Origin: Deltaproteobacteria bacterium | Lineage (GTDB): Bacteria > Desulfobacterota > Dissulfuribacteria > Dissulfuribacterales > UBA3076 | Length of the DNA: 53,468 nucleotides | Direction of reading: 5' to 3' | Assembly: GCA_003194485.1 (NCBI GenBank) | Contig: PQXD01000018.1 | Span: 1-53,468 of the forward strand | In this document: piece by piece, positions 1-53,468 of the stretch | Numbering within the stretch: the first letter of the stretch is position 1 | Layout of the letters: the number at the start of each line of letters is the position of its first letter | Program-made: the position numbers and the translations under genes | Notes under the pieces: generated by a model | Database searches by the model: none | The model's input: only the letters and a program-made list of their open reading frames with translations | Told to the model about the DNA's origin: nothing

Positions 1-127
1 GGGGTGGAATAAGGCTCTTATGACAATGAATCTCAATAATCAGCATTTCCAGAAAGTCCAGAGGGGCATAAGGCCAAAATTTGGCCGAATCGAAATCTTC
101 GGCTGATATGATTTACGGGACACGCTC
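1..127 (+). mobile_element. Right end of an insertion sequence (cut by window edge)
   Basis: This holds the 3' tail of a possible transposase frame and then a terminal repeat ending in CGGGACACGCTC at 127. Read inward, the repeat (GAGCGTGTCCCGTAAAT) matches the element end at the other edge of the window (GAGTCTGTCCCGCAAAT at 53342) at 14 of 17 positions. Both pieces lie in the same orientation, so they are the two ends of one element type. The IS1182-like assignment comes from the transposase start at the right edge, not from this piece. The base after 127 begins the trinucleotide TAT, which also precedes the element at 53339-53341, as expected of a target duplication. Confidence 0.6.
2..106 (+). 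CDS. Putative C-terminal tail of a transposase (partial)
   Basis: An open frame enters from the left edge and stops with TGA at 104-106, 21 bp before the end of the terminal repeat. The 34 visible residues are basic and contain no diagnostic catalytic motif. It is called transposase only from its position inside an insertion-sequence end and its plus orientation, which matches the transposase start at the right edge. It could be non-coding. Confidence 0.35.
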   Translation, partial: GWNKALMTMNLNNQHFQKVQRGIRPKFGRIEIFG

Positions 128-175
128 TATAGTCACAAGGCAAAAGATAGAGATTATAAATTTAGCTGTCTTCAT
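128..175 (-). pseudogene. 5' fragment of an interrupted PEGA-protein gene
   Basis: A strong Shine-Dalgarno (GAGGAG, six bases upstream) precedes ATG at 175-173. Sixteen codons follow, reading MKTAKFIISIFCLVTI, a basic hydrophobic signal-like sequence, before the frame runs into the insertion-sequence end and soon stops. Joining this fragment through the shared TAT to the gene cut at the right edge (52316-53341) gives one frame reading ..CLVTISDPGGADVYLDG. The first PEGA repeat then aligns with the second one (LSVNSTPDGATVFVDG). The fragment therefore probably is the missing N-terminus of that gene. It lies about 120 bp downstream of the lipoprotein gene on the same strand, so the two could be co-transcribed. 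Confidence 0.55.
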
Positions 176-297
176 ACCGAACTCCTCTATACGGCAGGCT
201 GATCCTGCCAAACCATAAGCTTTTTTACAACCTCATTTAGCTGGACCTTCCTGTACCTGTTGATCCTTAATAATAGAGTCATTGACCTCTTGATTCC

Positions 298-1460
298 TTA
301 TTCTTCATTTTCCTGAGGAACAGGTGTTGACTGCGCATTGGAGATGGCGGCATATTCTTCCACCGGACCATTGGACAGGACGCTTGCGAGATTAGCGATT
401 AATGCCCCCGCAGCTTCTTCAACCGCTCTGTCGATTTGGATCCTTACCGCCGGATCTGCCCACATGCTTACTGGCTCAACCTGTTTTTCCACCCGGTTTG
501 CCCAGACAATCCGGCCATCACTTACATCCTGCAGGGCAAGACTTATTTGAACTACTGCCTGTTTAACCTGGCCTCCCTTAGACGCCAGATATGCGGCTGA
601 CGCTCCGGCCGCACCCCATGCAGCAGCATTATATGCGGCATGATCTTCATGTCCGCCATGAATGCTGACAGACTCTGTAGCAAAACGTGGGTGAGATCCA
701 CCTGATATGGTAGTCTTTTTGTCTGGAGTTGTGTAAGGTGTTCCCGCATGGCTGCCAAACAGGGCTCCCAAACCGGCGCCGAAACTTAAATCCTGCCAAA
801 GATCATACCGTTCGGATTCCGCAAAGCCGAATAATAGGGCTGAACTCGTATCAAATATAAAGGGCAGGATCCCGCACTGAAGTGGATTGAGAGTATTATC
901 ATCTCTTACTTCATATTCAACAATGCGGCCCCTCAGGATGTAATCAGCCCTGAAATAACGCCCTATTTCTTTTATGGTTCTGAGGTCAAGACCAGCCTTT
1001 GTAAGCTCAAAGCCCTGTTTGGACTTTTTCATCTGCTCATTTCTTATAACCAGCTTCTGGATCTCTTCCTGCATGGCATCTGACCATCCGGTACCCAGTT
1101 CTTCCGTAATTAATCCGTATGAACTAGTGGAGGGAATGGAAGGTTGTCCAATTATCCGGATGACTCCAAGATCAACCAGATATTGCATAACATCTTCTTC
1201 AACCGGGACATAAAATCCCTTCTCGGCCAGTCGGTACATCAGGGACTCGTAAATCTTGACCTGCCGGCGGAGAGAATCGTCTGGCTGCACTCCCATGGTA
1301 TAATCCGCCAAAGGCAATATAACGATTTGTTTTGCCGAACTGTTGGATATTGAACAGAGGTATTGAGGGGTGCAACAGAATCTTTAATTTTTTGGCCGCA
1401 ACTAGCGAGGCAGGCCATAATTGCCAGTAAAAACAATAAAATGGACCATCTGTTAAACAT
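298..1460 (-). pseudogene. CsgG/TolB-like outer-membrane lipoprotein, one frameshift
   Basis: The gene starts at ATG 1460 behind a strong Shine-Dalgarno (AGGAGGGAAG). It encodes a signal peptide with lipobox LASC (lipidated Cys21). After about 46 residues the frame fails. The rest continues in another frame from about 1335, reading QIVILPLADYTMG, down to 298. The switch lies near the run GGCAAAACAAATC (about 1325-1340), so one inserted or deleted base explains it. The downstream part (about 345 residues) has an early strand with ADYT, a middle ADYILRGRIVEYE and a late VQISLALQDVSDGRIVWANR. This is the pattern of CsgG/TolB-N-type periplasmic lipoproteins; the assignment is by resemblance. The substrate is unknown. 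Sequencing error is as likely as a real lesion. Confidence 0.55.
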
Positions 1461-1552
1461 GACTTCCCTCCTGGAATGCCTATTGTTTCTTACAACATTT
1501 TTATCTAATTTAACTTATCGGACATGTATATATAATTACTTAAAAATTTTGT

Positions 1553-1600
1553 AACCGTTCAGGATTCAGAGGTTCAAAGGTTCTGAGTTCACGGTCATAA
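1553..1600. repeat. GAACC-rich simple repeat, left arm
   Basis: This stretch is built from GGTTC-type words (TTCAGGATTCAGAGGTTC and similar). It belongs to the same family as 1808-1865, 25497-25690 and 32360-32537. It lies just outside the 33-bp inverted repeat and is the inverted counterpart of 1808-1865. No gene is seen between 1461 and 1826. Confidence 0.6.
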
Positions 1601-1631
1601 GCGCTAAGTTATTTTTGCACCGGATGGACTA

Positions 1632-1795
1632 ATGAACATCGAACATCGAACGTCCAACATCGAATATTGAATGGGAAAAGATGAAGAAACAGAAATAGCC
1701 ATTGAACGTCACGCAGCGCAAGGCGCCTGCGCTGCGCGTCGGTATTGGATATTCGTTTTTCGTTCGATGTTGGACGTTCGATGTTCGATGTTCAT
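1632..1795. repeat. 164-bp element with perfect 33-bp terminal inverted repeats
   Basis: The arm at 1632-1664 (ATGAACATCGAACATCGAAC onward) is the exact reverse complement of 1763-1795. The centre carries a second GC-rich hairpin: CGCAGCGCA at 1712-1720 pairs with TGCGCTGCG at 1728-1736. There is no open frame. The arms are made of shorter AACATCGAA(C) words. This looks like a small palindromic dispersed element (REP/MITE-like). Only one copy is in the window, so mobility cannot be judged. Confidence 0.8.
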
Positions 1796-1807
1796 CTTTA
1801 TAAATTT

Positions 1808-1865
1808 AACCTTTGAACCCTGAACCTCAGAACCCCTGAACCTTTGAACCCTGAACCTCAGAATT
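1808..1865. repeat. GAACC-rich tandem repeat overlapping the glnD 3' end
   Basis: The 25-mer AACCTTTGAACCCTGAACCT(CAGAA) occurs at 1808-1832 and again at 1839-1863, a 31-bp period. The glnD stop codon lies inside it, so the last dozen or so GlnD residues are read from the repeat. Confidence 0.75.
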
Positions 1866-4418
1866 CTGAGACACCCCGCAATTTACTGCATGCAACAGGG
1901 CATTTCGGATTTCTTCCTGCAGGTCAGGGGTGCGGATTTTATGCCCCATTTTGTCCTGCACGTAAAAGACATCCACTACCTGGTCAACCTTTGTACCTAT
2001 CTTGGCTCTGGAAATATTCAGGCCGAAATCCGCCAGTGTACGCGTAACATCATAGAGAAGTCCGATTCTGTCCTCGGCATAGACCTCCACGATTGTATAG
2101 AAGTCCGATGCCTCATTGTCCAGGACGACTCGTGCCGAGCGTTTTCGGTATTTCTGCCAGTCGCCCGATCTTGCAGGCCTGTACTTTCCTGCCAGTCGAT
2201 GGGTCAGTCCCAGCCGGTCGTCCAGCGCCAGCTCCAGATTTGTCTTGAGGGCTTCCCAGTCCTGTTCGTCATAACCTTTGTTTACCGAAGATTTCACATT
2301 CACTACATCTATTGCCGTCCCATCCCGTAAGGTAAAAATCTGAGCAGCAAGCACGTTGAGATCGTGAAGGGCCAGAATTCCGAATATCCTGGCAAGGAGG
2401 CCCGTTCGGTCCCTGGCCATCACAAGCAGGGACCAGTAAGTTGTCCTGTCCTCAGGAAATATCAGAGAAGGCCGATCCGACAACTGAACCTTGAGCTGAA
2501 AATGCCTTTCAATGGCCTCAGGAGTAAAGCCCAGTATATACTCATCAGGCATTATGGAAAGACGCTCCTGCGCATTTTCTCCGAGCCTGGAGGCTATCTG
2601 TTGCTTCATCCACTCTAAATCCAGGGTCCTGTGGTAATCATAGATCTCTGATCCTTCCAGGAAGAGGGTAATTTTCAAGTATAGTTCATGCACCAGCGCA
2701 GCTTTCCAATCATTCCAGACGTTTGGTCCGGTTGCCCTCGAGTCCGCTATGGAGAGGAGATAGAGCATATTTAACCGTTCAAGGTCTTGTATCTCCCCGG
2801 CGCATTTCATTATGAGGCTTTCATCTTCCAGGTCCCGTCTCGTGGCAATATGCACCAAATATAGATGGTTCTGCACAAGAAAGGTAAGACAGTCACGTTC
2901 TTCTATGGAAAGTCCCATCCTCTTCCCTATATCATGGATCATTCCGGCCCCCCGTTCAGCGTGGTGTCCACCGCGACCCTTTCCTATATCGTGTAGCAGG
3001 GCGGATAGATAGAGTATGTGGGGTGATTTCAGGGCCATAAAAATCCGGCGCTCTTCCTTCTCCAGATCATGAAGTTCGGCAACAGTCTGGAGTAAGTGCC
3101 TATCCACTGTATGAATGTGATAAACATCGTGTTGGACCAGGGATTTTATCAAAGAAAACTCCGGGATGTAGGCGGCAAGAAGGCCTGTATCCAGCATAGC
3201 CTCCATGACCTCCAAAGGCCTTTTTGCATCCTGAAGCGCCTGCATAAATGCCTTGGCCATGTGTTTTGAGGTTCTCAGCTTCTCGTCTACAAGGTCCAAG
3301 TTGGCGCTTACAAGCCGCCTTGTGCTATAATGTACAGGCAGTCCGGTCCTGGCCGCATGGGCAAAGAGCCGCATCAAAAGATGGGGACGTTCTTCGAGTA
3401 GTGATGGTTCTGTGAGTTTTATGCGGCAATCAATGACCTCTATGCCGGGCTCGAGAATCTCGTTTTCTTTGCCGCATGTGGAAAGTTTCGAGATCTCCTT
3501 AACATTTTCAAAAAACAGGTCCGATATGGCAGCTATGGTCTGCAGGTTGCCATGAACTTCCCTCATGAAATGTTCCACACCAAGCATATTGTTACTGTCC
3601 TTATACCCAAGGAAACCGGAAACATCTTCCTGATATTCGAAAAAAAGTCTGTCGTTTTTGCGAGAGCTGATATAGTGGAGCCTGTTTCTTATCCGTAGCA
3701 GAGAATCCCATGAATCTTCCAGCGCAATCCTTTCCTTCCGGGTAATGAGCCCTGCCTCTTCAATGGATCTGGTACCTTCCAGTCCAAAAAGAACCTTAGA
3801 AGTCCATAAAATTGCATTAATGTCCCTCAGGCCTCCCCTGCTTTCTTTAATGTTGGGCTCAAGGAGATAGGCATTGGCTCCAAAGCGCCTATGCCTTTCC
3901 TTTCTGTGGGCGATCATGTCCTCCACAAAGGTTTTTTTCCTGTCCTTCAAAAATCTCTGAATGAATTCGCGCTCCAGCCGGATAAAGAGTAAATGGTCTC
4001 CGCGGATAAACCTTGCATCTAATAGTGTTACCTGAAAGAAAAAGTCTTTCTGGGCATCAGCCAAACAGGCCTCAACAGTCCTCACACTGTGGCCCACCTC
4101 TAACCCGGCATCCCACAGGGGATAAAACACGGATTCAGCAACAGCGGGCACCCGATCTTCTACTTCTGGTTCATAAAGCAACATCACATCAATATCAGAA
4201 AATGGAAAGAGTTCTGCTCTTCCGTATCCTCCCAAGGCTATCAAGGCCATTTTTTCTTCGGCTTCAGGACAGGCAGAAAATGCCTCTGATAAAAAGACAT
4301 CCATAATCCTGGCGTGCTCTACAAGAAGCTCCCGTCCCATGAGACCCCGCTCCCATAGGGTTTGCAGGGCCTCACGGCCGGAACGTAACCCATCCGATTT
4401 TGATAAATGATCTGGCAT
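1827..4418 (-). CDS. glnD: [Protein-PII] uridylyltransferase / uridylyl-removing enzyme
   Basis: The 863-residue protein has the full GlnD architecture. A nucleotidyltransferase domain carries GGYGRAELFPFSDIDVML (residues 63-80; metal-binding Asp75 and Asp77). An HD hydrolase domain carries LSALLHDIGKGRGGHH near the middle. Two ACT domains follow (DRTGLLARIFGIL and EDRIGLLYDVTRTL). The family adds UMP to PII and removes it again in response to glutamine, setting glutamine synthetase activity and Ntr signalling in the cytoplasm. Start: ATG at 4418 with AGG about ten bases upstream. The C-terminus is odd: after the ACT domain, the tail SEVQGSKVQGF is translated from a GAACC-type repeat. The gene upstream on the same strand (4503-4886) is of unknown function. 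Confidence 0.95.
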   Translation of the reverse strand: MPDHLSKSDGLRSGREALQTLWERGLMGRELLVEHARIMDVFLSEAFSACPEAEEKMALIALGGYGRAELFPFSDIDVMLLYEPEVEDRVPAVAESVFYPLWDAGLEVGHSVRTVEACLADAQKDFFFQVTLLDARFIRGDHLLFIRLEREFIQRFLKDRKKTFVEDMIAHRKERHRRFGANAYLLEPNIKESRGGLRDINAILWTSKVLFGLEGTRSIEEAGLITRKERIALEDSWDSLLRIRNRLHYISSRKNDRLFFEYQEDVSGFLGYKDSNNMLGVEHFMREVHGNLQTIAAISDLFFENVKEISKLSTCGKENEILEPGIEVIDCRIKLTEPSLLEERPHLLMRLFAHAARTGLPVHYSTRRLVSANLDLVDEKLRTSKHMAKAFMQALQDAKRPLEVMEAMLDTGLLAAYIPEFSLIKSLVQHDVYHIHTVDRHLLQTVAELHDLEKEERRIFMALKSPHILYLSALLHDIGKGRGGHHAERGAGMIHDIGKRMGLSIEERDCLTFLVQNHLYLVHIATRRDLEDESLIMKCAGEIQDLERLNMLYLLSIADSRATGPNVWNDWKAALVHELYLKITLFLEGSEIYDYHRTLDLEWMKQQIASRLGENAQERLSIMPDEYILGFTPEAIERHFQLKVQLSDRPSLIFPEDRTTYWSLLVMARDRTGLLARIFGILALHDLNVLAAQIFTLRDGTAIDVVNVKSSVNKGYDEQDWEALKTNLELALDDRLGLTHRLAGKYRPARSGDWQKYRKRSARVVLDNEASDFYTIVEVYAEDRIGLLYDVTRTLADFGLNISRAKIGTKVDQVVDVFYVQDKMGHKIRTPDLQEEIRNALLHAVNCGVSQNSEVQGSKVQGF

Positions 4419-4502
4419 TTGACTCTGACCTTTCGCACTACCTGCAGCCTGCAGAGATTTGCAGTGTTCCCACCTGATAAGTTCTATAAGACTCAGCCCT
4501 GT

Positions 4503-4886
4503 CTATTCATCATGTCCTTCTTTTTTCCATTTATCCAGTTTTTTCTCATAAAAAGAGATTTGATCATTCAGGTCCTTTAATCCCCAGGCATAGACATAAC
4601 TGAAACGTGCATCATGACCAATTTGAGTCATGAACCTGAATCTGAGAGTACTAAAATAGCAAAAGAAATATAAGTCACGACATACGGGATAACCTTTTGA
4701 AATACTTCTTTGAGCCAGTTCTAAAAAGAAGACTTCTTCACGGTCATTAAACTCCCTTAAAAATTGTTCCTTTTGCCAGTGAGTAATTGCTTCGGGTTTG
4801 GGTTTGGAGGACAAAGCCCGTCCTTCGTTCTTTTTTATTAACGTCCGATTCTCTCTTTTCTTTTTCCGCCAGGGCAAAAATCTCAT
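4503..4886 (-). CDS. Small hypothetical protein, basic N-terminus
   Basis: I do not recognise this family. The product is about 127 residues, with no signal peptide or membrane segment. It has a very basic N-terminus (FLPWRKKKRE), a middle with REFNDREEVFFLELAQRSI, a Cys-containing aromatic stretch (YPVCRDLYFFCYFS) and a charged C-terminus (FYEKKLDKWKKEGHDE). ATG at 4886 is chosen; an in-frame TTG lies three codons upstream, and neither has a convincing Shine-Dalgarno. The 84-bp gap to glnD on the same strand allows co-transcription. The composition looks coding, but without a recognised family the call is moderate. Confidence 0.55.
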   Translation of the reverse strand: MRFLPWRKKKRENRTLIKKNEGRALSSKPKPEAITHWQKEQFLREFNDREEVFFLELAQRSISKGYPVCRDLYFFCYFSTLRFRFMTQIGHDARFSYVYAWGLKDLNDQISFYEKKLDKWKKEGHDE

Positions 4887-5150
4887 TCTTTTCAAAAAAA
4901 TCTAACCGGCAGAGTTTGATCCGCTATCGCCATGATCGATGCTCTGTCCACGCGCTTTTTGAACTCCTGTTACCCGTCTTTTCCTCGAATTCCAAAAAAA
5001 CTGCGTCTGCAGTCAGTCGTCCAGTACTCCAACATTCCATTGTTCCAATTATGAACGAAACGAACTAAGTTCGCCATAGTTGTGCCGTAGCCGTTCACAC
5101 TCCTTGGCAGCAGGGGAGTGAATGATTACAATAACCTGGGATAATTGCTT

Positions 5151-6119
5151 ATGAAATTAACAGCGCAAGAAAAAGCGAAGGGGATAAAAACAGGCAACGC
5201 CGAAATACCCCTTGTAGAGATCCGGAATCTCACAAAGCGATTCGGAGACAGGATCGCAGTCAGTGATCTCGACCTCAGTATATACCCCGGAGAGTGTCTG
5301 GGGCTGCTCGGCCCTAATGGGGCCGGAAAGACTACCACCATATATATGCTCCTGGGCATTGTCCGGCCCACTTCAGGTGAAATCAGTATCTTTGGTGAAT
5401 CTATCCCCAAACGGCTGAAACACGTAAAATCGAGGATGGGCGTGGTACCACAGGCAGACAACCTGGATCCTGATCTGACTGTATTTGAAAACCTTCTCGT
5501 CTATGCCGCGTATTTTGGAATAGACCATTCCATAGCCAGGAAGCGGGCAGACGATCTCCTCGGTTTTTTTGCCTTGAAAGATCGAAGTGATGAGATCATT
5601 CAACATCTTTCAGGTGGTCAGCGAAGGCGTCTTCTCCTGTCAAGGGCCCTGATAAATGCGCCGGAACTGCTGATCCTTGACGAGCCCACCATAGGTCTTG
5701 ATCCCCAGGCCAGACACTTGATGTGGGAGCGTCTTGAAGACCTGAGATCCCAGGGTACTACCATGCTCCTTACGAGCCACTATATGGAGGAGGTGTCCCG
5801 CCTGGCCAACAGGGTATTGATACTTGATGAAGGGAAAATAGTTGCGCAGGGGGATCCTGGAGAAATGGTGGCTGATATGATAGGATTTGAAGTGTTTGAG
5901 GTGGCTGACAGCCCGGAAAGGCTTGACACCCTGGAGAAAACTCTCCGCTCCTGCAAGGTGGATACAGAGAAGGTAGCAGACAGGCTCTTCATATACGTCC
6001 ATGAACCATGTGCCGAGCTTGAGACCATGGCCATTTCCTTCTGTCATGTCAGCAAAAGACCGGCAAATCTGGAAGATCTGTTTTTAAAGCTGACAGGGAG
6101 GTCTCTGAGAGAAAAATGA
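5151..6119 (+). CDS. ABC-2 type transporter ATP-binding protein (NodI/DrrA-like)
   Basis: The 322-residue ATPase has Walker A GPNGAGKTTT (about residue 54), a Q-loop (VVPQADNLD), signature LSGGQRRRLLL, Walker B LLILDEPTIGLDP and an H-loop (TSHYMEE). The C-terminal extension of about 90 residues is typical of NodI/DrrA/CcmA-like ATPases. It should pair with the permease at 6272-7027 to form an exporter; the substrate cannot be told. The start is ATG 5151, with an in-frame TTG two codons earlier; no strong Shine-Dalgarno is seen. The 152-bp gap to the permease is filled by an inverted repeat rather than a gene. Confidence 0.9.
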   Translation: MKLTAQEKAKGIKTGNAEIPLVEIRNLTKRFGDRIAVSDLDLSIYPGECLGLLGPNGAGKTTTIYMLLGIVRPTSGEISIFGESIPKRLKHVKSRMGVVPQADNLDPDLTVFENLLVYAAYFGIDHSIARKRADDLLGFFALKDRSDEIIQHLSGGQRRRLLLSRALINAPELLILDEPTIGLDPQARHLMWERLEDLRSQGTTMLLTSHYMEEVSRLANRVLILDEGKIVAQGDPGEMVADMIGFEVFEVADSPERLDTLEKTLRSCKVDTEKVADRLFIYVHEPCAELETMAISFCHVSKRPANLEDLFLKLTGRSLREK

Positions 6120-6137
6120 TGTGGCGTAACGTTTGTA

Positions 6138-6254
6138 CTTCCCTGCAGCCGGCAAGCCTTTGCAGGGTTTTGGGCAGCGGGCAGATCGCAACAAAGCGGC
6201 ATTTGCACCGGATTATGCCTTGAAACCCGAGAAAGGCTGCCGGCTGCAGGGAAG
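6138..6254. repeat. Intergenic inverted repeat between ABC ATPase and permease
   Basis: CTTCCCTGCAGCCGGCA (6138-6154) is perfectly complementary to 6238-6254. Just inside, GCCTTTGCAGGGTTT faces AAACCCGAGAAAGGC. The layout (GCCTTT..GCAGGGTTT..GAAACCC) resembles the reverse complement of the hairpin module in the composite repeats at 11.2 and 27.7 kb, so it may be a diverged relative. It could fold in the transporter mRNA and uncouple permease from ATPase expression. Confidence 0.7.
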
Positions 6255-6271
6255 GGAGTGAATAATTCTTT

Positions 6272-7027
6272 ATGCGGCTGCTTTTTTATAAAGTATGGCT
6301 GAGAAATGCCAGGGTATGGCGAAAGCACGTGCAGGCCAGCTTGATAGGAAACCTGGGCCAGCCATTCCTTTTTCTGCTGGCAATGGGTTTCGGCCTTGGG
6401 AGGCAAATACCGCAGATAGAGGGAGTTACATACCTCCAGTTCATAGCCCCCGGCCTGGTGGCTTCAGCAGTTATGTACAGCGGTTCCTTTGAAACCATGT
6501 ATGGCTCTTACACCAGACTTACTACCCTGCGGACTTACGAGGCCATCCTCGCGACTCCTGTGAGCGTTGAGGAGCTTGCGCTGGGAGAGATTGTCTGGGC
6601 GGCAACCAAGGGCATAATTTCAGGGCTCATAATGCTTGCAACCCTCCCGCTTTTTGGCCTGATTCCCTCTCCGTGGGTATTGGCCCTTATCCCCATGCTC
6701 TTTCTGGAAGGGATCCTGTTTGCATCCCTGGGGCTCATAATGACCGCCCTGGCAAGTGACTACGAATTCTTCAATTATTTCACTTCACTTTTTATTACGC
6801 CGCTTTTCCTGTTCTCAGGCATCTTTTTTTCCATAAGCGCCATGAACCCGGCCATACAGAAAGTTTCACTGGCCTTGCCCCTGACTCATGCAGTCAATCT
6901 TTCACGCATGCTCTGTTACGGCAGGATCGGACCTGATTGGCCTGTTCACGCATTGGTCATAACGGTTCTGTCCATTGCCTGTGCCTGGATTGCCATTGTG
7001 CTCATCAGGCGGAGACTCATACTGTGA
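6272..7027 (+). CDS. ABC-2 type transporter permease (NodJ-like)
   Basis: This 251-residue integral membrane protein has about six hydrophobic segments (FLFLLAMGFGLG, FIAPGLVASAVMYS, ISGLIMLATLPLFGLI, ILFASLGLIMTALA, FITPLFLFSGIFFSI, and a C-terminal VITVLSIACAWIAIVLI). It also carries the ABC-2/NodJ signature LRTYEAILATPVSVEEL. It is the membrane partner of the ATPase just upstream. Its end overlaps the GTG start of tsaE by four bases (GTGA), so the two are translationally coupled. The substrate is unknown. Confidence 0.88.
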   Translation: MRLLFYKVWLRNARVWRKHVQASLIGNLGQPFLFLLAMGFGLGRQIPQIEGVTYLQFIAPGLVASAVMYSGSFETMYGSYTRLTTLRTYEAILATPVSVEELALGEIVWAATKGIISGLIMLATLPLFGLIPSPWVLALIPMLFLEGILFASLGLIMTALASDYEFFNYFTSLFITPLFLFSGIFFSISAMNPAIQKVSLALPLTHAVNLSRMLCYGRIGPDWPVHALVITVLSIACAWIAIVLIRRRLIL

Positions 7028-7536
7028 GGCTACGATATATACTGAAGGGTATAGAGGCCACTAATGTCCTGGGGAATTGTGTGTCAACCGTGCTCGGACC
7101 CGGTAACCTCCTGCTTTTGTCAGGGGACCTTGGAGCAGGAAAAACAAGTCTGACCAAGGCAATAGCCTCTGGCCTCGGAATAGAGGAAAAGGAGGTGACA
7201 AGCCCTTCTTTTACCATAATCCACGAACATCTGGGCGGTCGCTTGCCCTTAATTCATGTGGATCTATACCGGCTTGGTCCTCCCCATGCAGATATCACTG
7301 AGATAGGGCTTGAAGAATATTTTGACGGAAAGAACGTGATAATCGTCGAATGGGCCGAATACCTGAAAGACCCGCTGGCAGAAACGGCGCTTAAAATGGA
7401 CTTGGTTTTTGTTGATGAGCAAAGCAGGAAGGTATATCTGACCGGCAAAGCCGGGATATGGCGCGAAAGACTTCTGCTGATTGATGATTGCATGAAACAA
7501 AGCTATTCTGACCAGCGATTTATAAGAAAGGAGTAA
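7024..7536 (+). CDS. tsaE: tRNA threonylcarbamoyladenosine biosynthesis ATPase
   Basis: The 170-residue P-loop protein has LSGDLGAGKTSL (residues 33-44), the family block VTSPSFTIIHEH, HVDLYRL and VIIVEWAEYL. TsaE works with TsaB and TsaD in making t6A37 on ANN-decoding tRNAs. The start is the GTG at 7024 that overlaps the permease stop (GTGA). A longer in-frame ATG exists at 6937 but would run 30 codons inside the permease gene and adds non-conserved Cys/His-rich residues. The length fits the family (about 150-170). valS follows six bases after the stop codon. Confidence 0.92.
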   Translation: MRLRYILKGIEATNVLGNCVSTVLGPGNLLLLSGDLGAGKTSLTKAIASGLGIEEKEVTSPSFTIIHEHLGGRLPLIHVDLYRLGPPHADITEIGLEEYFDGKNVIIVEWAEYLKDPLAETALKMDLVFVDEQSRKVYLTGKAGIWRERLLLIDDCMKQSYSDQRFIRKE

Positions 7537-7542
7537 ATACTG

Positions 7543-10236
7543 ATGCCTGATGAGGCAAGCAATAAAGCCCTCCCCAAGGCCTATGACTTCCGTGACGTGG
7601 AACGGCATTGGTACGAGGAGTGGGCACAGGAAGGCCTGTTCGAGGCCATGTTTGACCCTGAGCGTCCCTACTTCTCCATGGTGATACCGCCTCCCAATGT
7701 CACGGGTGTACTGCATATCGGCCACGCCCTTAACAATACTCTTCAGGATATCCTTGTCCGGTACAAGAGGATGGATGGATATAACACCCTTTGGGTCCCT
7801 GGAACAGATCATGCCGGTATTGCCACACAGATTGTGGTGGAGCGCAGCCTGGATGCAAATGGCCTGTCCCGCCACGACCTCGGACGAAAGAAGTTCATAG
7901 AGAAGATCTGGGAATGGAAGGCCTCAAGCGGCGGCAAAATCATCGAGCAACTGAAGGGCCTTGGCTGTTCATGTGACTGGTCAAGGGAAAGGTTCACAAT
8001 GGATGAAGGCCTTTCAAGGGCTGTAAGAGAGGTCTTTGTGCGTCTGTATGAAGAAGGCCTGATATACAAAGGGAATTATATAATCAACTGGTGTCCGAGG
8101 TGTCACACCGCCCTTGCCGACATTGAGGTGGAACACGAACAGACAAAAGGACACCTGTGGTATATACGCTATCCGCTTGCTGAGAAGACAGAAAAAATCA
8201 TCAAATTCATAACCGTTGCCACCACAAGGCCGGAAACCATGCTGGGAGATACGGCAGTGGCCGTCCATCCTGAAGATTCCCGTTACAAGGACCTTGTCGG
8301 CAAGGATCTTGTGCTCCCGCTGTTAAACAGACGCATACCGGTGATTGCGGATACGGCGGTAGAGCCCAGGTTCGGTACAGGTGCGGTAAAAGTCACCCCT
8401 GCCCACGACCTTAACGACTTTGAAATAGCAAAAAGGCACGGGCTCCAATCCATCAATATCTTTGATGAAAGCGCAATACTCACCGAAGCTGCCGGCCAAT
8501 ATGCCGGTCTCGACCGCTATCAGGCCAGAAAGCAGGTCATTGCCGACCTGAATAAGCAGGGCCTGCTGGAAAAGGAAGAGGCCTACGACCTGGCAGTGGG
8601 CGTATGTTATCGCTGCAAGACAGTGGTGGAGCCCAGACTTTCAAGACAATGGTTTGTAAAGGTCGCGCCCCTCGCAGGACCTGCCCTCAAGGCAGTGAAG
8701 GATAAGCGGACTATCCTGGTCCCGGCCTCCTGGGAAAGGACATATGATGAGTGGATGACCACTATACGGGACTGGTGCATATCCCGCCAGATCTGGTGGG
8801 GGCACCGCATCCCGGCCTGGACCTGCACTGCCTGCAGTGAAGTTATCGTGGCAAGAGAGGAGCCTGAAGCATGCCCCAAATGCGGGAACACGGACCTCGA
8901 GCAGGAGAGCGATGTACTTGATACCTGGTTCAGCTCAGCCATCTGGCCCTTTTCTACTCTCGGATGGCCTGACAAGACCCCTGAACTTGAGGTCTTTTAC
9001 CCCACGTCAGTACTTATAACCAGCTTTGACATCCTGTTCTTCTGGGTGGCCAGGATGATGATGATGGGCCTTCACTTCATGGGGGACGTCCCGTTTGAGC
9101 ACGTATATCTGCATGCCCTTATCAGGGACGTCGAGGGGAAAAAGATGAGCAAGTCAAAGGGGAACGTAATTGATCCTCTGACCATCATGGAGAAGTACGG
9201 AACCGATGCGGTACGCTTCACCCTGGCGGCCTTTGCCGCCCAAGGCAGGGACATAAAGCTGGCAGAAGAGAGGATCGAGGGCTACCGCCACTTTGTCAAC
9301 AAGATCTGGAACGCGGCCCGGTTTGTACTTCTTAATCTGAAAACCGGAGAAGATGCCATGACCGAGGCTCCTGGACCTGATTCTTTTTCCGATCCATCAG
9401 AAAGGTGGATACTTTCACGCCTCAACCAGGTGACCTGCGCTGTGCGGAAGGCACTGGACGAATTCGCTTTTGATGTTGCCGCAAAAGAGCTGTACCAGTT
9501 TTTCTGGCATGAATACTGCGACTGGTATCTTGAGCTTGCAAAGCCCGCGCTTTCCGGAGCTGAACCTGATCGATATGACGCGGCCAGATGGGTGACGCTC
9601 ACTGTACTTGATCACAGCCTCAGGCTCCTCCACCCCTTTATGCCCTTTGTGACAGAGGAACTCTGGCACCATCTCCCCGGGCAAAGGGGATACATCATGG
9701 TCTCACCTTTCCCCGGGCCTGTTGAGGCGTGGAACGATGTCCGGGCAGAAGGCATAATCAAACAAGTAATGGGGGTGGTAAGTTCCATCCGGAATGCAAG
9801 ATCTGAAATTGGAATACACCCGGGGGCCAAGATCACTGTAATCGCCCTGCCGCACTCTGAGAATGCTTACCGTTTTCTGGATTCCCAGGAAAAGGCCATA
9901 AAAACTCTTGCCGGGGTGGAGACCCTGAGCTTTCTGAAAGAAGGGGAGGCACGCCCCGAGGGTGCAGCTACGATCATACTCGATGATATTGAGATCTTCA
10001 TACCTCTTGAGGGATTTGTCGATATTGAGGAAGAACTCCGAAAGCTCAACAAGGAGGAGAAAAAGCTCTACATGGAGCTTACCAAGACAGAGGCCAAGCT
10101 CAAGAATGTAAACTTTCTTTACAGGGCACCTCAAGAGATCGTGCAGAAAGAACGCGACAAGGTCAACAGGTTCCAGACCAAACTGAAAAAAATTATCTCT
10201 CACAGAGAGACCCTTGAAGGCATACTCAGGAGATAG
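7543..10236 (+). CDS. valS: Valyl-tRNA synthetase
   Basis: The 897-residue class I synthetase charges tRNA-Val. It shows NVTGVLHIGHALNN (HIGH at 58-61), a CP1 editing domain with TTRPETMLGDTAVAVHP, a Zn-type pair (CTACSEVIVAREEPEACPKC; two adjoining parts), GKKMSKSKGNVIDP (about residue 535) and an anticodon-binding domain. The C-terminal coiled coil is typical of ValRS (LRKLNKEEKKLYMELTKTEA and beyond). GGAG lies eight bases before the ATG. It sits between tsaE and nadC, four bases from the latter, in a tight plus-strand operon. Confidence 0.97.
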   Translation: MPDEASNKALPKAYDFRDVERHWYEEWAQEGLFEAMFDPERPYFSMVIPPPNVTGVLHIGHALNNTLQDILVRYKRMDGYNTLWVPGTDHAGIATQIVVERSLDANGLSRHDLGRKKFIEKIWEWKASSGGKIIEQLKGLGCSCDWSRERFTMDEGLSRAVREVFVRLYEEGLIYKGNYIINWCPRCHTALADIEVEHEQTKGHLWYIRYPLAEKTEKIIKFITVATTRPETMLGDTAVAVHPEDSRYKDLVGKDLVLPLLNRRIPVIADTAVEPRFGTGAVKVTPAHDLNDFEIAKRHGLQSINIFDESAILTEAAGQYAGLDRYQARKQVIADLNKQGLLEKEEAYDLAVGVCYRCKTVVEPRLSRQWFVKVAPLAGPALKAVKDKRTILVPASWERTYDEWMTTIRDWCISRQIWWGHRIPAWTCTACSEVIVAREEPEACPKCGNTDLEQESDVLDTWFSSAIWPFSTLGWPDKTPELEVFYPTSVLITSFDILFFWVARMMMMGLHFMGDVPFEHVYLHALIRDVEGKKMSKSKGNVIDPLTIMEKYGTDAVRFTLAAFAAQGRDIKLAEERIEGYRHFVNKIWNAARFVLLNLKTGEDAMTEAPGPDSFSDPSERWILSRLNQVTCAVRKALDEFAFDVAAKELYQFFWHEYCDWYLELAKPALSGAEPDRYDAARWVTLTVLDHSLRLLHPFMPFVTEELWHHLPGQRGYIMVSPFPGPVEAWNDVRAEGIIKQVMGVVSSIRNARSEIGIHPGAKITVIALPHSENAYRFLDSQEKAIKTLAGVETLSFLKEGEARPEGAATIILDDIEIFIPLEGFVDIEEELRKLNKEEKKLYMELTKTEAKLKNVNFLYRAPQEIVQKERDKVNRFQTKLKKIISHRETLEGILRR

Positions 10237-10239
10237 ACA

Positions 10240-11106
10240 GTGGCACCGGACATATATCCGCCACACCGCTTTTTATACAGTCGGCAAGTATACGCAGCCC
10301 TGGCAGAAGACCTTGAACACGGTGACATAACCACCGATGTCACAGTACCCCCTGAGGTCTCCGGTTCAGCCGTTATCGTTGCCAGGGAGGCTGCCGTAAT
10401 AGCAGGTACATTTGTAGCCCAGGAGGTCTTCAGACAAATTGACCCGGACATACGGTTCAAAGAAACAAGGGAAGAGGGCTCGGAGGTCTCCAGGGGCGAT
10501 GTAGTCATGGATCTTTGCGGGAAGCTTGCCGCTATTCTCCAGGCAGAACGGGTGGCACTTAATTTCCTTCAACGCCTGTGCGGCATTGCCACCCTCACCA
10601 GGCGTTTTGTACAGGAACTCTCAGGCCTTCCCTGTAAATTGGTGGACACCAGGAAGACTACACCGGGAATGAGAATGCTTCAGAAGTATGCGGTAAGGAT
10701 AGGAGGAGGCCATAACCATCGCTACAGCCTGTCAGACGGCATTCTCATAAAAGACAACCACATTACGGCATGCGGTTCAATAAAAGAGAGCATAATCCGG
10801 GCCAGGGCCGGAGCACCGCACACACTTTTACTGGAAATAGAGGTTTCAGGGATTAAAGAACTCGAAGAGGCCATAAAGGCCGGGGCGGACGCAGTGCTTC
10901 TGGACAACATGGACCCGGCAACACTCAAGGATGCCGTATCCCTTGCAAGGAAGCTCAAACCCGGGGTAATCCTTGAGGCATCAGGTGGTATACGTCTTGA
11001 AAATGTCCGGGAAATCGCCGAGACAGGAGTGGACATAATCTCAGTAGGACAACTTACCCACTCGGCCGCGGCAAGCGATTTAAGTCTCAAGGTCCTGAAG
11101 GAATAG
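10240..11106 (+). CDS. nadC: Nicotinate-nucleotide pyrophosphorylase (carboxylating)
   Basis: The 288-residue enzyme converts quinolinate and PRPP to nicotinate mononucleotide in NAD synthesis. Family blocks are DLEHGDITTDVTV, a Lys/Arg block DTRKTTPGMRMLQKYAVRIG, GGHNHRYSLSDGILIKDNH, EIEVSGIKELEEAI and VILEASGGI. The start is GTG at 10240 with AGGAGA six bases upstream, overlapping the end of valS. nadA and nadB are not in the window. The last gene of the transporter-tsaE-valS run; the composite repeat begins about 75 bp downstream. Confidence 0.95.
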   Translation: MAPDIYPPHRFLYSRQVYAALAEDLEHGDITTDVTVPPEVSGSAVIVAREAAVIAGTFVAQEVFRQIDPDIRFKETREEGSEVSRGDVVMDLCGKLAAILQAERVALNFLQRLCGIATLTRRFVQELSGLPCKLVDTRKTTPGMRMLQKYAVRIGGGHNHRYSLSDGILIKDNHITACGSIKESIIRARAGAPHTLLLEIEVSGIKELEEAIKAGADAVLLDNMDPATLKDAVSLARKLKPGVILEASGGIRLENVREIAETGVDIISVGQLTHSAAASDLSLKVLKE

Positions 11107-11234
11107 AGGTGTATAGATTTCACTACATAATGAAGGAAGCATTCTATTTACCCATCGTCCTTTATTGTTCACAAAGCTTAATGTAAATATCCGGTGGACC
11201 CGTTATATCCTGCCTTGGAGCGGTTACCTTTTTT

Positions 11235-11323
11235 CCGGGTTTCAAAGCTCACTCATCGCGGACCGGAGAGGCAGTGCAATTTGGCCCGCGATCGAAACCC
11301 TGCAAAAGGCAAACCGCTTCTGC
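11235..11323. repeat. Hairpin module, first of two direct copies
   Basis: These 89 bases are repeated identically at 11411-11499. The fold is GGGTTTC..GAAACCC outside and ATCGCGG..CCCGCGAT inside. A third copy is at about 27714-27808, and the last part alone (AAAAGGCAAACCGCT onward) is at 45626. After this copy, the tail GGCAGGGCACGGATGGCAAC (ending 11342) matches the copies at 27.8 and 45.6 kb. Confidence 0.85.
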
Positions 11324-11410
11324 GGCAGGGCACGGATGGCAACTTCCACAGTGAACCAGTAACTTCTCAATAATTGAGGCGGATTAGATTTTGCGACTAT
11401 TCACTGGATT

Positions 11411-11499
11411 CCGGGTTTCAAAGCTCACTCATCGCGGACCGGAGAGGCAGTGCAATTTGGCCCGCGATCGAAACCCTGCAAAAGGCAAACCGCTTCTGC
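11411..11499. repeat. Hairpin module, second direct copy
   Basis: Identical to 11235-11323 over the full 89 bases, 176 bp downstream. Here the usual tail is replaced after CGCTTCTGC by the start of the long palindrome (11501), so the palindrome appears to have joined a truncated module. Confidence 0.85.
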
Positions 11500-11500
11500 A

Positions 11501-11699
11501 GCAACCGGTCACACAGGGTGCTCCTTCTGAAAACGATTTGCGTCAGCCCTGTAGTTTTCTTGGTCTTTGCAGCATGGGAAACCCCCGGCTCCGGAGCGCA
11601 GCGGAGGAGAACGGGGGAGGGTCTCCCATGCTGCGAAGGCCTCAGAAAACAAGGGGCGAGAGCATGTTGGAAGAAGGGGCACCCTGTGTGACCGGTTGC
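11501..11699. repeat. Long palindromic element, copy 1 (type A)
   Basis: GCAACCGGTCACACAGGGTG (start 11501) begins a 21-bp arm that pairs perfectly with 11679-11699. Inner arms pair as GGTCTTTGCAGCATGGGA with TCCCATGCTGCGAAGGCC. The apex is a CCCCGGCTCC..GGAG..GGGG stem around GAGCGCAGCGGA. The fold matches the other three copies although the outer stem is unlike that of copies 2 and 4. Confidence 0.9.
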
Positions 11700-11860
11700 C
11701 AGTGGACCACGGACGGGTTCATAAGAATATTTATTTTTTAGTAGATCTTAACAACAATCATCATTAACTGCTGACTCAAATGGCATGAATTTTGCTGACT
11801 CACCTTTAAAATAACAAGAGGGCTTCCGCTAGTATAAACTATCAGTCTTAAAATCTTAAA

Positions 11861-12910
11861 ATGGATAATGCTGTTCCTCCACAGGTATTAGTAGTAGACG
11901 ACGACCGTGATATCCTGCAGACAATGCAGATCCGGTTAAAGCTTATGGGCTACCAGGTAGTAACCTGTATAGATCCCCATGATGCCCTGTCTGTTTTTGA
12001 ACAGGGCAACTTTTCACTAGTTCTCACTGATCAGCGCATGGAAGGTCTGAAGGGCTCTGATCTGGTAAATGAAATCCATCTCAGAGATCCGCATATCCCA
12101 ATTATCATCATGACTGCATATGGAACAGTGGAAGACGCTGTCAAATCATTGCGACAAGGGGCGTATACCTATCTTCAGAAGCCGGTTGATACTCACGAGT
12201 TGGAACTGCATATAAAAAGTGCCATGGAAAAGGCGGCCATGGAGCAGAGGTTGACTCAAGAAAGGAATAAATGGGAAAGGGTCCTGGAGAGCATGGGAGT
12301 TGCCCTGGTCCTGCTTGACTCTGACTATACCGTGGCCTGGATGAATCCGATAGCCCAAAGCCTGTATAAAGCAGAAGATTTCTCTCAGGGGCTGCACTGT
12401 ACTGAAATCATCCCCCGAGGCAGTCTTCCCTGTACCCGCTGCCCGGCCAAGACAGCACTGTCTTCCGGCAAAACCTGCTCTGTGGAGCACCATAATCTGG
12501 AAACAGATCACTGGTTCCTCGTAACTGCAATTCCTGTTCAGAACCTCCGGGGAAGTATCGTGCAGGTCGCGGTATTGGCCCTGGATACCACTGAAATCAA
12601 AAAGGTCCAGGATATACTTCTAAAGCAAGAAAGGTTTAAAGGCGCTCTTGAAATGGCAGGATCGGCGGCCCATGAGCTTAGCCAGCCCATGCAGGCTATC
12701 CTGGGATGGGGTGAGTTGCTTAAGGACCGTCTTGATGAAGATGATCCAAATTTTCGAATCCTGCAGTCAATATGCCAAGAGATTGAAAAACTTGGTAAGC
12801 TGACTAAAAAGATCGGCAATGTGACTCGCTATGTAATCATGGATTACCCCGGCAATAGTAATATCATAGACCTGGATAAGGCCTCGCTTGAGAAGAAAGG
12901 CTCAGCCTGA
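11861..12910 (+). CDS. Receiver-PAS-HisKA protein without an ATPase domain
   Basis: The 349 residues read as a receiver domain (acidic DDD near residue 13-15, phospho-acceptor Asp57 in LVLTDQRMEG, Lys in LQKPVD). A PAS-like domain with a Cys cluster follows (LPCTRCPAKTALSSGKTC), then a HisKA-like helix with AHELSQPMQAILGWGELL (His271). The protein then ends after about 80 more residues, with no N, G1 or G2 boxes of a HATPase domain. It would need a partner kinase, or act as a phospho-relay or sensor of another kinase. The Cys-x2-Cys part suggests redox or metal sensing, which is inference. The gene ends 9 bp inside the convergent cobC gene. No neighbour is an obvious partner. Confidence 0.85.
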   Translation: MDNAVPPQVLVVDDDRDILQTMQIRLKLMGYQVVTCIDPHDALSVFEQGNFSLVLTDQRMEGLKGSDLVNEIHLRDPHIPIIIMTAYGTVEDAVKSLRQGAYTYLQKPVDTHELELHIKSAMEKAAMEQRLTQERNKWERVLESMGVALVLLDSDYTVAWMNPIAQSLYKAEDFSQGLHCTEIIPRGSLPCTRCPAKTALSSGKTCSVEHHNLETDHWFLVTAIPVQNLRGSIVQVAVLALDTTEIKKVQDILLKQERFKGALEMAGSAAHELSQPMQAILGWGELLKDRLDEDDPNFRILQSICQEIEKLGKLTKKIGNVTRYVIMDYPGNSNIIDLDKASLEKKGSA

Positions 12911-13543
12911 AGATTCCAGAAGTCTTGTGATTCCCTTATCTGCTGACCAGTTCAGTAAACGTAAGATCACCGGACCGTCCTGGTAAAAATCCAGGACGTT
13001 GACGCAAGCGAAGTCCTGCTCAAGGAAGAATATGTTGTTTAACGAAAGGCCTATCGCTTTTGCAATCAAGACCCTGTTCACACCGCCATGACTTACTATT
13101 GCCACGGTTTTTTCTTTATATTCCTTGAGAACCTCGCCTATGACACGCCAAACGCGTAAAGCGACTTCTGCCAGATTCTCTCCCTGCGGTGGTCTGTAAG
13201 ACTCCGGTTTTTTCATGTATTCTAAAATGGCACCGGGATATCCTGCTTCCACGGCATCCCAGCCAAGGCCGGACCAGAGGCCAAAATCCGCTTCCCTTAA
13301 CTCTGACCTGGCCTCCACTGCAAGGCCCCTTTCTCCGGCAATTGCTTTTGCCAGAAAGAGACAGCGGCTGAGATCGCTGCTGAAAATCATGCTGAGCGGG
13401 ATGTCTTTTAGTCTATCCGCCAGGACGAGGCTCTGCTTTCTGCCACGCTCTGAAAGGTGTATGTCTTGCTGACTGTAGAATACGCTCCCTGCATTTTCTA
13501 CCTCTCCATGTCTTAAGAGTATAATTCGAGCGGGTTTTTTCAT
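12902..13543 (-). CDS. cobC: Histidine phosphatase, probable alpha-ribazole phosphatase
   Basis: The product is a phosphoglycerate-mutase-like phosphatase of about 213 residues with RHGE at the N-terminus (IILLRHGEVEN), FSSDLSRC, the conserved READFGLWSGL and SHGGVNRVL. Being next to cobS suggests removal of the phosphate from alpha-ribazole-5'-phosphate (or adenosylcobalamin phosphate) in lower-ligand assembly of cobalamin. By sequence alone it could be another histidine phosphatase. ATG 13543 (MKKPARIILLRHGE) is chosen. A longer frame to 13717 adds 58 non-conserved residues that overlap the end of cobS. Confidence 0.8.
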   Translation of the reverse strand: MKKPARIILLRHGEVENAGSVFYSQQDIHLSERGRKQSLVLADRLKDIPLSMIFSSDLSRCLFLAKAIAGERGLAVEARSELREADFGLWSGLGWDAVEAGYPGAILEYMKKPESYRPPQGENLAEVALRVWRVIGEVLKEYKEKTVAIVSHGGVNRVLIAKAIGLSLNNIFFLEQDFACVNVLDFYQDGPVILRLLNWSADKGITRLLESSG

Positions 13544-13682
13544 TGAGTCTATTTTGAAATTGGAAATTTGGGCTTTATGCCTTTGTACTGTTTCAGATGA
13601 TCGCATTATCTGATAGCCCACGGTATTCTGAACCTTTTTGTTCCACTTGCCCCGATTTCCGATTTCAAGCCGTGAACGGCTA

Positions 13683-14456
13683 TTAGAAATTAATTCTGCA
13701 AACCGCTGCCGCACCAAGAAACAGCAAGGTCTCGGATACCTCTAAGTGTCCTCCCAGCACATCTCCTGTCACGCCTCCAAGCCTCATCCTGAACCATAAA
13801 GATGCCAGCAGACTCCAGGCTACTACTCCGGCAAAGAGCCAGATGCCCCATAGTCCCCAGATAAACCATGCGGCCCCGAGGGCCGTCGGACCAGCCAGGG
13901 CCAGGGTCCACCTGGTGCCAGGCCCCACAAATGCCTCGCCAAGACCTCCCTCGGGCCGGGCATAGATTGAAAAGGATGCCATGACATTCAGTGCCCAACG
14001 GGAAAGGCAAGGGCACAGCAATACCGCCTCCCAGGCCCCCCTGCCGGACAAAACCGCAAGGGCCGATGCCTTAAGTATCAATACGAGTACAAGGACCAGG
14101 ATTCCCAGGGCACCGCTGTGGCTGTCCTTCATGATACTCAAGGCCTTTTCAGGTCCTGCCCCGCTTCCTATGGCGTCGGACGTGTCAGTCAGGCCATCCA
14201 GATGCAATCCCCTGGTAAGAAAGGCCAGCCAGGCCACATCCATCGCACCCACAACAGACGGAGGCCATAGATCTTTTGCTGCCCAGTCAAAGCCCGCAAC
14301 CAAACCACCGAGTAACAAGCCGACTGATGGAAAGAATGCAAGAGATGCCTTCAACTCCGAATCTTTGAATGACAAACCAGGAGCCAGGGGAATTATGGTC
14401 AGAAACTGAAGGGCAAACAGGACACTTTTAATACCGGCGACTCCTATTTCTCCCAC
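13683..14456 (-). CDS. cobS: Adenosylcobinamide-GDP ribazoletransferase
   Basis: The 257-residue membrane enzyme joins adenosylcobinamide-GDP to alpha-ribazole, the last assembly step of the cobalamin nucleotide loop. Family motifs are FLTIIPLAP, the acidic GLHLDGLTDTSDAIGSG (about residues 83-99), KDSHSGALGI and GGVTGDVLGGHLEVSE near the C-terminus, among several hydrophobic helices. Its start overlaps the end of the biotin-carrier-like gene by 13 bp, so it is coupled to the acc genes, an unusual association. Cobalamin would serve corrinoid-dependent steps in a Wood-Ljungdahl organism (cooS and folD are in this window). Confidence 0.93.
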   Translation of the reverse strand: MGEIGVAGIKSVLFALQFLTIIPLAPGLSFKDSELKASLAFFPSVGLLLGGLVAGFDWAAKDLWPPSVVGAMDVAWLAFLTRGLHLDGLTDTSDAIGSGAGPEKALSIMKDSHSGALGILVLVLVLILKASALAVLSGRGAWEAVLLCPCLSRWALNVMASFSIYARPEGGLGEAFVGPGTRWTLALAGPTALGAAWFIWGLWGIWLFAGVVAWSLLASLWFRMRLGGVTGDVLGGHLEVSETLLFLGAAAVCRINF

Positions 14457-15088
14457 TCCGCATGGATCCTCTGGATAACTTTCCGCACATATTGGAGCTT
14501 ATCAGGAGGACAGATCCCCAAGAGCGGGGATCCCTGTTCCACCATATCCCCTGATTTGAAATAGATCTTGTAAAGCGTCCCCGGGACCCCTTCATAGCTG
14601 ATCACCGTATCCCTTTTCATAAGAGACATGATCAATACCTCATTTCCGGATTCCACGGGCACGCCTCTTTCAGGCTGCTTTTCCATCTTTGCTGAAATCT
14701 CAGGCGCAAGGAAATACCTGGCCCGCTGCGGAGCAGGAAGGATGTAAAGAACCCGGGTCAGGATACGGTCAATAATCTCCTCTTTATCCAACTGGTGCCG
14801 TATAGAGAGGAGCAGTTCACCCGCCTCTACAAATCGGCCCTCAAGGTCAAGGCGGATTCCGCTAACCTGTCCATTCCAGAGGGCGGTCACTCTCTTCACG
14901 TTCCGTTCCCTCTCGATGACATAGAGCAGGGTCCCGGGTCGATGGAGCCACTCTCCACTCGGCCCCTTGACTGTCTGGCCTTCCTTCACCTTAAAGGATA
15001 CGATCCCCGTATGGGGTGTCTCAACAGGATAATCCTCAAACGGATGAGAACGATAGCGCCTTAATAGGTCGTTTAGATTGATGTCCAT
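14444..15088 (-). CDS. Biotin carboxyl carrier-like protein (double biotinyl/lipoyl fold)
   Basis: This 214-residue protein appears to carry two biotinyl-like halves. Residues 22-97 include TALWNGQVSGIRLDLEGRFV. Residues 150-195 read VLIMSLMKRDTVISYEG and GTLYKIYFKSGDMVEQGSPLL. The second half aligns with the BCCP swinging domain, with SLMKRD in place of the usual EAMKM, so Lys158 is the probable biotin acceptor. The change around the lysine is unusual. It lies seven bases after accAD and in the same operon as accC, so it most likely is the carrier subunit of this carboxylase. It is longer than E. coli AccB and lacks its Ala/Pro-rich linker. Whether it is biotinylated is not certain. Confidence 0.7.
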   Translation of the reverse strand: MDINLNDLLRRYRSHPFEDYPVETPHTGIVSFKVKEGQTVKGPSGEWLHRPGTLLYVIERERNVKRVTALWNGQVSGIRLDLEGRFVEAGELLLSIRHQLDKEEIIDRILTRVLYILPAPQRARYFLAPEISAKMEKQPERGVPVESGNEVLIMSLMKRDTVISYEGVPGTLYKIYFKSGDMVEQGSPLLGICPPDKLQYVRKVIQRIHAEWEK

Positions 15089-15095
15089 CAGCCAG

Positions 15096-17375
15096 TTATC
15101 TGTAATAGAGATTAGGGCCTCCCAGCGTCATCAAGGCATCATAGAGGTTCTTTTTGAACTCGCGCCTGTCCCAAATTCCCTGAATGTGACCCCGCCTGAG
15201 GGCATTCTTGGCGCTGTGATAATCAGGGGGAACATCCTGACCTGTGGTCTCCCTTATAACCCTTGGACCGGCAAAACCGATTCTGGAAGAACGCATGGCG
15301 AACTGATAGAGTGAGCATCCCAGAAAGCTGGCTACAGGACCGGCGTACGAATTATTGTCATAAACTACTATATAGAGACCACCGCTGTCATTATATTCCC
15401 TTACCGCAAGGGTGCATTTTGGCATCTGAACCACACCAAGTGTCCCTTCATGAATACGGATCCCGCCTGTACCATGTATGTAAGCCAAAAGAGGTCTTCG
15501 GGTAGTACTGGCAATATCGCATGCCCTTACGAACTTTTCTCCCTCAGCAGTTCCGACCGTCCCGCCCCTGAAGTTGCTGAAAAGCATGGCTACCACCAGC
15601 CTTATCCCCCCGACCTTGGCATCAAAGGTTATCATGCTGGAGTTACGACCGGTACGCCTTATGTCCCTATTAAGACGGACATCAAAACCCTTAAAACCAA
15701 GGGGATTGGATGAGGCTATATGATTATTGAATTCATGGACAGAATTCTTGTCAAAAAGATTCTCAAGATACCACTGGTACTCAAGTGGAAAGTGATGGCC
15801 ACAGTTGGGGCACACTCCACAGGATTCCCCATAGAGGTCAGGCACCCACAGATCCGGGCATCCATATTTTGAGGCATTGGGACAGGTAATAGTACAGTCT
15901 TCGTTGGCAAGTGGGCTGACGTAAGATTCCCACTCTTCTGCAAAGATCGATCTGCGCTCGGGCACCTCGGAACGTACGACCTTGCTCGGGCGCTCCGGCT
16001 GGGGAAAAACAAAGTCATAGGCCGCTTTTACGGGCTCGGTAACCTTTCGGAGAAACACCGAACCCTCACTTGAGACCTCTTCTATTACCTTCTGAACGTT
16101 TCGCCGGTGCGGCCGCAGAAGGCCATATCTCAGATCGTAGTATGTCTTGCTGGCAATGTCCTTTGTCTTCCTGATCCCATCAGATAAAACAGTTCTGTTT
16201 TCGCGGAAATATCCCTTGCCCAACTCCATATACTTCTTGAACCTGAATTCAAGAAGCCGTTCTATCTCAAGGTCTGTGAGATTCCAGTTTATGAGTAAAC
16301 CAAAGTCCTCCGGCACCTCCTTCCCTTCCTCTGCCCGCCTTTTCAAGGCATAGGCCCGGAAGGCCCGGAAGTTCTTGGTCTTCAGTACTACCTCGTCGGT
16401 AGCACGGAGCATCTCATAGCGAAGCCTGCGGAAAAAGGCGAAATCATCCCGCCTGGCCCCAAGGGGGGGCTCCTCTACAATGCGATCAATAGTGCCGAGC
16501 TTCAGGTTGTCTTCAGCGGTTATCTTTAACTGGGCGGCGCAGTGTTCCACAAGCTCTCTGGGGACCTTTTCGCCCTCTCTTATCTTTCCTTCTATTGCAG
16601 CTGCACCTTCAGGAGAAATGACCGAGTAATAGCCCCTTGAACCCATAAGCCTGAGACCTGAAACCCCTATTGCCTCAGCGCCACCAGAACCACCTTCGGA
16701 GATAAAAGATACCGTGGGGACCCTTAGCTTTGCCATTATATATAGATTGCGGGCTATCTGCTGTGCGGCTCCGGGGTAATCTTCAACAGGGTAAGACCCT
16801 GGAGTAAAAATATAGAAATGTATGGGAATGCCTTCGGTCTCAGCTACCCTCATATACTTCAGGGCCTTATCATTTCCCCAGGGCCTGGCACATCCTCCAT
16901 TTCTGTATTCCTCTCCCCGGCCCTTTTCATGGCCTATAACCATGACTTGATGGCTGTATAGCTTGTTTTTGACTCTTCTCGATATGGTAGCTCTGGCCAC
17001 TACTATCGCAGGGTCAATATTGCAGTCTCTATCACCACCCAACTCGGTATAAGAGTCATATACATTCTCCAGGACATCCATAAGTGTAAAGCGCTGGAGG
17101 CTCCGGACGATGTTCACGATCTCTGCAGGACTGAGCTTCTCAGCGACTCTGTCTTCCAGAAAGGATACCCTGTCCTCGATCCGGCCGATTTCCTCAAAGA
17201 GATCCGCCTCTTTTATATCAAAGATAGACTGACGAAGGGCCTGGACCCGTTCGATAAGATCGCCGATATTGGACCACTCGCTGTTTCCCTTGATATCAAT
17301 AAGATATGAGATCCGGTCAGCGAGCTGACTCAGTATTTTGCCGCTATCTGCCATATATACCCGGTCCGTATGCAT
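15096..17375 (-). CDS. accAD: Acetyl-CoA carboxylase carboxyltransferase, alpha-beta fusion
   Basis: The 759-residue protein has an AccA-like half first: about residues 100-300, with FISEGGSGGAEAIGVSG and YYSVISPEGAAAIEG. An AccD-like half follows (about 500-759). It holds a zinc-ribbon-like Cys set (CTITC.., YGCPDLW, CGVCPNCGHHF), FRGGTVGTAEGEKFVRAC and RIGFAGPRVIRETTGQDVP. E. coli encodes these as separate subunits, and most natural fusions put the beta part first; here alpha comes first. It transfers carboxyl from carboxybiotin to acetyl-CoA (or another acyl-CoA). A helical linker rich in Lys/Arg joins the halves. Seventeen bases from accC and seven from the carrier gene: one operon from the promoter at 18.83 kb. 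Confidence 0.9.
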   Translation of the reverse strand: MHTDRVYMADSGKILSQLADRISYLIDIKGNSEWSNIGDLIERVQALRQSIFDIKEADLFEEIGRIEDRVSFLEDRVAEKLSPAEIVNIVRSLQRFTLMDVLENVYDSYTELGGDRDCNIDPAIVVARATISRRVKNKLYSHQVMVIGHEKGRGEEYRNGGCARPWGNDKALKYMRVAETEGIPIHFYIFTPGSYPVEDYPGAAQQIARNLYIMAKLRVPTVSFISEGGSGGAEAIGVSGLRLMGSRGYYSVISPEGAAAIEGKIREGEKVPRELVEHCAAQLKITAEDNLKLGTIDRIVEEPPLGARRDDFAFFRRLRYEMLRATDEVVLKTKNFRAFRAYALKRRAEEGKEVPEDFGLLINWNLTDLEIERLLEFRFKKYMELGKGYFRENRTVLSDGIRKTKDIASKTYYDLRYGLLRPHRRNVQKVIEEVSSEGSVFLRKVTEPVKAAYDFVFPQPERPSKVVRSEVPERRSIFAEEWESYVSPLANEDCTITCPNASKYGCPDLWVPDLYGESCGVCPNCGHHFPLEYQWYLENLFDKNSVHEFNNHIASSNPLGFKGFDVRLNRDIRRTGRNSSMITFDAKVGGIRLVVAMLFSNFRGGTVGTAEGEKFVRACDIASTTRRPLLAYIHGTGGIRIHEGTLGVVQMPKCTLAVREYNDSGGLYIVVYDNNSYAGPVASFLGCSLYQFAMRSSRIGFAGPRVIRETTGQDVPPDYHSAKNALRRGHIQGIWDRREFKKNLYDALMTLGGPNLYYR

Positions 17376-17392
17376 TCATGTATTATCGGTAA

Positions 17393-18808
17393 TCAAAATT
17401 GAAGCACGTCATCAATCCGATTATAAAGGTATTCCAGATTTGTGATAATGCTTTCATCACCTGCCCCTGTACCTTCTATAGCAATCCCTCTCAGAAACTG
17501 CCTGGCCCTTTCTTTGGCCTGTTCCGTATCCCGGCCCCATATAATGGCAAGAGCAAAGTTGGGATCATACTCTGTGGGAATATTATATGGCGTATCTCTG
17601 GGCACATGAGAATAAAGCCTTGCCCAGGTCTCATCCGGATAATCAAAGCGTGTGATGGTACCGCACCAAGGCGCAAAACCCCTTCTGGCATCTTCAGCGA
17701 CGATCCTCAGCTCTATGCTGGTCCCCTCAAAGGATATATCTTTTTGGGTAAAACCCAGTCTATCCCCAAGGGCCACTCTTATCTGCTCCCTGATCAAATT
17801 TGGAGGCCCATCACTCCCGCTTATTCTTGAAATGCATCCTGAAATTTCGTTTTCAACCTGTATGCGGGTGTTGACCTCCATAAGGCAGGGGCTGCCATCT
17901 CTGGATACTATCCACTCCCATGTCCCTATGTTGTCATAGCCAACATGTTTTGCCAGACGTACAGAATACTCCACGATCCGGTCCAGGACTGCTTTTGCAT
18001 CAAAAGGATATTCGCATACAGAGGGATCAAAGCCGGGAGCCACCTCTAACCTCTTCTGCCTGCCGGCACTCTGTATTGTGCAGTTTCTGGTCCCGAAGTG
18101 CACCACCTCCCCATGGGGGCTGCATAAAAGCTGAACTTCAAGGTGCTGATAATCTCTGAGACACTGTTCAATCAGGACCCCTTCATCCCCGAACTGACGC
18201 TTGGCATAGTTCTGGATCCGCCGGTAGATTCTCCTGAAGGCATCGAGGTGGCTGACCTCTTCGATACCCATACCTCCGCCGCCGGCAGAGGCCTTTACCA
18301 GAATAGATGGATGCTGAATGCCCTGTTCTTTCTGGAGAAAAAAAAGTTCCTCCGCCACCTCCTCAGCCTCCAGTTCATTATAGATCGGTCCGTCAGATCC
18401 CGGAATCACCGGCACATTAAGGTTCTTTGCCAGGCGCTTGGTGTTTATCTTACTGCCGAGATCCCTTATGACCTCCCATCTGGGGCCTATAAAGATCAGA
18501 GGCCTGATCCTCATGGCGGCCCTTCTGGCAAAACTGTAATTCTCAGAAAAAAATCCATACCCAGGATGAATAGCAGTACATTCAGCCTCATCTGCCACTG
18601 AAAAAATCTCATTGGGGTCATTGTATCTGGCTATACGATAAGCCTTCTTAAAACCGCCTTCTTCCTGCTGTGCAATTCGAACGTGCAATGAAAATTCGTC
18701 TTCCTTTGTATATAGGACCACGTAGTCCAGACCGAGATCCTTGCAGGCCTGAATAATGCGGAGGGCAATCTCTCCGCGGTTGGCTATTAATACACGTTCC
18801 TTGCCCAT
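17393..18808 (-). CDS. accC: Biotin carboxylase subunit of acetyl-CoA carboxylase
   Basis: The 471-residue ATP-grasp enzyme carboxylates biotin. Motifs are VLIANRGEIALRII at the N-terminus, HPGYGFFSENYSFA, VKASAGGGGMGIE (Gly-rich ATP loop), EQCLRDYQHLEVQ, FGTRNCTIQSAGRQK and LMEVNTRIQVEN (catalytic ExNxR). Usual bacterial AccC has RDCS.QRR in place of RNCT.QSAGRQK, so this is a divergent member. The ATG has GAGG six bases upstream, and a sigma-70-like promoter lies 23 bp further up. It is first in the operon accC-accAD-carrier-cobS-cobC. Confidence 0.92.
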   Translation of the reverse strand: MGKERVLIANRGEIALRIIQACKDLGLDYVVLYTKEDEFSLHVRIAQQEEGGFKKAYRIARYNDPNEIFSVADEAECTAIHPGYGFFSENYSFARRAAMRIRPLIFIGPRWEVIRDLGSKINTKRLAKNLNVPVIPGSDGPIYNELEAEEVAEELFFLQKEQGIQHPSILVKASAGGGGMGIEEVSHLDAFRRIYRRIQNYAKRQFGDEGVLIEQCLRDYQHLEVQLLCSPHGEVVHFGTRNCTIQSAGRQKRLEVAPGFDPSVCEYPFDAKAVLDRIVEYSVRLAKHVGYDNIGTWEWIVSRDGSPCLMEVNTRIQVENEISGCISRISGSDGPPNLIREQIRVALGDRLGFTQKDISFEGTSIELRIVAEDARRGFAPWCGTITRFDYPDETWARLYSHVPRDTPYNIPTEYDPNFALAIIWGRDTEQAKERARQFLRGIAIEGTGAGDESIITNLEYLYNRIDDVLQF

Positions 18809-18830
18809 AAATCCTCTTCCATTTCGCTGA

Positions 18831-18859
18831 CTTATACCGGATTAAGCAAAGCCGGTCAA
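18831..18859 (-). promoter_or_regulatory. Sigma-70-like promoter of the acc operon
   Basis: On the minus strand TTGACC (18859-18854), a 17-bp spacer and TATAAG (18836-18831) precede accC. The expected start near 18824 gives a leader of about 16 bases, just enough for the Shine-Dalgarno. Confidence 0.7.
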
Positions 18860-19203
18860 TTTAGAACGGAAGCATTCCCTGTTTGCCCACACATGATAGT
18901 TGCTCAGCAGGGTAGCTTTTCTGACCATTTCAAAAGGCTCCGCCCCTTATTTTCCATGAATTTCAGACAACAAGTGGATCTGGAGCAAAGCACAACTATA
19001 GAATTGCTCCGATAAAGGATGTCAAGCAGACGCCGCAAAAATCGGTGATCTGCACAGACCTTATAAGTTGGGATGGCCTGAGATTGTCGGTGGGTTCATT
19101 GCGCTTAACCCCTTCTGTGATTTCGCACAGTCTCGACTTGACGATGGATATTGAGGGCGTAACCCAACAAACAATTCAGGTCAGGTGTTTTATAGCACGC
19201 TCA
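18860..19203. other. Intergenic region without a supported gene
   Basis: About 340 bp between the acc promoter and the end of the lipoprotein gene. I see no gene, tRNA or long repeat. A short dyad CTGTG-ATTTCG-CACAG lies near 19120-19135; it is one spacing step off a CRP site and is not claimed as one. Confidence 0.5.
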
Positions 19204-19629
19204 TTATCTACAGATCTCAAACTCTTCCCCTGTCACGCGATTAACATATGTCCGACAGTAAGAGCCTTCAAACTTGAAACCGCAGAGAACCAGATGGATA
19301 TTCTTGATTTGTTCGTCACCCTGCTGCTTGTGATCCGGCGTCTCTTGAAGGCCTATTTGCGAACCTCCAATTACAATATCTTTACACATATTTGCAAAAA
19401 ATCCCGCCGGAGCCTCACACTCATCTTCACTCCCTTCTCTTTCTTTGCATGTTGGAATACGCTTTCCTGATTCCGCATCTAACAGTGTCAGCCCGCCTTC
19501 TGCATTTATCAGAATCACCTCAGTTGCAGATTCTTCCTTGATAGCTTTGTCAACCGGACTACAGGAAGCCAATATCATCACAATAGACAAAACAGCCGCA
19601 AGTTTTCCTATCACCTTTCCTTTGCACAT
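19204..19629 (-). CDS. Small lipoprotein of unknown function
   Basis: The 141-residue protein has a signal peptide and lipobox (LSIVMILASCSP, lipidated Cys23). The mature part is short and Cys-rich (CKEREGSEDEC, MCKD, VLCGFKF, YCRTYV, EICR), which suggests disulfides in the periplasm. I do not recognise a family. It is the last gene of the minus-strand group cyclase, FecR-TPR-barrel, lipoprotein, 75 bp after the barrel stop codon, and is probably exported with that system. GGAGG is close upstream of ATG 19629. Confidence 0.75.
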   Translation of the reverse strand: MCKGKVIGKLAAVLSIVMILASCSPVDKAIKEESATEVILINAEGGLTLLDAESGKRIPTCKEREGSEDECEAPAGFFANMCKDIVIGGSQIGLQETPDHKQQGDEQIKNIHLVLCGFKFEGSYCRTYVNRVTGEEFEICR

Positions 19630-19704
19630 CGTCTTTTCCTCCTTAAGTAAGCATAGAATATATTCAGCCTTTACAGATACAATCTCAAACTACTTTTTTA
19701 ACAC

Positions 19705-22700
19705 TCAGAACCACAGATTAAGCTTTGCAAAAAAAGTCCGCTCCGGCTGGAAACAAGAGATTCGGGGTTCACCGGTTCCAAAGCCAGGACTCTGAAAACT
19801 AAAATCCTGGTCAAACAGATTATTAATGCCGACATTCATTAGACCATATCTCTTAGGGAACCGGTAGCCAATAGAAATATCGGTAACAAAGAAATCGTTT
19901 TTCTCCTTAACGGTGCCTGTTGTGGCCGCTACGAAGTCTACATTTTGGTTCACATAGGTAGCCCTTATCCTTGAGAATAGCCCATTTGGTCTATAATAGC
20001 TCAGTGTAATCGGTATGGTATGTGTCGTAACTTCAGCAGGGTCGGAGGAATTTTGCTTTCCATCTTCATAATCCCTCTTTAAATATTCATATTGATATTC
20101 GGCACCTATCGCCAAGGACCTATAAGGAACCCAATAAAAATATGCCCGGTGCAAATCCTCGTCAAGGTCCCGGTCTATTAACGAGCCACTGGATATGACA
20201 GGCTTTCTGATATCACGCCATGACAATTCGATACCTCCAAAGAGGGTATCTGATAAGCGTTGGTCCAGACCTATTCCATATCGCCATGATCGTGCACCAT
20301 TCACGTCGTCGAAGAACTGATTGAACCCGGCTATTTGTGTAAGCTCAATTGTCTGGTTCGATAAAACCGGTCTTTTTAGCACGCGAAATGCTGCGAGCCG
20401 CAGGGTTGTATATGGGTTGGGTTTCCAGATTACCCCTAATTTTGGATTAAACTGGTCTCGATCTCGACCTGGTTGAGAGTAAGATTCAAAGCTTGCGCCC
20501 AGAATTGCCGTCAGACTTTGGGTTAACATCATGGGTGCGTAGAGGTAGGCATTAGTATGGTCTATTTTTGTTTTCGAATCGTCAATAACCCATGTATCAA
20601 GCACTTCGGTACCTTCTACGATGTCCGTAGTAAAGATGAACCGGCTATCCTGATTGGAATAGCCTGCTCCAATGATTGTTTTGAACCGGTTTCCATGATA
20701 GATATGTTGGGCTTCAATCAGATATCCATGACCCGTTGTCGAGTAAGTATCCCGATCTATAATGGGGTCGCCAGGTATCCGGAAAATATCCTTATGTATG
20801 CTGTTCGGCGTCCTTGTAAATCAAGGAAGTGACAATATCCTGGCGCGGGGTAAGAGAAAAGTGAAAGCCGCCACGCATTGAATCTTCCTCAAAATAGTCT
20901 CTAAAGTCAGGCCAGTGAGAATCATCGGCCCTGAGGGGAATATCTCCATTCCGGGTCGTTTTCCTCCGAAGCTCAACCTGAAGGCTGGAGCCCGGAGAGA
21001 GACTGATTTGGACAAATGCATTATATATATCCTGCTCAAGGTCATCATTTTCACGAAATCCATTGGTTTCGAAGTGAAACTGCCCGGCACTGACTGAAGC
21101 TCGTCCACTCAAACCGGACAGAACGACGTCATCCCCGTATGTGCCGTGGTTGCCGAGGATTCCGTCAGTTAAGATTGCAAGCCGATCCCTGGTGAACAGG
21201 GGATTGAATTCATTAAATGACAGGCTTGATGGACCTGCCACATCCAATATGGCAAGATTGCTTTCCGCGAGCTGGGGCTGCAATGGTGTAATGTTAATGG
21301 GCTGTAAGAGTTGAGCTTGGAGCAATTCGCTGACCCGTGCAATTTCGTGACGCGGCAACGCGGCGTACAAGTCAGCCAGTAGCCTGTGGGCTGAGTAGTT
21401 GGCGGGATCGGTATTTACCGAATCCCAGCCCTCGACCAGGGCCAATTGCTGAAACCCGAGATCATTGTATATGCTCCCGATGCTGGCGCTTCGTGCCGCC
21501 AGATCTTCATCCAGCATCAGGCGTGAGCGGTAGACAGCCTGGTTGTCGTTCAGTTCGATGGATTTCTGCAGGTCCTCTAATGCCTCTATGGGTCGATTCA
21601 GGCTCTGTTTTCGAATCGCATCATAGAACCATGCCGTCGGATCTTTCGGATCAAGCTCCTTGGCAATGGCAAACTGTCTTTCAGCCAGCCTGTCGCGTTT
21701 CTCTTCATAGTATGCCTTACCAAGATAGCTGCGGATAAGCGAGTTGCCAGGATCAAGACTCGCAGCGATTTCGATCTCCTTACGGCCCGCCTTCAGATCA
21801 CCGTCCCGGATCTCTGCTAATCCAAGTCCAAGCCACGGAAGGGGAGCTGCCTGATCCAGCTCAATCGCCTTCTTAAAGACCTTTTTGGCATCACGTATCA
21901 TGATCCGTGCAAGATAAGAAAATCCCAAAACAGTCTGTGTACGTGCAATATTGGGATTCAGGGCCACAGCCTTTTTTGCCGCCTCAAGCGCCTTATCGAG
22001 TTCTCCGAAAGACAGCCGCAGTTCCGACAGTCGAGACCATGCCAAGGCGTTTTCCGGATCCAGCTCTACTGCTTCTTCGAGACTGGTCAAAGCACCCTGG
22101 AGGTCAAAATTGGCCTGTTGCGCGTATGAGAGCGCAACCCTTGCTGCGGCTGATTCAGGGACCAGTTCTACGGCTCTCCTTGCCAAATCAAGGGCCGTAT
22201 CCCCTTTATTCTGCACAACGGCGACGATAGACTGCAGGGCAAATGCCTGACTATCTGACGGATCAAGATCGAGCGCCTTTTTAATATCAATATTTGCTTC
22301 ATCAACACGGCCAACGGTAAGAAGCAATCCGGCACGATACGTAAAAAAGCGCGGATCTTGAATATTTTCAGGCATTCCCTCAAGGCTGGAAAATGCCCTG
22401 TTCAGATCACCATTCCAATAGAACTCGATGGACCTGCGAACCTTATTCTGCCATCTGGCTTCAGAAACAAAATCAGCCGGGCGACAATACAGGACAGGTG
22501 GATAATACAGGGCCCATTGAACTGCATCCCTCGGATTTACCACTACACGGGGGACGGGGGCCAGCCCCGCTTTGGCTACTGCCGATTCACCCTTAGACAG
22601 TAAAAGTCTCCCTGCATCATTTGTGGCTGCCACCTGTCCTTCAAATATTGATAATGTGGTCTGATCGCCATCGACCCTTACATAGAATTCCGTGCCCTCC

Positions 22701-23113
22701 ACCGCAGCATTAACAAACGGTGTAATCACCTTCAGACCCCGGGGGAAACGGCTGAAGAAATGGACAGCCCCGATAATAAGGTCAATCAGGGAAGTCCGTC
22801 CCTTCTCTGATCCGGAAAAGGTGACAGTGGTCTTCTGATCAAGACGGATGATGGTCTCATTGCGCAGAATAACAGATGCCCGGCTTCGTTCCTGTGTCCG
22901 AATCATATCGCCAGGGCAGTATGTATCGTTCATTTTTGCAGGTAACCACTGTGTTTCACCAACTCTTCGAGCATAAACATTGCCCTGAACCGAGACAATT
23001 CTGCCTGCCCACTCTTCGCATGTCTCAGCAGCCACGGCATCCGTGGGAATATAACCTGCCAATGCAATTACGAATATCGTGAAAATCAGAATGCGGGCCC
23101 GGATTTGCCTCAT
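19705..23113 (-). pseudogene. FecR-TPR-beta-barrel outer-membrane protein, one frameshift
   Basis: The first part (ATG 23113, AAGAGG upstream) has a signal peptide ending DAVAA and a FecR domain (residues about 35-190; VIRLDQKTTVTFSG-like block and FVNAAVEGTEFYVRV). At least eight TPR repeats follow (for example ALDLDPSDSQAFAL and AVALNPNIARTQTVLGFSY). A beta-strand region starts about 640. The frame stops at TAA after DAEQHT (about 20795). A shift by one base near 20800-20812 restores PNSIHKDIFRIPGDPI and continues without a stop through a barrel ending in an aromatic (FAKLNLWF) at 19705. The intact protein would have about 1,130 residues. The stop is TAA, so selenocysteine is excluded. Such proteins are often next to CHASE2 cyclases, as here. 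Role unknown. Confidence 0.75.
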
Positions 23114-23214
23114 TGATACCTCTTTTCAGTAATAATCTGTTAAAATAACATCAACAATCGGTATCAATCGACCCAAAACAGATACGTTGAACAAATGGTA
23201 AATCCGCGATTTTT

Positions 23215-25473
23215 CTATTTATGGTCAAGAAAGACCGATCCATCCCATATCTCCCCTGGCGGATTATCTCTATATCTCTCACATAATTTTAAATAAAAAA
23301 CAGAAGGTCCGTCTTCGCCCTGGATTTCCATTGACTCATAAAATCCCCTGATCGCCTCTTCCCAGGATCGCCTCCTGAAGGCACTCAGAGCCATATTGAA
23401 AGTCGCACAAAGACGTCTTTGTTGCTCGCTGGATTCTCCTGTGCGGCATATTAATTCATATACCACAACAGGTCTTGATTTCCCAGCCAAAAGGAACTTC
23501 CCAAGCTCTCTTGTCAGGAAACCATCAAGTTGATATAGCACCTCTTCTGATAAAACTATGCGTGTGCCCAGGTACTTATTCAGGCCCTCTATCCTTGATG
23601 CCGTATTGACGATATCTCCGATTGGAGTGTACTCATAATGGTTGACTGCACCGATATTGCCGAGAAGCATGTACCCGGAGTGCAAACCGATGCGAGTCGG
23701 AAGCTTCAGATTATCGTGAGATCGGTTGAATCTTTGTACTGCTCCGGCAATATCAAGCGCCGTGAGGCAGGCCTGAGCCCTGAGGGCGTCATCAGGCCGT
23801 GCCGTGGCCCATATTGCCAACATAGAATCTCCGACAACGTCTGATACAATCCCATCGTGCTGCTTTACCGGCTCAAACAAAGCCTTCCAATATCTATTCA
23901 TAAATCTGCTTAGTTCTTTGGGCTCCATGCTTTCCGATAAAGTGGTATATCTTTCAGCATCTGTAAACAAACAGGTTCCATAGACCATTCGGCTGCCTGA
24001 TTTGATATATGCCATATTTTTTGCTAACTGGTCCACAACCTTGTCTGGCAGGTAATATCCAAAGGCCTTTCTGATATTCTGGCGTTCCTTGTTCACCTCA
24101 AAATACTTCCATAAGACAGTGCCGAAGTAAGCTGCAGGTACCTGGAAAAACAAAGGAATAACCAGCGGATACCAGCTTCCGGTGTGCTTGAACTGATAAT
24201 GGGCAACGGCCAGATAAAGCGAACTCAGGCCGGTCACACCGAATGCAGCAATGGCAGTGGGTAAAAAGAAACACACAATCCCAAGCACTATCCCCCAGAC
24301 TAAAATAAAGGCAAGATGTGCACGGAAATCGAGCGGCTGAACAGACATGTCCTCTAACAGGTTTGCAAAGGCACTGGCTGCTATTTCAACACCACTGATA
24401 TCTAATCCGCTTGCCTGAGAGAAAACGGTATGGAATCCGTCTTTCTGTCCTGCCCACAATCGCCTTGAAAGTCCAATAAATACGGCCTTGCCGTTAAGAT
24501 CAAGTTGTTCCTGGCATGCAGTCGAATTTTCCATGGATTGCAGTAATTGATGATAGGAGACAGTTGTGACCGTGCCGGGAGGACCATAGAAATTAAGGTA
24601 ACGGCTCTTGTCGCCCTGATACATCCTTATGAGTGATTTAAGGACCTGCCTCCTTTTTATGTCGCGGGATAATGAACTTGAATTTTTGAGCACGTCCAGC
24701 ATTTTCTCTGCAGTCAACGGGTTCTTCTCAAAGATATCTCTCAGGACACGGATAAGGTTTTCTACGCCTTTTGACGCAATTATAATATCCTTGTCACGAG
24801 GAAGTCCGCCTGCTTGAGATGGGCTGACTCTTTCCAGCAAACGGATAAACTCGTCGTACACGTCCAATGCGAAGACCTGGAAGACCACAACCGGCAAAGT
24901 CGGTGTATCCCCGGCGCCTGTCTTGAACATCCAGTACTGGCTCACCTTGACAGGTACTTTGGGCAGGGGAAAGGGGGCCAAGGCAACCGCAGATCGTGCA
25001 AGAGGAGGGATTGGTGGCACAAGTCTCTCTATATCCAAGTCTCCTGTATGCACTCCATCTTCGTCAGTTAAGGGAATCTTCTCCTTTTTCAAGTACTCGC
25101 ATAGGACAACATTGCCTGCTTTCTTGATCGCTTCGGCAAATAAATTGTCGTGCTCAGAGGATCGGCTTTCGTCGAAAGTCATGTCAAAGGCAATCACCGC
25201 AGCGCCTTTCCTGGCCAGATTTTCAATGAGTCGGGCATGAAGAGAGCGAGGCCATTTATCAGGCCTTGTCGGCAGGTCCAGATTATCAGCAGAGGCCTTA
25301 TCCAAAGTCACTACTATGACTTCAGGCGGGGGCTCCCTCGCCCCCCTCAGCTTGAACAACAAATCCAGGCCGATGTCTTCTTCCAGATCAATACCGCAAG
25401 GAACGAGGGTTGCCGCCACTCCCAGCAAGCCGATCACAAAGCCCGTGATTAATGCTTTAGACAGACGTGACAT
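23215..25473 (-). CDS. CHASE2-domain class III adenylate/guanylate cyclase
   Basis: The 752-residue membrane protein has an N-terminal anchor (ITGFVIGLLGVAATLVP). An extracytoplasmic CHASE2 domain follows (to about 370; VIVVTLDKASADNL, AVIAFDMTFDES, KAVFIGLSRRLWAG), then about three transmembrane helices (375-450) and a class III cyclase domain. Metal ligands are in CLFTDAERYTTLSE and VVGDSMLAIWA; the transition-state and purine region is YTPIGDIVNTASRIEGLNK. The Lys usual before the second metal site (DKfiGD) is Asp here (SDVVGD), so purine specificity is unclear. Upstream of and co-oriented with the FecR-TPR-barrel gene, 100 bp apart. The Shine-Dalgarno-like AGAGG touches the ATG, so the true start may be a little downstream. 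Confidence 0.9.
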   Translation of the reverse strand: MSRLSKALITGFVIGLLGVAATLVPCGIDLEEDIGLDLLFKLRGAREPPPEVIVVTLDKASADNLDLPTRPDKWPRSLHARLIENLARKGAAVIAFDMTFDESRSSEHDNLFAEAIKKAGNVVLCEYLKKEKIPLTDEDGVHTGDLDIERLVPPIPPLARSAVALAPFPLPKVPVKVSQYWMFKTGAGDTPTLPVVVFQVFALDVYDEFIRLLERVSPSQAGGLPRDKDIIIASKGVENLIRVLRDIFEKNPLTAEKMLDVLKNSSSLSRDIKRRQVLKSLIRMYQGDKSRYLNFYGPPGTVTTVSYHQLLQSMENSTACQEQLDLNGKAVFIGLSRRLWAGQKDGFHTVFSQASGLDISGVEIAASAFANLLEDMSVQPLDFRAHLAFILVWGIVLGIVCFFLPTAIAAFGVTGLSSLYLAVAHYQFKHTGSWYPLVIPLFFQVPAAYFGTVLWKYFEVNKERQNIRKAFGYYLPDKVVDQLAKNMAYIKSGSRMVYGTCLFTDAERYTTLSESMEPKELSRFMNRYWKALFEPVKQHDGIVSDVVGDSMLAIWATARPDDALRAQACLTALDIAGAVQRFNRSHDNLKLPTRIGLHSGYMLLGNIGAVNHYEYTPIGDIVNTASRIEGLNKYLGTRIVLSEEVLYQLDGFLTRELGKFLLAGKSRPVVVYELICRTGESSEQQRRLCATFNMALSAFRRRSWEEAIRGFYESMEIQGEDGPSVFYLKLCERYRDNPPGEIWDGSVFLDHK

Positions 25474-25496
25474 CCTCTTTATACCTAAAGTGATCG

Positions 25497-25690
25497 GTTC
25501 CAGGTTCAGGGTTCAAAGGTTATAGTTTATTGATATCCTTAACTTTATAACACAATGCTCAGATTAGCCTCTTTCACCCACTGGGTGAAACATAACATTC
25601 GTCCCTATTGACGCGTCATCATTTGCCTAACAGCCAGTTAGGGATTTTCAACCGGGAACCGTGAACGTTGAACCGCTCAACCCAGGTTCA
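25497..25690. repeat. GAACC-type repeat pair in the cyclase upstream region
   Basis: GGTTCCAGGTTCAGGGTTCA (25497 on) and GGGAACCGTGAACGTTGAAC (25658 on) are of the same simple-repeat family as at 1.6-1.9 and 32.4-32.5 kb. They bracket about 130 bp. They lie between the cyclase start and the end of the sigma-54 activator gene. Confidence 0.6.
25572..25590. promoter_or_regulatory. Perfect 19-bp palindrome upstream of the cyclase gene
   Basis: TTTCACCCA-C-TGGGTGAAA is a perfect dyad with a one-base centre, about 100 bp upstream of the cyclase start. No T-run follows on either strand, so it is not a typical terminator; the size and symmetry suit a dimeric regulator site. The regulator is unknown. 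Confidence 0.45.
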
Positions 25691-25692
25691 GG

Positions 25693-27252
25693 TTATAGAT
25701 TGATGTTGTAACGGGCAATCTTGTTGAGCAGGCCCTGGCGTGTCAAACCAAGCATCCTGGCGGCCTGGGAACGATTGCCGCGTGTCTTCTGTAGAGTTTC
25801 AGAGACGATTCGCTGCTCGATTCGTTCGGTCACTTCCTTCAGTGTCCCATCAGTCTCCTGTATCAAAACACCCTTTTCCGATAAGGCCTTGATTTTCTCT
25901 GAAAGGTGCTCTTCACTGATCTCCCTTTCATTTCCTGCCAGGGTCACGGCCCTCTCGATCTCGTTCTCAAGCTCTCGCACATTGCCCGGCCAATCAAACT
26001 GCGAAAGAAGATTCATTGCATGGGGCGTTAATCGGGCAGCGGGCCTTTTTAGCTTCCCGGCGGACTTTTTTAGAAAGTGGGCGGCCAACATGGGAATGTC
26101 CTCTCTTCTCTCCCGCAGGGGTGGAAGAGTGACTGGAAATACACTGACACGATAAAAAAGATCCTCGCGGAAGTTCCCCTTTTTCACCTCTTCTCCAAGA
26201 TCGCGATTTGTGGAAGCAATAAGCCGTACATTTATATTGATCTGCCGGCTGCCACCAACCGGCCTGAGCTGTCCTTCCTGAAGGACCCTGAGCAGTTTGA
26301 CCTGCATGGCAGATGACATTTCTCCGATCTCATCAAGAAAGACGGTTCCCCCATTGGCCTGTTCAAAAAGACCTTTCTTGTCTGTGATAGCACCGGTGAA
26401 GGCACCTCTTACATGACCAAAAAGCTCGCTTTCCAGGAGATTCTCTGCTAGTGCGCCACAATTTTCTACTACAAAGGGCCTATCTTTCAATGGGCCATTA
26501 TAATGGATGACCCTGGCAATTAGTTCTTTCCCGGTCCCTGTCTCTCCCTGGATCAGCACAGAGGTTGTTGTATCAATAACCTTGTCAATAAGGGCAAAGA
26601 TCCGGCGCATTGCTGGGCTTGAGCCAATGACCCCCTGGAGGTTGAAATGTTCCTGCACCTCAGACTTGAGCATGCGATTCTCCTGCTCAAGAGATCTGGC
26701 ATGTTGCTTGAGCTCTCCATAAAGCCTTGCATTCTCAATAGAGACGGCAACCGTTCCTGAAAGGATTTCCAGTAACCTTGCCTCCTTATCTGTGAACTCT
26801 CCTTCAAGCTTATTTAATGCATAGAGGACCCCTAACAGCCCTTTACGAGTTCGCAATGGTACGCAGATCATGGACTTGGTGACAAAGTCTTCCTTGTGAT
26901 TGAGCCCTTTATAGAACCGGTCATCCTTGGAGACATCAGGAATGATGACTGGCCGATTCTCCCTTAACACCCAGCCGGCCACACCCAGATGGTCAGGAAA
27001 CCGCATCTTTTGCATCTTTACATAATCTCTATCTTTTTCCTTTTCCACGGTCCGGATAAAATAAAACTCGTTCCGGTCCGCATCATGGAGAGCTATGGAT
27101 GCGCCTTCTATGTGGAAAACGGCCTTGATCCTGGCCATGATACTCCGGAGCATTTCATCCATATCGCGTATGGCATGAATCGATGTAGATGTATCATATA
27201 GCAGGGCGAGATCTTCCTTTGTTAACGAGTCTTTTTGCTTTATCTCTTCCAT
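25693..27252 (-). CDS. GAF-domain sigma-54-dependent transcription activator
   Basis: From ATG 27252 (GGAGAGG upstream) the protein has 519 residues. A GAF sensor domain (about 10-175; [18 protein letters not shown] and [22 protein letters not shown]) and a coiled-coil linker lead to an AAA+ domain. That domain has Walker A GETGTGKE, the sigma-54-contact loop GAFTGA, Walker [13 protein letters not shown] and the R-finger region [11 protein letters not shown] Fis-type DNA-binding helix-turn-helix ends it ([21 protein letters not shown]). This is the NifA/FhlA type. The ligand of the GAF domain and the target genes are not evident; no clear -24/-12 promoter was found nearby. A longer start (TTG 27312) is less likely because it lacks a Shine-Dalgarno. 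Confidence 0.93.
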
Positions 27253-27665
27253 CCGGCCTCTCCTGTCAGTAACAGATAAAGAACCAGTACCCGGAAAGGC
27301 ATCTGCTGTCAACTGAATTTACATTCCGTCTCTAAAAATGTATATCAGCTTGACAAAAAACATGCTTCTTTATTCATTCTGTGATATATACAAGAGCTAA
27401 ATTCACATTAAATTAGTAGATCTTGTAAGTTATTATTAAAAATCCCCAACGTTTCCCGTCGTTTCCCCAATCTGGCACAATATTCGCTCAATAGACCTTT
27501 CAGGAAAAAACAGCGGAAAGAAGACAAAAAACCACGAAAAAGATCAATGGCAATTTGTAATGGATGGATATCTGATTTCACCGGGTTAAGGAGATAATAC
27601 GCGATGTCCAGTCCGCATCGGAACAAAATCGTGAAGTATCGGAGAAGAGGAGACCTAATTGATAG

Positions 27666-28059
27666 TAAATATTCTTATGAACCCGTTATATCCTGCCTTG
27701 AAGCGGTTGCCTTTTTCCGGGTTTCAAAGCTCACTCATCGCAGACCGGAGAGGCAGTGCAATCCGGCCCGCGATCGAAACCCTGCAAAAGGCAAACCGCT
27801 CCTGCGGCAGGGCACGGATGGCAACCGTTCACTGGAAGGGGATATTTCTTTGAACAGTTTAACGGAAGCCCCCGTAGTTTTCTCGGCTTTTGCTGTGGGG
27901 GAAACCCCGGCTCCTGAGCGCAGCGAAGGAGAACGGGGAGGGGCAGGGCATCCCCCATGTCAAAAGCCTTAGAAAACAAGGGGCTGAAGTGTTAAGTGAA
28001 AAGAAATATCCCCTTCCAGTGAACGGTTACGTGAGACCACGGGTTCACCGGATATTTAC
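27666..28059. repeat. Composite dispersed repeat, copy 2
   Basis: This occupies most of the 849-bp gap between the sigma-54 activator and the next gene; the rest (27253-27665) shows no supported gene. The left end is TAAATATTCTTATGAACCCG (27666); the right is CGGGTTCACCGGATATTTAC, ending 28059. After the left end, TTATATCCTGCCTTGAAGCG matches copy 1 (TTATATCCTGCCTTGGAGCG). One hairpin module (about 27714-27824) and one long palindrome (27823-28028) lie inside. Confidence 0.85.
27823..28028. repeat. Long palindromic element, copy 2 (type B)
   Basis: A perfect 28-bp outer arm at 27823-27850 (AACCGTTCACTGGAAGGGGA onward) pairs with 28001-28028. Inner stems include GGCTTTTG..GTGGGGGA with TCCCCCATGTCAAAAGCC. 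The apex keeps CCCCGGCTCC, GAGCGCAGCGAA and GGAGAACGGGG as in copy 1. The outer stem is unrelated in sequence to copy 1, yet the geometry is the same. Confidence 0.9.
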
Positions 28060-28101
28060 TTTTTATAATTGATACTTAACTTAAAAGGGAGGATTTGGAA
28101 A

Positions 28102-28419
28102 ATGCAGAGAGAAACAATTTCAGTAACGTTTCGTGCTATATCCCTTTTTCTTATTTTGCTTTATATTACTTGGGTCTCTTATGCACAGCCACCCATCAAA
28201 CCCAAATCAGAAATACACTATCAAGTGGTCCAAAGGCTTTCAGACTTGGTGGTTCAGGATCTGAGTCTGAACAAGGACTGTCAGGTTGCTGTAGAGGACT
28301 GTATTTCATTCAATCATGACACAACCCAAATTAAATATGTAAAAAACGGCTACTGGAAAATTGTGGATGGCAGCCGCCGGATGTTTGATTTTGGAAATAA
28401 TGAATCCGAAACAAAGTAA
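28102..28419 (+). CDS. Small secreted hypothetical protein
   Basis: From ATG 28102 (GGAGG eight bases upstream) the product has 105 residues. The signal peptide (ISLFLILLYITWVSYA, probable cleavage after SYA) leaves a mature domain of about 75 residues with two Cys (KDCQVAVEDCIS). I do not recognise a family. It starts 43 bp after composite repeat copy 2, whose right end could carry or shield its promoter. A longer frame from 28069 has no ribosome site. Confidence 0.65.
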   Translation: MQRETISVTFRAISLFLILLYITWVSYAQPPIKPKSEIHYQVVQRLSDLVVQDLSLNKDCQVAVEDCISFNHDTTQIKYVKNGYWKIVDGSRRMFDFGNNESETK

Positions 28420-28718
28420 TCATTGGCGGTCATAAAGAAATATGGCTCTGAATGCTCCTGTTTTATAGGCAGACCTAACCCAAATTTTTAAATATCTGCG
28501 CAAGTGAGATCTAATCTTGATTTAGCTCGAATCCTGAAGATTTAGAGGTCACTCCCTCTCACCCTTGGGAATTTCAGGGCCTTGGCAGGTTGTGAAAATC
28601 GAATTTAATGCCGAAAAAAGTCACCGACTTGACCTTTATCTGGATTTTCCTGACCAGAATATGGCAGTGTCGAACATTATGTGAAGGCCAGTCGTGTGCC
28701 AACGCTGGTACTTCTTCA
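28420..28718. other. Intergenic region between convergent genes
   Basis: About 300 bp between the convergent secreted-protein and cooS genes. I see no gene, tRNA or strong terminator hairpin. Confidence 0.4.
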
Positions 28719-30710
28719 TTATCCCCCATGGCATCCCACGTCATGCAGAGGTGTGGCCTCAAGTTCACGCCTCATGGCCATATCAAACAGAACCCGCTCT
28801 TTCTTCTTATCCAGACCAAGGTCACGGCGCTTTTGGTTTATGTGATCAATCATCTTATTGGCAAAATCATTTGATGTCTCGGCCATATCCCACATCCCTC
28901 CATAGAGATTCTCCATCTCCTTGAAGCAATAGTCGGTAACCACATTGGAGCCTGTTGTCGGGAAACCGGGTCCGAAGACCACATAAACACCGCTTGAGAC
29001 AAAATATTGTCCGATGGACACCGCCTTTTCACTCATCCATTGAGGAGCGCAGCCTGCAACCGGAAGATCACTTATGTCTGTGCCAAGACCGCCGGTCTTT
29101 ACCATTTCGGTGGCGGCAATAAGGATCCGGCTGTTATCCACGCAGGAACCCATATGCAGCACAGGCGGACATCCTACCGTTTCAAGGACTTCCTTCAGGC
29201 CGTCACCTGCCATGCTCGAGGCTTCAGGAGACAGGAGCCCTGCACGGCCCATACCCGTGGCAGCACAACCGGTGACCAGTACGATTACGTCATTGGCAAT
29301 GAGTTCCCTGGCAAGATCTATATGGACTTCCTCCATGACCCTGTAGTTGTCACAGCCGACTATTGCGGCAACCCCGCGGATACGGCCGTTTATAATGTTG
29401 TCGTTAAGTGGCTTGTAGGATGCGCGGAAACGGCCGCCAAGGGTGTAGTTGATATTTTCATGACTGAAGCCGGCCACTACGTCCATCTGATGCACTGGTA
29501 TGAAGTGCTTGCCCCTTTCCGGATATCTATTGATGGCGCGCATTATTATTTCCCTGGCCGTTTCCATGGCCCTGTGCTCGTCGAACTGTATGTGTGTGGC
29601 CCCTGGAATCCTGGCCTTGTCAGAGGTCGTAATGAGTTCGGTGTGGAAATTGTCCGCCACAGGAGACAACCCCTGCATGATGCACTGTACATCCACAACC
29701 ATGGCCTCTATAGCGCCCGTGGCCAGGACGACCTCCTGCTGGATAAAACTCCCGGCAATCGGGATTCCTCTCCTCATGAGGATCTCGTTTCCGGTACAGC
29801 ATACACCTGCCAGATTTATGCCCTTTGCCCTGACCTTCTTGGAGGCCTTGACTATCTCCGGGTCATTGGATGCCATAGCCAGGGCCTCGGCAAGTACCGG
29901 TTCATGGCCGTGAACCGTGATATTTACCTCGTCCTTCTTGAGGATGCCGATATTTACCTTGCTCCTCACTGAGACAGGAGTGCCGAACATGATGTCAGAC
30001 AGTTCAGTGGCTATCATGGATGCACCCCAACCGTCGGCCAAGGAGCATCGGGCGGCCTGGAAAAGCAGATTCTTATGTTCCTGGTCCACCCCCATGTGGG
30101 TCCGGTGCATTATCTCCACTACCTCACGGTCAATACCCCTGGGGAGGATTCCAAGCCTGCTCCAAAGCTCCTGCCTGGCCTTCGGGGCCCTCTTAATGAA
30201 GGCCAGGGTACCTTCCTGCTGGCCGAATTCACCAAGCAGCCTGATACCCACTTCTATTGCGAGATCCCTGGTATCCTTTTCAGCAGGGTCTATGCCGAGC
30301 CTCAGGGCCGTTTCCCTCAATTTGATCGTGTCTTTGATTTCATAAGGGGTTTCACCACGGGCAGTGGCAAGAAATGCAAGGGCCGATCCCCTGCCGTGAT
30401 CCATGTGGGCAGAGGCCCCGCCGGCAACCATGCGACAGAAATTGCGCGCGGCCACCGTGGCTGCGTCCGCGCCACAGACTCCTTTCATGGTATCCACGCC
30501 CTCTATTATCTGGCAGGGTCCCATGTTGCAAATGCGGCAGCAAACTCCTCCCTTGCCGAACAGGCACGGTTCCACTGCCCGCGAAGAGACCCTGTGGGCC
30601 GCTGTCACCACGCCTTCGGCACACGGGTGACAAAGTACATCACGATTGGCCTCGCACTGGATGCTGGGGCACACCCCTTCTTCCCTATCAAAGCGTCTGC
30701 TGGTATCCAT
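28719..30710 (-). CDS. cooS: Anaerobic carbon-monoxide dehydrogenase, catalytic subunit
   Basis: The 663-residue protein interconverts CO and CO2 at a nickel-iron-sulfur C-cluster. Its N-terminal Cys set suits the B and D clusters (CLFGKGGVCCRICNMGPC). The later part carries C-cluster-type Cys and His residues (AGVCCTGNEIL, VGCDNYR, TGCAATGMGRAGLL, MGSCVDNSR, VAGCAPQWMSEKA). The length (about 640-670) matches monofunctional CooS. It lies 86 bp downstream of folD on the same strand. The link to FolD suggests a role in the Wood-Ljungdahl pathway, but no acs subunits, cooC or cooF are in the window. Free CO oxidation is equally possible. Confidence 0.95.
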   Translation of the reverse strand: MDTSRRFDREEGVCPSIQCEANRDVLCHPCAEGVVTAAHRVSSRAVEPCLFGKGGVCCRICNMGPCQIIEGVDTMKGVCGADAATVAARNFCRMVAGGASAHMDHGRGSALAFLATARGETPYEIKDTIKLRETALRLGIDPAEKDTRDLAIEVGIRLLGEFGQQEGTLAFIKRAPKARQELWSRLGILPRGIDREVVEIMHRTHMGVDQEHKNLLFQAARCSLADGWGASMIATELSDIMFGTPVSVRSKVNIGILKKDEVNITVHGHEPVLAEALAMASNDPEIVKASKKVRAKGINLAGVCCTGNEILMRRGIPIAGSFIQQEVVLATGAIEAMVVDVQCIMQGLSPVADNFHTELITTSDKARIPGATHIQFDEHRAMETAREIIMRAINRYPERGKHFIPVHQMDVVAGFSHENINYTLGGRFRASYKPLNDNIINGRIRGVAAIVGCDNYRVMEEVHIDLARELIANDVIVLVTGCAATGMGRAGLLSPEASSMAGDGLKEVLETVGCPPVLHMGSCVDNSRILIAATEMVKTGGLGTDISDLPVAGCAPQWMSEKAVSIGQYFVSSGVYVVFGPGFPTTGSNVVTDYCFKEMENLYGGMWDMAETSNDFANKMIDHINQKRRDLGLDKKKERVLFDMAMRRELEATPLHDVGCHGG

Positions 30711-30796
30711 TACTATTCTTCCTCAGTACCATTTATCAATTGTCTTGCAAGTTTTTCGGGCCGCGGTTGTCCCTTCCCATTTGGAGGACAACGACA

Positions 30797-31684
30797 TCAT
30801 GCCAGTCCTGAAATCTGCTTTGCAGCCTGGACTGTATTTTTCATAAGCATGGTTATGGTCATCGGGCCGACACCGCCGGGCACCGGAGTTATTGCAGAGG
30901 CCTTTTCCTTTATCGCCTCAAAATCCACATCGCCGCACAGGATCGCCTTGCCTTCAGGGGTCTTGCCTATCCGGTTTACACCCACATCTATCACCACTGC
31001 GCCGTCCTTTACCATGTCCGCCGTAATAAATCTGGGTTGGCCCGCTGCCGCTACAAGGATGTCGGCCCTTCTCGTATGAGATGCCATGTCCCTGGTCCGG
31101 GTATGGCATATGGTGACGGTGGCGTTTCCGCCTTCTCTCTTTTGTAATAGCAGGTTTGCTATGGGCTTTCCAACAATGTTGCTCCTGCCTACAACCACCG
31201 CCTCGGCCCCGCTGGTCTCAATCCCTGAACGGATAAGCATTTCCATGATACCGTGAGGCGTGCACGGCAGGAAACAGGGCTCACCTATCACCATCTTGCC
31301 CACGTTCACCGGATGGAAACCATCCACGTCCTTGTCCGGGGTTACGGCATAGATGACTCTGCCCTCGTCTATATGCTTAGGAAGGGGGAGCTGGATCAGT
31401 ATGCCGTGGATCGTAGGATCCTGATTGTATTTGTCAATCAGGGCCAACAGATCGATCTCACTGATATCTTCAGGCCGGTTGTCCTGGATGGAATGAAAAC
31501 CAAGGTCATGGGCAGTGCGCTGCTTTGCGGTCACATAGGATACGGAGGCTGGGTTCTCCCCAACCAGTATGGTCACAAGACCTGGGACCACCCCGTGCTT
31601 TTCCTTCATCTCGGCCACTTCGGCCTTCAGTTCTTCCTTTATCTGCTTTGCTATCAGAGTCCCGCTGATTATCTCTGCTGCCAT
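30797..31684 (-). CDS. folD: Methylenetetrahydrofolate dehydrogenase / cyclohydrolase
   Basis: The 295-residue bifunctional enzyme interconverts methylene-, methenyl- and formyl-tetrahydrofolate. Motifs: VGENPASVSYVTAKQR (Tyr and Lys of the active site), QLPLPKHID, DKDVDGFHPVNVG, VVGRSNIVGKPIANLLL and the C-terminal PVPGGVGPMTITMLM. GGAGA lies seven bases before ATG 31684. It precedes cooS in what is likely one operon, which fits methyl-branch C1 metabolism. Confidence 0.97.
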   Translation of the reverse strand: MAAEIISGTLIAKQIKEELKAEVAEMKEKHGVVPGLVTILVGENPASVSYVTAKQRTAHDLGFHSIQDNRPEDISEIDLLALIDKYNQDPTIHGILIQLPLPKHIDEGRVIYAVTPDKDVDGFHPVNVGKMVIGEPCFLPCTPHGIMEMLIRSGIETSGAEAVVVGRSNIVGKPIANLLLQKREGGNATVTICHTRTRDMASHTRRADILVAAAGQPRFITADMVKDGAVVIDVGVNRIGKTPEGKAILCGDVDFEAIKEKASAITPVPGGVGPMTITMLMKNTVQAAKQISGLA

Positions 31685-31867
31685 TATTTTTCTCCTGAAA
31701 CGCCTCTATTCATCCACCTGCAAATAACAGAAGTGAAACATCTAATGCCCATTCATTTGCATAAAGGCAAGAAGTTCCCTCATTATGGCTACCCTTTTTT
31801 AATGAATGAAGCAAGTACCAAATACCTAAAATTTTATCATTTCTGGTAACTTCTCTGAAGTACGCGT

Positions 31868-32341
31868 CTATACAACAATTTTCGTGAAAAAGTGATGCCC
31901 TTCAATTTTCCCGGCAGTGATAGTCTCCTGCGCCCATTCAAGGGCCGGCTTCACCCTTGGCGCCACCAAAGAAACCGCCTCTTCATATGATACCCAGCGA
32001 TACTCATCGTGTTCCGGTTTCCCTATATCCGGATTTACCAGAAGGCTTACACCAGACTCGCTCGTCTCTGCTATATAATAACGGGCTACCTTGCCACGGC
32101 TATAAGGTTCCGTCTCTCTGTAATCATATCCCCATCGAAAATTAAGGTCGTTCAAGGCAGTCTCTTCCTCTACTTCTCTCCTGGCAGCCTCAAGAGGAGA
32201 CTCGCCCGGCTCCACAATCCCTTTTGGAAAATCCCAATAACCAAAGGCCCTCAGCAACAGATATTTCCACTGAACCCCATTCTTCCTGACTAATATTATC
32301 CCTGCGGAAAGGATCATTTTCTTTGTCACATCACTCTCCAC
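31868..32341 (-). CDS. Nudix hydrolase (Ap4A hydrolase-like)
   Basis: The 157-residue protein has a full Nudix box at residues 41-63 (GIVEPGESPLEAARREVEEE then TAL). A preceding GYWDFPKG block is typical of diadenosine-polyphosphate and RNA-pyrophosphohydrolase members. The substrate is not determined by sequence. Met9 is an alternative start. It is 183 bp upstream of folD on the same strand. A GAACC repeat lies directly upstream. Confidence 0.85.
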   Translation of the reverse strand: MESDVTKKMILSAGIILVRKNGVQWKYLLLRAFGYWDFPKGIVEPGESPLEAARREVEEETALNDLNFRWGYDYRETEPYSRGKVARYYIAETSESGVSLLVNPDIGKPEHDEYRWVSYEEAVSLVAPRVKPALEWAQETITAGKIEGHHFFTKIVV

Positions 32342-32551
32342 TTAATCATTCATTATTAATTCATAAGCGTTCCAGGTTCAAAGTTCACCGTTCATGGTTA
32401 TTTTTTTCAGTTGACCTTGCGGGTCAGCTCCTCTGGGCCAATTGCCAAGCCTTAATATCCTTAAATCGTTTCCCTGATGACTTCTCCGTTCAGAACTTAC
32501 GACTCAACGGTTTTGAACCTCTGAACCGTAAACGGCGCTTAATCATTCATT
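32341..32551. repeat. GAACC-type repeat flanked by a 14-bp direct repeat
   Basis: CTTAATCATTCATT occurs at 32341-32354 and again at 32538-32551. Between them are GAACC-type arms in opposite orientation (CCAGGTTCAAAGTTCACCGT near 32369; GGTTTTGAACCTCTGAACCG near 32509) around about 90 bp of other sequence. The flanking duplication resembles a target-site duplication. It lies between the radical SAM stop and the Nudix start. Confidence 0.65.
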
Positions 32552-32556
32552 CCTCC

Positions 32557-33432
32557 TCACTCGGTGCCTATAAAAAATGGCCGAAAATCAGACTCCTTCC
32601 ATTCAAGGGCGTGATTTATCTCTTTCAGGAGCCTCGGTTTGTCCTGGGGCAGGCGGCCGTGAAGGTTGATGTAGTTGGTATAGTGATCACTGGTAAGTGA
32701 AGTTTTGGCAGTGATGCCTTCGATAAGGACCCCTGCTTCCCTTAAAATGCCGTAAGGCGTGAGCATTTTAAAACGCCCTGCCAATACATCATCCAAAATA
32801 GGCGTATTTATCTTTGGCACAAAGGTGCGCAGCCGCACAAAGTCGGGTGCAATCTCATTGATCACCCGGGCAGTTTCTCTTGCATGATCGTATGTTCTTT
32901 CCCGGCCTCCGATCCCCAAGATAACGTACAGGCTCAGTTCGATCCCTGCGTCCATCAGCCATCTTCCCGCTTCGATCTGCTGCCCGGCATTGGTTCCCTT
33001 GCAAATGTATCTTAATATGACGTCATCACCTGATTCAAGACCCACATGGATGCGTCCGAGCCCTGCTTCGGCCAATTGTCTGAGTTTATCAGGTCCTTTC
33101 TTGTGGATAAATTGAGAAGACCCGTAGACTGTGATCCGCTCAAGACAGGGAAAGGTTGTCCTGGCAAAACAACACACATCGGCCAGATCCTGCGTATTCA
33201 TGGCTATTGTGTTTCCGGCAGGAAGAAACATGGTGCGTACGCGAGGGCCGTAAGTCTTTTTTGCTTCCACCATATCCTTCTTAATTTCCGCTACCGGCCT
33301 GACGCGATATTTCGGACCGTTTTTATAAACCATGCAAAAATTGCATCGGTTATGAGGGCATCCGATAGTGGCCTGGATTAACAGCGAATCCGCTTCGCTG
33401 GGAGGCCGGTATATGGGACCTTCATAGCGCAT
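32557..33432 (-). CDS. Radical SAM protein, CX4CX2C type
   Basis: This 291-residue protein has the cluster motif TIGCPHNRCNFCMVYKNG (Cys25, Cys30, Cys33). The spacing is CX4CX2C rather than CX3CX2C, as in a set of HemN/Elp3-like proteins of unknown role. The TIM-barrel part includes LGRIHVGLESGDDVILRYI and SLYVILGIGG. There is no B12 domain or extra cluster. The reaction is unknown. It is preceded upstream by long palindromic element copy 3 and separated from the Nudix gene by a GAACC repeat. Confidence 0.85.
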   Translation of the reverse strand: MRYEGPIYRPPSEADSLLIQATIGCPHNRCNFCMVYKNGPKYRVRPVAEIKKDMVEAKKTYGPRVRTMFLPAGNTIAMNTQDLADVCCFARTTFPCLERITVYGSSQFIHKKGPDKLRQLAEAGLGRIHVGLESGDDVILRYICKGTNAGQQIEAGRWLMDAGIELSLYVILGIGGRERTYDHARETARVINEIAPDFVRLRTFVPKINTPILDDVLAGRFKMLTPYGILREAGVLIEGITAKTSLTSDHYTNYINLHGRLPQDKPRLLKEINHALEWKESDFRPFFIGTE

Positions 33433-33510
33433 AATCCGGATTTATAATTTTATAATAGATGGTGTCTTGAAATTGAGGATTGGCGATGTGTCCCCCGGCA
33501 TCGATGAGCT

Positions 33511-33703
33511 GTAACCGATCACAGGGTGCTTCTTCTTCCAACATGCTCTCGCCCCTTGTTTTCTTAAGGCCTTTGCAGCATGGGACCCTCCCCGTTCTCC
33601 TTCGCTGCGCTCCGGAGCCGGGGTCTCCCATGCTGCAAAGGCCAAGAAAACTTGCGGGGCTAACGCAAATCGTTTCCAGAAGGAGCACCCTGGGATCGGT
33701 TAC
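33511..33703. repeat. Long palindromic element, copy 3 (type A, opposite orientation)
   Basis: GTAACCGATCACAGGGTGCT (33511-33530) pairs with 33684-33703 at 19 of 20 positions. Read on the minus strand it matches copy 1 throughout: CTTCTGGAAACGATTTGCG, CTTTGCAGCATGGGA and apex GAGCGCAGCGAA. The hairpin module and outer boundary repeats of copies 1 and 2 are missing. It fills most of the 347-bp gap between the TPR and radical SAM genes. Confidence 0.88.
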
Positions 33704-33779
33704 GATGAACTTATGTCGTTGAATGACGGGGTCGTCAGAAAAAGAATTTTGGGTGAGCGATATGCAGGACGGATTCCTT

Positions 33780-34505
33780 CTATTCGTCATTTTTCTTTTC
33801 AAAGACAGGAATTTTCCTCGGGCTTCTATCCTCGAAAGAGAGTTTCATGATCTGATGACGCACAAAGCCGGCCTGCGGTGACTGTGGCTTCATGGAAAGA
33901 TACTTGTTATAGGACTCAATGGCCTTATCATTGTACCCCAAGGCAGAGGACACTCTTGCAAAATCAAGGGAGGCAATGGCTTCAAAGCCCTGCTGTGCCG
34001 CACTTGCCGATTTATATGCCCGTCGGGCCTTATCCAATTCTGCATCATCTTCCTGTAAATAGCCAAGGCCCATAAGGGCAGAATAATACAAGAAGCTGTC
34101 CTCAGAAAACTCTTGCTCAGCCCTGTTAAAACTCTTTTTTGCTGCTTCAACCTGTCCGGAGTCCCTCTGAGTAGCTCCAAGGAACAGCAGCGCGTGTCTG
34201 CCGGTATTTGTGTGGCCATGCTTATGGATCACCTTTTCCAAGGCGGATATTCTTTTTGCGGTATCCGTTTGCTGCATTGCAGTTCCCATAGCAGCAGCAG
34301 CCCTGTTCTCCTGCCTTGTTGTGTAAGTTGAGTAGCCCAGCCACAATGATACAGCCAGAACAACAATTATTGTTCCGGCCAGTATCTCTCTCAGAAATTT
34401 CTGTAATGTCTTTCCGACCTGAGGCGGAAGGCCGGATAGTATTTCTTCCAAGATGGTTTTTTTCTGATATTCAGAAGCAATGGGCGTCTGGGCTTTTTTA
34501 GGCAT
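33780..34505 (-). CDS. Membrane-anchored TPR protein (YfgM-like)
   Basis: From ATG 34505 the protein has 241 residues. A cytoplasmic basic N-terminus precedes one transmembrane helix (LAGTIIVVLAVSLWLGYSTY, about 46-65). A coiled region and about four TPR-like units then face the periplasm (HALLFLGATQRDSGQVEAAK, YYSALMGLGYLQEDDAELDK, SALGYNDKAIESYNKYL). The layout resembles YfgM, which assists the Sec translocon; the role here is inferred. A longer start at 34556 overlaps the upstream flavin reductase gene. The chosen start has AGAGAGAAAAGAG upstream and lies 20 bp after that gene's stop. Confidence 0.75.
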   Translation of the reverse strand: MPKKAQTPIASEYQKKTILEEILSGLPPQVGKTLQKFLREILAGTIIVVLAVSLWLGYSTYTTRQENRAAAAMGTAMQQTDTAKRISALEKVIHKHGHTNTGRHALLFLGATQRDSGQVEAAKKSFNRAEQEFSEDSFLYYSALMGLGYLQEDDAELDKARRAYKSASAAQQGFEAIASLDFARVSSALGYNDKAIESYNKYLSMKPQSPQAGFVRHQIMKLSFEDRSPRKIPVFEKKNDE

Positions 34506-34525
34506 TGACTCTTTTCTCTCTTTTT

Positions 34526-34996
34526 TCACTGCTTCTTGCCAAAGAAATCGTTCCATCTAAAGATGAGGGGGCTGGCGCCCTCCTTTAATTCAGCACTGTC
34601 AATAACAGAACCGATGAAAAGCGTATGATCCCCGGCCTCATAGGCATGGACTACCTCGCATTCAGCATAGGCATGAGCCGATTCCAAAACCGGAGAGCCC
34701 TTGAGGGCGTTTGTATATGATACTCCTTTGAACTTGTCGGTTTTACGCCCGCTCTTAAAACCGAAATGTCTTGCTATTTCCATTGCCTCGACCGGGAGGG
34801 CATTAATGCAAAAGTAGCCTGACTCCTTGATCAGGCCATGAGTATAACGCTGAGGAGCAATAGATGTCGCAATCATCATCGGCTTTAAAGAGACCTGTGT
34901 AACCCATGCCGCTGTCATTCCGTTTATCTTATCTCCGGACCTGACCGTCACAACTGAGACTCCTGTGGGAACAATTCTTGTGATAAGTTCCTGCAT
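34526..34996 (-). CDS. Flavin reductase-like FMN-binding protein
   Basis: The 156-residue protein has the split-barrel flavin reductase fold: IVPTGVSVVTVRSGDKINGMTAAWVTQVS, continued by KPMMIATSIAP, then FCINALPVE and the C-terminal GDHTLFIGSVIDS. Relatives reduce FMN/FAD or act with rubredoxin and flavodiiron proteins in anaerobes. No rubredoxin domain is fused here. ATG 34996 has GGAGG seven bases upstream. The TPR gene follows after 20 bp. Confidence 0.88.
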   Translation of the reverse strand: MQELITRIVPTGVSVVTVRSGDKINGMTAAWVTQVSLKPMMIATSIAPQRYTHGLIKESGYFCINALPVEAMEIARHFGFKSGRKTDKFKGVSYTNALKGSPVLESAHAYAECEVVHAYEAGDHTLFIGSVIDSAELKEGASPLIFRWNDFFGKKQ

Positions 34997-35069
34997 GAAT
35001 ATCCTCCTTTCGATCTAAAATTATAACCGACAAGAAATAAGTATCAAACGTTTCCGGTCGAGTTTCTCC

Positions 35070-35097
35070 TTGACACATTTTTCAAAATGGTTAAAAG
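35070..35097 (+). promoter_or_regulatory. Likely promoter of the tRNA-Met gene
   Basis: TTGACA (35070-35075) and a weaker TAAAAG (35092-35097) with a 16-bp spacer lie upstream of the tRNA. The expected start falls a few bases before the tRNA 5' end. Confidence 0.5.
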
Positions 35098-35111
35098 GTA
35101 TCGCACTACGT

Positions 35112-35188
35112 GGCGGTGTAGCTCAGCAGGTTAGAGCATGCGGCTCATATCCGCAGGGTCCGGGGTTCAAATCCCTGCACCGCCACCA
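35112..35188 (+). tRNA. tRNA-Met (CAT), elongator
   Basis: This 77-nt cloverleaf has acceptor GGCGGTG..CACCGCC, anticodon stem TGCGG-CTCATAT-CCGCA with anticodon CAT, T-loop GTTCAAATC and encoded CCA. The paired 1-72 position rules out initiator. A tRNA-Ile with modified CAT cannot be fully excluded by sequence. It is next to queA but not a QueA substrate. Confidence 0.9.
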
Positions 35189-35250
35189 ACTTCTATCGGT
35201 CGTATCCTGATTCACCATATTACCCTGATTAAGTCGGAGTTGCTATACAT

Positions 35251-35448
35251 ATGAAGCTTTTTCTGAGTGTAATAGGCTTACTAATGGTTGTTGAAGGACT
35301 CCCTTATTTCGCCTTTCCTGAAAAGATGCAGGTCCTTACGAGACAAATCGAGGAAATGGATCCGGATCAATTGAGATTGGTTGGTCTTGTTTCCACCTTG
35401 ATCGGCCTGGCAGTATGTTATCTTGCCCAAAGGACCGATATTTTTTAA
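35251..35448 (+). CDS. Small inner-membrane protein, YjeT/DUF2065 family
   Basis: The 65 residues form two hydrophobic helices (LFLSVIGLLMVVEGLPYFAF and LVGLVSTLIGLAVCYLA) joined by a short amphipathic stretch ending MDPDQLR. This is the DUF2065 (YjeT-like) pattern. Function is unknown; in many proteobacteria the family lies near hflKC. The stop codon overlaps the start of queA (TAATG), so the two are coupled. Confidence 0.85.
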   Translation: MKLFLSVIGLLMVVEGLPYFAFPEKMQVLTRQIEEMDPDQLRLVGLVSTLIGLAVCYLAQRTDIF

Positions 35449-36500
35449 TGACAGCAGACTTTAATCTGGTTGAATATGATTACAACTTGCCTCCTTGCCT
35501 GATCGCTCAGTATCCTTTGCCTGATCGGTCGTCTTCCCGCTTGATGGTACTCGACCGTAAAACGGGCGAACTAAGCCATCGGATCTTTCGTGACCTGTTA
35601 GATTACATTAATCCGGAGGACTGCCTTGTTCTCAACGACAGCAAGGTATTTCCAGCTCGACTTAAATGCATGAAATCAACAGGAGGGAGGGTAGAATTTT
35701 TTCTACTCCACTTTCCCAGAGAAAATGGGAATGGCGTGGCATTTGCTAAGGCCCTTTATCGCAGTTCGAAACCGGTAAGACAGGGCCAAAAGATACGATG
35801 CCGGGGGGGTCTGGAGATAGAAGTCCTTGAAGTCAATTCCGCGGGCCAGGTTGATATTAAGCTCATGTATCCGGGTGAATTATTATTAACCCTGAAATCC
35901 TGCGGAGATATTCCTCTTCCGCCATATATCAAACGTTCTCCGGTTGCTTCCGATGCAGAACAATATCAGACCATTTATGCCAGAGAGATAGGTTCGGTGG
36001 CCGCCCCTACGGCAGGACTCCATTTCACTGAAGAGCAATTACTCCTCGCCAGGGAAAAAAATATTAACATGGCATGGATAACACTCCACGTTGGTTACGG
36101 CACCTTTGCTCCGGTAAGGACATCTGACATACGTAAGCACATGATTCACCCTGAATGGATCTCGGTACCTGAAAGTACTGCGGAAAAGATAATTTCCACC
36201 CGCAAGACAGGTGGCCGGGTTATAGCAGTAGGAACAACTGTAGTCAGGGCATTAGAGGCAACAGTAAATGGTACGGATAGAATAAAGGCCTTTCAGGGAT
36301 TATGTGACCTGTATATTCTGCCCGGTCGTCGATTCCGAGTCGTTGACTGCCTGGTTACCAACTTCCACCTGCCCAGATCTTCTTTGTTAATATTAGTTTC
36401 TGCCTTTGCGGGCAGGGGCAGGATACTTCATGCCTATAAAAAGGCCGTGGATGCCGGATATAGATTTTTCAGTTACGGAGACGCAATGCTTATCATATAG
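35448..36500 (+). CDS. queA: S-adenosylmethionine:tRNA ribosyltransferase-isomerase
   Basis: The 350-residue enzyme adds the cyclopentene-type ring to preQ1-tRNA on the way to queuosine. Family blocks are YDYNLPPCLIAQYPLPDRSSSR, split across DRKTGELSHRIFRDL, VLNDSKVFPARL, PLPPYIKR, YQTIYAREIGSVAAPTAGLHF (start of block) and the C-terminal VTNFHLPRSSLLILVSAFAG. ATG 35448 is chosen because it overlaps the upstream stop (TAATG) and gives the usual N-terminus; a frame from 35415 adds 11 non-conserved residues. No tgt gene is in the window. Confidence 0.95.
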   Translation: MTADFNLVEYDYNLPPCLIAQYPLPDRSSSRLMVLDRKTGELSHRIFRDLLDYINPEDCLVLNDSKVFPARLKCMKSTGGRVEFFLLHFPRENGNGVAFAKALYRSSKPVRQGQKIRCRGGLEIEVLEVNSAGQVDIKLMYPGELLLTLKSCGDIPLPPYIKRSPVASDAEQYQTIYAREIGSVAAPTAGLHFTEEQLLLAREKNINMAWITLHVGYGTFAPVRTSDIRKHMIHPEWISVPESTAEKIISTRKTGGRVIAVGTTVVRALEATVNGTDRIKAFQGLCDLYILPGRRFRVVDCLVTNFHLPRSSLLILVSAFAGRGRILHAYKKAVDAGYRFFSYGDAMLII

Positions 36501-36555
36501 GCGAGGGAAAGAGCGTCTTTGATTGATCGTACGCGGCTGCAGCAGTTCCAATGTG

Positions 36556-36591
36556 TTGACAATCTAATCTCAAGTGGTTATGAATTAGATT
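36556..36591 (+). promoter_or_regulatory. tRNA-fMet promoter with an overlapping inverted repeat
   Basis: TTGACA (36556-36561), a 17-bp spacer and TATGAA (36579-36584) form a near-consensus sigma-70 promoter. AATCTAAT (36561-36568) pairs with ATTAGATT (36584-36591) across it, followed by a T-rich run (GCTTTTCGGTTTTTTTT). The dyad may be an operator or a weak terminator of queA. Confidence 0.65.
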
Positions 36592-36627
36592 GCTTTTCGG
36601 TTTTTTTTGAAACAAAATTCCTTCGGA

Positions 36628-36704
<77 letters not shown>

Positions 36705-36788
36705 GTAAAATCAGAGAGTTGCAGGCATTCACTTGTGGCTCTTTTTTAGTTTTGTGCCCCTAATTTTTCCTTACAGGAGGAAGGCCAA

Positions 36789-38081
36789 ATGCATCATCAT
36801 CACCTGTCCAACAGTTATTTCCAGAAGGCCGGAAAACTGATGCCGGGCGGAGTCAACAGCCCGGTCCGCGCATGCAGGTCAGTGGGCTGTGATCCTATAT
36901 TTGTCGAGAAGGGAGAGGGTTGCCGCTTATACGACGTAGATGGGAACCGGTATATCGACTATGTCTGCTCCTGGGGTCCGATGATTATCGGGCATGCACA
37001 TCCTGAGGTTAAGGCAGCGGTCGCGGAGGCCCTGGCATCCGGTACCAGTTTCGGAGCGCCGACCTGGCGTGAAGTGGCCCTGGCGCAGAAAATAGTTGAG
37101 CTTGTGCCGTCCATTGAGCAGGTGAGGCTGGTAAACTCGGGCACAGAGGCCACCATGAGCGCTGTTCGTCTGGCCAGGGGATATACGGGCCGCAAGAAAA
37201 TCCTGAAGTTTAACGGCTGTTATCACGGACATGCGGATTCCTTTCTGGTGAAAGCCGGCTCCGGAGTGGCGACCCTTGGTATCCCGGGAAGTCCTGGAGT
37301 GCCTGAAGAGGTCGTATCCAATACACTGGCTGTGCCCTTCAATGATTTGGAAGACCTCAAGACTGTCCTGGACAGAGAGGGGGATGAAATAGCAGCGGTT
37401 ATTGTGGAACCGGTCCCTGCCAATATGGGAGTGATCCCTCCAAGAGAGGACTTTCTCCCTAAACTACGTGAATGGACCGAAGAAAAGGGGATAGTGCTCA
37501 TATTTGACGAGGTGATCACCGGTTTCAGGCTGGCTCCCGGAGGAGCCCAGGAGTATTTCCGGGTAATGCCGGACCTGACATGTCTTGGAAAGATAATTGG
37601 CGGGGGATTGCCCGTAGGGGCCTATGGCGGCAAACAGGAGATAATGGAAAAGATCGCCCCAGTGGGTCCTGTCTATCAGGCAGGGACCTTGTCCGGGAAC
37701 CCGCTTGCCACGGCGGCCGGCCTTGCAACCCTTGAGGTGCTGAGCCGTCCGGGGGTCTATGAAGTCCTGGAAGAAAGGGCAGAGGCCCTGGGAAGCGGGC
37801 TTGTTGAAATTGCAGAGAGGCATGGGATAACCTGCTGTCTGCAGCGCATGGGGTCCATGATGACGACTTTCTTCGGTCAAAGAGGTCCTGTTATTGATTT
37901 TGAGGCCGCCCTTAAGTCCGATACCGATCTTTATGCCCGCTTTTTCAGGCATATGCTGGAGGAGGGTGTTTATCTGGCTCCATCCCAGTTTGAGGCAGGC
38001 TTTGTCTCTCTGGCCCATGGATGGGATGTGATTGAAGAGACTCTAAAGGATGCTGAATCCGCATTCAAGGATCTTGCTTAA
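36789..38081 (+). CDS. hemL: Glutamate-1-semialdehyde 2,1-aminomutase
   Basis: The 430-residue PLP enzyme makes 5-aminolevulinate in the C5 haem, sirohaem and cobalamin pathway. Motifs: [73 protein letters not shown] and the PLP-lysine block [16 protein letters not shown] (Lys about 267). AGGAGG lies ten bases before the ATG. The natural N-terminus MHHHHLS is a His cluster. The next gene (atpI-like) is about 210 bp on. Confidence 0.97.
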
Positions 38082-38291
38082 GGCGTCATCATTCAATTCT
38101 TGTCTGCCTGAAGAGAACAGAAACCAGAAAGACCAATTTAATACAAATGGATTGACAGTTGTGTTTTCCTGTGCTATTTGATAATCCAATTCTTTGAGGA
38201 GGGCTTTGAGGAGTTTTTTTAATGACATAAAAAATGAATGAGGCCCCGTTCAGTACGATGTCGGCTATTGGCAGAAATGTTATGGTGATGC

Positions 38292-38585
38292 ATGGGCAGT
38301 ATAAAAGAGGAATTGGCATCGCAGTTTCGCAGCCTCAGTGTTGCCCTTACCATTTCCACATCCGTGGTTTTTTCCGTTTTTGCCGGAGCGATTACGGGGT
38401 ATTATCTGGATACCTGGCTATTTAATGGACGGACTTATCCATGGCTTACCATTATTTGCCTTTTTTTTGGTATTGCCGGAGGTATTAAGAATTTTCTGAT
38501 CCTGAGCAGACGTTTTATCAAGAAGGCCGGTGAGAGAAAAAAAGACCAGCCGGAAGAGAGAGAGGGGCATGCGCCAGAGCGTTAA
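38292..38585 (+). CDS. AtpZ/AtpI-like F0 accessory membrane protein
   Basis: The 97-residue protein has two transmembrane helices (TISTSVVFSVFAGAITGYYL and WLTIICLFFGIAGGIKNFLI) and a very basic C-terminus. This is the AtpZ/DUF-type pattern (Gly-rich helix, IAGGI.N). AtpZ proteins sit at the head of F-type ATPase operons and may help c-ring assembly or Mg2+ supply. The next gene starts 17 bp before its end. Confidence 0.8.
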   Translation: MGSIKEELASQFRSLSVALTISTSVVFSVFAGAITGYYLDTWLFNGRTYPWLTIICLFFGIAGGIKNFLILSRRFIKKAGERKKDQPEEREGHAPER

Positions 38586-38997
38586 GGCGATGTTAAGGGC
38601 AGTAATCAGCGGAGAGCTGGATAAGGGGTTTGTGAGGTATTATATGGCTGCCAATTGGCTCCTTCTGGGTCTGATGGTAGCTATAGCCACTGCAGTCTTT
38701 TCGCCTGGTATGGCCGTAGGCATCCTGGTTGGCGGGATAATAATCAATTTAAACAGCATAGGGCTTGAGCGCGATTGCAGGCGCGTACTGCGTATGCACA
38801 GTATGGTTGCCTATTATGGAGGGTTGGCTGTCAGATTGGGGCTTATTACCCTGGCAGTGCTGGCCGCCCTTCTGGTATTCCCGGAAATCTTGTCACCCGT
38901 GGGGCTCTTTATAGGCCTTTCAGTCGGGGTGATAAATTTTTATATCTTGGTATTGGCTATGATGATTTACAGAATTCGTTTTAAGGAGGCTGTCTAG
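38569..38997 (+). CDS. atpI: ATP synthase protein I-like subunit
   Basis: From ATG 38569 (GAGAGGGGC upstream, overlapping the preceding gene) the product has 142 residues and four hydrophobic helices (YYMAANWLLLGLMVAIATAV, AVGILVGGIIINLNSI, LAVRLGLITLAVLAALLVF, VGVINFYILVLAMMIY). The GGIIINLNS helix is typical of AtpI, which aids c-ring assembly. atpB follows after two bases. Confidence 0.8.
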   Translation: MRQSVKAMLRAVISGELDKGFVRYYMAANWLLLGLMVAIATAVFSPGMAVGILVGGIIINLNSIGLERDCRRVLRMHSMVAYYGGLAVRLGLITLAVLAALLVFPEILSPVGLFIGLSVGVINFYILVLAMMIYRIRFKEAV

Positions 38998-38999
38998 CC

Positions 39000-39716
39000 A
39001 TGGAACACCCTTTATTGTTTTTGAGTATATTGTTAGACGCACTTGGACTGCCTGCCTACGGGGGGGATACCGTATTTGCACAGATCCTGGCCCCACACAT
39101 GCAGTATAGTTATCTTGCCATGATTATTTGTATTGTCCTGGCCAAGGCAGCCACCAGCAGAATGGAGATGGTGCCAAGGGGTATGCAGAACGTCATGGAG
39201 ATGCTTTTGGGGGGGCTTGAGGACTTCATTACTGAACAGACCGGCGACAGGGAAAAGGCCAGGATCATTTTCCCCATGATCGCCACATTTGTCCTTTTGA
39301 TACTTATCTCCAATTACATGGGGCTGATCCCGGGTTTCCATTGTCCTACCGCCAACCTCAACGTAACATTGGGTCTCACTTCTATATCAATAGTTACATA
39401 TCACGCCCTTGGGATAAGGTTTCATGGCGTAAAATACATCAAGCACTTCATGGGAGCCGTTCCGATTATGGCCCCCATGATGTTCCCCATAGAGATTTTC
39501 AGTCACATCGGGCGTATCATTTCTCTCTCCATACGACTCTTTGGAAACATGGTATCAAAGGAGATCCTCCTTGGGATACTGTTCATGTTGGCCGGGCCCT
39601 ATCTGGCGCCTTTGCCAATCATGCTTCTGGGTTGTCTGGTGTGTGTACTTCAGACATTTATCTTTATGGTGCTCTCCATCGTGTATTCAGTGGAGGCCAT
39701 GGCAGAAGGACATTAA
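39000..39716 (+). CDS. atpB: F0F1 ATP synthase subunit a
   Basis: The 238-residue membrane protein forms the ion half-channels beside the c-ring. The essential arginine lies in ISLSIRLFGNMVSKEILL; other family blocks are LLISNYMGLIPGF and FIFMVLSIVYSVEAM. It is two bases from atpI and 68 bp upstream of atpE. The b, delta and F1 genes are not in the window, so the ATP synthase is split over at least two loci, as in many deltaproteobacteria. Confidence 0.96.
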   Translation: MEHPLLFLSILLDALGLPAYGGDTVFAQILAPHMQYSYLAMIICIVLAKAATSRMEMVPRGMQNVMEMLLGGLEDFITEQTGDREKARIIFPMIATFVLLILISNYMGLIPGFHCPTANLNVTLGLTSISIVTYHALGIRFHGVKYIKHFMGAVPIMAPMMFPIEIFSHIGRIISLSIRLFGNMVSKEILLGILFMLAGPYLAPLPIMLLGCLVCVLQTFIFMVLSIVYSVEAMAEGH

Positions 39717-39763
39717 TAATAAGGCAATAACTGAGCGAAGAAGGCCAAATTAAATATATTTAA

Positions 39764-40162
<399 letters not shown>

Positions 40163-40191
40163 GTCCGGACTAAAACCGGCAAAAGAGATCG

Positions 40192-40229
40192 AGGGCCGTG
40201 GATAATTGATTCCACGGCCCTATTTTTTT
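40192..40229 (+). terminator. Rho-independent terminator after atpE
   Basis: AGGGCCGTGGA (40192-40202) pairs perfectly with TCCACGGCCCT (40211-40221) around an 8-nt loop, followed by ATTTTTTT. It ends the hemL/atp direction; the uvrA-like stop codon on the other strand lies inside the stem. Confidence 0.92.
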
Positions 40230-42683
40230 GCCGTGTCTGGCGGGCCTTCGGCCACTATGGCCCCTCCTTCCGGTCCCCCCTTCGGTCCCAGTTCTATTAT
40301 CCAGTCCGCCAGGTCCAGGATCTCAGGCTGGTTCTCGATAAGTATTACAGAATGGCCCTGCTCAAGAAGTTCGTCCAGAACCAGGATAAATCTTTCCATG
40401 TCCCTTGGATGAAGACCGCGGGATGGCTCATCCATGATGTAGATCGTGGAGTCACGGGTCTGTTTCGCAAGCTCCCTGGCAAGCTTGAGTCGCTGGGCCT
40501 CTCCGCCTGAGAGTGTGCAGGCAGGTTGTCCGAGCTTCAGATATCCAAGCCCGATCCTTTCAATTACTTCCAGAGGGCGCCTTATCCCGGGTATCCTGGC
40601 AAAGAAACCGGCTGCATCCTTTACTGTCATATCCAGGACTTCTGCCATATTCAGCCCCTTATACCTTATTCCCAAGGCCTCCCTGTTGTAGCGCATTCCC
40701 CCGCAGAGGTCACAGGTTATCTTAATTGGAGGGAGATATTGCAGGTCCAGATCAATAGAGCCCTGGCCCCTGCACCTTTCACACCTGCCGCCCTTGCGGG
40801 TGAGGCTGAAATAGCCGGCCTTGTAGCCCCTGCTTCTGGCCTCAGGGGTCCTGGAGAAAACGGCCCTGATGCGGGTAAAAATACCCATGTATGTTGCAGG
40901 CATTGAGGACCGGGCCTTTACAAGGGGTGCCTGGTCTACAAGGATTACCTCAGGCATGGCGGATAATCCCCCCTTCAGGACCAGTTTTGTCTTTGAAGAT
41001 CTCTCTGTAGGCCTACAGCGAAGCGCATGATATAATTCATCAGTCACCAGAGTGCTCTTCCCGGAGCCCGAAACACCTGCTACACAGACCAGGCAGCCAA
41101 GAGGGAATGCCACCGTAATGTCTTTCAGGTTGTTTTTCTTTACATGGCGCAGGATTATTTGTCCATGGGATCTTCTCTTATGGCCATGCCTTTTGAGGCG
41201 TCTGCTTCCCTGAAGATGCGGTCCTGTGATGCTGTCCCGGTCTTTTGCCATATCCTCGGCCGTGCCGGAGAATATCAGATACCCTCCTTCATCTGCTGCT
41301 CCGGGACCCAACTCAATTACGTGGTCTGCCTTTCGAATGATGTCGAGGTCATGTTCCACGACTATTATTGTGTTGCCCTGATCCCTTAAATGGACGAGGT
41401 TCTGCCACAGCGCTTCCTGTTCGCGCGGATGCAGGCCTATTGTAGGCTCATCCAGTATATATAATATCCCGGTCAAGTCCCGGCCAAGCTGGGCACCCAG
41501 GCGCAGCCTCTGGATCTCTCCGCCTGACAGGGTCATAGCCGCCCGATCGAGCCTGAGATAACCAAGACCCATTTCCTCCAGGGGTTTGAGCCGCGATGAA
41601 ATGCCCTCGATAATGCGGATTCCGGCCTGAATGTTTCTAATTCCATGAAATTTTACTGAAAATTTATCAGGAAAGGAAAGCAGCCACAGGTAAGTTTTGT
41701 GTACAGACCATGTCATGAGACCGGGAAAGGTCTGGTCACCTATGCGGACACTTCGGGCAAACGGGTTCAGCCCGGTTCCTGCGCACTCCGGATAGGTTTG
41801 CCCTGATTTATTTTTGCCCTTGCCTTCGCAGGAGATACACATTCCGTCCGGGTGGCTGCAGGAAAATATCCGGGGGCTGAGAGCGGGAAAAGACGCCCGG
41901 CACTCAGGACAGACCATCTTTTCGCTAAATGTAAGCATCTCAGGCCATTTGCCCTTTTTTACGGGAAAAATCTCTATCACCACGGAACCGTTTCCCTGAC
42001 TCAAGGCCAGGGCAAGGGAATCTGCAAGGCGCGAAAGGATCCCCGGCTTCACTATCAGACGGTCCACTATCAGTTCCAGGGACTCGGGTTTATCCTCCAA
42101 TGTTACCGGGGCATCCAGGTTAAATGTTCTGCCGTCTATTCTCACCCTGAGAAAGCCGTCTTTTTTCAAGTGGTTCAGTATTTCGTCCAGGGGCATCAGG
42201 TCCATTCTTCGAGTTATGGGTGCCATCAGGATCAATCTTGTTCCCTCCGGGAGATCCAGAATCCTGTCGGCCATCTGATCCACACTGAGAGCGCTGATCT
42301 CTGTTTGGCACTCTGGACAGTGCGGCCGGCCACATGTGGCGAAAAACAGGCGCATGAAATCCGCTGTGCCAGTGAGAGTAGCCACACTGGACCTGGGGCT
42401 GCGCACAAAGGGCTTCTGCTCGAGTGCAATGGGGGGGAGGAAGGCCTTTTATTGAATCCACCAAAGGCCTGTCCCACAGGTCGACAATACGTTTTACCGC
42501 CATGCCCAGAGATTCGAGGTAGCGGTATTGACCCTCGGCAAAGAGTACATCCAGGGCCAGGCTGGATTTGCCTGAGCCTGACGGACCGGTCAGGACCGTG
42601 ATTTTCCCCAGCGGTATCGAAAGGTCAAAGCCTTTCAGATTATGTTGACGGACATTGACAATGTCTATAGTTTGATTTGTCAT
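40220..42683 (-). pseudogene. uvrA: UvrA-like excinuclease ABC subunit A, one frameshift
   Basis: ATG 42683 opens a UvrA N-terminus with Walker A VLTGPSGSGKSSLALDVLFAEG, but the frame fails after GLPPP. One extra C in the seven-C run (plus-strand G run 42431-42437) explains it: with six C the sequence reads GLPPPIALEQKPFVRSPRSS and goes on to 40220. The rest (about 735 residues) has a UvrB-binding region, Zn-type pairs (CPEC, CISCEGKG; CERCRGQG, CDLCGG), LSGGEIQRLRLGAQLG, a second Walker A AGVSGSGKSTLV, LSGGEAQRLKLA and Walker Bs. The restored length of about 820 is shorter than E. coli UvrA (940). The loss is in the first insertion domain before the LSGGE signature, so it may be a UvrA paralogue. 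Error in the homopolymer is possible. Confidence 0.8.
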
Positions 42684-42706
42684 ACGCTATTTATGTATGT
42701 TATAAG
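42677..42706 (+). promoter_or_regulatory. Likely selC promoter
   Basis: TTGTCA (42677-42682) and TATAAG (42701-42706), 18-bp spacer, lie 42 bp upstream of the tRNA. The -35 box overlaps the start codon of the divergent uvrA-like gene. Confidence 0.5.
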
Positions 42707-42747
42707 CTCGTCTTGACAAGAAAGGAGAAAGACCGTACAGAATGCCT

Positions 42748-42845
42748 GGAAGCGGAAAGGGCACTGGTGGCCCTCCCGGACTTCAAATCCGGTGCACCGG
42801 GTGAAGAGCTCGGTGGGTGGGTTCGATTCCCATGCGCTTCCGCCA
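42748..42845 (+). tRNA. selC: tRNA-Sec (TCA), selenocysteine tRNA
   Basis: This is a 98-nt tRNA with the features of selC: a long acceptor/T axis (GGAAGCG..CGCTTCC), an extended D-stem, anticodon loop CTTCAAA with anticodon TCA, a long variable arm (GTGCACCGGGTGAAGAGCTC region) and T-loop GTTCGATTCC. Discriminator G and encoded CCA follow. It shows that the cell inserts Sec at UGA, which supports the candidate selenoprotein at 46.0 kb. selA, selB and selD are not in the window. Confidence 0.96.
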
Positions 42846-42904
42846 TCTGATTTCAGGAGGTTGCGGCTTATCGCCCGTTGCCCCTTTTTGTCTCCGGGCT
42901 TCGC

Positions 42905-44650
42905 TCACCTGGCTCCGACTATTTTGAGATAGTTTCTGAATTGTCTCTTGCTGAAATCCGAGAACCTGTCTAATATCGCCATGAACTCCAAGCCAGGCAC
43001 AAACGCCCTTACCACAGGGACATCCAGGTCCTTTTTTGTCAAGTCCACATAGATCGGTTTAAGACCGTTTGATAGCAGCAGTCTCTCCACGGTATTCAGG
43101 TCGCGGCTCACATCCCCTGATGAATAATCGGGAAGCTCCTCGTATTTTATGCTCTTTTGTCCTGCCGGAGGCGGATTTGATCTGACAAAATACGGATATG
43201 CCAGCTCGGTCAGTGCAGATACCGCCGCCGCCTTTCCGCTCAGGTCTGCTGCACAACCCTTTACAATTTCATCCCCCGTCTGCACAAAGGCCTTGTAGCA
43301 AGGTATCCCAAGATCAGGGGTCAAATCCAGAAACTGGACATAACGGCCTCTTTCCCTGCATTTGTCCAGGAGACAGGCTATTGCAGGATCTTCTGCTTCC
43401 AGCGTGAAACACCTCTCTTGAGAGTACAGCGCAACTCTTTCAGCGTCTCTTTCTATGTATTCCATCAAGGCGTGCAGCCTGGCCTCATCTTCCGTATTGC
43501 CGGAAGCAAGGCCGTTTGATGACACCCCGCTGGTCAGAGCCGCTTCATCGAGGTTGCAGAACAGAAAGACAAACTGGGCGGGCAGATATATCTCGGCGCC
43601 CCCGTCTGCGCTGATTTCCCGGCCTGCTATCCAGTACAATACCTGGTCCTCATAAGGAACTTCAAGATTCATGATATTCGGATCAAGTGCAGAAAGCCCT
43701 TGTGCCACCAAATCAGTGTAACTGGACCTGACGAGATTAAACTCATCCTTGTATCCGATAGTCAAGTCATTGGAAAAACTTGCAAAAGATGAATATCTTT
43801 CAACCATCTCCATCAAATACGAGGCCCGTGCCTGGTCTTCTTCCATGCCTTTTCCATAGCTTGTCTGAGGAATGGCGAGTCTCCATCTGTTCCTTCCCAC
43901 AGCAACCCGAACCTCTGTATTCCATGATCTTTCCAGCGCATACGGGCTGAGAGACCATACTGTCCTCCGTTCAGTTCCGGTAATCAGGTCAATATCGGCG
44001 AGTCTTCTCACGATATCTTTAACAGTCTCTGAAGCTGTTTTCCGCCTTGCCGAAGTTCCAGGCATGACGGATTTTGTTTTTGATTCGGAAAAGATGTCCT
44101 TTATATGTACTATGTCTTTTCCATCCGGATCGATATCATCAAGATCAAATGGTATGGGAAACTCGATCTCGCTCAGGGAAGGAAGCGGTTCGTGATTATA
44201 GACGTTCTTTTCAAACACGCCCGTCCAGAACAGATGTCCGGGAGAGTCCTTGTCCAAGGCCCATCTTGCAAAAATCAAGGGGGTGTGCCCGGCAAGCTTC
44301 CCCGCCCCCATTTTTTCAAGTCTGCTGCGCACATCAGGAAATCCGCGTAATACGCTTACCTCGTAAGCAGCTGCCAGAAATCGAAGGTCTTCCTTTTTTT
44401 GCTCAATCAAGCCCTCAAGTTTGTTTTTGTCGTATTCTGCCAGGGTAAACAACAGGTAATTATGCATGAATTGGTCGTTCGGATGTGATTTCAGGTAATC
44501 CAATACCTGCTGAATACTCATCTCCTTTGAGGGCACACAGGCAAAAGAGCCGACACCGGCCACATTACGGACGAATTTCATTTCGTATATCTGGAATTCA
44601 GAAAGATCTTCCATTATATTCTCAGAAAAGTCGGTGCCCATGTTGCCCAC
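42905..44650 (-). CDS. YcaO-domain protein with helical N-terminal extension
   Basis: The 581-residue protein has an N-terminal helical region (about 50-140; PNDQFMHNYLLFTLAEYDKN), a linker, and a YcaO domain from about 200. YcaO motifs include RASYLMEMVERYSSFA, SSNGLASGNTEDEARLHALM followed by EYIERDAE (ATP/Mg acidic residues), LTELAYPYF and a C-terminal VPVVRAFVPGLEF. YcaO enzymes activate backbone amides with ATP (azolines, thioamides) or help RimO methylthiolate ribosomal protein S12. No precursor peptide, TfuA or dehydrogenase gene is next to it. It is convergent with selC, 59 bp apart; whether that matters is unknown. Confidence 0.85.
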   Translation of the reverse strand: MGNMGTDFSENIMEDLSEFQIYEMKFVRNVAGVGSFACVPSKEMSIQQVLDYLKSHPNDQFMHNYLLFTLAEYDKNKLEGLIEQKKEDLRFLAAAYEVSVLRGFPDVRSRLEKMGAGKLAGHTPLIFARWALDKDSPGHLFWTGVFEKNVYNHEPLPSLSEIEFPIPFDLDDIDPDGKDIVHIKDIFSESKTKSVMPGTSARRKTASETVKDIVRRLADIDLITGTERRTVWSLSPYALERSWNTEVRVAVGRNRWRLAIPQTSYGKGMEEDQARASYLMEMVERYSSFASFSNDLTIGYKDEFNLVRSSYTDLVAQGLSALDPNIMNLEVPYEDQVLYWIAGREISADGGAEIYLPAQFVFLFCNLDEAALTSGVSSNGLASGNTEDEARLHALMEYIERDAERVALYSQERCFTLEAEDPAIACLLDKCRERGRYVQFLDLTPDLGIPCYKAFVQTGDEIVKGCAADLSGKAAAVSALTELAYPYFVRSNPPPAGQKSIKYEELPDYSSGDVSRDLNTVERLLLSNGLKPIYVDLTKKDLDVPVVRAFVPGLEFMAILDRFSDFSKRQFRNYLKIVGAR

Positions 44651-44834
44651 ACAAAATCATATCGCCATCAAGGGCCTTGCTATCTGCTGCGGGTCTATCC
44701 TTGCCTCTGCCCAAAAGGCTGCGGCCTTGAGCATAGCCTCTGCAGGAATCGGCAGGCTTCGGGATCGAAACAGTCTCCTTATTATGCGTAGTAGTTGAAG
44801 AGGCAGATTGGCGAATTATCATGCAGGGTCAGTG

Positions 44835-45260
44835 TCAACAGTTATGCTCTGCAATCGGAACCCGGCTTCTTTTAGCTGCTGCTATCAAGCCATTATCCAA
44901 AGTAGCAATAGGCAGCCCCTTCCTTATTGCAAGATCTAAATATGAGGCATCGTAACTTGAAAGTTGGTGCTCACGTGCCAAGGCCAAAATTTCCTTCAGC
45001 ATCCTTTCCGGCGGTTCTTGTTCAATCATTATCGGGAGTTCAGATAGTAATGCAATAAATCGTATACTATCAGCCTGGCTGAGGCGTTTCTTGCGTTCAG
45101 CAATCAATAATACATTTCCGATTTCTAACGGCCAATTTGACGGTACGACCGCTGTGGATACCTCCAGTCTATCCAGAATGGCATCAGCGTATTGGCTTGT
45201 TTCATCCTCAAAACACCATGCCATGACTACAGAATTATCAATGACAAAATTTTCACTCAT
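44835..45260 (-). CDS. vapC: PIN-domain toxin
   Basis: The 141-residue PIN ribonuclease has the first acidic residue in FVIDNSVVMAWCFEDE (Asp8), an internal Glu (PLEIGNVLL), SSYDASYLDLAIRKGLPIATLD (pair of catalytic Asp) and a short tail. VapC toxins cleave tRNA or rRNA. The ATG directly follows the antitoxin stop codon (TAGATG), so expression is coupled. Confidence 0.92.
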   Translation of the reverse strand: MSENFVIDNSVVMAWCFEDETSQYADAILDRLEVSTAVVPSNWPLEIGNVLLIAERKKRLSQADSIRFIALLSELPIMIEQEPPERMLKEILALAREHQLSSYDASYLDLAIRKGLPIATLDNGLIAAAKRSRVPIAEHNC

Positions 45261-45500
45261 CTAGGGCCTTCCTTCTTTAATCATTTCACGGAGAGAAAGC
45301 CCATTAAGGCGATGTTTAGCACGGAAACTACGCACTTCAGCAATCACCCGTTTAGGTTCTGCCTTTCGTAAAGATTCCGGAGGTTGCAATACAGCTACCG
45401 GAATCCCATGTTTAGTAATAGTTATTCGTTCTCCCTTGATTACACGTTCAAGTAGTTTGGGAAGATGTGTTTTGGCTTCATATGCACCGACTGTCTCCAT
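45261..45500 (-). CDS. vapB: Phd/YefM-type antitoxin
   Basis: The 79-residue protein starts METVGAYEAKTHLPKLLERV, the Phd/YefM DNA-binding fold, and continues GERITITKHGIPVAVLQP. Its flexible C-terminus should bind the PIN toxin. It is preceded by a promoter with an overlapping dyad, as expected for autorepression. Confidence 0.92.
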   Translation of the reverse strand: METVGAYEAKTHLPKLLERVIKGERITITKHGIPVAVLQPPESLRKAEPKRVIAEVRSFRAKHRLNGLSLREMIKEGRP

Positions 45501-45513
45501 AATATCACCCCCC

Positions 45514-45558
45514 AGACTAGACTTAGACCAGTCTAATATCTTCGTGTTGATCTGTCAA
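45514..45558 (-). promoter_or_regulatory. vapBC promoter with overlapping operator
   Basis: On the minus strand TTGACA (45558-45553), a 17-bp spacer and TAGACT (45535-45530) form a promoter. The -10 box lies within the dyad TTAGAC-CA-GTCTAA (45523-45536), and a further half-site AGACTAG lies at 45514-45520. VapB would occlude the -10 box. Confidence 0.65.
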
Positions 45559-45622
45559 ACAATAGATGAAAAAAGCAGGGTAAGCTTACATCATCTGCTC
45601 GTCAAATACCATGAGCTGATTC

Positions 45623-45903
45623 CCCAAAAGGCAAACCGCTCCTGCGGCAGGGCACGGATGGCAATCGTTCACTGGCAGGGGATATTTCTTTGAACAGTTT
45701 AACGGAAGCCCCCGTAGTTTTCTTGGCTTTTGCTGTGGGGGAAACCCCGGCTCCTGAGCGCAGCGAAGGAGAACGGGGAGGGGGCAAGACTCCCCCATGT
45801 CAAAAGCCTTAAGAAAACAAGGGGCTGAAGTGTTAAGTGAAAAGAAATATCCCCTGCCAGTGAACGGTTTGCGCAGTGGACCACGGGTTCACCGAATATT
45901 TAC
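45623..45903. repeat. Composite dispersed repeat, copy 4 (5'-truncated; palindrome type B)
   Basis: It starts abruptly with the last part of the hairpin module (CCCCAAAAGGCAAACCGCTC). The long palindrome follows: the arm at 45666-45690 pairs perfectly with 45842-45866. It ends with the boundary CGGGTTCACCGAATATTTAC (to 45903). It differs from copy 2 in the outer stem by a paired change (GGAAGG/CCTTCC to GGCAGG/CCTGCC). It lies between vapBC and the candidate selenoprotein gene; 45904-46022 shows no gene. Confidence 0.88.
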
Positions 45904-46022
45904 GTGTTATCTTCTTTGAACTTGGCAGGGTCATGTTGTGTTTAATGAAAGCGCTGTACTGCCTGGTGACCAAAAAGGACTGGACAACCGCTCTTTAACG
46001 GCATATGAATGATGAGTAAAAA

Positions 46023-46196
46023 ATGAAAGAAATTCTGATTGTCATTGCTTTTGTAGGTGTATGGTATCTGTTGCAGGTCTACATCCTGCCCAAACTTGGA
46101 ATCTCCACCTGAATGCGCAACTCCTGTCAGTTGACAGGAAAAAAGGACAAAGGCGCGCAAACTGAAAACGAAACGAAGAAGGATGAAGATTATTGA
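46023..46196 (+). CDS. Candidate small membrane selenoprotein (in-frame UGA = Sec30)
   Basis: ATG 46023 opens MKEILIVIAFVGVWYLLQVY, a single transmembrane helix, then ILPKLGIST. Codon 30 is TGA (46110-46112). If read as Sec the frame continues MRNSCQLTGKKDKGAQTENE and TKKDEDY to TGA at 46194, giving 57 residues with a U-x4-C motif (Sec30, Cys35) and a charged tail. The 7-bp hairpin at 46122-46139 begins nine bases after the UGA, with apical loop AGTT, as in bacterial SECIS elements. selC is 3.2 kb away. A weak Shine-Dalgarno (GATGAG) precedes the ATG. The motif next to a membrane anchor suggests a thiol/selenol redox role. The alternative is a 29-residue peptide ending at the UGA. I know of no assigned function. 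Confidence 0.7.
46122..46139 (+). promoter_or_regulatory. SECIS-like hairpin of the candidate selenoprotein
   Basis: TCCTGTC (46122-46128) and GACAGGA (46133-46139) form a perfect 7-bp stem with loop AGTT. There are 16 nt from the UGA to the loop, and a G is at the second loop position. This fits the general bacterial SECIS form bound by SelB. Confidence 0.7.
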
Positions 46197-46489
46197 CCTA
46201 ATTGCCGCTCCCGCACCCACATACTCACCCAGCCTGATATACGGCCGTAACGGCCCGAAATCACCTTCATAGTAATCTCCCCCATAAACCAGCCGAGCTC
46301 CATGCGGGTTTCCTGACACTGGACCAGGTTCCCTATCATGTCAGTAAAAAGCGCGCTTGGACAATTTTGATATGCCTGATTCCGCTTTTTGCATGTCCAG
46401 CGTATGGAGAATTCGGAATCACCACGAGTCAGCGGGCAGATCATTGTATCAGGGTCTTTGACTATGTTTGTATGATTTAACTGCTTCAT
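46190..46489 (-). CDS. Hypothetical protein, Cys-containing
   Basis: This 99-residue frame (ATG 46489) reads like protein: DPDTMICPLTRGDSEFSI, TCKKRNQAYQNC, VQCQETRMELGWFMGE. It has four Cys and no signal or membrane segment. I do not recognise a family, and no clear Shine-Dalgarno is present. It overlaps the end of the candidate selenoprotein gene on the other strand by seven bases and is divergent from the SNF2 gene. It could be a chance frame. Confidence 0.4.
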   Translation of the reverse strand: MKQLNHTNIVKDPDTMICPLTRGDSEFSIRWTCKKRNQAYQNCPSALFTDMIGNLVQCQETRMELGWFMGEITMKVISGRYGRISGWVSMWVRERQLGQ

Positions 46490-46565
46490 TCACAAAAACA
46501 GTGTATATTAAAAATTTGCTTTTAAGCAGCCCATCAAAATAACATTAAAACTATACAGCACGGAT

Positions 46566-49500
46566 ATGGGGCGAAGGCTTTTTAGAAACAAAAGAGGCAA
46601 AGACTCGTCAGGTTCCTGGAAAAATCGACTAAGATACTCATTTCTGCCTGTTATACGCCAACGCGGTGTATATTATGCCGAACAGGGAAGGGCAACGCTG
46701 AAAGAGGTCTCACAGGAAAGAATTTTAGCCGTAGTCCAGGGTTCAAGGCTTTATACAACATCAGTAGTTGACAGGCGTTCGAAAGACGGCAAAATTCTCA
46801 TTTCCTGCACCTGCCCCTTCTTTCAACAAGGCTTTCCGTGCAAACACCTGTGGGCAACTATAATTGAAGCGGACAGGGTCTTGGCAGCAGAGGGAAGGCC
46901 GACTCTTTCCAGTAATGGCAAGCCCAAAAAGGATTGGCCTAAAGAAAAAGCTGATTGGCGGACATTGTTTACAGATGCTCTCTGGCAAAGGAACCAGGCG
47001 GTTCCTCCATGGCTGGATGGCTCCAGCAAGTTCCTTCTGTGCTATGATCTGAACGTCACTTCACTGGCCGTAAAGATATCCGTCTTTGAAAGGTACCTCA
47101 AAAAAGACGGCACACTGGGCAGAGAAAGGAAACTTCAGGCAATTACCATAGAACACAGAGGTCTTCCCAGGATGGATCGTGCCTTAATTGCAATGCTGGA
47201 AAACATATCCGGGAAGACCGCAAGAAATAATTTTTTCCGGTATTACCGGGCGAGCCACAGGGATTTTGTAGATATTACTTTAGAGCCAAGAGACCTTGAA
47301 CTCGTCCTGCCTCTGCTGGCAGAGACAAAACGTTGCAGAGTTTTTCTCTCAGACGAAATACTGCTGGCAGACCCGCTCCTCAAGGCGGTCCCATCTGCTG
47401 CATCGTTGGAGTTTACAGCAAGACAAAAGACCAAAAAAGTGTTCAAGCTCGTGCCATCAGTAAGGCTGAAAAAAGATGGCAAAGACGTGCTGCTTTCAAA
47501 TATACCGGTTTTTTTTCATACCTCGCCGGTGTTCTTCATATATGACGGGTATCTTTTCGAGTTGTTTGGCCCCAGCCTTTCGTGGATAAAGGCCTTGTTG
47601 AAATCAGAGAAGATAGAGGTATCCACAGAAGACATCCGGGACCTTTTGGTTCGGGCAGAATCTCTTGCAGGCAGCCCCAATATTCGCCTTCCGGAAGGGA
47701 TGGCACCAGAGACCATAAAAGATCTGCTTCCAAGGCCCTCGGTTATAGTGGAGCTTGAGAAAGGCCTTTTAAAGGCCCGGGTCCTTATGACCTATAAAGA
47801 TATGGAAATAGACTGGCATGACCCGAGGCCCTTTGTACTGGATACTGAAAGATGGAAAAGGTTCAAGCGAAATAAAGAGGCCGAATCCGAGATCCTGGCG
47901 GGACTGGCTGCCAGGGGATTTCGGCAAAAAGACATGTTATTTCAAAGAGATATTAAAGGGGCGGCCGATGTCCTTTCAGAACTGGCTGAAGAGGGCTGGG
48001 AGATCCGGGGACGAAACAGAAAACCTTTCAGGGGAGGTCGCGTCACCAAACTGGGTATCTCCTCGGGCATAGACTGGTTTGATCTGGAAGGCGGGATATC
48101 CTTTGGAGAGCATATAGTCCCATTGCCGAAGGCCATTAAGGCCTTTATGAGGGGAGAACGGACGGTCAAGCTCGGTGACGGAAGTACAGGACTGCTTCCA
48201 GAGAAATGGCTTTCCAGCAACCTCCCTGTACTTGAACTGGGTATTGCTTCGGGGCAAAGGAACTCCAGTGACAAAACGCTTAGGTTTTCATCGGCCCAGG
48301 CCTTGGTATTGGACGCCTTGCTGGAAGAGAATGAAGTCGAATCTGTTGACCGGCGTTTCCTTGAGATAAAAAATGCCCTGAAAAATTTCTCAGGAATTGA
48401 AAGCTTTCCGGTACCTGCTGGTTTCAAAGGCATGCTTCGACCCTATCAGGAGGATGCCCTGGGATGGTTTGCTTTCTTAAAGAGGTTCGGTTTCGGAGGC
48501 ATACTCGCTGATGACATGGGACTTGGCAAGACAATACAGGTCCTTGCGTGGCTCGCAGGAGAGCTGGAAAATGGAAAAGAAGCCCCATCCCTCGTAGTGA
48601 GCCCAACATCCGTCCTGTTTAATTGGCAGGCTGAAGCGAGGCGGTTTGTCCCTGATTTAAAAATACTGGCCTATACAGGGAACAATCGTTCAGGTCTTAT
48701 TAAAGAAATGGATCGGTCTGATCTGGTAATCACCACCTATGGCTTGGTGAGACGCGATATAAAAATTCTTAAAGATTTGCAGTTCAATTATGTCATTCTG
48801 GACGAAAGCCAGGCAATCAAAAATTCCAATTCCCAGATTGCCAAGGCAGTGCGGCTGCTCAGGGCCAGGCACAGGCTGTGCCTCACAGGCACGCCGCTTG
48901 AGAACAACGCGGGAGAGCTCTGGTCCCAGATGGAGTTCCTGAATCCCGGACTCCTTGGTCCCAGGGCGGTCTTTGACAGGAGGTTTGCAAAACCCATAGC
49001 CGGTGGCGACAAGGCGGCCCGGAATACCCTCAAGCAAATGGTGACGGCTTTTCTCCTCAGGCGCACTAAAGAGGCCGTAGCCAAAGAAATTCTGGGGAAA
49101 ATGGAGCATGTAATACTCTGTCCCATGACCGATGGGCAGGCCAAGGTTTACTCCCAGGTCCGGGACCACTACCGCGCCTCAATATCGGCAACCATAGAGC
49201 GGCAGGGTCTCAACAGGAGCCGTATCAAGATACTGGAGGGACTACTCAGGCTTCGCCAGGCAGCCAACCACCCTGCCCTTATCGGAAAGGACGGTGTAGG
49301 ATCAGGCAAACTGGACAGGCTCACGACCTTGATAGAGGAGACCATTTCTGGTGGACATAAGGCCCTGGTCTTTTCCCAATTCACCAGGATGCTGGGCCTG
49401 ATCCGTCGCTCCCTGGATAATGCCGGTATAACATATGAGTACCTGGATGGAAGAACGCCTCAGGCAAGACGTAAAGACAGAGTGCGCCGCTTCCAGGAGG

Positions 49501-49814
49501 ACGAGGATATAAAAGTCTTTCTTATCAGCCTTAAGGCCGGGGGCCTGGGTCTTAATCTCACGGCAGCGGATTATGTATTTCTTGTAGATCCCTGGTGGAA
49601 CCCTGCAGTGGAACTCCAGGCGATCGACAGGACCCACCGCATCGGACAGGACAAAAAGGTATTTACCTATCGCTTCATTACTGCCGAAACAGTAGAAGAG
49701 AAGGTCCTTGCTTTACAGGAAAAGAAACAGGAAATGGTCAGCGCCATCCTGAGTGGCGGGCAGGACATGCTGCGGCGGCTATCCAGGGAGGATCTGGATA
49801 TCCTGTTCTCGTAA
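46566..49814 (+). CDS. SWIM-SNF2 family DNA-dependent ATPase
   Basis: The 1,082-residue protein starts with a SWIM zinc finger (ISCTCPFFQQGFPCKHLW; CxCx8CxH pattern, about 78-95). A long bacterial middle domain follows, then a SNF2 helicase core: ILADDMGLGKTIQVLAWL (Walker A, about 650), VSPTSVLFNW, VILDESQAIKN (DEAH-like DESQ), CLTGTPLENN and motifs V-VI SLKAGGLGLNLTAADYVF and AIDRTHRIGQ. SWI2/SNF2 proteins move along double-stranded DNA and remodel bound proteins. The bacterial SWIM-SNF2 type is widespread and mostly unassigned; some belong to defence islands, but no defence genes are beside this one. Confidence 0.93.
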   Translation: MGRRLFRNKRGKDSSGSWKNRLRYSFLPVIRQRGVYYAEQGRATLKEVSQERILAVVQGSRLYTTSVVDRRSKDGKILISCTCPFFQQGFPCKHLWATIIEADRVLAAEGRPTLSSNGKPKKDWPKEKADWRTLFTDALWQRNQAVPPWLDGSSKFLLCYDLNVTSLAVKISVFERYLKKDGTLGRERKLQAITIEHRGLPRMDRALIAMLENISGKTARNNFFRYYRASHRDFVDITLEPRDLELVLPLLAETKRCRVFLSDEILLADPLLKAVPSAASLEFTARQKTKKVFKLVPSVRLKKDGKDVLLSNIPVFFHTSPVFFIYDGYLFELFGPSLSWIKALLKSEKIEVSTEDIRDLLVRAESLAGSPNIRLPEGMAPETIKDLLPRPSVIVELEKGLLKARVLMTYKDMEIDWHDPRPFVLDTERWKRFKRNKEAESEILAGLAARGFRQKDMLFQRDIKGAADVLSELAEEGWEIRGRNRKPFRGGRVTKLGISSGIDWFDLEGGISFGEHIVPLPKAIKAFMRGERTVKLGDGSTGLLPEKWLSSNLPVLELGIASGQRNSSDKTLRFSSAQALVLDALLEENEVESVDRRFLEIKNALKNFSGIESFPVPAGFKGMLRPYQEDALGWFAFLKRFGFGGILADDMGLGKTIQVLAWLAGELENGKEAPSLVVSPTSVLFNWQAEARRFVPDLKILAYTGNNRSGLIKEMDRSDLVITTYGLVRRDIKILKDLQFNYVILDESQAIKNSNSQIAKAVRLLRARHRLCLTGTPLENNAGELWSQMEFLNPGLLGPRAVFDRRFAKPIAGGDKAARNTLKQMVTAFLLRRTKEAVAKEILGKMEHVILCPMTDGQAKVYSQVRDHYRASISATIERQGLNRSRIKILEGLLRLRQAANHPALIGKDGVGSGKLDRLTTLIEETISGGHKALVFSQFTRMLGLIRRSLDNAGITYEYLDGRTPQARRKDRVRRFQEDEDIKVFLISLKAGGLGLNLTAADYVFLVDPWWNPAVELQAIDRTHRIGQDKKVFTYRFITAETVEEKVLALQEKKQEMVSAILSGGQDMLRRLSREDLDILFS

Positions 49815-49892
49815 TCGCCCCTGCTCGTGGCAGAAAGTCGCTTTGTCCGAATTTAAAAAAGGAAACAGCCTATCAACCCCGGCTAGCTGACG

Positions 49893-50975
49893 ATGAATGC
49901 GCCTGAAAATACTGATGGCAGGCATTGCCCTTTCAATAAAGAACTATGCCGCGGAATTTGTATCTATGCCAATATCCTGGAAAATATCAGTCTGGGCCTG
50001 GTCTTATTTGATACCAAGGAGAAAACCGTTGTTTTTCAGAATAAAACCGCTATTGACATGTTCGAGGCGATTAGTCCTAAAGAATATGGAACACTCAGTG
50101 CCATTCTTTTTCCTGAAGGGATGGACGATATTCACGTAAAGAATGCACCGTCTCAAAAGACACTGAGATATGGAGGCAGGCTCTTAGGTTATTCGGTTTA
50201 TACCGTGTCTAATAGATATCTCTGGATATTAATAAGTGATATCACCGAAAAGGCAAGACTTGAAGCGGTCGCCCAGGCTGCAAATATGATGAATAATATA
50301 GGTTATATTTTTTTCGGAATAAGACACGAGATAGGCAATCCTCTTAATTCTCTGAAAATGGCCCTGAGTGTTCTGCAAAAAAATATCAACCTGTATTCTT
50401 CAGAAGATATATTGGAGTTTCTGGACCGCGCCCTGAATGAGATATCTCGAATAGAGTACCTTCTTAAGTCCTTGAAAAGTTTCAATATGTTCGAAAGGTT
50501 AAATATCTGTAACGTGGATATGCCATCCTTTATGGAGAAATTTCTGCCTTTAGTGAAAAACGATTTTGAGAAAAGGAATATTAAGATCAAAACCATATTC
50601 TCTCCGGATGTTAGATATGCTCGTGTTGATCCCAGGACACTTCAGCAGGTGATGTTGAATATCATAATTAATGCCTATGATGCCCTTGGTGATTCCGAAA
50701 GACCGGAAATTGGCATAAGGATGCTAAAAAAGGGAAACCGGATACTGATTGACATTATGGACAACGGATGTGGCATGACCTGGGAACAACAAAGAAATCT
50801 CTTCAGGCCCTTTTTTACTTCTAAGCCGAAAGGTACAGGCCTTGGGCTGACACTCACAAAAAAAATGCTGGCTCAAATGGATGGGGATATATCGATCAGC
50901 AGTGCAAGAAACAAGGGCACCACTGTAACAATATCCATCCCGGAAGGCCATGATGTAATTAGTGAGACTACTTGA
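49893..50975 (+). CDS. Sensor histidine kinase with N-terminal PAS-like domain
   Basis: The 360-residue protein has no membrane segment. An N-terminal CPFNKELCRGIC (three Cys) may bind metal. A PAS-like domain runs to about 125, then a HisKA helix with FGIRHEIGNPLNSLKMAL (His145). The HATPase domain follows with N-box QQVMLNIIINAYDAL, G1 DNGCGM, F-box FRPFFTSK and G2 GTGLGLTL. It should phosphorylate the receiver protein encoded next (51 bp on). Start ATG 49893 is not preceded by a strong ribosome site. Confidence 0.92.
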   Translation: MNAPENTDGRHCPFNKELCRGICIYANILENISLGLVLFDTKEKTVVFQNKTAIDMFEAISPKEYGTLSAILFPEGMDDIHVKNAPSQKTLRYGGRLLGYSVYTVSNRYLWILISDITEKARLEAVAQAANMMNNIGYIFFGIRHEIGNPLNSLKMALSVLQKNINLYSSEDILEFLDRALNEISRIEYLLKSLKSFNMFERLNICNVDMPSFMEKFLPLVKNDFEKRNIKIKTIFSPDVRYARVDPRTLQQVMLNIIINAYDALGDSERPEIGIRMLKKGNRILIDIMDNGCGMTWEQQRNLFRPFFTSKPKGTGLGLTLTKKMLAQMDGDISISSARNKGTTVTISIPEGHDVISETT

Positions 50976-51019
50976 TTTTCCGGAATAAATCATGCTGAGC
51001 CCTTTTCAAAACATGTTTT

Positions 51020-52282
51020 TTGCGAGCGGCTCATACGTGTAGAGGAAAGACCCGCATAAAAAATGTCTTGATAGCAGACGACGAAAAAGGTTTCCTGCTC
51101 AGTCTTTCAGACGGTCTCAAGTCATATTCTGATGAATTCAAGGTCTTGATAGCCTTTAATGGAAAGGAGGCTGTCGAAATCTTGAATTCAACCAAAATCG
51201 ACCTGGTTGTTACAGACCTGAAAATGCCTGAAATGGACGGGTTTCAGCTTTTGGCATATTTGACCAGGCATTTTTCTGATATACCGGCAGTCGTGATGAC
51301 GGCATTCGGCACCCCGGAGATGGAAGCAAAGCTCTCTACTATGGGTGTTGCTCGATATCTGGAAAAGCCGCTGGATTTCGATATGCTGGCAGACAATATC
51401 CGCAAATACGTTGCGAGAAACGACTCCAAAGGACATATCAAGGGTATCACTCTGGGAACGTTCCTGCAATTTCTGGAAATGGAAAAGAAGACCTGTACTC
51501 TTACGATAACATCCAATGAACGTATCGGCAGCCTGCATTTTCTGGAAGGAGAGCTAATCAATGCCAAGACCGAGACATCGGAAGGTGAGCAGGCAGCCTA
51601 CGAGATCATTGGCTGGGATGAGACAGAGATAGAAATTAATTATTCATGCGAAAATAAGACTAAGACCATCACATCCCCACTCGCTTTTGTTCTGATGGAG
51701 TCTTGCAAAATTAAAGATGAGGCCTCAAGGCAACTTGAGAAGCAAGAGACAAAAGATATTGAGAAACAAGAGATTGATAAGATCGAAGAGATCGATTTCC
51801 TGGCAGACAAAAAGGAAGATGAAATAAAACAGGACTACATAGAAGAAAAATCAGTGTCAAAACCTGAAATAGAGAATAACTCAGGCATTAAGACAGCACA
51901 GGAAAAGTTAGAGCCGCTTAAATCGATTATGGATTTTGCAGGTGCGGGAATTATTACACCAACCGGTGAACCGCTTGTCATGTTGCCGGATGGGGAGTTG
52001 AATTTAATGGAGATCGCTGTATGGGCCAACAATATACTGGTTAATGCCCAAAGGTCATCTCAGGAGATGGGGATCAGTAGCTGTAAAATGATCCATATAG
52101 AGACAGATCGTATTCACATACTTGTGCGGTGCCTAAATGAAGGCAAGGAACCACTCAAAGTCCATCCAGGCAAATCCCACATACACCTGGTCCTGGTGCT
52201 GTCCTCTGAGGCCGGTATCGGATTGGCCAAACTGAAAATGGCCTCTGTCATCAAATCATTAACGGATGATTTCAGAATTTAG
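51020..52282 (+). CDS. Receiver domain fused to DUF4388-like and roadblock-like domains
   Basis: The 420-residue frame has a receiver domain (ADDEKGF, phospho-acceptor Asp66 in LVVTDLKMPEMDG, Lys in YLEKPLD). A DUF4388/PilZ-neighbour-like domain follows (about 140-225; TLGTFLQFLEMEKKTCTL and GSLHFLEGELINAKT), then a Glu/Lys-rich linker (about 235-300) and a C-terminal segment with GELNLMEIAVWANNILV and a roadblock/LC7-like part. The start is uncertain: TTG 51020 is the first codon after a stop in frame and has no clear Shine-Dalgarno. A Shine-Dalgarno-like AGAGGAAAG lies at 51041, just before ATAAAAAATGTC, where no normal start exists. It is the likely partner of the kinase upstream; the output is protein contact, not DNA binding. 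Confidence 0.82.
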   Translation: MRAAHTCRGKTRIKNVLIADDEKGFLLSLSDGLKSYSDEFKVLIAFNGKEAVEILNSTKIDLVVTDLKMPEMDGFQLLAYLTRHFSDIPAVVMTAFGTPEMEAKLSTMGVARYLEKPLDFDMLADNIRKYVARNDSKGHIKGITLGTFLQFLEMEKKTCTLTITSNERIGSLHFLEGELINAKTETSEGEQAAYEIIGWDETEIEINYSCENKTKTITSPLAFVLMESCKIKDEASRQLEKQETKDIEKQEIDKIEEIDFLADKKEDEIKQDYIEEKSVSKPEIENNSGIKTAQEKLEPLKSIMDFAGAGIITPTGEPLVMLPDGELNLMEIAVWANNILVNAQRSSQEMGISSCKMIHIETDRIHILVRCLNEGKEPLKVHPGKSHIHLVLVLSSEAGIGLAKLKMASVIKSLTDDFRI

Positions 52283-52853
52283 AACATGATTCATGCTCAC
52301 AAGCATCTTTGAAACTCATGGACGAACAGCTCGCACTCCCCTCTCATAGGAAAACATCCGGTCATTCTTGATTATGCTGCCATCGATAAAGAGAACGACT
52401 TTAGCACAGCATTTTCCCTGTTCTTCTGATGACCAGTACCAGAAAGTCCCACCGGGGGAGAAAACGGAATCGATATGTATAATATCGCCATCTTTGTCTG
52501 TATTTGATTTCTTGATTTCGTATATTTTTTTTAGCTCTGCTGCCGTAGGAAGTCTCCAGTCTGTGTAGCCGCCTGTGTTTAATTCATCAACGTATGACTT
52601 CGATTGTTCCCAATTCAAATATCTGCCGAGATGGACATAACTATCCTCCCGAGTCCACATGAGGCCGGTTTCTGTATCTGTAATGGTGCCGTCTCTATGA
52701 TCTATAAATCTGCCATCAGAAGAAAATACCGGTTGCCTTAGCTTTACAAAGAACTCAAATTTCTTTGACGGTCTAATTGTAATTACTTTGCTTTCTGTTT
52801 CAAATCCTTTTTTTGTTAATTTAACACTTATATTACCTTTCATTACATTATCA

Positions 52854-52931
52854 AGACGTAAAGGTGTGACGCCTTTTTCTTTTCCGTCAACGAATACCGT
52901 TGCCCCATCAGGTGTGCTATTTACTGAAAGA
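52854..52931. repeat. 78-bp direct repeat within the PEGA gene, first copy
   Basis: Identical to 53064-53141, 210 bp apart, encoding the STPDGATVFVDGKEKGVTPL core of PEGA repeats 2 and 3. The flanking codons differ, so the identity reflects recent duplication or gene conversion and could allow in-frame loss or gain of one repeat. Confidence 0.92.
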
Positions 52932-53063
52932 CTGCCGCATACACTTTCCAGGCGGACATCAACTTTTGTCTTTTCCGATGCAGTAATATCTACCTTCTTT
53001 TCCGCAACAGAGAAACAATTTTTTGTTAACTTTACTGTGTGTAATCCCTTCTCAATATTTTCC

Positions 53064-53141
53064 AGACGTAAAGGTGTGACGCCTTTTTCTTTTCCGTCAA
53101 CGAATACCGTTGCCCCATCAGGTGTGCTATTTACTGAAAGA
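53064..53141. repeat. 78-bp direct repeat within the PEGA gene, second copy
   Basis: Identical to 52854-52931. Confidence 0.92.
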
Positions 53142-53341
53142 TTACATAAACTCTTCAGATGAACATCAATCTTTATCTCACCAAGTAAGGGGTTTACGAC
53201 TAAATCACGCTTAACAGTACCATAATGTTCCTTTTTTATTTCTAACTTAATATTTCCTTTTTTCAATTTATCCAGGCGAAGCGGGGTCACGCCCTTCATC
53301 TGCCCATCCAAATATACATCTGCGCCACCAGGATCACTTAT

Positions 53342-53468
53342 GAGTCTGTCCCGCAAATATTAGTTGCAAAATGAGGCCGAATTCGGTAAAATATTATATA
53401 ATTTCAACATGATAATTGCTTTTTGAGGGCCTCATGAACTACAATTTCAGAAGCTATAATCCGGAGCA
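53342..53468 (+). mobile_element. Left end of an insertion sequence with transposase start (IS1182-like)
   Basis: The end begins GAGTCTGTCCCGCAAATATT at 53342, the counterpart of the inverted end at 127. About 90 bp further, ATG 53434 (GAGGG upstream) starts MNYNFRSYNPE, cut by the window edge. This resembles the N-terminus of IS1182-family DDE transposases (YxFxxYxPxQ). The element interrupts the PEGA gene. TAT at 53339-53341 is the flank shared with 128-130. Confidence 0.65.

Follow-up and report, generated by a model that had tools for sequence, protein, structure and literature searches.

The locus described here raises the question of how a single codon is read. A short reading frame at positions 46023 to 46196 is interrupted at codon 30 by UGA, which could end translation or could be decoded as selenocysteine (Sec). 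The frame lies in a stretch of 53,468 nucleotides from a Deltaproteobacteria bacterium, called the window below. The answer reached from comparative sequence analysis is that the locus is very probably a selenoprotein gene, and that it founds a family not described before. No experiment has been performed, and neither Sec insertion nor the protein itself has been observed.

The features on which the argument depends are the following; all are on the + strand of the window.

46023–46196, +: predicted selenoprotein gene of 57 residues with Sec at position 30, containing one in-frame UGA and ending in a terminal UGA (from translation and homologues)
46026–46094, +: single predicted transmembrane helix, residues 2–24 (AlphaFold2; hydrophobic in all homologues)
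46086–46109, +: LPKLGIST motif 3' of the helix, with P23 and G26 invariant and T29 nearly so (two alignments)
46110–46112, +: putatively recoded UGA, selenocysteine codon 30 (UGA in 231/231 loci)
46122–46139, +: predicted bacterial SECIS hairpin of 7 bp with loop AGTT, its apical loop starting 16 nt past the UGA (folding, covariation, synonymous rate)
46125–46127, +: Cys35 (TGT), candidate resolving thiol in U-x4-C (Cys at +5 in 124/195; pN 0.01 at the codon)
42748–42845, +: selC, the tRNA-Sec gene, found in the window; part of the decoding machinery and separate from the operon of the selenoprotein gene

Translation from the ATG at 46023 gives MKEILIVIAFVGVWYLLQVYILPKLGIST-U-MRNSCQLTGKKDKGAQTENETKKDEDY-stop. 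After the TGA at 46110–46112 there are 27 sense codons, followed by the final TGA at 46194–46196. The initial annotation, made from the letters of the window, had described this ATG, the in-frame TGA at codon 30 and the 27 further codons, and all are confirmed to the base. Its perfect 7-bp hairpin with an AGTT loop nine bases past the TGA is likewise exact: the spacer of 9 nt occupies 46113–46121, the stem 46122–46128 and 46133–46139, and the loop 46129–46132, with G at the second position. RNA folding of this hairpin gives -10.9 kcal/mol (z = -2.3). The selC gene that it placed inside the window is indeed there, 3.2 kb upstream of the selenoprotein gene; the source genome also has a gene for a full-length SelB, on a different contig.

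Homologues of the window gene are common. A search with the single sequence found them in 42 of 99 related genomes, with an in-frame TGA in each match listed. A scan of GTDB r220 contigs left 80 loci, nearly all labelled as Deltaproteobacteria or Desulfobacterota groups, and also gave one Eisenbacteria and one Thermodesulfovibrionia genome. Profile searches identified carriers in 168 of 395 Desulfobacterota, 74 of 296 Nitrospirota and 8 of 47 Eisenbacteria genomes; most of the genomes searched are metagenome-assembled. The aligned set comprises 231 loci with 195 distinct core sequences from the three phyla.

Throughout this set, the Sec column is TGA (231/231 loci, 195/195 distinct sequences), and neither a Cys codon nor any other sense codon occurs in it. 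Because the homologue search translated UGA as Cys, a true Cys homologue would have scored equally well. None was found in any genome of the three profile searches or among the kept GTDB r220 loci. The search for Cys forms was made in depth in these three phyla; elsewhere it used peptide patterns only. Six loci with no stop listed were considered as putative Cys variants, namely L159, L163 and L164 in Desulfobacterota and L222–L224 in Nitrospirota. These are weak matches and were rejected, since they stop before the Sec column and show UGA when extended. The Cys homologues that the initial annotation had predicted thus did not appear in the genomes searched, where every copy has Sec. It would have been refuted by the absence of any homologue with UGA or Cys at this position, or by homologues all ending at the UGA; the searches returned many homologues with UGA that read past it. 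The family appears to consist of obligately Sec-containing, single-pass membrane proteins of about 45–65 residues in Desulfobacterota, Nitrospirota and Eisenbacteria, as far as can be predicted from these alignments.

Two unusual forms occur among the members. The genome of L083 has a second copy, L172, which looks like a decayed paralogue: it has UAG inside the transmembrane helix and retains the LPRLGIST-UGA core. A two-Sec variant with two UGA codons is found in one genus of the window's order (L149, L154, L155 and L157). Its first Sec follows LPKLG without the accompanying Cys, and its second UGA lies in PTU-x4-C with a strong hairpin of its own.

Evidence for translation past the UGA is provided by the reading frame. 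At least 12 codons are open in frame beyond the UGA in 193 of 194 sequences, compared with 77 and 100 for the two alternative frames. Conservation of the following Cys has to be read separately in the two subfamilies, which differ in hairpin spacing (apical loop 16 nt versus 23 nt past the UGA). In the 16-nt subfamily the stem includes the Cys codon, which could therefore be conserved for the sake of the RNA. In the 23-nt subfamily the Cys lies outside the stem and is retained in 14 of 18 sequences, by both TGT and TGC, which indicates conservation at the protein level beyond the UGA. The tail past codon +10 is too variable for dN/dS to be informative about the frame (0.525 in frame versus 0.522 in frame +1).

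Several other ways of decoding the codon can be set aside. Reassignment of UGA to Trp or Gly is rejected because UGA also terminates many genes of the family and because SelB and selC are present. Pyrrolysine is irrelevant, as the codon is UGA and not UAG. Chance read-through is ruled out by the conservation of the UGA together with covariation in the hairpin.

The hairpin itself matches what is known of bacterial SECIS elements, in which the apical loop lies 16–37 nt past the UGA and a G stands within the first two loop bases (PMC13188914). The window hairpin, at 16 nt, is at the lower bound of this range. The 16-nt subfamily is Desulfobacterales-like and has loops of the [AG]G type; the 23-nt subfamily has loops GGA or GTC. 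In the latter, standard pairs fill 96.8% of pair cells and both sides have changed in 40 cells; the covariation score of 0.858 compares with 0.26 after shuffling and with no more than 0.21 in slid controls. The 16-nt subfamily has 90.6% pairing and a score of 0.293 against 0.179. The pairing percentages are biased upwards because the subfamily sequences were picked partly for pairing; the shuffle and slide controls for covariation between pairs are less affected by this bias. Of all 107 sequences, taken without regard to pairing, 104 have a SECIS-type hairpin, compared with 65 +/- 7 after synonymous codon resampling, and the mean energy is -10.0 compared with -6.8 +/- 0.2. The synonymous rate falls to 0.03–0.12 at codons +6 to +8, against 0.4–0.8 in the surrounding codons. 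Such a freeze, limited to the codons of the hairpin, is expected for an RNA structure overlying a coding sequence. A terminator hairpin is rejected, there being no run of T after the stem. The structure past the UGA is, by these comparative measures, a covarying bacterial SECIS.

A gene that needs Sec should occur with the machinery that inserts it. This comparison is uninformative in Desulfobacterota because nearly all genomes have selC (above the cut-off in 355/395). Nitrospirota, with selC above the cut-off in 146 of 296 genomes, allow it: selC is found in 63 of 74 carriers and in 83 of 222 non-carriers (Fisher p = 4e-13). Ten of the 11 Nitrospirota carriers without selC above the cut-off have SelB, as do 28 of the 29 carriers with a weak or no selC match when both phyla are counted. 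In one carrier, G669, neither selC nor SelB is above the cut-off; this is a single genome of unstated completeness, and assemblies may be incomplete.

The conserved UGA, the open frame beyond it and the covarying hairpin all support the reading proposed in the initial annotation. On these alignments, the conclusion holds that 46023–46196 is a real selenoprotein gene and not a chance read-through.

The family has a median length of 53 residues (5–95%: 44–66) and starts with M-x2-4, followed by a hydrophobic stretch of about 18 residues that includes W or F and Q or N and leads into [LF]-P-[KR]-[LFM]-G-[IV]-x-[TS]-U. P23, G26 and Sec30 are invariant in both family alignments, and dN/dS upstream of the UGA is 0.15, the helix and LPKLG-x-x-T being conserved as protein. 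The transmembrane helix proposed at the outset is borne out by the AlphaFold2 model of the window protein, which has one confident helix at residues 2–24 (pLDDT about 86–90 over residues 1–20) and a disordered tail. Neither the model nor the alignment contains a thioredoxin-like fold with UxxC, CxxU or TxxU; there is a helix and a disordered tail instead. Net charge in the family is about -0.3 on the N-terminal side of the helix and +2.5 after it, from which a probably cytoplasmic position of the Sec-bearing tail is inferred by the positive-inside rule.

The U-x4-C arrangement proposed for the protein is present in the window copy, through Cys35, and in 124 of 195 members; it is not universal. 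The first Cys after Sec stands at another spacing in 58 members, with positions from +6 to +25 among them, and no Cys precedes the stop in 13, so that a single U-x4-C mechanism cannot fit them all. In Nitrospirota and other branches the Cys is further on or absent, and Sec is always present. Sec is absolutely conserved and Cys is variable, a pattern suggesting that function resides in the selenol, with the Cys in an auxiliary role.

The genes found next to members of the family depend on the clade and thus do not imply one common pathway; they indicate co-location, not function. In Nitrospirota the gene lies directly downstream of rplQ in 38 of 45 distinct loci, at the end of a secY-map-rpsK-rpsD-rpoA-rplQ cluster. 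The gap is mostly 5–30 nt in the fully examined loci (for example L202–L213). These genes are what we take to be the ribosomal and SecY genes, named by sequence recognition without a family scan. A gene for an FmdB-type zinc-ribbon protein adjoins the family in 19 loci of Desulfobacterota and 2 of Eisenbacteria. In 19 Desulfobacterota loci the neighbour is an ECF sigma factor gene, with a zf-HC2-like gene after it; in Desulfobacterales, the sigma gene starts inside or just past the 3' end of the selenoprotein gene (about 19 loci). Other neighbours in Desulfobacterota, depending on the clade, are ferredoxin and cytochrome b, HD-domain, MobB, cytochrome c7, MerR-type regulator and glutamyl-tRNA synthetase-like genes. 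Redox genes (ferredoxin and cytochrome b, cytochrome c7, thioredoxin) thus adjoin part of the family. Genes presumed from sequence recognition to encode a Cu-ATPase, FeoB and a DtxR-like protein lie within a few kb in some Desulfobacterales. No match was found in a phage or plasmid collection that would indicate phage or plasmid cargo.

No gene lies close upstream of the window gene; the place is taken, about 150 bp away, by a palindromic, MITE-like repeat whose terminal inverted arms measure 29 nt. About 40 near-full copies at 89–100% identity are present in the genome, among 119 matches in total, and two of them lie in the window (45660–45880 and 27820–28028). Beside selC, on the - strand, lie a 728-aa UvrA-like reading frame (40220–42683), shorter than usual and overlapped by a 187-aa frame on the same strand, and a 581-aa YcaO-domain protein (42905–44650) for which specific NCBIfam models score below their cut-offs. 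The uvrA may be frameshifted or shortened. Elsewhere in the window, two tRNA-Met (CAT) genes flank a 361-aa reading frame (35415–36500) within 35112–36704.

On the sequence evidence, SelB and tRNA-Sec decode UGA-30 as selenocysteine, with the hairpin directly downstream serving as the SECIS. The rest of the mechanism is a proposal. The N-terminal helix would act as an anchor with the basic tail in the cytoplasm, and this anchoring would place the selenol just beyond the membrane surface. There the selenol may be a small redox nucleophile, acting on a peroxide, polysulfide, disulfide or other electrophile, or on a membrane redox partner. It would usually be resolved by the nearby Cys, and otherwise by a partner thiol such as that of thioredoxin. 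These steps beyond the decoding are inferred, and the redox role, which rests on chemistry without data, is a tentative assignment that we hold with somewhat less than even confidence.

If the UGA were an ordinary stop, the product would be a conserved membrane peptide of 29 residues, and the hairpin behind it would be untranslated. Peptides that small exist, the protein tail is weakly constrained, and many members, the window copy among them, also end in UGA. An ordinary stop would be expected to change to UAA or UAG over time, whereas all 231 loci have UGA, and such a stop accounts neither for the frame that stays open in 193 of 194 sequences nor for the Cys at +5 kept by both codons outside the stem. 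It would also leave aside a hairpin with SECIS spacing and loop G, and a family that tracks selC and SelB; this explanation is scarcely credible. A related idea is that of a selenium-sensing leader, in which Sec supply at UGA-30 sets the level of read-through, thereby controlling a downstream gene, and the peptide is secondary. The overlapping or abutting ECF sigma gene makes such coupling possible in the roughly 19 Desulfobacterales loci, but downstream genes in the family are variable and often missing or on the opposite strand. Likewise, the Nitrospirota gene stands just past rplQ with unrelated genes beyond, and the part before the UGA is conserved as protein (dN/dS 0.15 over the helix and LPKLG-x-x-T). 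A leader is thus very unlikely, and it and the true stop are the least likely of the rivals.

Two further explanations accept the selenoprotein and differ about its task. The protein could be accessory to a larger complex, in the membrane or linked to translation, as a CydX-like subunit or one associated with SecY and the ribosome, with Sec used for contact or metal binding over turnover. A single helix with conserved W/F and Q/N within the membrane would suit such a subunit, as would the position beside rplQ at the cluster end in 38 of 45 distinct Nitrospirota loci and beside cytochrome b and ferredoxin genes in some Desulfobacterota. No partner gene is common to the three phyla, however, FmdB coming closest with its 19 Desulfobacterota and 2 Eisenbacteria loci, and this role is judged unlikely while remaining a real possibility. 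Alternatively, a soft metal or a selenium species could be bound or delivered at the membrane. Sec and Cys close to the membrane, the FmdB-type zinc-ribbon neighbours and the Cu-ATPase, FeoB and DtxR-like genes of some Desulfobacterales are compatible with this, but the metal genes are confined to one clade and 13 of 195 members have no Cys to serve as second ligand. Such binding is considered improbable.

The redox selenoprotein, as favoured here, does not correspond to a known family. The initial annotation had called the gene unannotated and possibly new, and no Pfam or NCBIfam family covers it. Profiles of Pfam-A and NCBIfam gave nothing convincing (best stray E = 0.002–0.1, for one or two members), no relative was found among solved structures, and a text search of the literature for the motif letters returned no paper. 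Nor does a 2026 table of 119 prokaryotic selenoprotein families and subfamilies contain an entry for it (PMC13188914). The selenoproteins of the 2007 Olavius symbiont and of Haft 2025 were checked only through this table and NCBIfam, and the uncharacterised candidates of a 2026 groundwater study are outside the comparison. GOS_A, an undescribed hypothetical selenoprotein, was excluded as the identity of the family because it has 155 Cys homologues.

With other bacterial selenoproteins of the bSECIS type the family shares UGA-encoded Sec, the hairpin spacing and loop G, SelB and selC, and conservation across the UGA (PMC13188914). It differs in that none of those tabulated combines this motif with a length of about 50 residues and a single membrane pass, and in lacking a Cys homologue, a known domain or a thioredoxin-like fold. 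In eukaryotes, SELENOK and SELENOS are small single-pass membrane selenoproteins of ER quality control with Sec near the C terminus. They resemble the present family in having a disordered, charged tail that bears Sec and stays on one side of the membrane; they are eukaryotic, their Sec is near the C terminus, and no sequence relation is claimed. The FeoB-associated Cys-rich membrane proteins have the same plan of a single N-terminal helix and a short tail carrying reactive thiols, whereas the present family has no Pfam match, has Sec in place of Cys clusters and lies generally away from feoB. CydX and CioY, microproteins of oxidases, are also short single-helix membrane proteins that escape gene calling, but they have no selenocysteine and are conserved beside oxidase genes (PMC11955535 for CioY).

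Gene callers do not see the family, owing to the shortness of the gene and to the UGA that splits it in half. It has been stated in the deep-Sep paper of 2025 that all known selenoproteins now seem to have Cys homologues, and that the method may filter out families without them (PMC12013277). One of the deep-Sep test genomes, that of the cultured Desulfosarcina widdelii PP31, has a member of the present family (L044); Desulfonema magnum 4be13 is another carrier in culture. Prediction from Cys/Sec pairs cannot detect a family that has no Cys homologues, and the missing Cys relatives probably explain why gene finders overlooked it. In the genomes searched, the predicted family is a counter-example to that statement.

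A wider reading, speculative and less likely to be right than wrong, is that this is the first selenoprotein family in which Sec is apparently irreplaceable by Cys across three phyla. It would be a housekeeping membrane microprotein with selenol-only chemistry at the cytoplasmic face, helping to retain the Sec-decoding system in these lineages. The family is widespread, being present in more than 40% of the sampled Desulfobacterota genomes. If it is confirmed, the rule that all selenoproteins have Cys homologues falls, and a class of selenoproteins that current pipelines are designed to miss is revealed. Confirmation would also provide a minimal natural membrane selenopeptide for probing what selenium can do compared with sulfur.
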